Source: Cryomorphaceae bacterium
GTDB taxonomy: Bacteria; Bacteroidota; Bacteroidia; Flavobacteriales; Flavobacteriaceae
DNA: 52,624 nucleotides
Direction of reading: 5' to 3'
Assembly: GCA_003331265.1 (NCBI GenBank)
Contig: QOPV01000012.1
Span: 1-52,624 of the forward strand
This document shows positions 1-52,624 of the stretch, piece after piece. Position 1 is the stretch's first letter; every line of letters begins with the position of its first letter. Under the pieces are notes generated by a model, which searched no databases, was not told the origin of the DNA, and was given only the letters and a program-made list of their open reading frames with translations. Made by a program: the position numbers and the translations under genes.

Positions 1-448
1 ACCCATCTCTGTTTCCATTGCTGTCCATTTGTTGATGGTTTCCCAATCTCCTTTAAAAGTTACCACTAATTGAAAAGGCATTGTTTCTCCAAAGTTAAAA
101 TTTCTCCAACCCTGACCTGAAAAAACATTTTCAACAAAATTGTTAATTTTAGACGAAAACAACTGCCAAGCAGTATCTTGAAATCCTGGCTCATAAAGTT
201 TTGCCGTATCCTCTCCTTCTCCACTAAAAATTACTTCATGAGTAAAGTCTAAATCGGCTGCTGTAAACATAATAGAGTATAGACTAACTGTTACACCCTC
301 AATCTTATTTTTTGTAAAATAATCATCCATAATTTTCACTACTGTCTCTTCATTTTCTGGAGCAACTTTAATTCCGTATGAAGACCAGGTTTGAGAATAA
401 GAAAAAGAGACGCAAAAAATTAATATAAAACTTAAGAATTTTTTCATT
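1..448 (-). CDS. Secreted protein of unknown function, C-terminal part outside the window
   Basis: An open frame reads from an ATG at 446-448 leftwards to the window edge, giving 149 codons without a stop. The N-terminus (MKKFLSFILIFCVSFSYSQ) is a typical Sec signal peptide of this phylum: two lysines, a hydrophobic core, and a cleavage site just before or after the SQ. The mature part is soluble-looking, acidic and rich in aromatic residues, with no cysteine motif or membrane segment. I do not recognise the family. The gene is truncated by the window and its length is unknown. The 154 bases between this start and the tRNA terminator are AT-rich and show nothing I can name. Confidence 0.7.
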
Positions 449-602
449 TTTTTATTTTTTTAATTAATTAATTTACGAATATATAAAAACATTCTAATAG
501 AAATGTTATTTATATTAATAAATTAAAGGGAATATATAAAGCTAAAAAAGACGATAAGTAGTACTTAAATGGGCTTTGAGTGTGTTTCTAGTGTGTTTGA
601 AC

Positions 603-638
603 AAAAAAAAGAGGGCAAAATCTTTCGAAATCACCCTC
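603..638 (-). terminator. Rho-independent terminator of the tRNA transcript
   Basis: Read on the minus strand, a hairpin with stem GAGGG/CCCTC (plus a T-G pair; arms at 634-638 and 611-615) is followed directly by eight T residues (610-603). It lies five bases beyond the 3' end of the tRNA-Leu gene, in the right orientation to end a tRNA-Gly/tRNA-Leu transcript. Confidence 0.75.
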
Positions 639-642
639 TCCG

Positions 643-728
643 TACTCGAGGCGGGACTTGAACCCGCACGAACATTACTGTTCATTGGATTTTAAGTCCA
701 ACGTGTCTACCAATTCCACCACTCGAGC
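643..728 (-). tRNA. tRNA-Leu, anticodon TAA
   Basis: An 86-base class II tRNA on the minus strand. The acceptor arm starts GCTCGAG (728-722) and pairs with CTCGAGT (650-644), with a G-T pair at the top and A643 as discriminator. The D-arm has the usual GGTAGAC, the anticodon stem TTGGA/TCCAA closes the loop CTTAAAA (anticodon TAA), a long variable arm follows, and the T-loop is GGTTCAAGTCC. CCA is not encoded, as usual in Bacteroidota. It is 14 bases downstream of tRNA-Gly and probably co-transcribed with it. Confidence 0.95.
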
Positions 729-742
729 GTAATGTGGTTCAG

Positions 743-814
743 AGCGAAAGACGGGATTTGAACCCGCGACCTCCACCTTGGCAAGGTGATGCTCTACCCC
801 TGAGCTACTTTCGC
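743..814 (-). tRNA. tRNA-Gly, anticodon GCC
   Basis: A 72-base cloverleaf on the minus strand. The acceptor stem GCGAAAG (814-808) pairs perfectly with CTTTCGC (750-744), with T743 as discriminator. The anticodon stem CACCT/AGGTG closes a loop containing GCC, and the T-loop is GGTTCAAATCC. CCA is not encoded. It is the first gene of the pair with tRNA-Leu. Confidence 0.95.
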
Positions 815-825
815 AAATTGGATTG

Positions 826-833
826 CAAATGTA
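826..833 (-). promoter_or_regulatory. Candidate -7 element for the tRNA pair
   Basis: On the minus strand the octamer TACATTTG matches the Bacteroidota -7 consensus TAnnTTTG and ends 12 bases before the tRNA-Gly 5' end. I find no good TTG at the expected -33 distance, only a T-rich run, so the call rests on the -7 box and position. Confidence 0.45.
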
Positions 834-886
834 AAACAAAAAATCAAAAAAAAATAAATAATGTTCTCATAATTAAGTCAGAGAAA

Positions 887-3481
887 CTATGTTTTTAGTA
901 TTCTTTTAATTTCATTTAATTTTATCAAAGCTTCCACAGGTGTTAGTTCATCTATATTTAAAGACAATATATCTTCTTTCAACTCCTCCAGTTTTGGATT
1001 ATCCAAATTAAAAAAACTTAGTTGTAAATCAGGGTCCTTATTCTTATTGCTTGATTTATTAAACTGATGAGATTTTTCTAATTTATGTAATATCTTTTTT
1101 GCCGATGAAATAAGCTGTTTTGGCATTCCCGCCATACTTGCCACATGAATTCCAAAACTGTGTGCACTTCCTCCGGGAACTAATTTTCTTAAAAAAATTA
1201 CATTATTATCCGTTTCCTTAACTGAAACATTAAAATTATTAATTCTATCAAAAGTATCAGCCATCATATTAATTTCATGATAATGAGTTGCAAATAATGT
1301 TTTAGGTTTAAAAGGATGGTCATGTAAAAACTCAGCCATTGCCCATGCAATAGAAATACCATCATAAGTACTTGTTCCCCTGCCAATCTCATCCAATAAA
1401 ATCAAACTTTTATTAGAAATGTTATTTATAATTGCAGCAGCCTCATTCATTTCAACCATAAAAGTAGACTCTCCAACAGAAATATTATCACTTGCTCCCA
1501 CTCTTGTGAAAATCTTATCTACAATCCCCATTTCTACTCTTTTTGCAGGAACAAAACTTCCAATTTGAGCCAGTAATACAATTAAAGCAGTTTGCCTTAA
1601 TATTGCAGATTTCCCAGACATATTAGGGCCTGTTATCATTAAAATTTGGTTAGACTCGTTAGATATAGAAATATCATTAGGTATGTAGGGATTTTCGTGT
1701 GGCAGTTTTGATTCAATAACAGGATGTCTTCCTTGGATAATTTTAATTTCATTGGAATTACTAACTATAGGATAGGAATAATTCATTTTTTCAGCTAATA
1801 TTCCAAAACCACATAAACAGTCTAGTACAGCGAGCCAATTAGAATTCGTTTTAATGACTGAAATAAATGGTCTTAATTTTAATATTAAATCATTAAAAAT
1901 TTGAGTTTCTAATGACAATATTTTTTCTTCAGCTCCTAAGATTTTTGATTCGTAATCTTTTAGTTCCTGAGTTATATATCTTTCTGCATTGACAAGAGTT
2001 TGCTTTCGAATCCAATCCTCTGGAACCTTGTCTTTATGTACATTTCTAACTTCTAAATAATACCCAAAAACATTATTAAAACTAATTTTCAAAGAGCTAA
2101 TTCCTGTATTCTCTATTTCTCTGTTTTGAATTTCGTTTAAATAATTTTTGCCAGATTTAGATAAGTCTTTTAATTGATCTAGTTCTGAATTAAATCCTTT
2201 CTTGACAACATTTCCTTTTGAAACGCTAATGGGAGCTTCTTGATCAAGAGTTGTGTCTAAAATATCGATTAGCTTTTCACATAAATCTAATGAGTTTGAG
2301 ATTTTTTGAACAAATTTATTAGAACTAGAATCCAAAAGCTTTTTTAATGGCTTAATTGAAATTAAATTATTTTTTAGCTGAACCAATTCCCTAGGACTTA
2401 TTTTAGAAGTCGCCACTTTTGCCATAATTCTTTCTAGATCACTAAATGATTTTAGTATAGTACATATTTGATCTAAATGGTGATTGTTTTTAACAAAATA
2501 ATCGACAACTTTATGTCTAAATTCTAATTCTTTTAAATCAATAACAGGATGAATTATCCATCTTTTTAACATTCTCCCTCCCATTGGAGTAGAGGTGTAG
2601 TCAATCACATCGATTAGAGAAATACCATCTTTAGAATTAGATCTTAAAAGCTCTAGATTTATCATTGTAAATCGATCCATCCAAACAAATTCTTTATCAA
2701 TAATCTGATTTATATTAGTTATATGTGATAAATTAGAATGCTGTGTTTCCTCTAAATAATGTAAAATTGATCCACATGCAATTACACCAAGATTATCCTC
2801 TTTCAACCCAAATCCTTTAAGATTTAAAATTTGAAATTGGTTTTTAATTTTTTCTATTGCAAAATCTTTATTGTATATCCACTGTTCTAAATAAAATATA
2901 GATTTACAGTCTCTAAAAAGAGAATTGAACTCTTTTTTATGTTTTTTGGAAATCAAAATTTCTTTTGGATCAAAACTTTGAAGTAAGTTTTTAATATAAT
3001 CTATGTTTCCTTGAGAAATTAAAAATTCCCCCGTAGATATATCTAAAAAAGAAATGCCGTAATAATCTTTTAAATTATAGATTGAGGCAAGAAAGTTATT
3101 TGATTTCTTTTCTAAGATTCCATCATTTAAAGAAACCCCCGGGGTTACTAATTCTGTAACTCCTCTTTTTACAATAGTCTTAGTAGTTTTAGGGTCTTCT
3201 AATTGATCACAAATTGCAACTCTTTCGCCAGCTTTTACTAATTTATGCAGGTAAGTATTTAGTGAATGATGTGGGAAACCTGCTAATTTAGTTTCACTAT
3301 TACTTCCCGCCCCCCTTTTGGTTAAAACAATGCCTAAAATTTTAGATGTTTTAACAGCATCTTCATGAAAAGTTTCGTAGAAATCTCCTACTCTAAACAA
3401 TAATAAAGCATCAGGATGTTTTTCCTTAATCTTATTATATTGTTTCATTAGTGGTGTTACTTTTTTTAACTCTTTTTTCAC
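887..3481 (-). CDS. mutS: DNA mismatch repair protein MutS
   Basis: This 864-residue protein has the normal length and layout of MutS, the ATPase that recognises mispaired bases and loops and starts mismatch repair. The N-terminal mismatch-binding domain carries GDFYETF (residues 32-38), whose F34 and E36 form the F-x-E pair that contacts the mismatch. The core, lever and clamp domains follow. The C-terminal ATPase has a P-loop TGPNMSGKS near residue 615, a Walker B LLDEIGRGTSTYDG near 695, and ATHYHE after it. The start is GTG at 3481-3479; the only near alternative is the ATG of residue 12, which would lose the conserved VTPL segment, so GTG is preferred. It stands alone on the minus strand, between the tRNA pair and a divergent methyltransferase gene. 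Confidence 0.97.
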   Translation of the reverse strand: MKKELKKVTPLMKQYNKIKEKHPDALLLFRVGDFYETFHEDAVKTSKILGIVLTKRGAGSNSETKLAGFPHHSLNTYLHKLVKAGERVAICDQLEDPKTTKTIVKRGVTELVTPGVSLNDGILEKKSNNFLASIYNLKDYYGISFLDISTGEFLISQGNIDYIKNLLQSFDPKEILISKKHKKEFNSLFRDCKSIFYLEQWIYNKDFAIEKIKNQFQILNLKGFGLKEDNLGVIACGSILHYLEETQHSNLSHITNINQIIDKEFVWMDRFTMINLELLRSNSKDGISLIDVIDYTSTPMGGRMLKRWIIHPVIDLKELEFRHKVVDYFVKNNHHLDQICTILKSFSDLERIMAKVATSKISPRELVQLKNNLISIKPLKKLLDSSSNKFVQKISNSLDLCEKLIDILDTTLDQEAPISVSKGNVVKKGFNSELDQLKDLSKSGKNYLNEIQNREIENTGISSLKISFNNVFGYYLEVRNVHKDKVPEDWIRKQTLVNAERYITQELKDYESKILGAEEKILSLETQIFNDLILKLRPFISVIKTNSNWLAVLDCLCGFGILAEKMNYSYPIVSNSNEIKIIQGRHPVIESKLPHENPYIPNDISISNESNQILMITGPNMSGKSAILRQTALIVLLAQIGSFVPAKRVEMGIVDKIFTRVGASDNISVGESTFMVEMNEAAAIINNISNKSLILLDEIGRGTSTYDGISIAWAMAEFLHDHPFKPKTLFATHYHEINMMADTFDRINNFNVSVKETDNNVIFLRKLVPGGSAHSFGIHVASMAGMPKQLISSAKKILHKLEKSHQFNKSSNKNKDPDLQLSFFNLDNPKLEELKEDILSLNIDELTPVEALIKLNEIKRILKT

Positions 3482-3562
3482 TTATGAATTGATTCTAAGC
3501 TAATTTACTATTATTTAGAAATTTAATCTTTTACTTTGTAAAAAAACATTGTTAAATAATAA

Positions 3563-4090
3563 ATGAGAAAATTAAAAAATAGTGAACTTGGAAGGATTGA
3601 TGTTACCAAGTTTAAAAAAAGCCCAAAAACTCCCCTTACTATAATTCTTGATGACATTAGAAGTTTAAATAATATTGGATCTATTTTTAGAACTGCTGAT
3701 GCTTTTATTATTGAAAAAATAATTCTTTGTGGAATTACAGCTAGTCCTCCCCACAAAGACATACAGAAAACTGCACTTGGCTCAACCGAGAGTGTAGAAT
3801 GGGAATATCAAAAGGACATTTGTTTAGCAATCAATGACTTAAAAAAACAAGGTTTTTATATATGGAGTATTGAACAAACTGAAAACTCTAGTAAATTAAA
3901 TAAGGTGAAAATTTCAAATGAGTTTAAACATGCTATTATTTTAGGAAATGAAGTAAAGGGTGTCTCCCAAAATGCTATAGATTTATCAGATGATGTAATA
4001 GAAATTCAACAATTTGGTACCAAACATTCCTTGAATGTTTCTGCTTGTTCGGCTATTTTAATCTGGGAGTTTTACAACGCCTTGAGCTAA
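3563..4090 (+). CDS. TrmH/SpoU-family RNA 2'-O-methyltransferase
   Basis: A 175-residue single-domain SPOUT methyltransferase. All three family motifs are present: motif 1 RSLNNIGSIFRTADAF (33-48), with the N and R that hold and position the RNA ribose; motif 2 ILGNEVKGVS (126-135); and motif 3 HSLNVSACSAILIWEF (155-170), which forms the trefoil knot that binds S-adenosylmethionine. It transfers a methyl group to a ribose 2'-OH in tRNA or rRNA; the exact target cannot be read from sequence. It lacks the N-terminal L30e-like substrate domain of RlmB and is nearer the short TrmH/TrmL type. Its last 33 bases overlap the convergent folK-dNK gene. Start ATG at 3563. Confidence 0.9.
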   Translation: MRKLKNSELGRIDVTKFKKSPKTPLTIILDDIRSLNNIGSIFRTADAFIIEKIILCGITASPPHKDIQKTALGSTESVEWEYQKDICLAINDLKKQGFYIWSIEQTENSSKLNKVKISNEFKHAIILGNEVKGVSQNAIDLSDDVIEIQQFGTKHSLNVSACSAILIWEFYNALS

Positions 4091-5212
4091 CCCATCTTTA
4101 ATCCTAAATAATAATTCTAAATAATCAGAATCGTTTTCAACGAAATCAATATCTGAAACATCAATAAATCGTATGTTCCAATCAGTTTTAGATTTTAATG
4201 ATTTTATATAGGCTTGATTTATTTTTTTTAAATAATCTTTTTTAATATTTTTTTCAAAATATCTTCCTCTCTTTTCAATATTTAAAAGTAAATTTTCAGG
4301 CGATTGCATCAAAAATATAATCAGATTTGGTTTTAACAAGTCTTTTGTCATGAAATAAAAAATATTCCTGTAAAGATTAAAATCATTTTCATTAAGAGTA
4401 ACCCCAGCAAAAATTAAAGATTTCACTATATCGTAATCAAAAACAACTCCGGTTTTAAATATATCTAATTGATTTTTATAATCATTTAGTTGTCGACATC
4501 TGTCTACTAAAAAAGTAAGCTCCAAATTCAAAGCATATCTTTTTGGATCCTGATAAAATTTTTCTAAAAAAGGGTTATCTATAAATCCTTCTAAAATTAA
4601 ATTTTTATTTAAATTTTTCGACAGCTTTTTGGCTAAAGAAGTTTTCCCAATTCCAATATTGCCCTCAATCACAATATTATTATAATCTTCCAAAGAATTA
4701 AACACTGGGTTATATAAATTATTTTTTATCTCAACAACCTGACTAAAATCTTTTAACTCATCTCCAATCTCAAGAATTGATTTTTTAAAAAACGGATGAA
4801 TTTTCCCCTTTGCAATATCTAACAATGGCTTTATAACAAAATTTCTTTCATGAAGTTTAGGGTGAGGCACTTTTAATTCATCAGAGTTTATTGTTTGATT
4901 TTCATAAAATAAAATATCTATATCTATAGTTCTTGATAAATAACCTTCTTCGATTTTTCTAATTCTACCACCCTCTTTTTCAATATGTAATATTTCATTT
5001 AAAAGTTCAACTGGGCTTAAAATTGTTTTAAGTCCAATACAACAATTATAAAACATGTCACCTTCAAAGCCAAAGGAAGGATTTTCATACAACTTAGAAA
5101 TGGAAATAATATTACCAGCCCTTTTATCGATTTGATTTAAAGCTGATTGGATATTAATTTGTCTATCACCTAAATTACTTCCCAGAGATAAATATGTTAA
5201 TTTCATGTTCAC
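4058..5212 (-). CDS. Fusion of HPPK (FolK) and deoxynucleoside kinase
   Basis: One 384-residue frame carries two enzymes. Residues 4-140 are 6-hydroxymethyl-7,8-dihydropterin pyrophosphokinase (FolK, folate synthesis), with SLGSNLGDR (9-17), RTIDIDILFYEN (94-105, metal-binding D97 and D99) and VPHPKLHERNF (115-125). Residues 179-384 are a deoxynucleoside kinase of the dGK/dAK type, with P-loop GNIGIGKT (184-191), an LVDRC segment where the family has its DR motif, and the arginine-rich lid RGRYFEK. The kinase salvages deoxynucleosides; the base preference is not readable, though similar fusions in marine flavobacteria have been described as deoxyadenosine kinases. No stop or frame change separates the parts. 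The ATG at 5212 and that at codon 3 are equally possible starts. The 3' end overlaps the convergent methyltransferase gene by 33 bases. Confidence 0.9.
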   Translation of the reverse strand: MNMKLTYLSLGSNLGDRQINIQSALNQIDKRAGNIISISKLYENPSFGFEGDMFYNCCIGLKTILSPVELLNEILHIEKEGGRIRKIEEGYLSRTIDIDILFYENQTINSDELKVPHPKLHERNFVIKPLLDIAKGKIHPFFKKSILEIGDELKDFSQVVEIKNNLYNPVFNSLEDYNNIVIEGNIGIGKTSLAKKLSKNLNKNLILEGFIDNPFLEKFYQDPKRYALNLELTFLVDRCRQLNDYKNQLDIFKTGVVFDYDIVKSLIFAGVTLNENDFNLYRNIFYFMTKDLLKPNLIIFLMQSPENLLLNIEKRGRYFEKNIKKDYLKKINQAYIKSLKSKTDWNIRFIDVSDIDFVENDSDYLELLFRIKDGLAQGVVKLPD

Positions 5213-5280
5213 CGAGCCAAATTAAGATTATTTATCTTTATTTAAAATCCTATTTTATACTTTTACTAAAAAAGATATAA

Positions 5281-5982
5281 ATGAGTGAATCAAAAAAAAT
5301 ATTAGCAAGTAAAATATATTTATACTTAGCAGCTTTATTTATCACATCACTTGTTGTTTCAAATCTAATTTTTCAAAAATTTTTTTACTGGTATCCGTTT
5401 GATATGACAATCGGAGGTATAAAATTATTTGAACTTTCGGTAGGTATACTGCCCTACCCAATAACGTTCTTAGTAACTGATTTAATTTCAGAAATATATG
5501 GTCAAAAAAAAGCTACTCAAGTTGTAATAGCGGGAATATTTGCTTCATTTTTTTCTTTATCAATAGTTTTAATATCTAACTATGTCCCTGCCTTAGATGC
5601 TTCTCCAATAAATGACGAAACTTTTTCTCAAGTTTTTTCTCTTTCTGGTTTAGCTGTCTTAGCTTCCATGTTAGCATACTTGTTCGCTCAATTTATTGAT
5701 ATTAAAATTTATCATTTTTGGAAAAGATTAACAAAAGGAAAAATGCTTTGGCTAAGAAATAATTTTTCAACTTTTAGCTCTCAGTTTATTGACACAACTA
5801 CTGTAATAACTCTTTTATGTGTTTTTGAAGTACTAAGCTGGGATAGTTTTATTGGCCTTGTTGTTTCAGGAGTTGTTTTTAAAATATTAATTGCGTTTTT
5901 AGATACTCCTCTGCTATATCTTTTTGTTCACCTTTTTAGAAAAAAATTTGATTTGGAGGTTGGAGAAGAAATAAAAATTTAA
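5281..5982 (+). CDS. Queuosine precursor transporter, VUT family (YhhQ-like)
   Basis: A 233-residue inner-membrane protein with about six hydrophobic segments. The family signature is clear: VVSNLIFQKFF in the first helix and LPYPITFLVTDLISEIYG (residues 57-74) in the second region, as in the Vut_1/DUF165 transporters that take up 7-cyano- or 7-aminomethyl-deazaguanine for tRNA queuosine synthesis. The C-terminal half has the expected RNNFSTFSSQFIDTTTV segment. Function rests on the family; no queuosine genes are nearby. The last four bases overlap the convergent DUF2797 gene. The ATG follows an AT-rich 68-base gap shared with the divergent folK fusion. Confidence 0.88.
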   Translation: MSESKKILASKIYLYLAALFITSLVVSNLIFQKFFYWYPFDMTIGGIKLFELSVGILPYPITFLVTDLISEIYGQKKATQVVIAGIFASFFSLSIVLISNYVPALDASPINDETFSQVFSLSGLAVLASMLAYLFAQFIDIKIYHFWKRLTKGKMLWLRNNFSTFSSQFIDTTTVITLLCVFEVLSWDSFIGLVVSGVVFKILIAFLDTPLLYLFVHLFRKKFDLEVGEEIKI

Positions 5983-6767
5983 GAGAAATTTACAACTAAA
6001 CCCTCATTAGACCTTATGTTAAATACTGTTTCATCTTTAAAAATAAGATACTGACCTTTAATACCAACTAACTCTCCTTCAAATTTTTCCTCCTTTAATA
6101 AATTTAAACTTTTAGGCTTCAAAGGATATTTTGTTACCGGAAATTTAATTTCAATAGGTGAAAAAGATTTTTTTTCAATAAATGGTTTTGCCTCGCTTGG
6201 AATAAATTCTAAAGAATTTAATCTTTCTTTTTCAAGATCAATACTACAGTTTTCTATTTTGAGCATTTCTCTCCAATTTGTTTTGTCAGAATAGTGTTTT
6301 TTTAATTGCACTTCACTAATTCCAGCTAGATATCGGTTTGGAAGCTCTAAAATTTGAATAGCTTTTATTGCTCCTTGATCAATCCATCTATAAGGAACTT
6401 GGGTTTTACGCGTCACACCAACTTTAATTGAACTTGAAAAAGCTAAATATAATATGTGCGGTTTCAATTGTACATCTTTTTCAAATTCTAAATCTCTTTC
6501 CTCAATTCCTAAATGTGCTTTACTTAACTCTGGTTTCATAATCCATTCGGCTGTACTTGGCATTTCAAAAAAACAGTTCTTACAGAACCCTTGTCGATAT
6601 ATCACTTGATTTGATTGACAATTTAAACACTCATAACCGACATGTTTTATATGTATTTTTTTTCCAATTAAGGAATTTAAATGTAAAAAATCATTTTTAA
6701 AATCTAGGTAATAATTAACATCATCGGACAACTCCACTTTCATTTTTCTCAGAACCCCTTCAAACAT
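5979..6767 (-). CDS. DUF2797 family protein with four-cysteine motif
   Basis: A 262-residue soluble protein of the DUF2797 family, whose function is not established. Two CxxC pairs, C47/C50 and C62/C65, look like a zinc-binding site. They are followed by the family segments KAHLGIEERDLEFE, LYLAFSSSIKVGVTRK and PYRWIDQGA. The IKVGVTR...RWIDQGA stretch resembles the core of GIY-YIG endonucleases, but I would not infer nuclease activity from that alone. Start is ATG at 6767; the 3' end overlaps the convergent transporter gene by four bases. The gene is divergent from the GH3-family gene across only 44 bases. Confidence 0.82.
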   Translation of the reverse strand: MFEGVLRKMKVELSDDVNYYLDFKNDFLHLNSLIGKKIHIKHVGYECLNCQSNQVIYRQGFCKNCFFEMPSTAEWIMKPELSKAHLGIEERDLEFEKDVQLKPHILYLAFSSSIKVGVTRKTQVPYRWIDQGAIKAIQILELPNRYLAGISEVQLKKHYSDKTNWREMLKIENCSIDLEKERLNSLEFIPSEAKPFIEKKSFSPIEIKFPVTKYPLKPKSLNLLKEEKFEGELVGIKGQYLIFKDETVFNIRSNEGLVVNFS

Positions 6768-6811
6768 TTTAAAAATTTAAATTAAATTTATGGTTTAAAT
6801 ATACTATAAAA

Positions 6812-8306
6812 ATGTCTTTTTCGTTCCTAAATACCGTTATGTCTTGGTTTTTAAAAAAGCGTATACATGAAATAGAATTATTTAAGAAATACCCCATTGA
6901 AGTTCAAAATGAAACCCTAAGTAATCTTTTAAAAAGTGCTCAAAAAACAGAATTTGGAAATAAATATGACTTTAAATCAATAAATAATTAGTAGAGTTCC
7001 AATAAGTAATTACGAAAGTTTTTATCCTTTTATTGAAAGATCAATAAAAGGGGAACAAAACATTTTTTGGAGTGAGCCAATAAAATGGTTTGCCCAGTCA
7101 AGTGGAACTACAAATTCAATTAGCAAGTATATTCCAGTAAGTAATGACACATTAGAAAAGTGTCATTTTCAGGCAGGTAAAGATGCTTTGTGTCTTTATA
7201 TTAATAATAATGAGAACTCAAATTTATTTTCGGGTAAATCTTTAAGACTTGGTGGAAGTAAAAAATTATATGAAAATAATAATCATTTTTTTGGTGACTT
7301 ATCTGCAATATTAATAGATAACTTACCTATTTGGGCTGAAATGATAAGTACGCCAAATAATAAAATTTCATTAATGAATAAATGGGATGAAAAAATTGAG
7401 GCAATCATAAAAAATACGATCAATGAAAATGTAACAAGTCTAGCGGGTGTTCCATCATGGATGCTTACTCTTTTAAATAATGTTTTGATTCACACCAAAA
7501 AAACAAATATTTCGGAAATATGGAGCAATCTTGAAGTTTATTTTCATGGTGGAGTTAATTTTAGCCCCTATAAACAGGAGTTTAAAAAAATACTTCCAAG
7601 TAACATACATTTTTACGAAACCTATAATGCTTCTGAAGGATTTTTTGCTTTACAAGACCAAAATAACTCAGAAGAACTCCTGCTAATGCTAGATTATGGT
7701 ATTTACTATGAATTTTTAGAAATGAATAATTCTGAGATTATAAGTGATATACCCATAAATTTATCAGACGTAAAAAAAGGAGTTAATTATGCTATAATTA
7801 TTTCAACTAATTCTGGTTTATGGAGATACAAGATTGGAGATACTATTAAATTCACCTCGCTTAATCCTTTCAGAATTCGAATTACTGGAAGAATAAAAAG
7901 TTTTATTAATGCATTTGGAGAAGAATTAATAATTGAAAACGCGGAAAAAGCCCTAGAACAAACATTATTAAGTCATAAAATAAATATTGTTGAATACACG
8001 GTCGCACCTTTTTTTATGAATAATAAAAAATCTGGATTTCATCAGTGGTTGATAGAATTTAAAAACCCTCCGAATGATTTAATGAAATTTAAAAAAGAAC
8101 TTGACATCAACCTTCAAAATCTGAATACTGATTATAAATCAAAAAGGTTTAAGAATATTACCATGTCAGAAATTGAAATTGTTACAGCTAGAGAAAATCA
8201 ATTTTACGATTGGCTCAAGGCTAAAAAGAAACTTGGTGGGCAAAACAAAGTTCCAAGACTTTGTAATGATAGAAAATTAATGGATGAATTGTTAAAATTA
8301 AATTAA
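6812..8306 (+). pseudogene. GH3 auxin-responsive-promoter family protein, broken near the 5' end
   Basis: GH3 proteins belong to the acyl-adenylate-forming superfamily; the bacterial members have no settled substrate. From ATG 6812 one frame encodes MSFSFLNTVMSWFLKKR and about 40 more residues ending ...GNKYDFKSINN, then hits two TAG codons (6989-6994). The next frame continues the same protein without a gap in sense: RVPISNYESFYPFIERS from 6993, the ATP-binding IKWFAQSSGTTN, and on to a normal end at 8306. About 437 residues lie downstream of the break. The change is in the AT-rich stretch 6976-6992; it could be one extra base or a small deletion. No ATG in the second frame lies close to the break. 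The body has no other stop, so the lesion is recent or is a sequencing or assembly error. The last four bases overlap the convergent clpX. Confidence 0.82.
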
Positions 8307-9535
8307 GAAGCTGCTTTTAGAACGTTTAATTTAGAATTTGAAAGTTTATTAGAAATATAGTTTTTATCTACTTTTAAAGTTTTTCTTTTGGATCCAGGAA
8401 ATTCAAACATTGCATCGTTAAGGACTATCTCGCAAATAGATCTTAAACCTCTTGCTCCTAGTTTGTATTCTAATGCTTTCTCAACTATGTAATCTAATCC
8501 TTGGTCCGTAAATGAAATTTTTATCTCATCCATCTCGAAAAGTTTTTCATATTGCTTGATAATAGCGTTTTTTGGATCAGTTAAAATGGATCTCAAGGCT
8601 TTTTTGTCTAAATTATTCATATAAGTTAAGACAGGCAATCTTCCTAAAATTTCAGGAATAAGGCCAAAATCTTTTAAATCTTTTGGTGAGATATAACTTA
8701 ATAAATTTTTAGAATCACTATTACTTATTTCAACAGAATTTTTATATCCTACCACTTGCATGTTTAATCTTTTAGAAATGATTCTATCAATTCCATCAAA
8801 GGCTCCTCCAGCAATAAATAAAATATTCTGAGTGTCTAACTCAATAAATTTTTGATCTGGGTGTTTTCTTCCCCCTTTGGGAGGAACATTTACAACACTT
8901 CCCTCCAAAAGCTTTAATAAAGCTTGTTGAACTCCCTCGCCAGAAACATCTCTTGTAATAGAAGGATTATCACTTTTTCTAGCAATTTTATCAATTTCAT
9001 CAATAAATACAATTCCTCTTTGAGCTTTTTCCTGGTCATAATCAGAGGCTTGTAATAATCTAGTAAGAATAGTTTCTACATCCTCTCCCACATATCCTGC
9101 CTCAGTTAATACTGTAGCATCAACAATTGCTAAAGGGACATTGAGCATTTTTGCAATAGTTTTAGCAATCAAAGTTTTTCCTGTACCTGTTTCTCCAGCA
9201 ATTAAGACATTACTTTTTTCAATTTCAATATCGTTATCAGACTTTTTTTGAAATAACCTTTTGTAATGATTATATACTGCAACGGATAATATTTTTTTTG
9301 TTTGTTCTTGTCCAATAACATAATCATCTAAAAAAAGTTTAATTTCTTTAGGCTTAGCAATTTTTAATTCCTCTTTTTTTGGATTAGATTCTTCTCTTTT
9401 AGACTCCTCTATTATAATTCCATAAGCTTGCTCAATGCAACTATCACATATATGAGCATCTTGACCAGCAACAAGTAAATTAGTTTGTGCTTTACTTAAT
9501 CCACAAAAGGAACAGATTAAATCTTTATCTGCCAT
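8303..9535 (-). CDS. clpX: ATP-dependent Clp protease ATP-binding subunit ClpX
   Basis: This 410-residue AAA+ unfoldase feeds substrates into ClpP. The N-terminal zinc-binding domain has C8, C11, C30 and C33. The ATPase domain shows Walker A GETGTGKT (114-121), the pore loop GYVGED (147-152), Walker B IVFIDE (175-180), the RKH loop in [10 protein letters not shown], and the sensor region GRLPVLTYM. Where E. coli has the IGF loop that docks on ClpP, this protein has VGY (after RLNMQ). It lies four bases downstream of clpP, which follows tig, giving the order tig-clpP-clpX. Start ATG 9535. Confidence 0.97.
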
Positions 9536-9539
9536 ATAA

Positions 9540-10199
9540 TTACTTTTTAGTTAAAACTTCGTCGATCATTCCATATTTTTTAGCTTCTTTAGCCTTCATC
9601 CAGTAATCTCTATCACTGTCGCTATAAACTTTATCATATTTTTGACCCGAATGTTTTGCTATAATTTCATATAATTCTTTTTTTAATTTTCCAATTTCTC
9701 TAGCTGTAATTTCAATATCTGAAGCTTGACCTTGAGCTCCTCCTAATGGTTGATGAATCATAACTCTTGAATGTACAAGTCCTGACCTTTTCCCTTTTTC
9801 TCCAGCACATAATAAGACTGCAGCCATTGAGGCAGCAATTCCAGTACAAATTGTAGCAACTTGCGGGTTTATAAACTGCATTGTATCATAAATTCCTAAA
9901 CCAGCATACACTGAGCCGCCAGGTGAATTAATATATATCTGTATGTCTTTATCTTTATCAGTACTCTCTAAAAAAAGTAATTGTGCTTGAATAATATTTG
10001 CTATAGAATCATTTATGGCCGTACCTAAAAATATAATTCTATCCATCATTAATCTAGAAAAAACATCCATTTGAGCAACATTTAATTGTCTTTCCTCAAT
10101 GATATATGGGGTCATACTTCCAACTAACTTATCATAATATAAAGAGTTAATTCCGTGATGTTTTATTGAGTATTTTTTAAATTCTTTAGCGTAATCCAT
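9540..10199 (-). CDS. clpP: ATP-dependent Clp protease proteolytic subunit ClpP
   Basis: A 219-residue serine protease subunit that forms the tetradecameric Clp chamber. The catalytic triad is readable: S124 in [12 protein letters not shown]149 in [10 protein letters not shown], and D198 in [21 protein letters not shown] forms the oxyanion and substrate strand. The N-terminal 25-30 residues are probably a processed propeptide or a phylum-specific extension. It lies between tig and clpX on the minus strand, 35 bases downstream of tig, so the three probably form one operon for protein folding and degradation. Confidence 0.97.
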
Positions 10200-10234
10200 A
10201 TTTATATTATCAAGTATTATTGTAATAAAGTTAA

Positions 10235-11560
10235 CTATTTTTTGCCATAAGCCATTTCAACGAATTTATCGTAAGAAACTTTTTTTGTTTTAAACTTTAA
10301 TTCAGACTTAAACAATGTTATTAATTTTTGACTTAAAAGTTGATCAGAAATTCTCTTAACTTCATCTTTGTTTGAAAGTATTCTTTGAGATATTGATTCA
10401 AGTTCTTTCTCTTCAGGATTCATTTGACCATATTGCATCATTTGAGTTTTAATTAAGTCCTTAGAAAAAACTTTAATCTGATCTAAATCAATTTTAATTT
10501 TGTTGTTTTCAATTATTTTAGATTCTATTAATTGATATCTTAATCCTTTTTCTGATTTTTTAAATTCAGCCTCTGCATCTTCTTTACTTAATTTATTTTC
10601 ACCTGCTGTTTCCATCCACTTCATTAAAAATTTTTCAGGCAAATTAAATTTTGTATTATCGATCAAATATTCTGTTACGTCATTTAATAATTTTTGATCA
10701 GATTGATTTACAAAGTTCTTTTCAGCATCAGCCTTAAGTTTTCCCCTTAATTCAGTTACTGATTTTATAGTATCTTTTCCAAATAATTTATCAAACAAAT
10801 CTTGATCTAAATCTGCAGGAATTTTTTCATTAATTTCTTTTAAATTAAAATCAACATGATTGATTTCACCTTTATTATCATCATTTAATTTTAAATGAAA
10901 ATCTAGGTCTGAATCTTTAACAAAAAGCCCGTTTGTTTTGAGAGTTATTACCTCGCCAATTTTCATTCTTTTTATAGATCCTATATTAGCTTTTCCTTTA
11001 ATATTTTTCAACTGAAAAGTAGTTGTATTATCAACATTTAGTTCTTTATTAATAAAACTTCCATTAATTTCAAAACCATCACTTATACTATTTTTAGACA
11101 CAAGTTTACCATATTGATTTTGAATATTTTCAATCTGACTGTCAATCATTTTAGTATCCGCTTCAATTTGAAATGATTCAATTGCTTTTTTATTTTTTAA
11201 TGAAACTTCAAATTCTGGTGATAAGCCAATTTCAAATTCAAAGGTCATATCATCTGAATTCCAATCTAATTTTTTATTTTCTTTTGGAATAGGATTCCCT
11301 AAAATTGCTAACTTTTCAGCTGTTAAAAAATCACTTAAAGCTTTTTGAATTACCTTATTAACCTCATCAACTTTTACAGAAAGACCGTATTGTTTTTTTA
11401 TTAAACCTATTGGAGTATGTCCTTTTCTAAAACCAGGTATATTAGCTCTTTTTTTATAATCAACTAATACTTTATCCACATTTGATTCATAATCCTTTTT
11501 AACAACTTCAATTGACAGAAGTGAATTAAGTTTATCAATGTTTTTTCGTGAAACTTTCAT
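10235..11560 (-). CDS. tig: Trigger factor, ribosome-bound chaperone
   Basis: A 441-residue trigger factor, the chaperone that binds the ribosome exit tunnel and shields nascent chains. The ribosome-docking signature GFRKGHTP is at 43-50 within the N-terminal domain. The central region (about 150-235) stands where the FKBP-type prolyl isomerase domain normally is but is weakly conserved, which is usual for Bacteroidota members. The C-terminal helical arms (about 250-430) end with a basic tail. It is the first gene of tig-clpP-clpX. Start ATG 11560. Confidence 0.93.
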   Translation of the reverse strand: MKVSRKNIDKLNSLLSIEVVKKDYESNVDKVLVDYKKRANIPGFRKGHTPIGLIKKQYGLSVKVDEVNKVIQKALSDFLTAEKLAILGNPIPKENKKLDWNSDDMTFEFEIGLSPEFEVSLKNKKAIESFQIEADTKMIDSQIENIQNQYGKLVSKNSISDGFEINGSFINKELNVDNTTTFQLKNIKGKANIGSIKRMKIGEVITLKTNGLFVKDSDLDFHLKLNDDNKGEINHVDFNLKEINEKIPADLDQDLFDKLFGKDTIKSVTELRGKLKADAEKNFVNQSDQKLLNDVTEYLIDNTKFNLPEKFLMKWMETAGENKLSKEDAEAEFKKSEKGLRYQLIESKIIENNKIKIDLDQIKVFSKDLIKTQMMQYGQMNPEEKELESISQRILSNKDEVKRISDQLLSQKLITLFKSELKFKTKKVSYDKFVEMAYGKK

Positions 11561-11617
11561 ATTTTAATCTAAAAATTAGGGCGTAAAAATAGGTCTTTTT
11601 ACAAATGTGACCAACTT

Positions 11618-12388
11618 TTAATATTTTAAAAACAATAATGTTTCTTTAACAAAATCATTGAGGTTTTCAGCGTGAACCCAATGTCCGGCGTTTGGAACTT
11701 CTATTGTTTTAGAATTTGGAAATTGATTAATAATTATTTGACGGTTTGAATCATTTATATAATCCGATTTTTCTCCTTTAATAAATAAAGTTTCTCCATT
11801 ATAAATTAAATTAGAGGGAAGAGCTTTTTCAATTTCATTTAAATTACTTAGGATTATATCTAAATCTATTTTAAATGCAAAATCTTCTTTATTTACCCTT
11901 TGAAGATTTTTTAATAAAAATGCTCTAAAAGAAGGGTCTTCAAAAGTTGATTGTAAGGCTTTATCCACATTATTTCTAGAACCCATTTTTTTTAAATCCA
12001 AAGCTTTTAATGCTTTTATGATTTTTTCATGATTATTTTTGTAAAATATAGGGGAAATATCAACAATAATTAATTTATTTAAATCATCAGGATAAATACT
12101 TGAAAACATCATGGCTGCTTTCCCACCCATGGAATGACCTATTAATGAGTAGTTTTTAACATCATAAAAATCAATATAAAATTTTAAGTCCTGAGCTAAA
12201 ATTTTGTAATTAAAATCTTTACTATGGAAACTATTTCCATGATTTCTTTGATCGATTAAATGAACCTTAAATCCTTTATTAATCATTTGTAATCCAAAAG
12301 ATTTCCAATTATCAGACATCCCTAGAAATCCATGAAGCACAATTAAATTATCACTTCCGCTCCCATATATCTTGCTTTTTAAAAGCAT
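11618..12388 (-). CDS. Alpha/beta-hydrolase (YbfF-like esterase family)
   Basis: A 256-residue alpha/beta-hydrolase. The oxyanion-hole segment VLHGFLGMSDNW starts at residue 17, the nucleophile elbow is GHSMGG with S86, the acid is probably D209 in KGEKSDYI, and the base is H236 in NAGHWVHAE. This pattern fits small esterases of the YbfF type; the physiological substrate is unknown. Its start codon shares one base with the stop of pdxJ (12388), so the two are translationally coupled. There is no signal peptide, so it acts in the cytoplasm. Confidence 0.88.
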   Translation of the reverse strand: MLLKSKIYGSGSDNLIVLHGFLGMSDNWKSFGLQMINKGFKVHLIDQRNHGNSFHSKDFNYKILAQDLKFYIDFYDVKNYSLIGHSMGGKAAMMFSSIYPDDLNKLIIVDISPIFYKNNHEKIIKALKALDLKKMGSRNNVDKALQSTFEDPSFRAFLLKNLQRVNKEDFAFKIDLDIILSNLNEIEKALPSNLIYNGETLFIKGEKSDYINDSNRQIIINQFPNSKTIEVPNAGHWVHAENLNDFVKETLLFLKY

Positions 12389-13101
12389 TAATTCATTTTT
12401 TGTAAATACAAGTTCACTACATTTTCAATTCCTAAATACAAAGATTCCGAAATTAATGCATGGCCAATAGAAACTTCATCTAAGTAAGGCATGTTGGAAG
12501 TAAAGTAATTTATATTTTGAAGGTTTAAATCATGTCCTGCATTAATTCCTAAATCCAATGCATGAGCTAATTTAGAAGACTCTATGAACTTATTTAATTC
12601 TTTTAAATTGCCTTTTTGGAAATTATTAGCATAAGATTCTGTGTATAATTCTATTCTGTCAGCACCAATTTCTTTAGCTCCTTCAATGTATTTTAAATCA
12701 GGATCTACAAAAACAGATGTTCTAATATCATATTTTTTAAATTCCATAATAACATCTTTCAAAAAATTTTTATTTTTTAGTGTGTCCCATCCGGAATTAG
12801 AGGTAATAGCATCAATTGTGTCAGGGACTAAAGTCACCTGAGTAGGTTTAATATTAGTAACAAGATTCACAAATTTATCTATTGGATTCCCTTCAATATT
12901 AAATTCTTTATGTACAACTTTTGGTAATTCAATAGCGTCATTATAAGTTATATGTCTTTGATCTGGCCTGGGATGTACTGTGATCCCATCTGCACCATAT
13001 GATTGAATATCATTTGCCATTTTTAAAAGATTGGGACTGTCACCGCCTCTTGCATTTCTTAAGGTTGCAATTTTATTAATATTAACACTTAATTTGACCA
13101 T
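12388..13101 (-). CDS. pdxJ: Pyridoxine 5'-phosphate synthase PdxJ
   Basis: This 237-residue TIM-barrel enzyme joins 1-deoxyxylulose 5-phosphate and 3-amino-2-oxopropyl phosphate to make pyridoxine 5'-phosphate, the last ring-forming step of the DXP-dependent vitamin B6 route. Visible signatures are NINKIATLRNARGG (7-20), the active-site segment HPRPDQRHI (43-51), the QVTLVPD strand, the phosphate-binding stretch LGINAGHDLN, and SIGHALI near the C-terminus. It heads a two-gene unit with the alpha/beta-hydrolase and is divergent from nadK across 85 bases. Start ATG 13101. Confidence 0.96.
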   Translation of the reverse strand: MVKLSVNINKIATLRNARGGDSPNLLKMANDIQSYGADGITVHPRPDQRHITYNDAIELPKVVHKEFNIEGNPIDKFVNLVTNIKPTQVTLVPDTIDAITSNSGWDTLKNKNFLKDVIMEFKKYDIRTSVFVDPDLKYIEGAKEIGADRIELYTESYANNFQKGNLKELNKFIESSKLAHALDLGINAGHDLNLQNINYFTSNMPYLDEVSIGHALISESLYLGIENVVNLYLQKMN

Positions 13102-13186
13102 TTAAATTTTTTTTTCAAAAATACAAACTTTAAGGTAATGGTTTCTCTATCTTTTTTAATTAAATTGCGTCTATATACCTCTATAG

Positions 13187-14068
13187 ATGAAAATTGCTAT
13201 TTATAGTCAACATACAGGAAAATATACTAATTCTATCTTATCTGAACTTTTTGGTTTTAGCGATAAATACAATATCAAGTTTTATTTAGAAAAAGAATTT
13301 GCTAATATTTTAAATAGAAGATCTAATATAAAATTAGATTATACTATTTTTTCATCACATAAAGATTTAGATAAGTCTTTTAATCTAATGATAACAATTG
13401 GAGGTGACGGTACTCTTTTGAGGTCTATTTCATTTGTTAGAAATTTAGAAATTCCAATCATTGGAATTAATACTGGAAGATTAGGATTTCTTGCCACTCT
13501 GAATCAAGATTTATTAAAACCCAAATTAGAAAAAATAATTAAGGGTGAGTTCAAAGTTGAAAACAGAACCTTACTGGAAGTTATTATTGATGATCAAAAA
13601 AGTAATGATTTTCCTTTTGCATTAAATGAGATTACTGTTGGAAGAAAAAATACAACATCTATGATTAAAATAAGAACAAATTTAGATGGTGAGTTCTTAA
13701 ATTCTTATTGGGCTGATGGATTAATTATTTCCACTCCGACAGGTTCCACCGGATATTCGTTAAGCTGTGGCGGACCCATTATGAGCCCTCAAAGTCAAAC
13801 TCTTGCTTTAACTCCAATAGCTCCCCATAATTTAAATGCAAGACCTATTATAATTCCTGATAATACTGAAATTGAGTTGTCAGTTTCAGGAAGAGAAGAT
13901 TTTCATTTACTATCGTTGGATTCTCGAATTATTTCAGTTAAAAATGAAAATTCAATAACTATAAGAAAAGCTGATTTTAAAATAATGATTGCTCATCTTT
14001 TTGAAGATAACTTTTATAAAACTTTAAGAAATAAACTCCTTTGGGGAGAGGATAAAAGAAATATTTAA
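13187..14068 (+). CDS. nadK: NAD kinase
   Basis: This 293-residue enzyme phosphorylates NAD to NADP. The kinase motif GGDGT is at 72-76, NEITVGR (148-154) carries the conserved NE that binds the nicotinamide ribose, and the glycine-rich segment TPTGSTGYSLSCGGP (184-198) is intact. The length is normal. It is the first gene on the plus strand after pdxJ, with 56 bases before porG, a common flavobacterial arrangement. Start ATG 13187; no alternative start is needed. Confidence 0.96.
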   Translation: MKIAIYSQHTGKYTNSILSELFGFSDKYNIKFYLEKEFANILNRRSNIKLDYTIFSSHKDLDKSFNLMITIGGDGTLLRSISFVRNLEIPIIGINTGRLGFLATLNQDLLKPKLEKIIKGEFKVENRTLLEVIIDDQKSNDFPFALNEITVGRKNTTSMIKIRTNLDGEFLNSYWADGLIISTPTGSTGYSLSCGGPIMSPQSQTLALTPIAPHNLNARPIIIPDNTEIELSVSGREDFHLLSLDSRIISVKNENSITIRKADFKIMIAHLFEDNFYKTLRNKLLWGEDKRNI

Positions 14069-14106
14069 ATTTAAAATATTATTAAATCTCTAAAATTTGT
14101 ATTTTT

Positions 14107-14114
14107 TATATTTG
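14107..14114 (+). promoter_or_regulatory. Candidate -7 element before porG
   Basis: TATATTTG fits the Bacteroidota -7 consensus TAnnTTTG and lies 10 bases before the porG ATG, in the 56-base nadK-porG gap. The expected -33 TTG is not seen at 19 bases, so a start here would give a very short leader. Read-through from nadK is equally possible. Confidence 0.35.
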
Positions 14115-14124
14115 TGCAACAATC

Positions 14125-14835
14125 ATGATTAAAAATTTCCTTTTTATTTTAATGACTTTTTTCACAATTAATTGTTTTTCACAAAATAACGAGATTGGAG
14201 TTTTTTTTGGTGCTACTAATTATATTGGAGATGTTGGTCCAACAAGATATATTGATCCAGGAAGATATGAAGGACCTAAATTAGGATTTGGAACTGAAAA
14301 TTTTGCTTTGGGTGTTTTATATAGAAAAAATTTCAATAATAGAATTGCAGCAAGAGTTCAGTTTAATTATGCTAATATTGAGAGTAGTGATAGTTGGACG
14401 GGAAGTGCAGCCTACAGAAAAGAAAGAGGTAAAAAATTTAGTAATAAAATTTCAGCTGAATTTAGTTTAGGGATAGATTTTAATTTTTTTGAATTTGATT
14501 TAAAAGAGGATTCTTTTCAAATGACCCCATATGTTCATTCGGGAATAGCGTATTTTAGACACGACGCACTTCATTATCCTAATGGAATTAATGCAGCTAA
14601 AAAATATGGGGAAGATTCTTCGTTTGCGATTCCAATTACTTTAGGATATAAAATAAAGCCCATTAGAGACCTTGTTTTAGGACTTGAAATTTCTGCAAAA
14701 CATACATTCACCGACAATTTGGACGGTTATTCTCAGAAAGCTTTTGGAAGTAATTTGAGTCAAGATTGGTATGTTTTTACAGGTTTTACATTAACCTATA
14801 TATTTGGCATTGAACCATGTTATTGTCCAAACTAA
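14125..14835 (+). CDS. porG: PorG-like outer-membrane protein, DUF6089 (type IX secretion)
   Basis: A 236-residue protein with a signal peptide (residues 1-19, ending NCFSQ) and a beta-barrel pattern of alternating residues ending in an aromatic strand (WYVFTGFTLTYIFG). The mature start IGVFFGATNYIGDVG and the block YEGPKLGFGTENFALG are typical of DUF6089 proteins, the family that includes PorG of the Porphyromonas gingivalis type IX secretion system. The order porG-uppS-bamA-ompH-ompH matches what I recall for P. gingivalis, which supports the call. PorG is required for type IX cargo export; its exact contacts are not fully settled. The gap to uppS is six bases, so they are co-transcribed. 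Confidence 0.82.
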   Translation: MIKNFLFILMTFFTINCFSQNNEIGVFFGATNYIGDVGPTRYIDPGRYEGPKLGFGTENFALGVLYRKNFNNRIAARVQFNYANIESSDSWTGSAAYRKERGKKFSNKISAEFSLGIDFNFFEFDLKEDSFQMTPYVHSGIAYFRHDALHYPNGINAAKKYGEDSSFAIPITLGYKIKPIRDLVLGLEISAKHTFTDNLDGYSQKAFGSNLSQDWYVFTGFTLTYIFGIEPCYCPN

Positions 14836-14841
14836 TTTAAT

Positions 14842-15573
14842 TTGAAAGAAAAAATATTAAAATATAATATCCCCAACCACGTTGCCATTATAATGGACGG
14901 AAATGGTAGATGGGCTAAAAGAATTGGAAAACAAAGAGTTTTTGGCCACGAAAAAGGAACCAAATCTGTCAGTGATTGTATTTCAGGATCTATTGAAATT
15001 GGAATAAAAAATATAACACTTTATGTTTTTTCAATGGAAAATTGGAAAAGACCAAGATTTGAAGTTGATGCTCTTATGAAATTATTAATTAATTCATTAG
15101 AAAATGAACTGCCGAATTTAATGGAAAACGATATAAAACTTTGTGCAATAGGAGATTTAGTATCATTACAATCCAAATCCAGAAAAAAGCTTAACGAAGT
15201 GATGGCTTTAACTTCAAAGAATAAAAAATTAATTTTAACTCTGGCAATAAGCTACGGTTCGAGACAAGAATTAACCAATGCAGTAGAGATTATTTCAGAT
15301 AAAGTTAAAAATAACATAATTTCTCAAGAAAACATTGACGAAAAGATAATAAATGAGCATCTTTACAGCCGAAATTTGCCTAACGTTGATCTTTTGATCA
15401 GAACAGGAGGAGAATATAGAATAAGTAATTTCTTGCTTTGGCAAATTGCTTATGCAGAACTTTACTTTTCCGACATTCTTTGGCCAGATTTTAGAAAAGA
15501 TGATTTTTTTAATGCAATTATTAGTTATCAAAAAAGAGAAAGAAGATTTGGAAAAATTAGTGAACAAAAATAA
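14842..15573 (+). CDS. uppS: Isoprenyl transferase, undecaprenyl diphosphate synthase
   Basis: This 243-residue cis-prenyltransferase makes the C55 carrier lipid for wall and surface-glycan synthesis. The catalytic block IIMDGNGRWAK starts at residue 16 with D19; the C-terminal block RTGGEYRISNFLLWQ (187-201) binds the second diphosphate; and YAELYFSDILWPDF completes the family signature. The start is TTG at 14842: the next ATG in frame is inside the active-site block, so a non-ATG start is required. It follows porG by six bases, and its 3' end overlaps the proposed bamA start by 14 bases. Confidence 0.95.
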   Translation: MKEKILKYNIPNHVAIIMDGNGRWAKRIGKQRVFGHEKGTKSVSDCISGSIEIGIKNITLYVFSMENWKRPRFEVDALMKLLINSLENELPNLMENDIKLCAIGDLVSLQSKSRKKLNEVMALTSKNKKLILTLAISYGSRQELTNAVEIISDKVKNNIISQENIDEKIINEHLYSRNLPNVDLLIRTGGEYRISNFLLWQIAYAELYFSDILWPDFRKDDFFNAIISYQKRERRFGKISEQK

Positions 15574-18115
15574 ATCGAAAAGATTTTATTCTAATATTTT
15601 AAAACTTTACTCATTAATTTTATTTTTAATGGTGTTCGAAGGTGTAACTGCTCAAGAAACATCTTATGTAAAAGGTAATGAGTATATAATTGAGGACATA
15701 ACCGTTTCTGGACTTAAAAGTTTTAACGAGCAAACTGTTATCACATATACCGGACTAAGAAAAGGGGATAAAATAAGAATTCCAGGAGAACAAATTAGCT
15801 CGATAATCAGTAAACTTTGGAAATTAGATTTGTTCAGTGATATAAACTTTTACTTAACAAATGTAGAAGGTGATAAAGCCAGTTTAGAAATTGTAATTGA
15901 AGAACTTCCAACTCTTTCCGAATATAAAATTACCGGTCTAAAAAAATCTAAAATTGAAACTATAGTTTCAGAAACTGAACTCAAGAAAGGAAAAAAAATT
16001 ACTCAAAATTTTATAAAAACAACCAGGAATTATATAGTTAATAAATACAAGAAGGATGGTTTTTTAAATACGAAAGTAACTATTGACATAAAGCCTGATT
16101 CAAGCGATGTTAATTTAAGTAAAATGTTAGTTCGTGTAGATTTAGGAGACAGAGTCAAAATTGATAAAATTGATTTTATTGGAAACGAAGTTTTTAATTC
16201 AAAAAAGCTTAAAAAGAAAATGAAAAATACCAAGACAAAAATCTTAGGTAGGTTCTGGAAAAAATCTAAATACATTGAAAAAGATTACAAAGAAGATTTA
16301 ACTTCAATTTTAGATTATTATAAAGAAAAAGGATATCGTGACGCTAGGATTAGTAAAGATACCATTACAATAGATAAAAAAAATATTAATATTGCCCTCA
16401 ATATTGAAGAAGGTAATAAATACTATTTTGGTAAAATTTCTTTTTTAGGAAATACTGTTTATTCTGATAATGTATTATCAAGAGCACTTGGACTTTATAC
16501 TGGGGACACTTACAACGGGGTTCTTTTGAAAAAGAGAATTGCAGATAACACTAAACCAGACGGTCAAGATTTAACTAATTTATATCAAAATAACGGATAT
16601 CTTTTCTCTAGTATTAACCCAGTAGAGGTAGCTGCTAAAAATGATACAATAGATTTTGAGGTTAGAATAATTGAAGGAAAGCCTGCGTTCTTTAATAAAA
16701 TTAGTGTTATTGGTAATACAAGAACAAATGATCATGTAATTTACAGAGAACTTCGAACTAAGCCTGGTAATTTATATAGTAAGGATCAAGTGGTTAGAAC
16801 TGTTAGAGAATTAGGTCAAATGGGGTTTTTTGATCCAGAGCAAATTAGTCCAGATTTTAAAAATGTAGACCCTAACGCTGGGACTGTCGATATTGAATAT
16901 GGATTGGTTGAAAAAGGAGCTAGTCAAGTTGAATTGCAAGGTGGCTATGGAGGTGGTGGGTTTATTGGAACTTTAGGTTTATCCTTTAATAATTTTTCCG
17001 TTAGAGGTCTCAAAAATAAAGCTGCATACAAGCCTGTACCAATGGGTGATGGTCAAAGTCTTTCTTTACGTTTACAAGCAAACAGGTTTTACAGCACTCA
17101 AAGTTTCTCTTTTTCAGAACCATGGCTAGGTGGAAAACAACCTACTCAATTTTCTTTTTCAATCTCTAAGACCAAACAATATCGCTATGATTACTACACT
17201 GGTCTTGCTAATAAAAACCAATCTTTTGAAATTTCAGGCGCCTCAATAGGAATAACTAAAAGATTAAGAGTACCTGATGATTATTTTAGATTTTCCCAAG
17301 CTCTTAGTTATCAGTACTACAATTTAAATAATTACTATACAGGCCTTTTTACATTTGGAGATGGAAGATCTAACAACATTGCTTATACAGCTAGTCTTGC
17401 TAGAAATAATACATTTATTAATCCTGTTTTCCCAGTCGGAGGATCTGACTTTGAGATAAGTGCTAAGTTCACTTTACCATACTCATTATTTAATAACGTA
17501 GACTATGCTAATTTAAAGGACCTACAAGAATTTCAAAATGATGATGGAACACCTGATCAAGCGAAAATTGATCAAGAAAAATATAAATGGTTAGAATTTT
17601 ATAAAATTAAATTTAAAGGAAGTTGGTATACCAAAATAATAGACAAATTTGTTTTAAAAACTCATGCAGAATTTGGGTTTTTAGGAGCCTACAACCAAGA
17701 TAGAGGAATCATTCCATTTGATAGATTTTTTCTTGGTGGAGATGGGATGTCTCAATATGCCATGGACGGTAGAGAAACAGTTAGTTTGAGAGGGTATCCA
17801 AATCAATCTCTTTCTGATCAAGATGGGTCAACTATATACAATAAATTTTCTATCGAATTAAGATATCCTATAACTCTTAAACCCTCTGCTTCTATATTTG
17901 CTTTAACATTTTTAGAGTCAGGAAATGGATATAACAGCTTTAGAGAATTCAATCCTTTTAATGGAAAAAGATCTGCAGGATTAGGAATAAGAATATTCAT
18001 GCCTGCATTTGGTTTATTAGGAATTGACTTTGGTTATGGATTAGATAGCCAATATGATGGAGAACTTGCATCCCATGGGTGGGAAACACACTTTGTTATC
18101 GGACAGCAATTTTAG
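15560..18115 (+). CDS. bamA: BamA, outer-membrane protein assembly factor
   Basis: BamA is the Omp85 barrel that inserts beta-barrel proteins into the outer membrane. I place the start at GTG 15560, giving 851 residues: this yields a basic start (KNKSKR) followed by a hydrophobic core and cleavage near GVTAQ, a good signal peptide. The frame stays open farther upstream inside uppS, but that extension is an out-of-frame copy of uppS and has no signal. Five POTRA-like repeats run over about residues 40-430, each with a glycine turn such as GNEVFNS or GNTVYSD. The C-terminal half is a 16-strand-type barrel with LRGYPNQ, the loop-6 (V/L)RGY motif. It lies in an envelope operon with uppS upstream and two Skp-like chaperones downstream. 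Confidence 0.93.
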   Translation: MNKNKSKRFYSNILKLYSLILFLMVFEGVTAQETSYVKGNEYIIEDITVSGLKSFNEQTVITYTGLRKGDKIRIPGEQISSIISKLWKLDLFSDINFYLTNVEGDKASLEIVIEELPTLSEYKITGLKKSKIETIVSETELKKGKKITQNFIKTTRNYIVNKYKKDGFLNTKVTIDIKPDSSDVNLSKMLVRVDLGDRVKIDKIDFIGNEVFNSKKLKKKMKNTKTKILGRFWKKSKYIEKDYKEDLTSILDYYKEKGYRDARISKDTITIDKKNINIALNIEEGNKYYFGKISFLGNTVYSDNVLSRALGLYTGDTYNGVLLKKRIADNTKPDGQDLTNLYQNNGYLFSSINPVEVAAKNDTIDFEVRIIEGKPAFFNKISVIGNTRTNDHVIYRELRTKPGNLYSKDQVVRTVRELGQMGFFDPEQISPDFKNVDPNAGTVDIEYGLVEKGASQVELQGGYGGGGFIGTLGLSFNNFSVRGLKNKAAYKPVPMGDGQSLSLRLQANRFYSTQSFSFSEPWLGGKQPTQFSFSISKTKQYRYDYYTGLANKNQSFEISGASIGITKRLRVPDDYFRFSQALSYQYYNLNNYYTGLFTFGDGRSNNIAYTASLARNNTFINPVFPVGGSDFEISAKFTLPYSLFNNVDYANLKDLQEFQNDDGTPDQAKIDQEKYKWLEFYKIKFKGSWYTKIIDKFVLKTHAEFGFLGAYNQDRGIIPFDRFFLGGDGMSQYAMDGRETVSLRGYPNQSLSDQDGSTIYNKFSIELRYPITLKPSASIFALTFLESGNGYNSFREFNPFNGKRSAGLGIRIFMPAFGLLGIDFGYGLDSQYDGELASHGWETHFVIGQQF

Positions 18116-18149
18116 AATTATTAACTTTATATAATATAATTTTAAAAAT

Positions 18150-18902
18150 ATGAGAAGAATCTCTATTGTTTATTTGATTTTTACACTATTTATTAATGTA
18201 AATTTTTCCTTTTCTCAAAAAGGGGAAAGAATTGGGTATGTGAATATGGAATATATTTTATCTCAAATGGAAGATTATAAAACAGCAAATCAACAGCTAG
18301 AAGAAAAAATAGGAAAGTGGAAAAATGAAATAGAAGTTAAAAAAGCAGAAATCAATATTCTTAAAGATAGTTTAGAAATTGAACGCCCTTTACTTACATT
18401 TGATATAATTCAAGATAGAGAATCAGAAATTGAGTTTGAAGAAAATCAACTAAATGATTACCAATTAAAACGTTTTGGAGTAAATGGAGATTGGGTAACC
18501 CAAGAATTACTACTAATTAGACCTATACAGGATCAAGTATTAAATGTTGTAGAGACTATCTCTAAACAAAAAAAGTTTGATAAAATTTTTGATCAATCTG
18601 CTGATGCAATTATGTTTTATTCCGAAAAAAAATACGATATTAGCGACCTGGTTTTAAAAAGTATTCTAAAAACAGAAAAACTTGAAAAGCTCAAACTTGA
18701 ATTTGAGGATGAAAAAACAAATCCTGAGTACGAAGCAAAAAAGAAACAAATAGAAGAAACTAAAGCTATAAAAGCAGCAGAAGTAAAAGCAAGAAGAGAA
18801 TTACTTTTAAAGCAAAGAGATGAAAAAAGAAAAGCCTATCAAAAAAGAAGAGATAGTCTTTTAGAATTAAGAAAAAAGAAAAATAACCCTAAAAAAAGTT
18901 AA
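18150..18902 (+). CDS. OmpH/Skp-family periplasmic chaperone, longer paralogue
   Basis: A 250-residue protein with a signal peptide (1-22, ending SFSQ), then the OmpH family opening GERIGYVNMEYILSQM, followed by a long charged coiled coil (about 45-110), a middle segment FDKIFDQSADAIMFYSEK matching the Skp body domain, and a second lysine- and glutamate-rich coiled coil to the end. Skp proteins hold unfolded outer-membrane proteins on the way to BamA. The lysine- and arginine-rich C-terminal tail (about 180-250) is longer than in typical Skp. It starts 34 bases after bamA and is followed three bases later by a second ompH gene. Confidence 0.88.
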   Translation: MRRISIVYLIFTLFINVNFSFSQKGERIGYVNMEYILSQMEDYKTANQQLEEKIGKWKNEIEVKKAEINILKDSLEIERPLLTFDIIQDRESEIEFEENQLNDYQLKRFGVNGDWVTQELLLIRPIQDQVLNVVETISKQKKFDKIFDQSADAIMFYSEKKYDISDLVLKSILKTEKLEKLKLEFEDEKTNPEYEAKKKQIEETKAIKAAEVKARRELLLKQRDEKRKAYQKRRDSLLELRKKKNNPKKS

Positions 18903-18905
18903 AAA

Positions 18906-19412
18906 ATGAAAACTTTTAAAAAATTATCAAGTACTATTTTATTTTTATTCGCTGTGGTTTCTATGGCTGCACAAAGTAAAGTTGCGCACATTAATTCCCA
19001 AGCTTTAATTAGTGAAATGCCAGAAGTAAAAGAAGCTCAAGCGCAACTAGAAAAACTTCAAAAAACTTATGCCACTGAAATTGAAGCTTCAATGAAGGAA
19101 TATCAAACTAAACTTCAAACTTATGGTGCAGATCAACAAAATCAAACCGAAGTAACAAACCAAGCCCGTGCTAAAGAATTACAAGGTATGGAACAAAATA
19201 TCCAACAATACCAACAAACTGCTCAGCAGGATATCCAAAAGAAACAAGCTGATCTTTTAAAACCACTAATTGATAAAGCAAAGGCTGCTATACAAAAAAT
19301 TGCTAAAGAACAAGGTTTTGATTATGTTATTGACGCTACAGATGGTGGGAGCTTAATTCTAGCAAATGGTAAAGACTTAATGGCAGAAGTAAAAGTAGAA
19401 TTAGGATTCTAA
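18906..19412 (+). CDS. OmpH/Skp-family periplasmic chaperone
   Basis: A 168-residue Skp-like protein: signal peptide 1-22 (ending SMAAQ), the opening SKVAHINSQALISEMPE, a long glutamine- and lysine-rich coiled coil (about 40-125) for the tentacle arms, and the closing segment KEQGFDYVIDATDGGSLI typical of OmpH. It is of normal length, unlike its longer neighbour. With bamA it probably forms an outer-membrane assembly unit. The gene ends 24 bases before a strong terminator. Confidence 0.92.
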   Translation: MKTFKKLSSTILFLFAVVSMAAQSKVAHINSQALISEMPEVKEAQAQLEKLQKTYATEIEASMKEYQTKLQTYGADQQNQTEVTNQARAKELQGMEQNIQQYQQTAQQDIQKKQADLLKPLIDKAKAAIQKIAKEQGFDYVIDATDGGSLILANGKDLMAEVKVELGF

Positions 19413-19435
19413 TTTAACCTAATATTTAAATTTAC

Positions 19436-19469
19436 AAACTACCTAAAATTCTTTAGGTAGTTTTTTTTT
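19436..19469 (+). terminator. Rho-independent terminator after ompH
   Basis: AACTACCTAAA (19437-19447) pairs perfectly with TTTAGGTAGTT (19452-19462) across a four-base loop and runs into a T tract to 19469. It ends the porG-uppS-bamA-ompH-ompH transcript. murI begins only 12 bases beyond the T tract; the octamer TACTTTTG at its end (19469-19476) fits TAnnTTTG and could start murI with almost no leader. Confidence 0.85.
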
Positions 19470-19480
19470 ACTTTTGTTTA

Positions 19481-20251
19481 ATGAATAACTCCCCTATTGG
19501 AATATTTGACTCAGGAATTGGTGGAATAACTATTTTAAATTCTATAAAAAATATATTACCTAATGAAAGTCTTATTTATTATTCTGATAATATAAATTCT
19601 CCTTATGGTAACAAAACAAAAAAAGAAATTCAAAGTTTAAGTATAAAAAAGACTGAATTTTTGATAGAGAAGGGTTGTAAAATTATAGTTGTTGCTTGCA
19701 ATACTGCAACAACAAATAGTATATCAAAATTAAGATCTAATTTTAAAATTCCTTTTGTTGGTATAGAACCTGCTATTAAACCAGCAGCATTGGGTACAAA
19801 AACTGGGAGAATAGGAATTTTGGCTACTAAAGGCACCTTGTCTAGCGAACTTTTTTGTAGCACAGCCAAAGATTACGCTTCGAATATAAAAATAATTGAA
19901 AAAAATGCAGAGGGTCTTGTAGAATTAATTGAGGAAGGAGTTTTTAATGGTGAACAAATTGAAAAAGTTTTAAAACAATCTTTATCTCACATGATTAAAA
20001 AAAAAATTGATCATCTCGTATTGGGTTGTACTCACTACCCGCTTTTAAAAAAAACAATACAATTATTAATTCCTAATGATATAAAAATTATTGATAGTGG
20101 AAGAGCTGTCGCTGCCCAAACTAAAAGATTATTGGTAAAAAACAAACTTGAAACTAATTTATCTGAACCTAAATATTCTTTTTATTGTAATGGATCTGCT
20201 AAATCTCTCAATAATATTTTAAATAATAAATTTATAATCAATACAATTTAA
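19481..20251 (+). CDS. murI: Glutamate racemase
   Basis: This 256-residue enzyme converts L- to D-glutamate for peptidoglycan. Both catalytic cysteines are present: C73 in VACNTATT and C183 in LGCTHYP, with H185. The N-terminal FDSGIGG has D10 and S11. Length is normal for the family. The stop codon is followed directly, with no gap, by the ATG of the nfu gene, so they are probably translated from one message. Confidence 0.96.
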   Translation: MNNSPIGIFDSGIGGITILNSIKNILPNESLIYYSDNINSPYGNKTKKEIQSLSIKKTEFLIEKGCKIIVVACNTATTNSISKLRSNFKIPFVGIEPAIKPAALGTKTGRIGILATKGTLSSELFCSTAKDYASNIKIIEKNAEGLVELIEEGVFNGEQIEKVLKQSLSHMIKKKIDHLVLGCTHYPLLKKTIQLLIPNDIKIIDSGRAVAAQTKRLLVKNKLETNLSEPKYSFYCNGSAKSLNNILNNKFIINTI

Positions 20252-21139
20252 ATGGAAAAACACATTATTAAATTTAAAGAAACTAGTAGAGAAGAAGAAC
20301 TTGAGTTTTACTCAAACAATTTCTTGTCTGAAAAGAGAATTGAGTTTACAAAAATTGAAGAAACTCAAAACTTTCCACTTATTCAACAAATTTTCTATCT
20401 ACCATTTGTTAAAAAAGTAGTACTTAATAAACGTTCTGTTTATATTGAAAAATTAAATATTCTTGATTGGAAAGATGTTCAAAATGAGTTGTGTAAACAA
20501 TTACAAGATTTTCTTAATGAGGGAGGTTTGGTTAACAACAGTGAATCAAATAAAATTTCGCCTACAACAGTTTATGCTGAAAGCACTCCAAATCCCAATG
20601 TGATGAAATTTGTAGTTAATAAAAAAATTGTTAAAGGTGTCTATGAATTTAAAAACGTAGATGAAACAACAAATGCTCCAATAGCAAAATCATTATTTGG
20701 CTTTTCATTTATTAAGGAAGTCTTTTTAGATTTTAATTTCATTTCTGTTACTCAAAATTCTGATTCCAATTGGGAAGAAAATGTAATGGATGTTAGAGAG
20801 TTTATCCGCTCTTATATTCAAGATGGGAATACTTTAATTAACGAAGATCTTTTTGAACAAACTCAAGATAATATTGAATTAGATCTAAATAATATGGATG
20901 ACGTTTCTAAAGAAATTATTGATATTATCGAAAAACACGTAAAACCTGCAGTAGCATCAGATGGAGGTAATATTGTTTTCCAATCTTACGACCAAGAAAC
21001 AAAAAATGTAAATGTGATTTTACAAGGAGCCTGTAGCGGTTGTCCTTCATCCACAGTAACTCTTAAAAGTGGAATTGAAAATATGCTTAAAGAAATGCTT
21101 CCTGGGATGATTTCTGAAGTTAATGCGGTTAATGGATAA
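20252..21139 (+). CDS. NifU/Nfu-type iron-sulfur scaffold protein
   Basis: A 295-residue protein. The C-terminal Nfu domain (about 220-290) has the cluster-binding pair C261 and C264 in GACSGCPSSTV, and its opening KPAVASDGGNI is typical. The middle (about 105-200) is a Nfu N-terminal domain starting YAESTPNPNVMKF, and residues 1-95 look like a diverged second copy of it. Such proteins carry iron-sulfur clusters to client enzymes. It starts immediately after the murI stop. The 3' end lies two bases from the convergent tsaB; both genes end with the same six bases GGATAA, which makes a short palindrome at the junction. Confidence 0.92.
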   Translation: MEKHIIKFKETSREEELEFYSNNFLSEKRIEFTKIEETQNFPLIQQIFYLPFVKKVVLNKRSVYIEKLNILDWKDVQNELCKQLQDFLNEGGLVNNSESNKISPTTVYAESTPNPNVMKFVVNKKIVKGVYEFKNVDETTNAPIAKSLFGFSFIKEVFLDFNFISVTQNSDSNWEENVMDVREFIRSYIQDGNTLINEDLFEQTQDNIELDLNNMDDVSKEIIDIIEKHVKPAVASDGGNIVFQSYDQETKNVNVILQGACSGCPSSTVTLKSGIENMLKEMLPGMISEVNAVNG

Positions 21140-21141
21140 AA

Positions 21142-21810
21142 TTATCCTGGTATAAAATCTTTTAAATAATCTGGCTCAAAATAAGCAATATCTTTAAAGT
21201 TTAAGTCTTTAAATTTCTCATAAGATAATTGTGTCATTTCTCTGGCAGATGGAAAAGTATTATTATTTGAAAAGATTAAATTGGTGTTATTTTCAATTAA
21301 TCTTTTGCATTTTTCTTGACCATTACCAATAAAGTATAACTTGCTGTTGTAGGATAATTCACTAAAAGATTCTTGATTTATAATTTTTGGAACAGCCTTT
21401 TTTATTAAATTATATGATGAGTCGTATACTGCACAATACACCTCATCTCTTCTAGCATCCATTACAGGTAAAATTAAACCTTGTTCCTTAACTTGAATTT
21501 GTTTTGATAAAATATGTAGAGTAGAAATCGAAATTAATGGGATGTCAAGTGAGTAACAAAGCCCTTTTGCTGCAGCAACCCCAATCCTCAATCCAGTATA
21601 TGATCCTGGGCCCTTGCTAACGGCTATAGCAACTAATTCCTTTACAGAGATGTTTGATTTTTTTAAAACTTCATTAATGAAAGAGTGTAGTTTAGTAGAA
21701 TGAGAGTATTTGTCATCATTACTTTCTTTAAGAGCTACTAAATTCCCGTCTAAGGCTAAAGAAATTGAACAATTGGTTGTTGAAGATTCTATATTTAGAA
21801 TATAATTCAT
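21142..21810 (-). CDS. tsaB: tRNA threonylcarbamoyladenosine synthesis protein TsaB
   Basis: A 222-residue TsaB, the partner that activates TsaD in making the t6A modification at position 37 of ANN-decoding tRNAs. The ASKHA-fold signatures are visible: LNIESSTTNCSISLA at the N-terminus and SKGPGSYTGLRIGVAAAKGL near residue 65. The C-terminal half is variable, as usual. It is the last gene of the minus-strand block, eight bases after the tolC-like gene, so it probably rides on the efflux transcript. Confidence 0.94.
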   Translation of the reverse strand: MNYILNIESSTTNCSISLALDGNLVALKESNDDKYSHSTKLHSFINEVLKKSNISVKELVAIAVSKGPGSYTGLRIGVAAAKGLCYSLDIPLISISTLHILSKQIQVKEQGLILPVMDARRDEVYCAVYDSSYNLIKKAVPKIINQESFSELSYNSKLYFIGNGQEKCKRLIENNTNLIFSNNNTFPSAREMTQLSYEKFKDLNFKDIAYFEPDYLKDFIPG

Positions 21811-21818
21811 TCTTAAAA

Positions 21819-23234
21819 CTAATTTACGGTAATAGGAACACCAAAATAAAATTCCAATACTTTGAGTTTAAAAATATAATCATATTTGGTTCTTATCAGT
21901 TCTGATTGGGCTAATTCAAACCTCTGCTTAGCTTGAGTAAAATCAAAGGAATTCATTGCTCCTACTTCAAATTTATTTTCAGCATATTCAAAAGCTAATT
22001 CTCTAGCTTTAACTAACTTTTGTGATGCTAAATAAGCTTTATAAGCACCCTTAGAATCTGTAAAAGATTGATTAACCGTATTTTCTAAATCCAATTTTTT
22101 TTGCTCTAACGAGTTTTCCGTTCTTAAAATATTAATCTTTGTTTGATTTACATTTGATCTTCTCGATAAGTTATTTAGAATAGGAATATTAAGGCTTAGC
22201 CCAAAATTTTGCCCTGCATTTAAATCAAATTGTTTTGAAAATGATTGTGGACTTGAGGTAGTCATTTTTGTGTAAGGAGCGACCACTCTTTCACCAGTTC
22301 CTTCAACAACACCAATAGGAGTAAAAGAAATTTCATCAGTGGGAATTAATCGATCTGAGTATCCAATTCTTGAACTATAAGAATAAAATGCTGATAAACT
22401 CGGTTTTAATAAAGCTTTAGAAATTTCCAAATCTTTTTTAGCTATCTCAAGATTGGTTTCAAAAACCTTTATCTCAGTTTTATTACTAACAGCATAACTA
22501 AAAATCTCTTCAGGTGTCTTACTCATAACATCCGATATAGGAATGTCGTAAGTTTCGTTAGCGATTTCAAAGTTTTCAAAATCATCAATTAGCAGTAATT
22601 GAGCTAGTGAAATTTTAGATAAATAGAAACGGTTTTGAGCATCTACCAAATTTTTTTCCTGTGAAGCAAGATTAGCTTCAATTTCATATAAATCTCCTTT
22701 TGGGACAACCCCTGAATTTACCAGTTCTTTGATTCTTTTTAACTGGTTAATTGTAATATCTAATTGTAGTTTTTGAACAGCAAGGGATTCTTTACTAAAT
22801 AAAATTTGTAAATACGAATTGGCAACTAATAACGCTACATTTTCCGTCATATCCTCCAATTGATATTGACTGGCTAAAATTGAAAGATTAGCTCTATGTA
22901 ATCTGTTAATATTTTGAAGCCCTCCATAAAGATTAACGTTCATAGATAAATTCATGGATGTAAATTGTGTTGTTACATTTTCTAACAAACCAGTTGTAAT
23001 ATTTTGATTTAATCCAATATTCCAAGAATGATTACTTCCAATATTGATGTTTGGTAAAAAATTTCCTATAGCTCCTTGTTTTTGGATTTCAGACCCTGCA
23101 TAGTCTAATTGAGATTGTTTAATTGAAATATTCATTTCAATTGCTCTATTAACACAATCCTGCAGTGTCCATGTTTGTTGAGCTAATAAAATATTAGGTA
23201 CAATTATTATAAATAAGTATTTTAAAAATTTCAT
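21819..23234 (-). CDS. TolC-family outer-membrane efflux protein
   Basis: A 471-residue outer-membrane channel subunit with a signal peptide (1-18, ending LLAQ), the family opening TWTLQDCVNRAIEMNISIKQ, two repeats of long helices with coiled-coil character, and two beta-strand segments. It forms the exit duct for the tripartite pump encoded just upstream: adaptor (15 bases away), two ABC permeases and ATPase. The substrate cannot be told from sequence. Confidence 0.93.
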   Translation of the reverse strand: MKFLKYLFIIIVPNILLAQQTWTLQDCVNRAIEMNISIKQSQLDYAGSEIQKQGAIGNFLPNINIGSNHSWNIGLNQNITTGLLENVTTQFTSMNLSMNVNLYGGLQNINRLHRANLSILASQYQLEDMTENVALLVANSYLQILFSKESLAVQKLQLDITINQLKRIKELVNSGVVPKGDLYEIEANLASQEKNLVDAQNRFYLSKISLAQLLLIDDFENFEIANETYDIPISDVMSKTPEEIFSYAVSNKTEIKVFETNLEIAKKDLEISKALLKPSLSAFYSYSSRIGYSDRLIPTDEISFTPIGVVEGTGERVVAPYTKMTTSSPQSFSKQFDLNAGQNFGLSLNIPILNNLSRRSNVNQTKINILRTENSLEQKKLDLENTVNQSFTDSKGAYKAYLASQKLVKARELAFEYAENKFEVGAMNSFDFTQAKQRFELAQSELIRTKYDYIFKLKVLEFYFGVPITVN

Positions 23235-23248
23235 ATCATTTAATTATT

Positions 23249-24391
23249 TTAATCAAAAGTAGTTGACGCATCATCTTCACTTTCTACTTCCCCTCTTTTA
23301 ATAGGTTCTGTTTTATTCCAAACTTTAATTTTATCAGATTTTGTCACTCCGCTAATTAATTCTGCATTGACTCCATCAGAAATACCCAATTCAACATCTT
23401 TTCTTATAAATTTTTGACTAGAAGTTTCGATTTCTACGTATGGTTTTTTAGTCTTTGTATCGTATTGTAATAATGCCTCACTTATAGCTATAACATCAAT
23501 TTTTTGATCAGTTACAATGGATGCATTAGCGCTATAACCGGCTCTAACTATATATTCATCATCTAAATAAACCTCGCCCTCAATTTTAAACTGAATTGCA
23601 CCAGCAACTTCTGTTCCTTTTGGTGCAATCAACCTTAATTTAGCCTCGTATTCTTTGTCTTCTATTGCTCCAAGAGTTACTACTAACGGCATTCCAGCAC
23701 TTAATTTACCTACCTCTCCTTCATCTACTTGTCCTTCAAAAATCATTTTATTAAGATCTGCAATAGTAGCTATAGTTGAACCTGCATTAAATGTATTTGC
23801 TTGAATCACTTGATCCCCTTCCTTTATTGGAATTTCTAAAATTGTTCCCGAAACAGTAGCTCTAACATTAGTATTAGTAATCGAAGATCCACCAGAGGAT
23901 CCTAATTTTATTATTTGAAGATCACTTTTAGCATTAGATAAATTCTGCATATCCTGGCTGTATCTCAGTTCTGAAGCATTATACTCTTGTTCTGAAATAA
24001 TTTCTTTTTTAAATAAAGCTTGGTTTCTATTAAACTCGATTTTTGAATTCTTTAAAACAATTTCCGCACTCTTAACTCTTCCCTCTGCACTATTGAGAGT
24101 TTGTTCGTTAGGAACAACTTTAATTCTAGCTATTAAATCTCCTGCCAAAATCTCGTCTCCCTCCTCAACATAAATTTCCTGAATAATACCAGCAATTTGA
24201 GGTACTACATTAACCTCATCTTCTGGAAGAACTTTTCCTGTGGCTACAATTTTTTCTTCAATAGTTGTGGTTATTAAAGTTTGTGTATAATAAACAATTG
24301 AGGATTTACTATTAGATTTTATAAAGAAGGCGCTAGCAAATAAAATTCCCCCTATTAGTAAAACAATTCCGATGTATTTTAAATATTTCAT
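23249..24391 (-). CDS. MacA/HlyD-type periplasmic adaptor protein
   Basis: A 380-residue membrane-fusion protein. One N-terminal membrane anchor (about 5-24) is followed by a beta-barrel/lipoyl half (TGKVLPEDEVNVVPQIAGII), a helical hairpin (about 95-150), the second lipoyl half (RATVSGTILEIPIKEGDQV) and a C-terminal barrel. It bridges the ABC transporter in the inner membrane to the TolC-like duct. The C-terminus is acidic (ESEDDASTTFD). Spacing is 16 bases from the permease upstream and 14 to tolC downstream. Confidence 0.93.
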   Translation of the reverse strand: MKYLKYIGIVLLIGGILFASAFFIKSNSKSSIVYYTQTLITTTIEEKIVATGKVLPEDEVNVVPQIAGIIQEIYVEEGDEILAGDLIARIKVVPNEQTLNSAEGRVKSAEIVLKNSKIEFNRNQALFKKEIISEQEYNASELRYSQDMQNLSNAKSDLQIIKLGSSGGSSITNTNVRATVSGTILEIPIKEGDQVIQANTFNAGSTIATIADLNKMIFEGQVDEGEVGKLSAGMPLVVTLGAIEDKEYEAKLRLIAPKGTEVAGAIQFKIEGEVYLDDEYIVRAGYSANASIVTDQKIDVIAISEALLQYDTKTKKPYVEIETSSQKFIRKDVELGISDGVNAELISGVTKSDKIKVWNKTEPIKRGEVESEDDASTTFD

Positions 24392-24407
24392 ATTAATTAA
24401 TTATAAT

Positions 24408-25673
24408 TTATTCTTCTCTTAATGCGTCAATAGGCTTAACACTCACTGCCTTTTGAGCAGGAATAATTCCAATTAGAGTTCCTAATGTAATCATAAGGGC
24501 CAAAGCTCCCAGGACATATGGTATGGGTACTGTTGGATTAGTATAAGGGAAATCTGTCATATCAACGGTTGCTGCATTGATACCATATAATACTAATGCA
24601 CCTAAAATAATTCCAATTATACCAGCTAGAATAGTTAAGAAAACTGATTCTAGTATAATTTGGGATCTAATTTCTGAAGGTGTTGCACCCAAAGCTCTTC
24701 TAATGCCTATTTCTTTTGTTCTTTCTTTAACCGATATTAATAATATATTTCCAATTCCAATTATTCCAGCTAATATGGTTGCTATTCCTACTACCAGGGA
24801 TAAAAATGTTAGTCCATTAGCAAAATTCATTGTTTTTCTAAAAACTTCTCCAAGATTAAACCCTCCAATAGCCCTTTCATCATTAGGATCTACTTTATGT
24901 ATTTGTTTTAAGGTTGCTTTAATATCTTTTTCTACTTGTACACCATCTATATTTTCATCAGCAGCAATCATGAAAAAACTAACAGCATCTCCGGTGTTAA
25001 AAATCTTTTTAAAAGTTGCAAAAGGAATGTAAATATCTCCATCATCTCCAAAACCTCCACCTTGAACAAATTTATGAACACCTACTACCCTAAAATTTAA
25101 TTTATTAATACTTATAAATTTTCCAATAGGATCTTCTCCTTCTTCAAAAAGTTCTGCAAGAGTTCTTTCTCCAATAACACATACTTTTCTTTCTTTTTCT
25201 ATATCAGAATTATTTATAAATCTTCCTCCATCAAAAATTTTTGCTGTAGCTATTTTAATATATTCAGGGAATTCACCATAAATAGCATAGGTTCCTGTTT
25301 TATTTCCTCTGACTATATTTCCCCCTGCAGATCCAAAAACACCAGCTACTTGCCTTGGAGCAATAAACTTAATACCCTTTACTCTTTTTTTAATAATATC
25401 CGCGTCTCCTAGTTTCAACTGAATAGCTCTTTGTGACTTATAACCTGCATAAGGAAGGCTCGTGTACTGAGCCCAAACAAAAATACTATTGGAGGCAATA
25501 GATTGAAAAGCTCTTTCAAATCCATTGTCTAATCCTTTAGAAGACCCTGCAAGGGCTATATAAATAAATATCCCCCATAAAACTCCAATCATAGTTATTA
25601 CAGTCCTAATTTTATTTTTTTGGATAGATCCAAAAATTTCTTGCCATGTATCTTTATCAAATATTTTTTTCAT
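24408..25673 (-). CDS. MacB-like ABC transporter permease, second copy
   Basis: A 421-residue permease with the MacB/FtsX layout: one N-terminal transmembrane helix (about 20-40), a large periplasmic MacB-PCD domain (about 45-270), and three C-terminal helices (about 285-410). The coupling segment VKERTKEIGIRRALGATP before the third helix and the end PAQKAVSVKPIDALREE are signatures of this superfamily. Its ATG follows the stop of the other permease directly. The two permeases are paralogues and probably form a heterodimer with the single ATPase. Confidence 0.94.
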   Translation of the reverse strand: MKKIFDKDTWQEIFGSIQKNKIRTVITMIGVLWGIFIYIALAGSSKGLDNGFERAFQSIASNSIFVWAQYTSLPYAGYKSQRAIQLKLGDADIIKKRVKGIKFIAPRQVAGVFGSAGGNIVRGNKTGTYAIYGEFPEYIKIATAKIFDGGRFINNSDIEKERKVCVIGERTLAELFEEGEDPIGKFISINKLNFRVVGVHKFVQGGGFGDDGDIYIPFATFKKIFNTGDAVSFFMIAADENIDGVQVEKDIKATLKQIHKVDPNDERAIGGFNLGEVFRKTMNFANGLTFLSLVVGIATILAGIIGIGNILLISVKERTKEIGIRRALGATPSEIRSQIILESVFLTILAGIIGIILGALVLYGINAATVDMTDFPYTNPTVPIPYVLGALALMITLGTLIGIIPAQKAVSVKPIDALREE

Positions 25674-26906
25674 TTATTTATCTGTTAAAGCTTCAATAGG
25701 TTTTATGCTAGCTGCTCTTTTTGCAGGCAAATAGCCTGCAAATGCTCCAAAAGCAATTAATAAAAAAGTTGCAAGTATTGCTGTATTTAAATCTACATAA
25801 GGATCAGTTATGTAATAATCTTCCTCTAAAGTATTACCAACTAACTTTAGTATCCCTATTCCAGCTAATAGTCCAACATATCCTGAGATTGATGTAATAA
25901 AAATTGCTTCTTGAAGAATCATTCCTATAATTGAACCAGGGGTTGCTCCAATTGCTTTTCTTATTCCAAGCTCTTTAGTTCTTTCCTTAACCACAAATAC
26001 CATGATATTTGAAATCCCAATTATTCCAGCCAGTAAAGTCCCTATTCCTACAAATAAAATAATCGAGGAAAGCGCACTTTTAAATTGATCATTTTCCTTT
26101 AAATCTGATGCGGCACTTCTTATGAAAATTCCTCTAGGATCAGTAGGGTCAATGAATTTTTTTTGTTTTAAATATTTTTTTAGTTGACTTTCAAATGCAA
26201 CTGCTCCTCCATATCCTATTTCAGGTTTATAGGAAATAATGATTTGCCCTAATTTATCTGTATTTTTTTGAATAAGCTGAAGAGTAGTGTAGGGGACATA
26301 AACTATTCTTTCTTCATTATCTCCACCATCATCTTGAAAAACTCCTACCACTTTCCAAGATCTTCCTCCTCCTGAAACAAATTTACCTAATGCATCTTCA
26401 TCTCCAAATAAATCTTGTTTTACTAATCTACCTATAACAACATTTCTCTCTTTATTATCTACATCTAAACCATTTATATACCTACCCTGCATCATTATGG
26501 TCATTTCGTTTTTTTGATGAGAAGGAGCTACGCCTCTTACAGAATAATTGTTTGATTTTAATTTATATCCAATATTTCCACTCTCAGAAATTCTCGGGGT
26601 TATTCCTTCAATGTAAAATGCAAACCTGTTTGTAATATCCTCTAAATCTTTATTGTCAAATTCTATCCTGCGATTTGCTTTATATCCCATATATGGCTTA
26701 GAGGTTCTACCTGATCTAACCCACATAGTATTTAAAGCATCGTCTTTGAAAAATTTCTCAAAAGTATTATCTAGTCCATTGCCAAAACCAAATAGAACTA
26801 CAAATATTAAAATACCTAAAGCCACGGTGAAACCAGAAAGAAAAGTTCTTAGTTTATTCTTTTTAATCGAATCAAATATTTCTAACCAACGATCTCTACT
26901 AAACAT
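25674..26906 (-). CDS. MacB-like ABC transporter permease, first copy
   Basis: A 410-residue paralogue of the next permease, same layout: N-terminal helix (IKKNKLRTFLSGFTVALGIL), periplasmic domain with EGITPRISESGN, three C-terminal helices, coupling segment VKERTKELGIRKAIGATP, and the ending PAKRAASIKPIEALTDK. The ATG overlaps the stop of the ATPase gene by one base. With the ATPase, adaptor and TolC protein this makes a complete MacAB-TolC-like exporter; lipid, peptide or antibiotic substrates are all possible. Confidence 0.94.
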   Translation of the reverse strand: MFSRDRWLEIFDSIKKNKLRTFLSGFTVALGILIFVVLFGFGNGLDNTFEKFFKDDALNTMWVRSGRTSKPYMGYKANRRIEFDNKDLEDITNRFAFYIEGITPRISESGNIGYKLKSNNYSVRGVAPSHQKNEMTIMMQGRYINGLDVDNKERNVVIGRLVKQDLFGDEDALGKFVSGGGRSWKVVGVFQDDGGDNEERIVYVPYTTLQLIQKNTDKLGQIIISYKPEIGYGGAVAFESQLKKYLKQKKFIDPTDPRGIFIRSAASDLKENDQFKSALSSIILFVGIGTLLAGIIGISNIMVFVVKERTKELGIRKAIGATPGSIIGMILQEAIFITSISGYVGLLAGIGILKLVGNTLEEDYYITDPYVDLNTAILATFLLIAFGAFAGYLPAKRAASIKPIEALTDK

Positions 26907-27598
26907 TAATTAGCTTTTATCATTTTATTTTTTTTATCCTCCATAATTACTCCGTCTTTTAGTCTTACAATCCTAGAACACATTTTTGCAATGTCCTCTT
27001 CATGAGTAACAATTAAAATTGTCTTACCATTTTTATTAATTTCTTGAATTAAAGCCATAACTTCTTTAGATGTCTTGGAGTCTAATGCTCCTGTTGGCTC
27101 ATCAGCAAGAAGAACCTTTGGCTTAGAAACTAAAGCTCTAGCTATAGCTACTCTTTGTTTTTGGCCACCTGATAATTCACTTGGTAAATGTGTTGCCCAC
27201 TCTTTTAAACCAACATTATCTAAATATTTTAATGCTTCTTCTTCTCTTTCTTTTCTTTTAACACCTTGATAATAAAGAGGAAGAGTTACGTTTTCTAATG
27301 CTGTTTTATAATTAATCAAATTAAAAGATTGAAAAACAAAACCAAGAAATTTATTTCTGTAATTAGCTGCTTTAGTTTCATCTAAATCCCTAATCGGAAC
27401 ACCATCTAAATCGTAGGTTCCCATATCTAGAAGATCCAACATGCCTAAAATATTTAATAAGGTTGATTTCCCTGATCCAGAGGATCCCATTATTGCAACC
27501 AATTCCCCTTCTTCTACATCAAAGTTTATTCCTTTTAAAACGTGTAAGGAATTTGATCCCATTTTATAAGATTTGTATAAGTCTTTTATTTTAATCAT
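26906..27598 (-). CDS. ABC transporter ATP-binding protein (MacB/LolD type)
   Basis: A 230-residue ATPase of the group that powers MacB/FtsX/LolCDE-like mechanotransmission transporters. Walker A GSSGSGKS is at 38-45, Q-loop FVFQSFNL near 87-94, signature LSGGQKQR at 142-149, Walker B VLLADEPTGALD at 162-173, and the switch histidine in IVTHEED. It is a separate polypeptide, unlike E. coli MacB, where ATPase and permease are fused. It is the first transporter gene, 56 bases after the winged-helix regulator. Confidence 0.95.
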   Translation of the reverse strand: MIKIKDLYKSYKMGSNSLHVLKGINFDVEEGELVAIMGSSGSGKSTLLNILGMLDLLDMGTYDLDGVPIRDLDETKAANYRNKFLGFVFQSFNLINYKTALENVTLPLYYQGVKRKEREEEALKYLDNVGLKEWATHLPSELSGGQKQRVAIARALVSKPKVLLADEPTGALDSKTSKEVMALIQEINKNGKTILIVTHEEDIAKMCSRIVRLKDGVIMEDKKNKMIKAN

Positions 27599-27638
27599 GT
27601 AGTTGGTATTCGTATTTACTTAAATCAATTATGGTGCC

Positions 27639-27646
27639 CAAATTTA
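27639..27646 (-). promoter_or_regulatory. Candidate -7 element before the ABC efflux genes
   Basis: On the minus strand TAAATTTG matches TAnnTTTG, between the regulator stop and the ATPase ATG (27598). No clear TTG lies at 19 bases, so this may be a weak internal promoter or a chance match in AT-rich sequence. Confidence 0.35.
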
Positions 27647-27654
27647 ATGTTTTA

Positions 27655-27939
27655 TTATTCATTCTTTAAAGATTGTAATTGATTAAAAAAATCTTCAAAT
27701 GATGTTTTCCCTTTTTCTGTTATTGAATAATCAGTTGTTGGATAACTTTTTTGAAAGTATTTTTCAATTTTAACTAATCCCGCTTCATTTAATTTCTTTA
27801 TCTGAATACTTAAATTTCCCTTTGAAGAGGCAGTAACATCAAGCAGTGCTTTAAAAGTACACGTCTCTACTGTCATTAAAAAAGATATTGTTTTGAGTCT
27901 AATAGGGTTAAACAATAATTTTTCTATCTCCTTATTCAT
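27655..27939 (-). CDS. Small winged-helix transcriptional regulator
   Basis: A 94-residue protein that is almost entirely one winged helix-turn-helix domain of the HTH_34/MarR-like kind. Features are NPIRLKTISFLM (helix 1), TFKALLDVTASSKGNLSIQI (helices 2-3), LNEAGLVKIEKYF (helix 3 to wing) and TDYSITEKGKTSFEDF (wing). It has no ligand or phosphorylation domain. It overlaps the upstream membrane-protein gene by eight bases, so the two are translationally coupled, and it precedes the ABC efflux genes, whose expression it probably controls. Confidence 0.85.
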   Translation of the reverse strand: MNKEIEKLLFNPIRLKTISFLMTVETCTFKALLDVTASSKGNLSIQIKKLNEAGLVKIEKYFQKSYPTTDYSITEKGKTSFEDFFNQLQSLKNE

Positions 27940-28528
27940 CTTTATAATAATGTAATGGGAAATTATCCGACTTGTGGAAATAAAGTGACAACCCCGGAAT
28001 TAACATCCCAAAACTTATTCCAATAACATTAACTAAAAGTAGATTTAGACCTGGGTTATAATAGGTGTACACAGTAAAAATCAATAATCCAATTCCCCCA
28101 ATAGTTATGTTATGAAATTTAACTATTAGCCCTGTCATAATTAATACTATTGCTAATAGAAATAAAATGTCTTGAACAGGATTCATTTTATATAATAAGG
28201 AAATACCGACTGTAAAAATCCATGCCAATCCAAAAACTCCCCAAATAATTCTAATAACTCTATCTAGTTGTGTTTCGTAACCAATTTTAATACCACTTTT
28301 AATATTATAGTAGGTTGTGTAGATCATTCCAAGTAATGGAATTGAAACCCAATAAATTGTAGATGAATAATAACTATATTGAACTATTTGAGGGAAAAAA
28401 TAATGAAATAAGCTCATAGAAATTACTACTACTGACCAAAAAATCAGGTTATAGCCCATAGGCTTTAAATTAGTTTTTGTTTGCTTAATTGCTTCGTTGA
28501 TAATGTTAATTTGTTCCTCTTTGTTCAT
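27932..28528 (-). CDS. Integral membrane protein paired with the winged-helix regulator
   Basis: A 198-residue protein with about six hydrophobic segments and a short charged N-terminus (MNKEEQINIINEAIKQTKTN). I do not recognise a family with a known function. Its stop overlaps the regulator start by eight bases. Small membrane proteins of this type sit next to winged-helix regulators and exporters elsewhere in the phylum, so a sensing or sequestering role for the regulator is possible but is inference. Start ATG 28528; the upstream region contains a 12-base inverted repeat. Confidence 0.8.
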   Translation of the reverse strand: MNKEEQINIINEAIKQTKTNLKPMGYNLIFWSVVVISMSLFHYFFPQIVQYSYYSSTIYWVSIPLLGMIYTTYYNIKSGIKIGYETQLDRVIRIIWGVFGLAWIFTVGISLLYKMNPVQDILFLLAIVLIMTGLIVKFHNITIGGIGLLIFTVYTYYNPGLNLLLVNVIGISFGMLIPGLSLYFHKSDNFPLHYYKDE

Positions 28529-28542
28529 AATAAAATGTTTAA

Positions 28543-28617
28543 AAATGACGAATCCAGAAAGAATATTTTAGATCAAAACAATTCATATATGGTATATTAT
28601 TTTAAGATTCGTCATTT
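28543..28617. repeat. Perfect 12-base inverted repeat, 51-base spacer
   Basis: AAATGACGAATC (28543-28554) and GATTCGTCATTT (28606-28617) are exact reverse complements. The spacer is AT-rich. The pair lies between the stop of the CarboxypepD_reg-like gene and the start of the membrane-protein/regulator pair. It has no T tract immediately after an arm on the minus strand, and the loop is long for a terminator. It may be a pair of operator sites or a looping structure. Confidence 0.75.
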
Positions 28618-28657
28618 AATTTTTGTAAATATAAACTAGTTTATTTTATAAACCAAA

Positions 28658-30097
28658 TTAAAATTCTTCCCAAAAATTGGTTTTAAATTCATCCTCATAT
28701 TCTGGTAAAATTTTATTCTCCTCTGTTAAATTCTCAAACTCATTTAAATCAATAGGTTTTGATTGAAAAACCCGTAGTTCCACATTATTTAAAGCATTAA
28801 CAATCAGATCCAGATTAAAAGAAATCTGATTTTGTTTTCTTCTTCCCTTAACAAATTTATTTTTTTCAATAATTTTAAATGGCCTATCAATTCCTGCTTT
28901 TGAGCCTGATGATACCTGAAAATAAGTCAATGAATATTTTTCATTGTTAAGTTTTGAAAAAACCATTCTCCCTTCAACTAAATAATTGTCCGATGAAATC
29001 CCAAGTAGCTTAACCTTAAATAAAGATTTAACATTTTTAAAATCAATTCTTACTACTGCGAAATCGTCCGAGTTGATATGTAGAGTCCCTTTATAATCTT
29101 TCGAACCTTTTGGTTGGAAAGTAATTACATAAACCAGCTGATTACCAAGATATGTTAGTTCTGGGCTGCTAAGCTCGTATCTATTAGATTTTAAAATAAA
29201 ATCTAAATCAGTTGCATCATTATAAAAAAGGTTTGAATAAATATTTGAAATTCTTCCTTTTATAGAATTAGCAAAGTTTTCTTTCCTTTTTATCTCGGCA
29301 TCTTTAGCTTTTTTTAAGGCCTCTTGATTTGTACTATCAATATCCCATAGACCATCAAATTCTAAATCCCCTGAGAATGGCAATAGACCCGATCTAATTT
29401 TAAAATAAGAATTAGATTTCAGACTTTTCTTAAGAGATTCTTCTAACTTTGAATTTAAAGATTCTAGTATTTCGTCGTCTTTTTTATAAGTTTCTCTCGA
29501 CTTGATTAGATTAATCTTCTGATTTTCTTCCTCTAAATTACCATAGTAATAAGATAAAACCTCAGTGGCAGATGAATTTTCTTTTGGTAGATTTTGGAGT
29601 AAACTATCAATTAATAAATCATCAACGCTATCAATTGATGATTTAAATTTATTAATTTCAAACTTATCAATTAAGCTTTTATATTCTTTTCTATAGAAAA
29701 TTTTATTTTCGGATAAATCAGTTTGATAATTTTGAGTTAATCCTGCTTTTACTTTTTCAATTATCTCCTCTGAACTGAGATCTCTATTAGTCAGTATTAC
29801 ATTATTTAGCTCAATTGGCTTGGGGCTTAAAAAAACTATACTGTCTTTGAATTGATTTAAAGAAAAAGAAATTTTATTATAACCCATCGAAGATATAAAT
29901 AAAGAATCTTCATCTGTTAATTCATTCTTTATTAATTCAAAATCTCCATTTTCATCAGAAATAATACCACTACTGTTTGAAAAATAAACAGTTGCAAATG
30001 GTATTGGAGAAAAGGAGAGTGAGTCTAATACTTTAACCGTTACAGACTGAGCATTTAAATTAACAAAAAATAATAAAAGTAATATAGATTTTTTCAT
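28658..30097 (-). CDS. CarboxypepD_reg-like domain outer-envelope protein
   Basis: A 479-residue secreted protein. The ATG at 30097 gives MKKSILLLLFFVNLNAQ, a clear signal peptide; it lies two bases after the stop of the preceding frame, and an in-frame TTG five codons upstream would only add residues read from that gene. Residues about 20-95 form a carboxypeptidase-regulatory-like (transthyretin-like) beta domain (VLDSLSFSPIPFATVYFSN, then GDFEL). The rest (100-479) is a DUF-type region with long charged helices and beta segments (ELTYLGNQLVYVITFQPKGS) seen in Bacteroidota envelope proteins without known activity. It is the last gene of the PadR operon. Confidence 0.83.
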   Translation of the reverse strand: MKKSILLLLFFVNLNAQSVTVKVLDSLSFSPIPFATVYFSNSSGIISDENGDFELIKNELTDEDSLFISSMGYNKISFSLNQFKDSIVFLSPKPIELNNVILTNRDLSSEEIIEKVKAGLTQNYQTDLSENKIFYRKEYKSLIDKFEINKFKSSIDSVDDLLIDSLLQNLPKENSSATEVLSYYYGNLEEENQKINLIKSRETYKKDDEILESLNSKLEESLKKSLKSNSYFKIRSGLLPFSGDLEFDGLWDIDSTNQEALKKAKDAEIKRKENFANSIKGRISNIYSNLFYNDATDLDFILKSNRYELSSPELTYLGNQLVYVITFQPKGSKDYKGTLHINSDDFAVVRIDFKNVKSLFKVKLLGISSDNYLVEGRMVFSKLNNEKYSLTYFQVSSGSKAGIDRPFKIIEKNKFVKGRRKQNQISFNLDLIVNALNNVELRVFQSKPIDLNEFENLTEENKILPEYEDEFKTNFWEEF

Positions 30098-30099
30098 GA

Positions 30100-30612
30100 T
30101 TAGAAAACCCAATTAAAATAATAAGACTTATTCTCAAACCCATTAATCCAATATGGTAAAAGATCTAAGTCCTGCAAAATTAAAATTATATTAGGAACAG
30201 AAATAGATGTTATAATTAAAAAAATAATCCATAAAAAAATCAAAAATATACTAAAATTAGAATTTGATTTCTTTTTAAATAACACATAAAATGACGTTAT
30301 AATTGTAAGCAATATGGTTAAAACTAATAATAAAGTTGAAAATATTATAAAGTAATTTGGAATTGCGTTTAAAAGTTCAAAAAATTCAGGGTCTTGACTT
30401 GGTGATATTTCGTTTAATAATATCTTTAAAAGAATAAATAATAAAACTCCACAAATTGAAGTGAATATTAAAGCAAATACAAAAAATATTGTTTTTAAAA
30501 TTAAAACTCCAATATTTAAAAAAGCATTAATTATTGGAGCTAATAGTCTAAAGGGAAATAAAAATATTTTTGTTAAGGTGTTTTCTGAATTATTTAAGTT
30601 TCCCGTTTTTTT
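30100..30612 (-). CDS. PspC-domain protein, C-terminal membrane part in the -1 frame
   Basis: This frame is open from inside the A-run at 30614-30606 to a TAA at 30100-30102, about 170 codons. It has no ATG; its only common start codon is a TTG at 30312, which would cut off most of it. It encodes an amphipathic opening and then at least three strongly hydrophobic segments (for example FLNIGVLILKTIFFVFALIF and NYFIIFSTLLLVLTILLTII). That is what follows the PspC domains in full-length Bacteroidota PspC proteins (about 400-600 residues). So it is best read as the second half of the pspC gene joined by a -1 frame change, not as an independent gene. Confidence 0.75.
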   Translation of the reverse strand, partial: KKTGNLNNSENTLTKIFLFPFRLLAPIINAFLNIGVLILKTIFFVFALIFTSICGVLLFILLKILLNEISPSQDPEFFELLNAIPNYFIIFSTLLLVLTILLTIITSFYVLFKKKSNSNFSIFLIFLWIIFLIITSISVPNIILILQDLDLLPYWINGFENKSYYFNWVF

Positions 30613-31352
30613 TTAATAAAATCTTCAAGATTGGATAAATTTACATTGAATCCTGACATATTCATTTTTTGCCCGATGGTTTTGGCCTCTTTAGTAAAAA
30701 ACCATAGCAGTAGGTAAAACATCAACCCTGCACCACCAAAAAATAAACTAACCACAAAAACAACTCGTATTATATTGACATCTAGCTTGAGGTAGTTAGA
30801 AAGTCCTTTTGCCACTCCACCAAATATTCCATTTTCTTTATCTCTAAAAAGAATTTTTCTCAAATTAGGATCAAAATCTTTTGATGGAATTCCTATCCAC
30901 AAAATGACATATAAAATTAAATTTAAAGGAACAGCAATAAAAAATATAATCCTTATGATTATTGGATCAATTTTAAAATATTCGGCTATCCCTGAACAGA
31001 CCCCAGCGATGATTCTATTACTTGAATCTCTAAATAGTTTATTACTTTTTTTCTCCTCTTTGGAGCTGTCTTTTTCCATATCATTGTAGATCTCTTTAAA
31101 ATCATCTAATGATCCCATAATTTCAATCATTTCTTTAACATCATCTAAATTGATGCACTGTTTGCTTGATGAAATTTTTGATGAGAAGTTCTCAGCTATT
31201 CTAAGTTCAAAATCTTTAATAATTTCAGAATCATTATCAATTTTAGAAAAATAAGTTTTAATTGAATTTAAATACCTGTTCAACACCTCATAAGCGCCGT
31301 CTTCAATATTAAAAATTGAGTAACCTATATTAATTGTAAATGTTTTATTCAT
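30594..31352 (-). CDS. PspC-domain protein, N-terminal part (frame interrupted)
   Basis: A 252-residue frame: a short N-terminal regulatory-like region (1-100) then two PspC domains. The first is LFRDSSNRIIAGVCSGIAEY with a membrane helix ending WIGIPSKD; the second is LFRDKENGIFGGVAKGLSNY with a helix ending LLLWFFTKEA. PspC domains sense envelope stress in the phage-shock system; in this phylum they are linked to PadR-type regulators. The frame stops four codons after a run of nine A residues (minus strand, 30614-30606), while the next frame carries the expected C-terminal membrane half (30100-30612). It overlaps padR by four bases (ATGA). See the separate entry and finding for the break. 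Confidence 0.9.
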   Translation of the reverse strand: MNKTFTINIGYSIFNIEDGAYEVLNRYLNSIKTYFSKIDNDSEIIKDFELRIAENFSSKISSSKQCINLDDVKEMIEIMGSLDDFKEIYNDMEKDSSKEEKKSNKLFRDSSNRIIAGVCSGIAEYFKIDPIIIRIIFFIAVPLNLILYVILWIGIPSKDFDPNLRKILFRDKENGIFGGVAKGLSNYLKLDVNIIRVVFVVSLFFGGAGLMFYLLLWFFTKEAKTIGQKMNMSGFNVNLSNLEDFIKKKRET

Positions 31353-31681
31353 TTTGTAGTTTTTAATAATTTCTTCACCGATGCATCTAATTCATTCCAT
31401 GAAACAATCAATTCCTTTATATGTAAAGTTCCCTCATAAGTGATAGAATAATATTTCCTAGGTGGCCCCTGATCTGATTCACGCCAAACATGCTGGATGT
31501 ATCCAGATTTCTTAAGCCTATTTAACAGAGGATACACGGTGCCTTCAACAACTATTATTTTTGAATTTTTTAGTTCTTCAATAATGTCAGATGTATAAAC
31601 CTCATCTCTTGATATTATTTGCAAAATGCAGAATTCTAAAAGACCTTTTCTTATCTGTATTTTAAAATTTTCAGAACTCAA
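31349..31681 (-). CDS. PadR-family transcriptional regulator
   Basis: A 110-residue PadR protein. Its winged helix-turn-helix is easily followed: GLLEFCILQIISRDEVYTSD, then the recognition helix region VVEGTVYPLLNRLKKSGYIQ, the wing WRESDQGPPRKYYSITYEG, and a short C-terminal dimerisation helix. PadR proteins usually repress their own operon and a neighbouring membrane or envelope gene. It lies between the small lipoprotein (seven bases upstream) and pspC (four-base overlap). Two copies of an operator-like element sit at the operon promoter (31927-31956). Confidence 0.95.
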   Translation of the reverse strand: MSSENFKIQIRKGLLEFCILQIISRDEVYTSDIIEELKNSKIIVVEGTVYPLLNRLKKSGYIQHVWRESDQGPPRKYYSITYEGTLHIKELIVSWNELDASVKKLLKTTK

Positions 31682-31688
31682 GTTATAA

Positions 31689-31910
31689 TTAATCTAAATC
31701 GTTTTTTTTAATGGTTATAATAACCATATCCTTTCCTTTTTCTTTTTTTTCTTCTGAAGTGATAATCCATTCTCCCTGAACTCCATCAATATTTTCTCCA
31801 TCAATGGTTAAATTAATATCATTTTCAACAGAAATATTGGGTTTTACGTCTCCCATACAGGAAATAAAAGTGATAGAAATAAACAGTAAAATAAGTGTTA
31901 TTTTATTCAT
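31689..31910 (-). CDS. Small lipoprotein of unknown function
   Basis: A 73-residue protein with a lipoprotein signal: hydrophobic core TLILLFISITF followed by the lipobox ISC with C18. The mature part is 56 residues, with TIDGENIDGVQGEWIITSEE and a lysine-rich stretch. I do not recognise the family. It is the first gene of the PadR operon: the promoter and operator lie just upstream, and padR starts seven bases after its stop. Position and lipobox make it a real gene despite its size. Confidence 0.78.
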   Translation of the reverse strand: MNKITLILLFISITFISCMGDVKPNISVENDINLTIDGENIDGVQGEWIITSEEKKEKGKDMVIITIKKNDLD

Positions 31911-31926
31911 TTTAGTTAAATTTTAA

Positions 31927-31956
31927 TTATACATAGTACTTTGTTATACATAGTAG
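31927..31956 (-). promoter_or_regulatory. Tandem operator-like repeats, probable PadR site
   Basis: TACTATGTATAA occurs twice on the minus strand, at 31955-31944 and 31938-31927, 17 bases apart start to start. Each copy contains the small inverted repeat TAC-TAT-GTA. The pair begins two bases after the -7 box and covers the expected transcription start, where a bound repressor would block transcription. Assignment to PadR rests on position and on the ATGT/ACAT-type half-sites known for PadR-family operators. Confidence 0.65.
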
Positions 31957-31986
31957 CAAAGATAAAAAAAATCTAATTAATCACAA
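31957..31986 (-). promoter_or_regulatory. Promoter of the lipoprotein-padR-pspC operon
   Basis: On the minus strand TTG (31986-31984) and TATCTTTG (31964-31957) are separated by exactly 19 bases, matching the Bacteroidota consensus TTG-N19-TAnnTTTG. The -33 element falls inside the last codons of the preceding small gene. The start would be near 31950, about 40 bases before the lipoprotein ATG. Confidence 0.75.
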
Positions 31987-32169
31987 CTTCTTCTTAAAAA
32001 ATCTGAAATAAAGAAATACTAAGGTTAAAAAACCAAGAACATAAGGTATAATCATCAAATAAACTATCCCATCATTCAAGCTTTCTGCTGCTTTTTGGTC
32101 AGCTCCAGACTCCAAAACAGCCCTACACATAGCACATTGAAAATAATAAATAGACAATAGAATATTCAT
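31981..32169 (-). CDS. Tiny membrane protein with CAMCR motif, oxidase cluster
   Basis: A 62-residue protein with two hydrophobic segments, MNILLSIYYF and YLMIIPYVLGFLTLVFLYF, and a CxxC motif in QCAMCRAVLESG (C12 and C15). The chosen ATG shares one base with the TAA of the DUF420 gene (TAATG), a classic coupled start; an upstream in-frame ATG inside DUF420 is unlikely. I know this type only as an unnamed protein beside SCO and DUF420 in Bacteroidota oxidase clusters. The CxxC suggests metal or redox work in oxidase assembly, which is inference. Confidence 0.75.
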   Translation of the reverse strand: MNILLSIYYFQCAMCRAVLESGADQKAAESLNDGIVYLMIIPYVLGFLTLVFLYFRFFKKKL

Positions 32170-32693
32170 TAGTAGTAAGGGGATATCATCAAATAAACTA
32201 CCACACCAGTTACCGCAACGTAGAGCCAAATAGGAAAGGTAATTTTAGATATTTTTTTATGTGATACAAATTGAGCTTGAATAGCCTTAACATAACTAGT
32301 TAAAACTAACGGAATTAGAACAATAGATAAAATAATATGTGTTATTAAAATAAAATAATAGACATAAGCTACCATTCCTTCTCCACCAAAAGGGGTTGGA
32401 TCAGAAGTCATATGGTAAGCGATATACATCACTAAAAAAACCAAAGACAATGCTATGCATGTTTTCATAATTCTTTCATGTAATTGTCTCTTTCCAGACT
32501 TAATTGCCCTTAAAGCTAAAACTAATAAAACAGCAGTAATAGCGTTAATAGTAGCATAGATAGGCGGAAGGAAAGTCAAGGGAGTTGCATTAGGTATTTT
32601 TACAGTAAAAAGGATGGCAACTACAACCGGAATAACGATTGAAACTACAACTATTAAGGTGTTATATATTTTTGACTTACTATATCCCATCAT
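32169..32693 (-). CDS. DUF420 membrane protein, oxidase assembly (CtaM-like)
   Basis: A 174-residue inner-membrane protein with five hydrophobic segments. Conserved histidines lie in helices (KRQLHERIMK, YIAYHMTSDPTPFGGEG, ITHIILSI), as in DUF420 proteins. In Firmicutes a DUF420 protein (CtaM/YozB) is needed to mature haem-copper oxidases, and the present context, between SCO and oxidase genes, agrees. The start overlaps the SCO 3' end by 14 bases; two adjacent ATGs are possible. Confidence 0.87.
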   Translation of the reverse strand: MMGYSKSKIYNTLIVVVSIVIPVVVAILFTVKIPNATPLTFLPPIYATINAITAVLLVLALRAIKSGKRQLHERIMKTCIALSLVFLVMYIAYHMTSDPTPFGGEGMVAYVYYFILITHIILSIVLIPLVLTSYVKAIQAQFVSHKKISKITFPIWLYVAVTGVVVYLMISPYY

Positions 32694-33381
32694 TTAATAA
32701 TTTCAAAATATCTTCTTTTAACATGTCTGTCCCTTGTATCTTTGAATTTTCATTTTCTATTCCTAAATAATAAACTAATGGAGTTCCAAAACCATCATCT
32801 CTTGAGCGAATATAGCCCTCTTTATCTATTAAAGCAAAAAATCCCTGATGCTCAAAACCACCCGCTACTTCAGGGTTTACAGATGAAAATATGTTAAATC
32901 CAGAATTTGATAAACTATAAATATCCGACACTTGACCAGTAAGAAAGTGCCAATTTTTAGAACCAACTTCTAAAAATTCAGCATACTCTTTTAAAACTTT
33001 TGGAGTATCATGTTCAGGATCAATCGTGAAAGAAGCAATTCCAAAATCATCTCTGTCACCAAATTCTTTATCAAGTATTTTCATGTTTTTATTCATTTCA
33101 ATACAAATTGAAGGACATGAAGTGAAAAAAAACTCCACAACAAAAACCTTCCCTAGGAAATCTTCATTACTTATAAATAAATTATCTTGATTTTGAAAAA
33201 CAAACTCTGGAACTTTCTTTTTTTTACCATTAAGTTTAATGAAATTTAATTCTTTAGAATTATTTAATCTCGAGTCATAGTTAATTTTATCACCCTCCAA
33301 TATGTCCATTATTTTAGGGAAAAACCATATCCCAAAAATCAATATTATAAATGAAATCCCGACATAAGAGTATTTTTTCAT
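32680..33381 (-). CDS. SCO1/SenC-family copper chaperone
   Basis: A 233-residue membrane-anchored thioredoxin-fold protein. One N-terminal helix (about 6-24) is followed by the periplasmic domain with the copper-binding pair C89 and C93 in TSCPSIC, the SFTIDPEHDTP block, and the third ligand H178 in FEHQGFF. SCO proteins deliver copper to the CuA site of cytochrome oxidase subunit II. Its ATG directly follows the stop of a cysteine-free relative (33382-34014). Confidence 0.94.
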   Translation of the reverse strand: MKKYSYVGISFIILIFGIWFFPKIMDILEGDKINYDSRLNNSKELNFIKLNGKKKKVPEFVFQNQDNLFISNEDFLGKVFVVEFFFTSCPSICIEMNKNMKILDKEFGDRDDFGIASFTIDPEHDTPKVLKEYAEFLEVGSKNWHFLTGQVSDIYSLSNSGFNIFSSVNPEVAGGFEHQGFFALIDKEGYIRSRDDGFGTPLVYYLGIENENSKIQGTDMLKEDILKLLNDGI

Positions 33382-34014
33382 TTAAAGCTCATCTTTATAA
33401 ATATTATTTTTCTTTAAAGCCATTCTATACTCTGCTAAAATAACTTTAACATCATCAACCATATTATTATTGATGTCAGCAACAAATCTGGAATCATATC
33501 CAAACTTAACCCCTTCTTTATCATCTCTTCCTCTTAAATTGCCGTTTCTATCAACAATAAAAACATAGGAAGTGCCTAAATTAGAATCCAAATTAATATC
33601 GGTTTCAAGACTATTAAAAACACTAATTAGATCTTCATCGCTTAATGACACAAACTTCCAGTTTTGGAAATTAGTTTCAGTAAGCCTATTCATCTCCTGT
33701 AACAATTCTTTAAACAAATCTTCAGTTCCTTTGGGTTGAATCATCAAAAACTGAAAGTCTTTAAACTCATTAAATCGTTTATAAATCTCTTGATTTAAGT
33801 TGCCCGCATCACCATACCTTTCTTCGATATTTTTTCCAAAGAAACCTAAAATGGTGATCTTATCTTTTAAACTTTCAGTTGAAATATCAGAAATATCTTT
33901 TATGTTTTTTGTAAGGACTGGAAGCTTAGCAAAATGATTTATCCCAGAAGCGAAAAAAAGATACACTACTAGGGGCAAAACAAATAAAATGGTAAGTACA
34001 AAATACTTTCGCAT
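33382..34014 (-). CDS. SCO-like protein without cysteines (probable degenerate paralogue)
   Basis: A 210-residue protein with one N-terminal membrane segment (about 5-23) and a predicted periplasmic thioredoxin-like domain. It contains no cysteine at all. Several blocks line up with the adjacent SCO protein: NWKFVSLSDEDLISVFNSL with NWHFLTGQVSDIYSLSNSG, and VFIVDRNGNLRGRDD with FALIDKEGYIRSRDD; the SCO histidine before this block is replaced. So it keeps the fold but has lost the CxxxC and His copper site. A structural or regulatory role in oxidase assembly is inference. No gap separates it from SCO. Confidence 0.8.
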   Translation of the reverse strand: MRKYFVLTILFVLPLVVYLFFASGINHFAKLPVLTKNIKDISDISTESLKDKITILGFFGKNIEERYGDAGNLNQEIYKRFNEFKDFQFLMIQPKGTEDLFKELLQEMNRLTETNFQNWKFVSLSDEDLISVFNSLETDINLDSNLGTSYVFIVDRNGNLRGRDDKEGVKFGYDSRFVADINNNMVDDVKVILAEYRMALKKNNIYKDEL

Positions 34015-34037
34015 GAAAGAATATTATTTAATGTAGA

Positions 34038-34421
34038 TTAGAAATTCCAACTGACAAACCCTTCGTACAATACGTCATATATATAATTTCCTTCAACCAA
34101 AATAATAAAAACTAAATAGGCAATTAAAAAAAGAAGCGTAATGACAATAGAAGCTTGCAGACCATTCGTTTCATCCCTTAAGTGCATAAAGTCCCAAGCT
34201 ATATAATATGCCTTAACTAAAGTTAAAATTATAAATATCCAGTTAATAAGTTTAGTACTTAAAAAGGTGTTCATTAAAATCTCAGGCTTTATTATACCTA
34301 AAACCACCTCGATAGTTGTTACAATTGAAAGAAAGATTAATACTCCCCATATTTTTGTCTGATTAGACTTGAACTTTAAAAGCCCTCTAAATATCTCTAA
34401 TTTATGTGTGCTATTTTCCAT
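34038..34421 (-). CDS. Cytochrome c oxidase subunit IV family protein
   Basis: A 127-residue protein with three transmembrane helices (about 27-45, 55-75, 90-112). The segment VKAYYIAWDFMHLRDE is the prokaryotic COX4 signature. It starts nine bases after the subunit III gene stop. It belongs to the haem-copper oxidase complex of the inner membrane; it has no redox centre. Confidence 0.9.
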   Translation of the reverse strand: MENSTHKLEIFRGLLKFKSNQTKIWGVLIFLSIVTTIEVVLGIIKPEILMNTFLSTKLINWIFIILTLVKAYYIAWDFMHLRDETNGLQASIVITLLFLIAYLVFIILVEGNYIYDVLYEGFVSWNF

Positions 34422-34430
34422 ATTTAAAAA

Positions 34431-35417
34431 TTATACTAGATAAAAGAATGTAAAAACAAAAACCCAAACTAAATCTACAAAATGCCAATATAAACCAACT
34501 TTTTCAACCATTTCATAATGTCCTCTTCTTTCATATGTCCCAACTAAAACATTAAAGAAAATAATAATATTAATTATCACTCCAGATAAGACGTGAAAAC
34601 CATGAAACCCTGTAATAAAAAAGAAAAAATCAGCAAACAACCTGTTGCCATATTCATTACGAACCAAATTAGCTCCTTCAACAACATATTTCGCCTGATT
34701 TATTTTTTCTAGCGATTCCTCTCTACTCAATATAATTTTGTGGCCTTTAGCGTCAATTTTTTCAGTTTTAATAAGGATTTCAGAATTAGACTTAAAGCCA
34801 CTAACAACCTCCTCTAATGTAAAAGATGGTAAGGTTGGTTCATTAGAAAACCAAATTCCTTTATTACTTTCATTTTGTATTCTGTCTCCAGGAATTTCTA
34901 AAGCTATTTCTTCGAGCCCCACTCTCTTTTTGGGGTTATCCTTGTAAACAAATTGATAAATTTGTCCACCCCTAGTTTCAACAGCACCGTATTCTCCACT
35001 TATAAAGTTTTTCCACTCCCATGCTTGTGAACCAACAAATATTGCTCCCCCAATAATAGTTAGAGCCATATAAAAAACAACCCTGTCTTTCTGCATATGA
35101 TGACCTGCATCAACAGCTAACACCATTGTCACAGAGGAAAAAATCAAAACAAAAGTCATCAATGCTACGTAATACATCGGAGCATCTACTCCGTGTAAGA
35201 ATGGAAAGTGATTGAAGACTTCATCGGCTATAGGCCAAGAATCAATGTTTTTATATCTTGAAAAACCATAAGCTACTAAAAACCCAGAAAAGGTTAAAGC
35301 ATCTGATACTATAAAAAACCACATCATTAGTTTTCCATAACTAGCTTTAAAAGGTTTTTTACCACCTCCCCACAAATCTTCGTCTTCTTCTATTGTTGTT
35401 GAAATTGCTGAACTCAT
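34431..35417 (-). CDS. Cytochrome c oxidase subunit III, long form with inserted domain
   Basis: A 328-residue subunit III. Transmembrane helices occur at about 28-50, 80-105 and 115-135, then after a large hydrophilic insertion (about 135-245) two or three more. The C-terminal block FFFFITGFHGFHVLSGVIIN and the ending YWHFVDLVWVFVFTFFYLV are diagnostic. The insertion, with ETRGGQIYQF and a charged middle, is known in Bacteroidota forms. It follows a shorter subunit III gene; the two may contribute to one complex. Confidence 0.92.
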   Translation of the reverse strand: MSSAISTTIEEDEDLWGGGKKPFKASYGKLMMWFFIVSDALTFSGFLVAYGFSRYKNIDSWPIADEVFNHFPFLHGVDAPMYYVALMTFVLIFSSVTMVLAVDAGHHMQKDRVVFYMALTIIGGAIFVGSQAWEWKNFISGEYGAVETRGGQIYQFVYKDNPKKRVGLEEIALEIPGDRIQNESNKGIWFSNEPTLPSFTLEEVVSGFKSNSEILIKTEKIDAKGHKIILSREESLEKINQAKYVVEGANLVRNEYGNRLFADFFFFITGFHGFHVLSGVIINIIIFFNVLVGTYERRGHYEMVEKVGLYWHFVDLVWVFVFTFFYLV

Positions 35418-35457
35418 TTATCTATTTAAATTAAGTTTATAAAGTTACATATTTTTA

Positions 35458-36033
35458 CTATCTAAAGAAATATAAAAAAACAAACAAATACAGCCATAGA
35501 ATACCCAAAAAATGCCAAAAGGTGACTGCTAATTCAAAACCTAATTTTTCAGTTTTATATTTATTTTTGTAGTTCTTAAACATTACTACAGCCAATACAA
35601 TAAGCCCTGCAAAAAGATGAGCTAAGTGTAAAACTGTTAAAACATATAAAAAAGAAGTAGTAATGGTGCTCTGTGCTCCAGTAAAAAAATATCCCATCGA
35701 AATTAGCTCATCAAATCCTAAAAACTGTGATATCACAAAAACTAGTCCTAAAGCAAATGTTACAAACAACCACATTGTAGTTTTAGAACTATCATTATTA
35801 AGGCTTTTTTTTGCAGAATATATTGAAAAACTGCTAAAAATTATCACAATAGTACTTATGATAAATGCAAAAGGAAGTTCAAAATCTTTTAGCCAATCAG
35901 GCCTAGACTTACTTACAATATAGGCGCTCGTTAGTCCAGCAAAGGTCATAGCAATGCTTAACATTGAAAACAAAAGCATCATTTTTTTTGCTTTTATTGT
36001 TTTTAAACGAATTTCATTTTCATTTAAGTCCAT
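35458..36033 (-). CDS. Cytochrome c oxidase subunit III, short form
   Basis: A 191-residue subunit III with five hydrophobic segments. Signatures are GLTSAYIVSKSRPDW, VLTVLHLAHLFAGLIVL and the end FWHFLGILWLYLFVFLYFF. It overlaps the 3' end of the haem O synthase gene by 10 bases. Paired subunit III genes of different length in tandem are usual for Bacteroidota oxidase clusters. Subunits I and II are not in the window. Confidence 0.92.
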   Translation of the reverse strand: MDLNENEIRLKTIKAKKMMLLFSMLSIAMTFAGLTSAYIVSKSRPDWLKDFELPFAFIISTIVIIFSSFSIYSAKKSLNNDSSKTTMWLFVTFALGLVFVISQFLGFDELISMGYFFTGAQSTITTSFLYVLTVLHLAHLFAGLIVLAVVMFKNYKNKYKTEKLGFELAVTFWHFLGILWLYLFVFLYFFR

Positions 36034-36944
36034 ATATAAATTTTATCAATTACGTAAACTATTTGAACCAAAGTAAGGCACACTACGCTGGCTGTAAATA
36101 AGTTTTTTGCTGATTCGGTAGTCATCTTAGTATAAAGATTAACAGAGAAATAAAGCATTACTAATCCAATTATTCCTATTAGAATCGCAGAGAACACAGA
36201 AAGATTTAAATCTCCGGTTAAACCACTAACTGGAAAAATAGAAATCATAATCATCCATATTGTATAAAGAACAGTTTGTAATGCAGTGGCTTTGTCCTTT
36301 TTTTTTGTTGGCAACATACTTATTCCCGCTTTTTTATAATCCTCATCTAGCATCCATCCTAGTGCCCAAAAATGTGGAAATTGCCAAAAAAACTGAATAG
36401 TAAATAAAGCACCTGCTTCAATTCCAAAATTATTAGTAGCTGCTACCCAGCCAAGCATGAAAGGTATTGCCCCAGGAAAAGCACCAACAAAAACAGACAA
36501 AGGAGTGACTGTCTTTAAAGGAGTGTATAAGCACGTGTAAATAAAAATAGAAATAGCTCCGAAAAGAGCAGTTTTAGGATTTATTTTATATAAAATAACA
36601 ATTCCCGTGAGAGTTAATAAGACAGATATTATAAAAGCAACAGATACGGAAATCCTCCCTGTTGGAATTGGTCTATTTCTTGTCCTGTCCATTAAAGCAT
36701 CTAAATCTTTTTCAATAATTTGATTAAAAGAATTTGATGCTCCAACCATACAATATCCCCCAACTACAAGGAGAATAATTATAGAAAAGTCATATGAGTT
36801 TGCGGCAATTAAATATCCTGCAAGTGAAGAAAAAACCACACTGATAGCCAATCTCGCTTTAGTTAATTCAAAAAAATCTTTTAACATTAGCAGTGGTGTG
36901 TTTTTTAACGGAATGTCTTGAACTTTATAAGAACTAATGGCCAT
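36024..36944 (-). CDS. ctaB: Protohaem IX farnesyltransferase (haem O synthase)
   Basis: This UbiA-type membrane enzyme attaches a farnesyl group to haem B to make haem O for the oxidase. The prenyl-diphosphate motif NSFNQIIEKDLDALMDRT carries the NxxxD and DxxxD residues; the second aspartate motif is LDEDYKKAG; about eight hydrophobic helices are present. The start is placed at ATG 36944 (306 residues): an in-frame TTG six codons upstream (36962) forms part of the promoter -7 box, so it cannot be the translation start of that transcript. It heads the oxidase operon. Confidence 0.93.
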   Translation of the reverse strand: MAISSYKVQDIPLKNTPLLMLKDFFELTKARLAISVVFSSLAGYLIAANSYDFSIIILLVVGGYCMVGASNSFNQIIEKDLDALMDRTRNRPIPTGRISVSVAFIISVLLTLTGIVILYKINPKTALFGAISIFIYTCLYTPLKTVTPLSVFVGAFPGAIPFMLGWVAATNNFGIEAGALFTIQFFWQFPHFWALGWMLDEDYKKAGISMLPTKKKDKATALQTVLYTIWMIMISIFPVSGLTGDLNLSVFSAILIGIIGLVMLYFSVNLYTKMTTESAKNLFTASVVCLTLVQIVYVIDKIYIWT

Positions 36945-36959
36945 AAATTTAATAGGGCG

Positions 36960-36990
36960 CAAAGTTAATACAGAATAATAGAGAAAACAA
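36960..36990 (-). promoter_or_regulatory. Promoter of the haem O synthase/oxidase operon
   Basis: On the minus strand TTG (36990-36988) and TAACTTTG (36967-36960) are 20 bases apart, close to the Bacteroidota consensus. Transcription would start near 36953, about nine bases before the ATG at 36944. This also decides the start of ctaB. Confidence 0.6.
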
Positions 36991-37025
36991 TTATTAAATT
37001 GATATTTAAGCTTTTAAACTAATAT

Positions 37026-37724
37026 TTAATTTAATTTAAAAGTAACTGGAATACTAAAAGGAACTCTAACGGGCCTTCCTCTCTGTTTTCCAGGTGTCAT
37101 TTTAGGTAGTTTAGAGATAATTCTGTTAGCTTCTTTTTCAAGATTTTTATCTGGTCCTCTAGTTCTAATTCCACTGATATTACCATCTTTACCAATCATG
37201 AATTGAACAAAAACTCTTCCCTGAATACCCATTTCTTGTGCAATTTCAGGATATCTGAAGTTTTTAATAATATGCTTCTGAATTTGTTCTTGAAAACATT
37301 TTCTTCTTTCAGATTTAGGAACTCTTTCGCAACCAGGGAATAACGGAACATCTTCAATTATGGCGAAAGGAATATCCATATCCATTTCTTCTTCCATAAC
37401 TTCAACCTCTTCAACAATTTCTTCCTGGTCAGTTTCAGTAGATTCAATTATAGTTTCTTCAATTTCTTCTTCATCTTCAACTATTTCAATAATTTCAGGT
37501 GCCGGTGGTGGTGGTGGTGGTGGTGGTGTTTTTATTTGCTCAGTAATCGGAATCTCTTCATCATCGTCATCGTCAATATTTAAGGATTCTAAATCATATT
37601 GTCTCTCATAACTTTTAAGTTCGATTGCTTGCCATGAAATAAACAGTACTAAGCATAATCCTAAGGCAAACATCAGACTGCTATATTTCCTTAAATCAGC
37701 CTGAGGATTCTTTTTTCTTTGCAT
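37026..37724 (-). CDS. Energy transducer TonB
   Basis: A 232-residue TonB. One N-terminal helix (about 15-30, LMFALGLCLVLFISW) anchors it in the inner membrane. A proline-rich stretch (TPPPPPPPPAPE) and a long glutamate-rich segment (about 75-115) span the periplasm, and the C-terminal TonB domain (about 125-232) ends PVRVPFSIPVTFKLN. It passes energy from ExbBD to outer-membrane transporters; ExbBD is not nearby. Segment DVPLFPGCERVPKSERRKC is typical of flavobacterial TonB proteins. It follows vanZ by 51 bases. Confidence 0.94.
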   Translation of the reverse strand: MQRKKNPQADLRKYSSLMFALGLCLVLFISWQAIELKSYERQYDLESLNIDDDDDEEIPITEQIKTPPPPPPPPAPEIIEIVEDEEEIEETIIESTETDQEEIVEEVEVMEEEMDMDIPFAIIEDVPLFPGCERVPKSERRKCFQEQIQKHIIKNFRYPEIAQEMGIQGRVFVQFMIGKDGNISGIRTRGPDKNLEKEANRIISKLPKMTPGKQRGRPVRVPFSIPVTFKLN

Positions 37725-37775
37725 AATTAAATTATATTCTTAAGCTAAAATAATTTTTTTTTTTTAAAATAAAAG

Positions 37776-38144
37776 CTATGACGGTTTATTTTTAAAAATA
37801 TAAAAATAACTTATGGAAGTTCCTGTAAAAATTCCAATGAAATTTGCTATTATATCTGCAATCTCAAAATATCTTCCAAGTGGTAAAATTCCTTGACAAA
37901 GTTCAGTAAAAAATCCTACTAAGATTACTATAAAAACATAATTCCATTTGAAAATTTTACTCTTTAAATATCCTAACCTTAACCACATAAAAGACATAAT
38001 TAGATAAACAATTAAATGAAAAAATTTATCCCACTGAAAAAGATTAAATTCAGGTAAAGGAAGCTTTGGTATTGGAATAATAGAAATTAATATTATAAAT
38101 GAAGTATATAGTAAAGTAATTTTTTTAAACAAAACTCTATCCAC
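37776..38144 (-). CDS. VanZ-like membrane protein
   Basis: A 122-residue protein with four hydrophobic segments, and the family pattern [18 protein letters not shown] ... [20 protein letters not shown]. VanZ-like proteins have no clear general role; the name comes from one teicoplanin-resistance protein, and resistance should not be inferred here. The start overlaps the gcvH 3' end by eight bases. Confidence 0.88.
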
Positions 38145-38517
38145 CTACAAGGTCTTTGTATGAATCAGAATCTAAAAGCTCTTCCAGTTCAGCTGGATTT
38201 TGAATTTCCATTTTAATAATCCATCCTTTTTCATAAGGGTCTTCATTGATTAATTCTGGATTATCCTCTAGCTCTTCATTCATCTCAATGATTTTACCGG
38301 AAACTGGTAAAAATAAATCTGAAACTGTTTTAACTGCCTCAACAGATCCAAAAATCTCTTCTTTTTTCAAATCTTCACCTAAAGCTTCTATTTCTACATA
38401 AACAATATCTCCTAATTCACCTTGTGCATAATCAGTAATTCCAATTATTGCTTGGTCACCTTCAACTTTAACCCACTCGTGGTCTTTAGTGTACTTTAGT
38501 TCAGATTTGATTTCCAT
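38137..38517 (-). CDS. gcvH: Glycine cleavage system H protein
   Basis: A 126-residue lipoyl carrier of the glycine cleavage system. The lipoylated lysine is K63 in [24 protein letters not shown] (11-20) and the C-terminal GWIIKMEI are family signatures. The other subunits (P, T, L) are elsewhere. It lies between sprA and vanZ, as in other flavobacteria where gcvH follows sprA, with no obvious functional link. Confidence 0.97.
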
Positions 38518-38571
38518 TTTGTTTATTTAGTTATGTAAATGTAAGTTTTAAAAATATTTTTTCATAAAAAT

Positions 38572-41500
38572 TTATTCTCCAAAATTATATCGCAACGTCA
38601 TTCCTGATCTAATAGTGGTTTGCGGAAAGGCTGTTGAAATAGCAAATTCTGAGAATAAATGATCATAAAAAAATACTGCATTAAAACTTTTGCTTAAAGC
38701 ATAATCGGCAGAAAATTTCATTGACCATATCGATTGCCCAGCAGTAACTTTATTATCATCAATATCTAAATTTCTAATAATAGTAATATTGTCTCGCAAA
38801 CTTAAATCTGCCTTTAAATTTAGATCCCCTTTCGACACTGTTTGTCTTCCTCCAAATCCATTCCTAAACTTTAAATCTTTTATTCTATAACCCATTCCAA
38901 TAGAATAATCCATTCCTGAAACTTCAGTAAGAAGATTATTGTCTAAACTCAATGAAAGTGCTCTATCTTTTTTCAACTCCATAACAACTCTAATAGAATT
39001 TTTTAATTCCATATCTAATTTCAACAAAGGATTAAATTGCTCTACAAGGTTTATATTGGTGAATAAAATTTCATTTAAAAAATTTCCAGCTAAATCAGTT
39101 ATTTGATTATTTGAAGAATCAAATTCCAAATTAGATTTAAAATTATTCAAAGTATAACTAGACCTGTAGGAATGTCCCAAACTAAATCTTTTAAATCTTT
39201 CTTTAATGAAATCTATATTTATTAATCCTGTGTATTGAATGGACCAATTAGGTAGCGGAGTACTTCTTATAGGACTCAAAGAAATTTCATTTGGGTCGTC
39301 ACCAGAATAAGCAGAAATAAATGCAGGAATTAACACAGATTGATTATTCTTTCCATAACCCTGAGGAAAACCGTCCACATCAAATTCTCCGTTTGAATTT
39401 CCATTGATAGCAGCTAACCTTTGAGCAATTATCAATCTATTGTTCTTAAAAGTCTGAAAAGTTTCAGATTTATATTGATCGCTATCTCTAAAAGATGTTT
39501 TAATTAATATAGATGAAATAGCGAAGTTTCCAGATGAATTTGGAGACAATGGATTATACTCATTTTCAATAATTATATAATTTTCAGAGAAATTCTCTGA
39601 AAAAGTTCTATTAGCATTTATATCAATTTTTAGGTCCTTTATCCAACTCAGCTCAGCAACAAGGTCAAATTTGGTGTTGTGAACTGTTGAATATTGCTCA
39701 TTAAAGCTAGGAAAATTTGTCAACCAACCATTTTTTGCAGCTTCATATCTAATATCAGATTGACTTCCAAAAACAAAAGCCAACGTGGGTTTTGATGTTC
39801 CAAAAAAGCCTAAAGATTGGGTATATCCAGGAAGAACCTGTCCGTTATTTTCCGCATAATTTAATTTAAGCCTTGTCAAGCCTGTAGCTAAACCTACTAG
39901 TGAATTAGTTATTTTCTCTTGAATTTTTTTAGGTTTTTTCTTTTTTTCTAAACCAAGGTTCCTATAAAATTTAGCCATATTAAAAGAAGCATTAATTGCG
40001 TGAGTGTTCGCGTTCTGAATGGTATTGACTCTGCCCAAAACATTACCTGATTCATCTTCAACTTGTGCCATAGCATCTGATCCTCTTTCCCAACTAAAAT
40101 CTCCAGAATAATTATAATTGCTTGAGATAAAATTAACAAATGGGAAAAGTTTAAATGGCAATTCATAACTTAATCTAAAAGATTGATTATGAGAATTTGT
40201 TTCTCCAGTATTCCAAAATCCGTCCCAAATTTCAAATTCTTTATTTACCAGGCTATTACCCTCAGAATCATTTTGATAATAGTTTTTGACAATACTATTG
40301 TTAGATGCGGAAAAATCTAGTCTAAGAGAATTTGTCAAATTTTGACTCAAGCTTAAATCCCAATCAAATAAAAAATTCCTCTGTTGAATATCTGGCAAGG
40401 AAATTTGCCTTGAAGCATCAGCTCCCTCTACATATACTTCTCTAAAACGTTGACTATTAAAGCTTCTATTAATATTTGTATTGAACGAAACGCTAGAAAT
40501 AAGAGGATTGACATTAAATTCACTTAACCATTCTAAATATTTATTTTCACTTATAAACGTGATTGATTTAAAGGGAGTAATAACAAAAGGTTCGAAATTA
40601 AAACTGTATTGAGCGCCAGCTCTAACTGTTTTTCGAGTTAAATTCTCTATTTCATAATCATGTTCCGTTTCTTGATTGTAACTGTATGAAAAATCAAAAT
40701 TTTCAATATCATAAAACCTCTCTGGCTGGTCCTCTTTTCTGTTTTTTTTCAAACCAATCAAACTAATGCTTTTAGCTTGTTTAAAAGAAATCGCTTGTTC
40801 TCTGATTGAATCTCTTTGACTTTTTCTTTGGGCAGAATCTAATCGATCACTTAGTTTAATATCCTGATAAAAAGGATCATATTCCGGAGTTGTTACTTGC
40901 TGATTTACACTGTATGCTAATGGGATTTGAATTCCCCATTTTTCAGGAAGAAATTTTCCAATATTAGCACTCCCTATAAAGCCATACTGTTTAAACTCCT
41001 CTCTGCTTCTTTGATTTGGAGTTTTATCAATTGACCCAAATCCGACTGTTGACATCTTCCCAGAAACAGAAAAATTAGCTAAATCAGCAATATTTCCATC
41101 AAGAGACCCTAAAGCAGACCATCCACCTTTTCCATCTATTTCAGATAATCTTAACTCATTAAACCATACTTCTCCGGAGAGAATATCGCCATTTTTTGTA
41201 GATGGGTTTTTCACTCCTATCATTAATGTTTTTATTCCTCCAATTGTTGGATTACCTTTAATTGCAAACTTATATTTTTTATCACCTGGTAAACTTGAAA
41301 TTGAGGTAAATTCATCAATTCTTTGAAGATCTTCATCGAAATATAAAATCTCAGATAAATTGGAGCTGCTGGAAATGGTTAAGGCTTTTAACTTAGTAAG
41401 TATTTCTAATGGAAAGTCAATAGAATTAAAATCAGGCTCCCAAACTTGGTCTGAACTAAATTTATTTGAACTACCCTTACTAAAGGGTGTGGGTTTTAAG

Positions 41501-44500
41501 GGGACTTCAATTTGATAATAATTGTCTGTAAAATCTGATCCTAAACGAATAAATCCAACTAATCTTTTATCATAATCTTCAGATGAGCCTTCCCCAGGAA
41601 GTGTTGGACTTCCCTCTAATGATTCTGCATGAATAAACATTTTTAATCTTTTATATTGCCTCATGTCATAATCTAAATTTTTATAAACTGCCCTTGAATC
41701 CTTAGGCTGCAGGTCAGTTACTTTAATTGTCATTGACTGTTCGTTTTGTCGAATAATTGAACTATTAGAATTTATCTCTTCTCTTTGAACACCAGGTGGC
41801 AGGATATAATTTATCGGAACCCTATTTTCGTTTTCTAAAATATTTACTGAACCTATATCAAAAGAAGTATTTGGGTAATTTATATTATCTCTGTTTAAAT
41901 TTTTAGAATATCTTTTCCAATCGGTTCTAACTAAATCCAATGTAGCGAACCTTAATGTAACAGGATTAGAAAAATCTTTCAATAAAACTCTCATGAAACG
42001 AATAGATCTTAAATTATCTATCCCATTAATGGCATTAAAATAAGAGCTGTACTTACTGCTCTTATAAAACTGTTTAAAAACTGGGATTTTAAATTGAATC
42101 CATCTTGTAGTTTTTATTTGCCCATTTGGCAATTCTACTTTTACATTATCTCTAACATCACTAATAAATGGATGATTACCTACATCCATGTTTTTTTTAA
42201 TTGGAATTCTGTATTCAAAATAACTATCAATAGTATTCATTGTATTGTCCTGATTTACATCTTCAGTATCTGGAACTGTTGTGGAGCCTCTGTTACCATC
42301 ATTTATTGAAACTGGGGAGTTACCTTGTGTTCCATTATAATTTTTATATCTATTCAATATTCCTCCTTGAGTATTTAGGTAATATTGATAATTATCGCCA
42401 GCGGGATCTGAATTTGGTCCATTAAAATATTTTTCTGATTCATCTTGATCATTTAATCCATCATACCCCAAATCTTGTGCTGACCTATTATTAGCATCAG
42501 AATCAAATGTATAAACTAAAGATTGTGTGGCAGGGGAAATTCCCCATGATGAGTTGTTAATTATTTGTTGGGAATTTTGAGTTGGTAAGCCATTTTCATA
42601 TAATTTTTTACCATCCTTTAAAATATCCTCAGAAATACTTCCTAAATTAAAAACTAAATTTCCAAGAAAATTTTCGAAGGATGAATTCTCTTCAAATGTG
42701 TCTAATAACCAAAATTGAATGAACTCAACATTAGATTGTTCAAAGTTGGTTGTATTGATTTTTCTTGTAATTCCAGCCCAATTATTTTCTGTGTTTTTGA
42801 GAAATAAACTATTTTCAATATTATTATAAGGTCCTTTTTCAATCGGAATATAGTTCAGATCAAAAGTATTTTGAATTCTTGATTGCCCTTCAATTAAGTC
42901 TTGTTGAGGAAAAATTTCATCTATAAAAATTCTTCTTGTTTCATTTTTAGATAATTCATTGTCATCAATTTCACTAGGTCTTTGCCTAGTGTAGAAAATA
43001 GGGTCAATATTGTACCAGGCTAATTTAGCCCTGTAATGACCTAGCCTTAAATCGTCTACTCCAAATTCCGACCCTTTAACATTTACCGGAACACTCGATA
43101 GCTTCCATGAAAGGTTGTCTTTTAAATCAATATTAGTTTCTGCTCCCTCAAAATCATCTACATAAACAGTTGCATTTTCCTCATATCCTGAATTTTTAGG
43201 TTTTCCTGCATGTAAAAAAGCGATCTCTCCTTTAACTGAAATTACTGAGGGAGTTTTTGTTTTAATATTAGGTAATTTATTTGCAATTCTAGTTAAAAAA
43301 GGAACTTCTGTTGAAAAAATTCCATTGACTCCAATCATTGTATTATTAACAGGTTCAACACCATAATTAGCTTTTTGACTTATAGATCTTTCACTTAAAT
43401 TCATTAATGAGCCCCCCAAAATGAAATTATCATTAAATTTATGTTCTATGTTAACTCCAGAAAATCTTTTTTTCTGTTGCGCAAAAAACGAATTACTTTC
43501 AGTAGAAATCTCTATGGGAATGTTTGAACTTTTTAATGTTTGATCCAATATCTGAACTCGTCCTGCTTGATAGTTTACTGTATAATCTATTCCTTCTTGT
43601 AATAACCTTCCTCCGGCAGTAACCTTAACAGATCCTCTAGGAACATTAAACTGTCCTATAGGAATTCCACCTGAATCACCAGATGTTTTGTAAGATCCTT
43701 TTAATTGAAATTTATTTTTTTCTATTTTTTCTTCAGCCCCAGTTTTTGAAGAGTTGTAAACCTCTTGATAAACATATTTTTTTTGATTTACATTATATGA
43801 ATCGGAGTTATCGTAATTTTCAGCTGATGAGTTGGTGTTTTTTAATTTATTAAAAAGATACTCTCCGAAAGGTTCGATCGATGTAAAAATAATCAAACCG
43901 TTATTTGAATCGATGGTTAAACCAGGAACAAAATCAAAAAAACCGTCCCCGCCATTTTGAATATCATTGTTCATGTTCAAATTATCCAAATTAAAAACAG
44001 ATAATAAAGTTTTTCCATCTATTGATTTAGGCCAAATAGACGAATCTACTGCCTCTATGTAATTTAAAGGAGATGGATTTGAATAAAAAATATTTAATTT
44101 AAAGTCGTCTTTGTTTATTTGATATGAACCTATAGAATAAATATTTTTCATCATCAAATCCCAAACGGGTTGATTAATATTTGTTAAACTACTTTTAAGC
44201 ATTTTAACAATTAAACTATTATTTGAAATCTGTTGTTGTCCATTATTTTCATAAAGATCTGTTGCGTCTACTCCGTCATTTGCAAATTCTCCAACTTGAA
44301 AAACTTGGCCACCAACAGTATATTGATATGCTACAGCTAAAATTTCATCATTATTTAAAGGTTGGTTAAGTGAAATATATCCTAATTTTTTATGTAAAAT
44401 ATATTCGTTGAGTTCTAGTTTCCTTGCATTCTCCAGTACTGAATAATCGTTTCCTTCACTTATTAAATTTGAAATAGGTCCAAAACCATTTTTTACAGTC

Positions 44501-45708
44501 GATATCTCTCTAATTGAAGAATTTAAAAATCCTGTTCCAATTGTTGATGGATCATATTTATTTACAGAGTTATCAGGGTAAATATTATTTCCAGGTTTTA
44601 ATATAAAACTGGGATAAAATTCGTCAATTTTAGTTTTATTAGGGTCTGACTCACCTAAATCCTGTAAGGCTAATACGTTACGTACATTCTGAGTTTGATT
44701 TACTCTATTTGTAACCCAAACCTCTATTCTAGTTATATTAATTTGGGTGTTTAAATATGGGTAATTTTTAAGAGTTTTATCATATTTATCCCTAAAATAT
44801 TGTCCTAAAAAGAAATGTCGGTTTTCATCATAATCTAATGGATATATTGAAAACTCTTCAAAACTTCCATCACCTTTAGCCATTACTGTTTGAGATTGTG
44901 ATCTCTGTTCAGAAAGAACTGTAGTAACTTTTGTATTACCAAATTTTAATTCTGTTTTAAATCCAAATAAACTTTGAGCTCCAGAAATTAATGATCCGCT
45001 TAATGGCATACTCACATTTCCAAGTTCAATTTTTTGAATAATATCGTCTTCCGTAGGAGTATAGTCAAGTTTTAATAGGTTTTGAAAATCAAATGTAGAT
45101 TGGGTGTCGTAGTTTGAAGAAATGGTCAGCCTTTCACCAATTTTCCCATTCATACTTAAACTTATAGATTGGTTAAAATCTAAATTAATATTACTTTGAT
45201 TTCTAGAGGATAATGAAGGATTTTCTCTTTTTTGATAACGAGCTCCAATATCCATAGAAATTGATCCTTGGGGTGTTAGTTCAATTTCATCTCCTCCGAA
45301 AATTGTTTCAAAAAAATTAGAATTTAAATATAAATCTGGAAGTAAATTTTTGATTTTTTCAGATTCGTCAGAATCTTCATCCTCTAACAACTTTAACTTA
45401 TCTTGAAAATAAGTTTTGATATTGTTTTCTTTTATTAGTTTTCTGTATTCCTCTGGATTTAATATTAAAGGAATTCCAACATCAATTTCACCAGCTTTAG
45501 TTGTATAGATATACTTATCAATAAGAGGATCATATGTGTATTTAGAAATAAAAAATGAGGGTGGTTTTAATTTAAATTTTCCTAAATAAACTGTATTACC
45601 AATTGTATCTAAAGTTATAATCTTTTGACCAAATAGGTTGTAATTGTATAATGATGTTAAGAAAAATAATGTTAGAAAGATTTTTCTTTTAAAAGAAACT
45701 TTGTTCAA
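38572..45708 (-). CDS. sprA: SprA (Sov), type IX secretion outer-membrane translocon
   Basis: This 2378-residue protein is the giant barrel through which type IX cargo crosses the outer membrane; in gliding flavobacteria it also exports the SprB adhesins. A signal peptide (1-28, SFKRKIFLTLFFLTSLY) is followed by SprA N-terminal domain segments such as GDEIELTPQGSISMDIGARY and, around residue 700, IPIGQFNVPRGSVKVTAGGR, then a long run of amphipathic strands ending TIRSGMTLRYNFGE, with a C-terminal aromatic/charged ending suited to a barrel. The frame is intact over 7.1 kb. The next gene upstream, ruvA, ends four bases before the ATG. Confidence 0.97.
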   Translation of the reverse strand: MNKVSFKRKIFLTLFFLTSLYNYNLFGQKIITLDTIGNTVYLGKFKLKPPSFFISKYTYDPLIDKYIYTTKAGEIDVGIPLILNPEEYRKLIKENNIKTYFQDKLKLLEDEDSDESEKIKNLLPDLYLNSNFFETIFGGDEIELTPQGSISMDIGARYQKRENPSLSSRNQSNINLDFNQSISLSMNGKIGERLTISSNYDTQSTFDFQNLLKLDYTPTEDDIIQKIELGNVSMPLSGSLISGAQSLFGFKTELKFGNTKVTTVLSEQRSQSQTVMAKGDGSFEEFSIYPLDYDENRHFFLGQYFRDKYDKTLKNYPYLNTQINITRIEVWVTNRVNQTQNVRNVLALQDLGESDPNKTKIDEFYPSFILKPGNNIYPDNSVNKYDPSTIGTGFLNSSIREISTVKNGFGPISNLISEGNDYSVLENARKLELNEYILHKKLGYISLNQPLNNDEILAVAYQYTVGGQVFQVGEFANDGVDATDLYENNGQQQISNNSLIVKMLKSSLTNINQPVWDLMMKNIYSIGSYQINKDDFKLNIFYSNPSPLNYIEAVDSSIWPKSIDGKTLLSVFNLDNLNMNNDIQNGGDGFFDFVPGLTIDSNNGLIIFTSIEPFGEYLFNKLKNTNSSAENYDNSDSYNVNQKKYVYQEVYNSSKTGAEEKIEKNKFQLKGSYKTSGDSGGIPIGQFNVPRGSVKVTAGGRLLQEGIDYTVNYQAGRVQILDQTLKSSNIPIEISTESNSFFAQQKKRFSGVNIEHKFNDNFILGGSLMNLSERSISQKANYGVEPVNNTMIGVNGIFSTEVPFLTRIANKLPNIKTKTPSVISVKGEIAFLHAGKPKNSGYEENATVYVDDFEGAETNIDLKDNLSWKLSSVPVNVKGSEFGVDDLRLGHYRAKLAWYNIDPIFYTRQRPSEIDDNELSKNETRRIFIDEIFPQQDLIEGQSRIQNTFDLNYIPIEKGPYNNIENSLFLKNTENNWAGITRKINTTNFEQSNVEFIQFWLLDTFEENSSFENFLGNLVFNLGSISEDILKDGKKLYENGLPTQNSQQIINNSSWGISPATQSLVYTFDSDANNRSAQDLGYDGLNDQDESEKYFNGPNSDPAGDNYQYYLNTQGGILNRYKNYNGTQGNSPVSINDGNRGSTTVPDTEDVNQDNTMNTIDSYFEYRIPIKKNMDVGNHPFISDVRDNVKVELPNGQIKTTRWIQFKIPVFKQFYKSSKYSSYFNAINGIDNLRSIRFMRVLLKDFSNPVTLRFATLDLVRTDWKRYSKNLNRDNINYPNTSFDIGSVNILENENRVPINYILPPGVQREEINSNSSIIRQNEQSMTIKVTDLQPKDSRAVYKNLDYDMRQYKRLKMFIHAESLEGSPTLPGEGSSEDYDKRLVGFIRLGSDFTDNYYQIEVPLKPTPFSKGSSNKFSSDQVWEPDFNSIDFPLEILTKLKALTISSSSNLSEILYFDEDLQRIDEFTSISSLPGDKKYKFAIKGNPTIGGIKTLMIGVKNPSTKNGDILSGEVWFNELRLSEIDGKGGWSALGSLDGNIADLANFSVSGKMSTVGFGSIDKTPNQRSREEFKQYGFIGSANIGKFLPEKWGIQIPLAYSVNQQVTTPEYDPFYQDIKLSDRLDSAQRKSQRDSIREQAISFKQAKSISLIGLKKNRKEDQPERFYDIENFDFSYSYNQETEHDYEIENLTRKTVRAGAQYSFNFEPFVITPFKSITFISENKYLEWLSEFNVNPLISSVSFNTNINRSFNSQRFREVYVEGADASRQISLPDIQQRNFLFDWDLSLSQNLTNSLRLDFSASNNSIVKNYYQNDSEGNSLVNKEFEIWDGFWNTGETNSHNQSFRLSYELPFKLFPFVNFISSNYNYSGDFSWERGSDAMAQVEDESGNVLGRVNTIQNANTHAINASFNMAKFYRNLGLEKKKKPKKIQEKITNSLVGLATGLTRLKLNYAENNGQVLPGYTQSLGFFGTSKPTLAFVFGSQSDIRYEAAKNGWLTNFPSFNEQYSTVHNTKFDLVAELSWIKDLKIDINANRTFSENFSENYIIIENEYNPLSPNSSGNFAISSILIKTSFRDSDQYKSETFQTFKNNRLIIAQRLAAINGNSNGEFDVDGFPQGYGKNNQSVLIPAFISAYSGDDPNEISLSPIRSTPLPNWSIQYTGLINIDFIKERFKRFSLGHSYRSSYTLNNFKSNLEFDSSNNQITDLAGNFLNEILFTNINLVEQFNPLLKLDMELKNSIRVVMELKKDRALSLSLDNNLLTEVSGMDYSIGMGYRIKDLKFRNGFGGRQTVSKGDLNLKADLSLRDNITIIRNLDIDDNKVTAGQSIWSMKFSADYALSKSFNAVFFYDHLFSEFAISTAFPQTTIRSGMTLRYNFGE

Positions 45709-45712
45709 TATT

Positions 45713-46294
45713 TTACAATTTATTCAATGCCCCTTTAATCAACTCTTCAACAGTTATTTCTGGCGAATTATTAATTAGCATTTCGATTACCTTACTAGTC
45801 TGTTTTCTATTGTATCCTAGTACCTCTAATGCTGATAACGCTTCATCTTGATTTGTATTGCTAATATTTCCTATAAATTGATCATTTTCTGAAATTAAGC
45901 CTACTTTATCTTTTAAGTCTATAATAACTCTTTGCGCAGTCTTCAAGCCAATTCCTTTTACAGATTGAATTGTAGAAACATCTCCTGAAATTATAGCACT
46001 TTGAATTTCTTTAGGGCTCAAGGAGGAAAGCATAGTTCTAGCTGTACTAGCTCCAATTCCAGAAACTGATATTAATTTTCTAAACAAGTTTCTTTCTGTT
46101 TTTTCAAAAAACCCAAATAAAGTGTGAGAATCTTCTTTTACTTGAAGATGAGTAAATAAACTAATACTTTCGGAATCTGTTAATTTTGAAAATGTATTAA
46201 GTGAGATATTCACCAAATAACCAACTCCGTTACAATCTATTACAACCTCAGTTGGAGATTTTTCAATCATTCTACCCTTTAATTGTGTTATCAT
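45713..46294 (-). CDS. ruvA: Holliday junction DNA helicase subunit RuvA
   Basis: A 193-residue RuvA, which binds four-way junctions and loads the RuvB motor. The N-terminal OB-fold has MITQLKGRMIEKSPTEVVID and GVGYLVNIS; the two helix-hairpin-helix motifs are LISVSGIGASTARTMLSS and IQSVKGIGLKTAQRVIID; and the C-terminal domain (about 145-193) contacts RuvB. It overlaps maeB by four bases (ATGA) and is followed by sprA. Confidence 0.96.
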   Translation of the reverse strand: MITQLKGRMIEKSPTEVVIDCNGVGYLVNISLNTFSKLTDSESISLFTHLQVKEDSHTLFGFFEKTERNLFRKLISVSGIGASTARTMLSSLSPKEIQSAIISGDVSTIQSVKGIGLKTAQRVIIDLKDKVGLISENDQFIGNISNTNQDEALSALEVLGYNRKQTSKVIEMLINNSPEITVEELIKGALNKL

Positions 46295-48570
46295 TTCTTC
46301 AATTTAGCTTTTTTTTGAGCATCAACTACTGCCACAGCAGACATATTTACCATTTCCTCAACGCTGGCACCTAATTGTAAAACATGAACTGCTTTAGACA
46401 TACCCATCATAATAGGGCCAATTGAAAGTGCATTATCTAATTCTTTAATTACTTTGTAGTTGGTATTGGCAGAATCTAGATTTGGAAAAATTAATGTATT
46501 AACATTTTTTCCCGATAATTTAGAATAAGAAAATTTGTCCTTAAACATTTCTTTATTTAAGGCAAAATCCGATTGGACTTCTCCATCTACATTTAAATCA
46601 GGAAAATTTCTATGTAAAAACTTAACCGCTTGATTAACTTTTAAAGCCATCAAATGAGTAGAAGATCCAAAATTTGAATAAGATAACATAGCGATATTAG
46701 GTTCCATTCCAAACATTTTTACTGTTTCAGCTGTCATTTTAGCGATTACTGCTAAATCTTTTGAGCTTGGGTCTATATTTATTGAAGTATCTGACAAGAA
46801 TAAAGGACCCTTACTTGTTATCATTAAATTTGTGGTGGCAACTTTATTTATTCCAGGTGCCTTACCAATAACTTCTAACATAGGTTTTACTGTAACGGGA
46901 TAACTTCTTGAATATCCAGAAATCAGTGCCTCCGCCTCGCCATCTAACAGCATCATAGCAGAATATAAATTTCTTTGTTTCATTTTGTTTACAGCTTCAA
47001 ATAAAGTAACCCCTTTTCTTCTTCTTAATTCCCAATATTTTTTTCCAAATTTTTCACGATTTGATAATTCTTCATTAGATTTTGGGTCAATAATGGGGAT
47101 GTCCTCGTCGAATTCAATTTCAGATTTTAATTCCAATATTACATCTTTATCTCCAAGTAAAATGGGATAACCAATTCCTTCTTCGTGAACTATTTGAGCT
47201 GCTTTTAAAACATCTAAATGATCAGCTTCTGCAAAAATTATTTTTTTTGGGTTTGCCTTTGCTCTATTAGCAAGGAGTCTAACTATTTTATTGTCATTGC
47301 CTAGTCTAGAATGTAATTCCTCTTCATATTTATCCCAACTTTCAATTGGAGCTTTTGCAACTCCTGAATCCATTGCAGCTTTGGCAACTTTAGGTGGTAT
47401 TTTAGTTATTAATCTAGGATCAAATGGCTTTGGAATTATATAACTTTTTCCAAATGCAAGCTTTGTTTTATCATAGGCTATATTAACAAATTCTGGTACA
47501 GTTTCTTTTGCTAAAGAAGCTAGAGCCTTAACAGCTGCCATTTTCATTTGATCGTTAATTTTAGAGGCTTTTACATCTAAAGCTCCTCTAAATATAAAAG
47601 GGAATCCTAGAACATTATTAACCTGATTTGGATGATCGGACCTCCCTGTAGCCATAATAATATCATCTCTAGTTTTCATAGCTAAATCATAAGCTATTTC
47701 AGGATTTGGATTGGCCATGGCAAAAACAATTGGATTTTTACTCATCGATAATAACATTTTAGGAGAGACCATATTTTCTTTTGAAAGACCTATAAAAACA
47801 TCAGAATTTATCATTGCTTCATCTAGAGAATCAATTTTTCTGTTAGTAGCAAATTCTTTTTTTTCTTTAGATAATTCTTTTCTATCCGATCTTATTACGC
47901 CCTTACTGTCAGTCATAACAATATTTTTCGGATTTAATCCCAAAGCTTTATACATTCTTGTACATGAAATTGCAGCTGCACCAGCTCCACAAATTACCAT
48001 TTGTACATCTTCAATCTTTTTTTCGACAAGATCCAATGCATTTAACAATGCTGCCGAGGAAATAATAGCTGTTCCGTGTTGATCATCATGCATTACAGGA
48101 ATATCTAATTCATCCGAAAGTCTTTTTTCTATTTCAAAAGCCTCAGGAGCTTTAATATCTTCTAAATTTATTCCTCCAAAAGTTGGAGAAATATTCTTAA
48201 CCGTTTCAATAAATTTTTCTGTGTCTTTAGTATTAATCTCTATATCAAAAACATCTATTCCAGCAAAAATTTTAAAAAGTAAAGCTTTGCCTTCCATTAC
48301 TGGTTTAGAGGCTTCCGGACCAATATCTCCTAATCCTAAAACAGCTGTACCGTTAGTTATAACAGCCACTAAGTTTCCCTTAGAGGTATACTTGTATACG
48401 TTATCTATATTTTTTTCGATTTCAATACATGGATGTGCCACGCCTGGTGAATAAGCTAAAGATAAGTCCCTTTGACTATTGTATTTAGTTGTAGGAATTA
48501 CCTCAATCTTTCCAGGTTTTGGTTTAGCATGATATACTAATGCTTCTCTTCTGTTCTTGTTATTTTTCAT
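46291..48570 (-). CDS. maeB: NADP-dependent malic enzyme with phosphotransacetylase-like domain
   Basis: A 759-residue MaeB-type enzyme (oxidative decarboxylation of malate to pyruvate with NADPH). The malic-enzyme half has YNSQRDLSLAYSPGVAHPC, the metal and substrate segment MHDDQHGTAIISSAALLNAL, and the nucleotide fold VICGAGAAAISC. The C-terminal half (about 430-759) is a phosphotransacetylase-like domain (GIGYPILLGDKDVI ... SIGPIMMGMSKAVHVL) that in MaeB is usually regulatory and binds acetyl-CoA rather than acting as Pta. The length is normal. It heads maeB-ruvA-sprA, with a 177-base gap to the divergent secreted-protein gene. Confidence 0.96.
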   Translation of the reverse strand: MKNNKNRREALVYHAKPKPGKIEVIPTTKYNSQRDLSLAYSPGVAHPCIEIEKNIDNVYKYTSKGNLVAVITNGTAVLGLGDIGPEASKPVMEGKALLFKIFAGIDVFDIEINTKDTEKFIETVKNISPTFGGINLEDIKAPEAFEIEKRLSDELDIPVMHDDQHGTAIISSAALLNALDLVEKKIEDVQMVICGAGAAAISCTRMYKALGLNPKNIVMTDSKGVIRSDRKELSKEKKEFATNRKIDSLDEAMINSDVFIGLSKENMVSPKMLLSMSKNPIVFAMANPNPEIAYDLAMKTRDDIIMATGRSDHPNQVNNVLGFPFIFRGALDVKASKINDQMKMAAVKALASLAKETVPEFVNIAYDKTKLAFGKSYIIPKPFDPRLITKIPPKVAKAAMDSGVAKAPIESWDKYEEELHSRLGNDNKIVRLLANRAKANPKKIIFAEADHLDVLKAAQIVHEEGIGYPILLGDKDVILELKSEIEFDEDIPIIDPKSNEELSNREKFGKKYWELRRRKGVTLFEAVNKMKQRNLYSAMMLLDGEAEALISGYSRSYPVTVKPMLEVIGKAPGINKVATTNLMITSKGPLFLSDTSINIDPSSKDLAVIAKMTAETVKMFGMEPNIAMLSYSNFGSSTHLMALKVNQAVKFLHRNFPDLNVDGEVQSDFALNKEMFKDKFSYSKLSGKNVNTLIFPNLDSANTNYKVIKELDNALSIGPIMMGMSKAVHVLQLGASVEEMVNMSAVAVVDAQKKAKLKK

Positions 48571-48700
48571 TTAAAAAGGTTAGTATAATTTATAAATTTA
48601 TAAAAAGCATCTCCAATAACATAGAAAAAGTAAACTATTATAAGTTTTAAATAATATTGTTTAATTATATCCCTTTTCTTGTTAAAATAAATCTCAACTA

Positions 48701-48729
48701 TTGTTTTTTTATAATTTACCGTAAGTTTA
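48701..48729 (+). promoter_or_regulatory. Candidate promoter of the large secreted protein
   Basis: TTG (48701-48703) and TAAGTTTA (48722-48729) are 18 bases apart, near the Bacteroidota consensus with one mismatch (A for G in the last place of the -7 box). A start near 48735 would leave about 13 bases before the TTG start codon. The rest of the 177-base gap between maeB and this gene is AT-rich, and I see nothing else in it. Confidence 0.45.
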
Positions 48730-48747
48730 CGTAGAATTACATGTAAT

Positions 48748-51700
48748 TTGAAAAAATCATTTTTATTACTAGTTTTTTTACTGTTTTTAAACGGTCTTCA
48801 AGCTCAGTTAAGTAAAATTCATTATATACCTCCAATAACTGCAACAGATGATCCTGGAGATCAATGGATTTATATTTCTGCACCTCCAGGTATAAATAAT
48901 ATAAAAGTTGAAGTAAAAGTGGGTGGAGCTCTTGGTGCTACAGCAGATTCTGGGACTGTTTTTTTTTCTGGAACAGTTGACAATTTTAATCCTCTTGCCA
49001 TTGAGCTTGCGCAAAATCCAGGGAATAATAATGGGTGGTGGAGTAACTTTTTCGTCCAATCCTCAGAAACGGAAATGGTCTTAAACAAAGGGTTTATAGT
49101 GGAATCAGAATCTGAAGTTTATGTTTCAGTTAGAGCAAATTCCGATGGTCAACAATACCAAGCTGGAGCTTTGGTTAGCAAAGGTAAATCTGGGTTAGGA
49201 ACAAGATTTCGGGCTGGAATGTTTCAAAATCAAAACTCTTCACATATTGGCTTTATATCTGTAATGGCTAGTGAAGATTTAACTCAAGTTGCTTTTAATT
49301 TTACCAAAAATATCGAAACAACAGGTGGACCCAAAACGACTGAAACTCCTCTCTTAGTTAATCTTAATAAGGGGGAAAGCTATATTCTAGCAAGTCAAGG
49401 AGGGTTTGGAAATGAATTAATAGGTACGCTTGTGACATCCAACAAACCAGTGATAGTTAACACGGGATCTGCCAGTGGAAGTTTTGAAGAATCAATTGGT
49501 GGACAAGATTATGGATTTGATCAAATAGTAGGCTCTGATTTAGTAGGTTCAGAATATATATTTATTAGAGGAAATGGAAGAGATGGTTGGGAAAATGTTT
49601 TGATTATTGCTGATCAAGACAATACTGAAATTCTTGTTAATGGTGAATCCTATGGAACCATTGCAAAAGCTGGAGACTATATTATAATTGAGGGAAACAA
49701 ATACAGCTCTCAAAATCCTGGAGCTAACATGTATGTTAGTACTTCAAATTTAGATAATAAATTATTTGCTTTTCAAGGAACCGGAAGTGTGTATGATTCC
49801 AATTTTGCAGCAGCTGCTAATCAAGGGATGTTTTTCGTCCCTCCGCTTAACTGCTCATCTAAAGGAGATGTGGATAATATAGCTAATATTGATAAAATTG
49901 GAAATAAAACTTTTGAAGGGGCTGTTACTTTTATTACTAAAAAAAATGCTACTATTTTGATAAATGGAAGTGCAATTGAAACTTACAGTGAAGTTACTGG
50001 ACCAACAAATGTTACAGGAAATGATGACTATGTGACCTACATAGTAAAAAAATTAACAGGAAATATTGCAGTTACTGGAAATGACGAGCTTTACGTTGCA
50101 TACTTTAATTACAGTGGAGCAGCTACTACAGGAGGTTTTTATTCAGGTTTTGCTACCCCACCTGAGATAGTTTATGATGTAGAGCTTGAAATTCTTGGGT
50201 CCTGTATAAAACAAAATGGAGAATCTAATATAATACTAACGGCAGAAAACATAGAAAATTTTGATAGTATACGCTGGTTAAAAGAAAACGAATTAGGAAC
50301 TTTTATACCAACTGGTGATACGGCAACCACTTTTAAACCAACACTAGCAGGGTCATACAAGTTGGAGGGTGTTTTAGAATGTTCTAGTTTAAATTTTCTT
50401 TCAAATAAAATTGTAGTAAGTATATGTCCAACTGATTCTGATCAAGATGGTATAATTGATAATATAGATATTGACAAAGATAACGACGGAATTAGTAACG
50501 TTTTTGAATCATTTGGAAATGCTGTGATAGATTTAACCAATGAAGAGAGTCCATCGGTAAAATTTGAAAAAGATGCATCTGTAAATAACTCTGTTTTAGA
50601 AAATGGAGGTGTAATTTCCAGTATTCCTGAGGGAATAAATACTTTTGAAGGTGCTGAAAACGGGGTGTTTAAATCAACCGTTTTAGCAGGAACTGATGTA
50701 CAATTAACCTATATATTAAATTTTAAAGAAACACTTAATATTAAAATAAATGATAATCCCGATGAATCAGTGGATAATAATGAAGATATCATCTCAATAA
50801 AAGTTTTTCCGGAAACTCAAAACATTACACTTTTAGATCCAAATGATAATCTTTTGATAGACACTAATTTTGATGAAAATTTTGAATCAGAAATATCTAA
50901 TTACACAGCAAACGAAATTATATTTAAACAAAATACAAGTTCAAGTAGTACCATAGATTATGCTTTTTTTGCCAGTGAAATAACAGGGATTTCCATAACT
51001 CAAAAAAGAAGTAATACATCTACTAATGGGGAATTTAGTGGTGTTATTTCTATTCAAAATTACTCAATTGATACAGATATTGATAATACTGTTGATTATT
51101 TAGATTTGGATAGTGATGGAGACGGATGTAATGATGTAACAGAAGCTGGGTTTATTGACCAAGATGGTAATGGGATGATTGGGTCAGGGATTCCTACAAC
51201 TAAAAATAATGGTGTAGATAATATTGGTGGGGTCACCGGTCATGATTATTCAAAAGAACCATTAAAAGATGCAAATGGAACTTACTTTTTTCAAAAAATA
51301 AGTAAACCAGTTACAATCAATTCAATTCCTGTATCGACCACTGCGTGCCAAGAGGGGGCTAACGCTACTTTTAGTGTAGGTATAGAAACTCTTGATAATC
51401 CTTCTTTTAAATGGCAAATTTACAATATAGATTCTACTAATTTTGAACCATGGGATAATTTGACAGAATCGGAAACTTATTCGGGAACAAATTCTTCAAT
51501 ATTAAAAGTTAACAATGTTACAGTTGACATGAATGGTGATAAATTTAGAGTACTTGTAAATTCTGATCAATATTTATGTCCTACAAATAGTGATGAAGTT
51601 TCATTGACTGTTTTTGAAAAACTTCCTGTTGCAAATGCAGTAAATGATATTATAAAATGTGACGATAGTTCTGTCGGAGATGATAAAGACGGAATTATTT

Positions 51701-52624
51701 CTTCTTTTGATCTATCCTCTAAAACTACTAAGATCCTCGGAGATCAGAGCTCTGATGATTATACAGTCACCTATCACATTAGTCAAGCAGATGCGAATGA
51801 CACCACTAGCACTGGATTAGTATCCCCATATACCAATACAGTAGCTGGAGGAGAAAAAATTTATGTGAGGGTATTAAATAAAACCTCTGGATGTTTTAGA
51901 TCCACAACATCTTTTGATCTTAAAGTTGCCCAACTTCCTACAGTAAAATCATTAGTTACTGTTGAGCAATGTGATGATGATGAAACTAACGATGGAAAAT
52001 CTATTTTTAATTTAACTAAAAATGAATCATTAATTTCTTCAGATTATGAAAATGAGACATTTGAATATTACACTGCATCAGACTTTAACTCAGGTTCCCT
52101 AATCGCTGATCCAACAAATTTCACCAATGAAGCATTTAACCAAAGCATCTATGTTAAAATTATTACCTCAAACAACTGTTATAGAACTTCCCAAATTGAC
52201 ATTAAGGTTGGTGCGAGTTTAATTTCTGAGAGTTTTATGTTATACTATGCAGTATGTGATGATTCTACAGCATTAAATCAAGATGGGATAGCAACGTTTA
52301 GCAGTGATATTTTAAAAGAAGTAAAACAAAAACTTGTTGCTTCTGATTCTAAGTTTAGTGCTCAAACCATTAAAGTTCGTTTTTACGAAAATAAAGAAGA
52401 TGCATTAACTAATAAAAATATTATAAATATTGAAAATAACTACACCAACACTACCCCTACTACGCAACCTATTTGGGCAAGCATAGAAAACACTGAACTT
52501 TCAAGTGTAGAATGCCTAGGACTTAAACAAGTGGCTACTCTTTATGTGGAGCCTAAACCAATAGCTAATGCTGTGACTATAGCTAAGCAGTGTGATGGAG
52601 ATAGTGCCTTAGATTTAGATTCTC
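48748..52624 (+). CDS. Large secreted surface protein, probable type IX cargo, C-terminus outside the window
   Basis: The frame is open for 1292 codons from TTG 48748 to the window edge. TTG is the start because it begins the only good signal peptide (KKSFLLLVFLLFLNGLQAQ); no ATG is near. Residues about 20-480 resemble the IgGFc-binding N-terminal domain seen in adhesins (for example FIVESESEVYVSVRANS and LVSKGKSGLGTRFRAGMF). Around 550 is a calcium-binding thrombospondin type 3-like run (DSDQDGIIDNIDIDKDNDG), and near 790 a second (DLDSDGDGCNDVTEAGFID). From about 970 on, modules of 95-112 residues repeat. The type IX sorting domain, expected at the C-terminus, cannot be seen. Adhesion or gliding function is inference. 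Confidence 0.85.
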   Translation, partial: MKKSFLLLVFLLFLNGLQAQLSKIHYIPPITATDDPGDQWIYISAPPGINNIKVEVKVGGALGATADSGTVFFSGTVDNFNPLAIELAQNPGNNNGWWSNFFVQSSETEMVLNKGFIVESESEVYVSVRANSDGQQYQAGALVSKGKSGLGTRFRAGMFQNQNSSHIGFISVMASEDLTQVAFNFTKNIETTGGPKTTETPLLVNLNKGESYILASQGGFGNELIGTLVTSNKPVIVNTGSASGSFEESIGGQDYGFDQIVGSDLVGSEYIFIRGNGRDGWENVLIIADQDNTEILVNGESYGTIAKAGDYIIIEGNKYSSQNPGANMYVSTSNLDNKLFAFQGTGSVYDSNFAAAANQGMFFVPPLNCSSKGDVDNIANIDKIGNKTFEGAVTFITKKNATILINGSAIETYSEVTGPTNVTGNDDYVTYIVKKLTGNIAVTGNDELYVAYFNYSGAATTGGFYSGFATPPEIVYDVELEILGSCIKQNGESNIILTAENIENFDSIRWLKENELGTFIPTGDTATTFKPTLAGSYKLEGVLECSSLNFLSNKIVVSICPTDSDQDGIIDNIDIDKDNDGISNVFESFGNAVIDLTNEESPSVKFEKDASVNNSVLENGGVISSIPEGINTFEGAENGVFKSTVLAGTDVQLTYILNFKETLNIKINDNPDESVDNNEDIISIKVFPETQNITLLDPNDNLLIDTNFDENFESEISNYTANEIIFKQNTSSSSTIDYAFFASEITGISITQKRSNTSTNGEFSGVISIQNYSIDTDIDNTVDYLDLDSDGDGCNDVTEAGFIDQDGNGMIGSGIPTTKNNGVDNIGGVTGHDYSKEPLKDANGTYFFQKISKPVTINSIPVSTTACQEGANATFSVGIETLDNPSFKWQIYNIDSTNFEPWDNLTESETYSGTNSSILKVNNVTVDMNGDKFRVLVNSDQYLCPTNSDEVSLTVFEKLPVANAVNDIIKCDDSSVGDDKDGIISSFDLSSKTTKILGDQSSDDYTVTYHISQADANDTTSTGLVSPYTNTVAGGEKIYVRVLNKTSGCFRSTTSFDLKVAQLPTVKSLVTVEQCDDDETNDGKSIFNLTKNESLISSDYENETFEYYTASDFNSGSLIADPTNFTNEAFNQSIYVKIITSNNCYRTSQIDIKVGASLISESFMLYYAVCDDSTALNQDGIATFSSDILKEVKQKLVASDSKFSAQTIKVRFYENKEDALTNKNIINIENNYTNTTPTTQPIWASIENTELSSVECLGLKQVATLYVEPKPIANAVTIAKQCDGDSALDLDS
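51643..52624 (+). repeat. Tandem protein modules with a CDD/CDG-type start
   Basis: Within the large secreted protein, a cysteine-acidic motif recurs: IKCDDSS (Cys codon 51658), EQCDDDE (51970), AVCDDST (52255) and KQCDGDS (52591), giving periods of 104, 95 and 112 residues. Each module has an aspartate-glycine stretch (DKDGIISSFDL, NDGKSIFNLT, NQDGIATFSS), and the first two carry a second cysteine near the end (KTSGCFRSTTSF, TSNNCYRTSQI), suggesting one disulfide per Ig-like domain. The DNA is diverged; only the protein pattern repeats. The array continues past the window. Confidence 0.75.

Follow-up and report, generated by a model that had tools for sequence, protein, structure and literature searches.

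A poly(A) tract retained in pspC across a Flavobacteriaceae genus is a candidate slippage site for short and long protein forms

The window, i.e. the whole stretch of 52,624 nucleotides that was analysed, belongs to a genome (G000; 1.53 Mb, 80% complete, 43 contigs) of a genus of small-genome, streamlined Flavobacteriaceae, which we take to be marine. On the minus strand it carries a pspC gene that changes frame at a run of exactly nine A residues (A9, positions 30606 to 30614), the candidate slippery site. The zero-frame ORF (30594 to 31352, minus strand) encodes 252 residues, comprising an N-terminal region and two PspC domains and ending in KKKRET. Across the run it reads ATT AAA AAA AAA CGG GAA ACT TAA, with the stop as the fourth codon past the run. 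The -1 frame (30100 to 30606, minus strand), which encodes the C-terminal part of a longer form, has a TAA where the run begins and is open beyond it for 168 codons, until the TAA at 30102-30100; in the ORF reading of the window these codons include no Met. The run includes the heptamer A AAA AAA in phase. All of this agrees with an earlier note on this DNA, which had described a frame change at nine A residues, a stop four codons further on, a -1 frame open for about 170 codons without ATG, and the slippery heptamer.

The first part of the protein matches the Pfam family PF04024 (PspC) in two stretches with 137.3 bits, against a cut-off of 25. The first PspC domain comprises residues 105-157 (30882 to 31040, minus strand, as computed from the best PF04024 stretch) and the second approximately residues 166-225 (30678 to 30857, minus strand, the best stretch of TIGR02978, below the cut-off of that model). 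In the N-terminal region no HAAS domain was matched in Pfam with any of three fragments. The C-terminal part is very hydrophobic and matches PF22571 (LiaI-LiaF-TM_PspC) with 21 bits, below the cut-off of 27; six of nine aligned relatives match the same family at E-values up to 1, the best at 1.1e-4 (22.4 bits). Within the short form itself, residues 125-157 and residues 187-220 are strongly hydrophobic, and as judged from hydropathy it is a membrane protein and not the soluble-tailed form that had been suggested. The stop codon of a PadR-like regulator gene (31349 to 31681, minus strand) overlaps the pspC start (ATGA), and the two genes probably form part of the same operon. On the other side, a gene with a CarboxypepD_reg-like domain (28658 to 30097, minus strand) has its ATG 2 nt past the stop of the long form, and its translation could therefore depend on the long form. 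This 2-nt gap (window 30102-30097) is present in G000, G010 and G021 only, of 14 loci.

A pspC match is found in 16 of the 22 genomes of the genus. One of these matches lies at a contig end and one is weak, leaving 14 loci that cover the tract, the window included; a fifteenth, from another genus, was obtained in a search of the family, in which 185 of 199 genomes gave some match. Among the six genomes of the genus that gave none, one is 93% complete, and pspC looks dispensable in some species. The run is A9 in the window, A10 in 12 loci and A11 in two. Twelve of the 14 other loci encode a full-length PspC of 402-424 residues in a single continuous ORF, and the intact PspC of G021, used as a query, matches both window pieces, with 81% and 80% identity. 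The gene in the window is thus one gene that is split, as the earlier note had it, and not the counterpart of homologues followed by a separate gene. A second gene that starts independently, for which a 70-residue ORF starting with TTG inside the C-terminal part might be cited, is ruled out by the continuous ORFs of the 12 relatives, and the -1 frame moreover lacks an ATG.

The C-terminal part of the window lineage shows dN/dS values of 0.19 against G010 and 0.17 against G021, compared with 0.24 for the intact pair G010-G021, and so appears to be under purifying selection. These values rule out old decay to a pseudogene and agree with the earlier remark that both halves look intact; they do not date the break, and a very recent one is compatible with them. 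The two remaining loci of the comparison, L012 and L007, from G016 and G017, are broken downstream of the tract, at a distance of about 20 nt in G016 and about 70 codons in G017. Both assemblies consist of few long contigs. The break in G017 may be an error, because many other breaks are flagged in this genome (11 rows when G000 proteins serve as queries and 14 when those of G021 do, some of which are mere differences at protein ends). Neither break would obviously be rescued by slippage, which speaks against a slippage reading of the tract.

The lengths in the relatives, ten A residues in 12 loci and eleven in two, bear directly on the nature of the window's A9. The earlier note had left a choice between slippage and a lost A, and had held that ten residues in relatives would point to an error or a strain mutation; by that criterion the window copy is a strain mutation or a read error. 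It is a one-base variant, which may be a real allele or a misread. This part of the earlier alternative therefore stands, alongside slippage, which the retention of the tract supports. A rival reading is that the A9 stems from a mistake in sequencing or assembly, or from a one-base strain mutation of recent date, in an otherwise ordinary gene whose tract has no programmed use. We regard this reading as possible but doubtful. It is consistent with the A10 or A11 of all 14 other loci and with the dN/dS values, which a recent break would leave unchanged. A mild undercalling of long runs would also fit the numbers of runs of ten A or T, which are 10 in 808 kb of G000, 19 in 495 kb of G021 and 16 in 560 kb of G017, and in one terminator-like stretch G000 has a T9 where G017 has a T10. 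Against it, G000 contains 11 coding runs of 10-11 A or T in open frames, and no other break at a homopolymer was detected in this genome in scans with 218 proteins of G021 (225 kb) and 265 of G017 (268 kb). It also leaves unexplained why the tract is retained in all species although such runs are avoided (see below).

The only clear frame breaks of G000 in these scans are those in pspC and in a GH3-family gene at window position 6988, and the assembly is not prone to indels. The GH3-family gene (6812 to 8300, plus strand) is not interrupted at a homopolymer; near 6988, where G017 is the only relative available for comparison, the window has 14 nt fewer. Runs of exactly ten A or T are about 2-3 times rarer in the sampled part of G000 than in the two genomes of the same genus. 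A systematic collapse of A10 to A9, which had been suggested by a census of 400 kb with a single run of ten, is weakened by the 10 runs in 808 kb and further by the 11 intact coding runs of 10-11. Several other candidate breaks at homopolymers were discarded. Those at L032, L033 (two sites) and L040 fall between one protein of the relative and another and are gene boundaries, while at L037 the relative's protein continues across the site, and it is elsewhere, at residue 340 of the 421-residue query, that the G000 protein ends early. Stops at protein ends were flagged in L041, L049, L103 and L106 and at window 13101-12376; those in the four loci likewise represent gene boundaries.

To place the tract in its genomic context, long A runs were counted in the sampled sequence of three genomes, G000 (808 kb, about half of the genome), G021 (495 kb) and G017 (560 kb). 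Coding A10 runs number 6, 8 and 7, respectively, where codon shuffling predicts 31.2, 19.8 and 20.4, so that they are 2.5-5 times rarer than expected; in the sampled ORFs runs of A11 and longer are depleted as well, whereas A8 runs are not. The avoidance is also visible in codon choice. Lysine is encoded by AAA at a frequency of 0.84-0.86 genome-wide, from which about 60% of the sites with three lysines followed by a codon starting with A would be expected to consist of AAA throughout. The observed numbers are 3 of 46, 5 of 36 and 10 of 41 in the three genomes, with overlapping sites in runs of four lysines counted separately, here and in the ortholog pairs. Where such a site is conserved between orthologs, both copies are all AAA in 0 of 8 cases for G000-G021, 0 of 11 for G000-G017 and 2 of 9 for G021-G017. 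These two are pspC and dnaX, and the other seven sites of this pair are interrupted in both genomes. The pairs with the window do not include pspC, because its next codon is CGG. When coding runs of ten or more A residues are considered in any phase, 4 of 27 ortholog comparisons among the three partly sampled genomes keep ten or more; these are pspC and dnaX, each in both directions, and none of the 16 other tracts is retained. For pspC of G017 the comparison with the window gives nine A residues.

Against this background, the three lysine codons of the pspC tract are AAA at all 15 loci (45 of 45 codons), in spite of the synonymous changes that could have interrupted the run. An alpha/beta hydrolase with the same peptide, FIKKKT, is all AAA in only 1 of 20 loci, and in the 13 genomes that contain both genes pspC is all AAA in 13 and the hydrolase in none (11 with AAG, two with a lysine lost). 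Four control genes were followed through the genus; at five sites taken together they keep the three lysines in 51 rows, and one of these rows is all AAA. The control rows comprise 20 of the 30 loci fetched for C1 (the other 10 being relatives at 27-31% identity), 21 of 21 for C2, 22 of 22 for C3 and 15 of 20 for C4, where four of the five omitted loci keep no KKK and one misses the site; a further KKK site of C1, near its start, is present in one of 20 rows and lies outside the 51. Since the controls C1-C4 were picked from conserved KKK sites without an A10 in the sampled genomes, the shuffling, KKK and ortholog-comparison tests are less biased than this one. A simulation of neutral exchange between AAA and AAG on the pspC tree, covering three codons in 15 taxa, gives P = 0.002 for the absence of any AAG at the observed codon use, and P = 0.00016 at an AAA use of 0.80. 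Within pspC alone the contrast is modest, as the nine other invariant lysine columns hold AAG in 13 of 135 codons and one of them is also entirely AAA. By these comparisons the genus maintains the pspC tract despite its avoidance of such runs, which suggests that two proteins, one short and one long, are made by way of it.

Of the coding A10 tracts in the compared orthologs, a single further one is retained, in a protein of 558 residues that is identified as DnaX (TIGR02397, 370 bits, cut-off 250). Its tract of A10-A15 (L144:13453-15126, minus strand, and L255-L273) is all AAA in 19 of 19 loci, these being the loci used out of 30, with pieces and relatives of 31-36% identity set aside, and stops lie close by in both other frames. 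It is likely to be the gamma/tau slippage site of the genus, although as a term of comparison for pspC it is one where slippage is itself presumed. Outside the genus, the linker NISNIEKKI and its variants in PspC proteins of other Flavobacteriaceae genera are encoded with an A9 in 9 of 28 loci (L080, L081, L088, L093, L095, L096, L098, L100 and L101), which are also 9 of the 11 loci with an E/Q-K-K-I peptide. The pspC junction gave no match as a pattern in viral_contigs and no megablast match in phages.

These observations lead us to propose, with a probability of roughly 0.5, that the pspC tract is an evolutionarily maintained slippage site, probably of RNA polymerase, from which a short and a long form of the protein would be made. 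RNA polymerase would slip on the tract, mostly by adding A residues, and would thus produce mRNAs in different frames. One frame would give the long protein of about 402-424 residues, in which about three more membrane helices follow the two PspC domains. The other frames would run into a stop in a dozen codons or so, and a short protein of about 250-262 residues with the two PspC domains only would result. Species with A10 would obtain the long form without slippage and the short form through it; the window's A9 is the reverse case, in which the short form is read directly and the long form would require slippage. One A added to an A10 leads to a stop within 7 codons, and one added to the window's A9 leads into the long frame, so that either allele should make both forms, in differing proportions. 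In all 15 loci the frames other than that of the C-terminal part stop within 12 codons. Such early stops in both frames occur at 59-61% of random coding positions, however, and do not by themselves speak for slippage. At least nine A residues in the sense strand, a hallmark of slippage genes of the dnaX type, are present in 15 of 15 loci.

Alternatively, the two forms might arise when the ribosome shifts to the -1 frame on A AAA AAA. The heptamer is in phase, both tRNA-Lys genes detected within the half of the genome that was sampled carry the anticodon UUU, and the dnaX gene of E. coli is described, in the available parts of PMC5009743, as shifty through its sole tRNA-Lys. The heptamer, on the other hand, needs less than a run of 9-11, and by eye no conserved upstream element resembling a Shine-Dalgarno sequence is present. 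In addition, none of four sequences shows RNA structure downstream of the tract beyond that of shuffled sequences (z-scores -0.72, 0.35, 1.10 and -0.26), which favours the polymerase over the ribosome. We consider frameshifting by the ribosome unlikely. It is highly improbable that the tract is a contingency locus, at which replication slippage would alter the tract length and turn the long form on in some cells and off in others. A long homopolymer and an off-frame allele in one of 15 loci would fit such a locus, but in the 14 other loci, distant ones included, the tract is in frame with the codons that follow (one genome per species), and dnaX shows the same conservation.

Slippage at a maintained tract would make pspC a candidate new slippage gene of the dnaX kind; to our knowledge, few cellular genes besides dnaX have retained a poly(A) slippage site in the course of evolution, and no paper on slippage in pspC was among the literature matches listed. 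Rather tentatively, we further propose that pspC is, besides dnaX, a second cellular gene with such a site retained by a whole genus, and that the site sets the ratio between a sensor-less form, with two PspC domains, and a sensor-bearing form with the extra transmembrane domain. The length of the tract would set the default, and a one-base change would flip the ratio and not kill the gene. The role of each form is put forward here by inference. If correct, slippage would set protein ratios in a signalling system, that of an envelope-stress gene in streamlined marine bacteria, and this would account for the continued function of a gene that looks frameshifted, where automatic annotation would otherwise call the window's pspC two fragments or a pseudogene. 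A search for coding A10 tracts retained by orthologs offers a simple screen for AT-rich genomes; applied here to about half of the window genome and, for two relatives, to roughly 0.5 Mb each, it returned dnaX and pspC only.

Among known systems, bacterial RNA polymerase slips on long A tracts, mostly by adding bases, according to the excerpts of PMC5574713, which also report for Buchnera that RNA-seq revealed no frame-restoring slippage, a result that by analogy would count against slippage in pspC. In the passages of PMC5009743 and PMC1088944 at hand, the A9 of Thermus dnaX yields about 50% short product, and endosymbiont genes show 12-50% corrected transcripts (PMC5009743); section 7 of PMC4256274 gives about 20% shifted product for the A11 of Citrobacter tssM1. 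As far as these sources describe it, the Thermus thermophilus dnaX gene resembles pspC of the A10 species in having a sense-strand A tract late in an intact ORF, with near stops in both other frames (PMC1088944, PMC5009743); there the long form comes from plain reading and the short form from slippage, and corresponding short and long products are predicted for pspC. Unlike dnaX with its A9, pspC encodes a membrane-stress protein and has A10-A11 in the relatives. The window's A9 copy, with a stop in the plain frame soon past the tract and a continuation in another frame, rather recalls tssM1 of Citrobacter rodentium and mxiE of Shigella, in which slippage is needed for the longer protein, as stated in the parts of PMC4256274 and PMC1088944 available. 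Unlike in those genes, the off-frame state is seen in a single copy of the 15, and at the tract the other 14 are in frame. With regard to function, the window pspC has no HAAS match in Pfam and its LiaI-LiaF-TM match is below the cut-off, unlike the HAAS-PadR-type envelope-stress operons described in the available sections of PMC11237479, but it shares with them the PspC domains, a LiaI-LiaF-TM-like region and a neighbouring PadR-like regulator. Two forms with and without a sensor-like membrane part, encoded beside a PadR-like gene, would recall the PspC/PadR signalling pairs described there.
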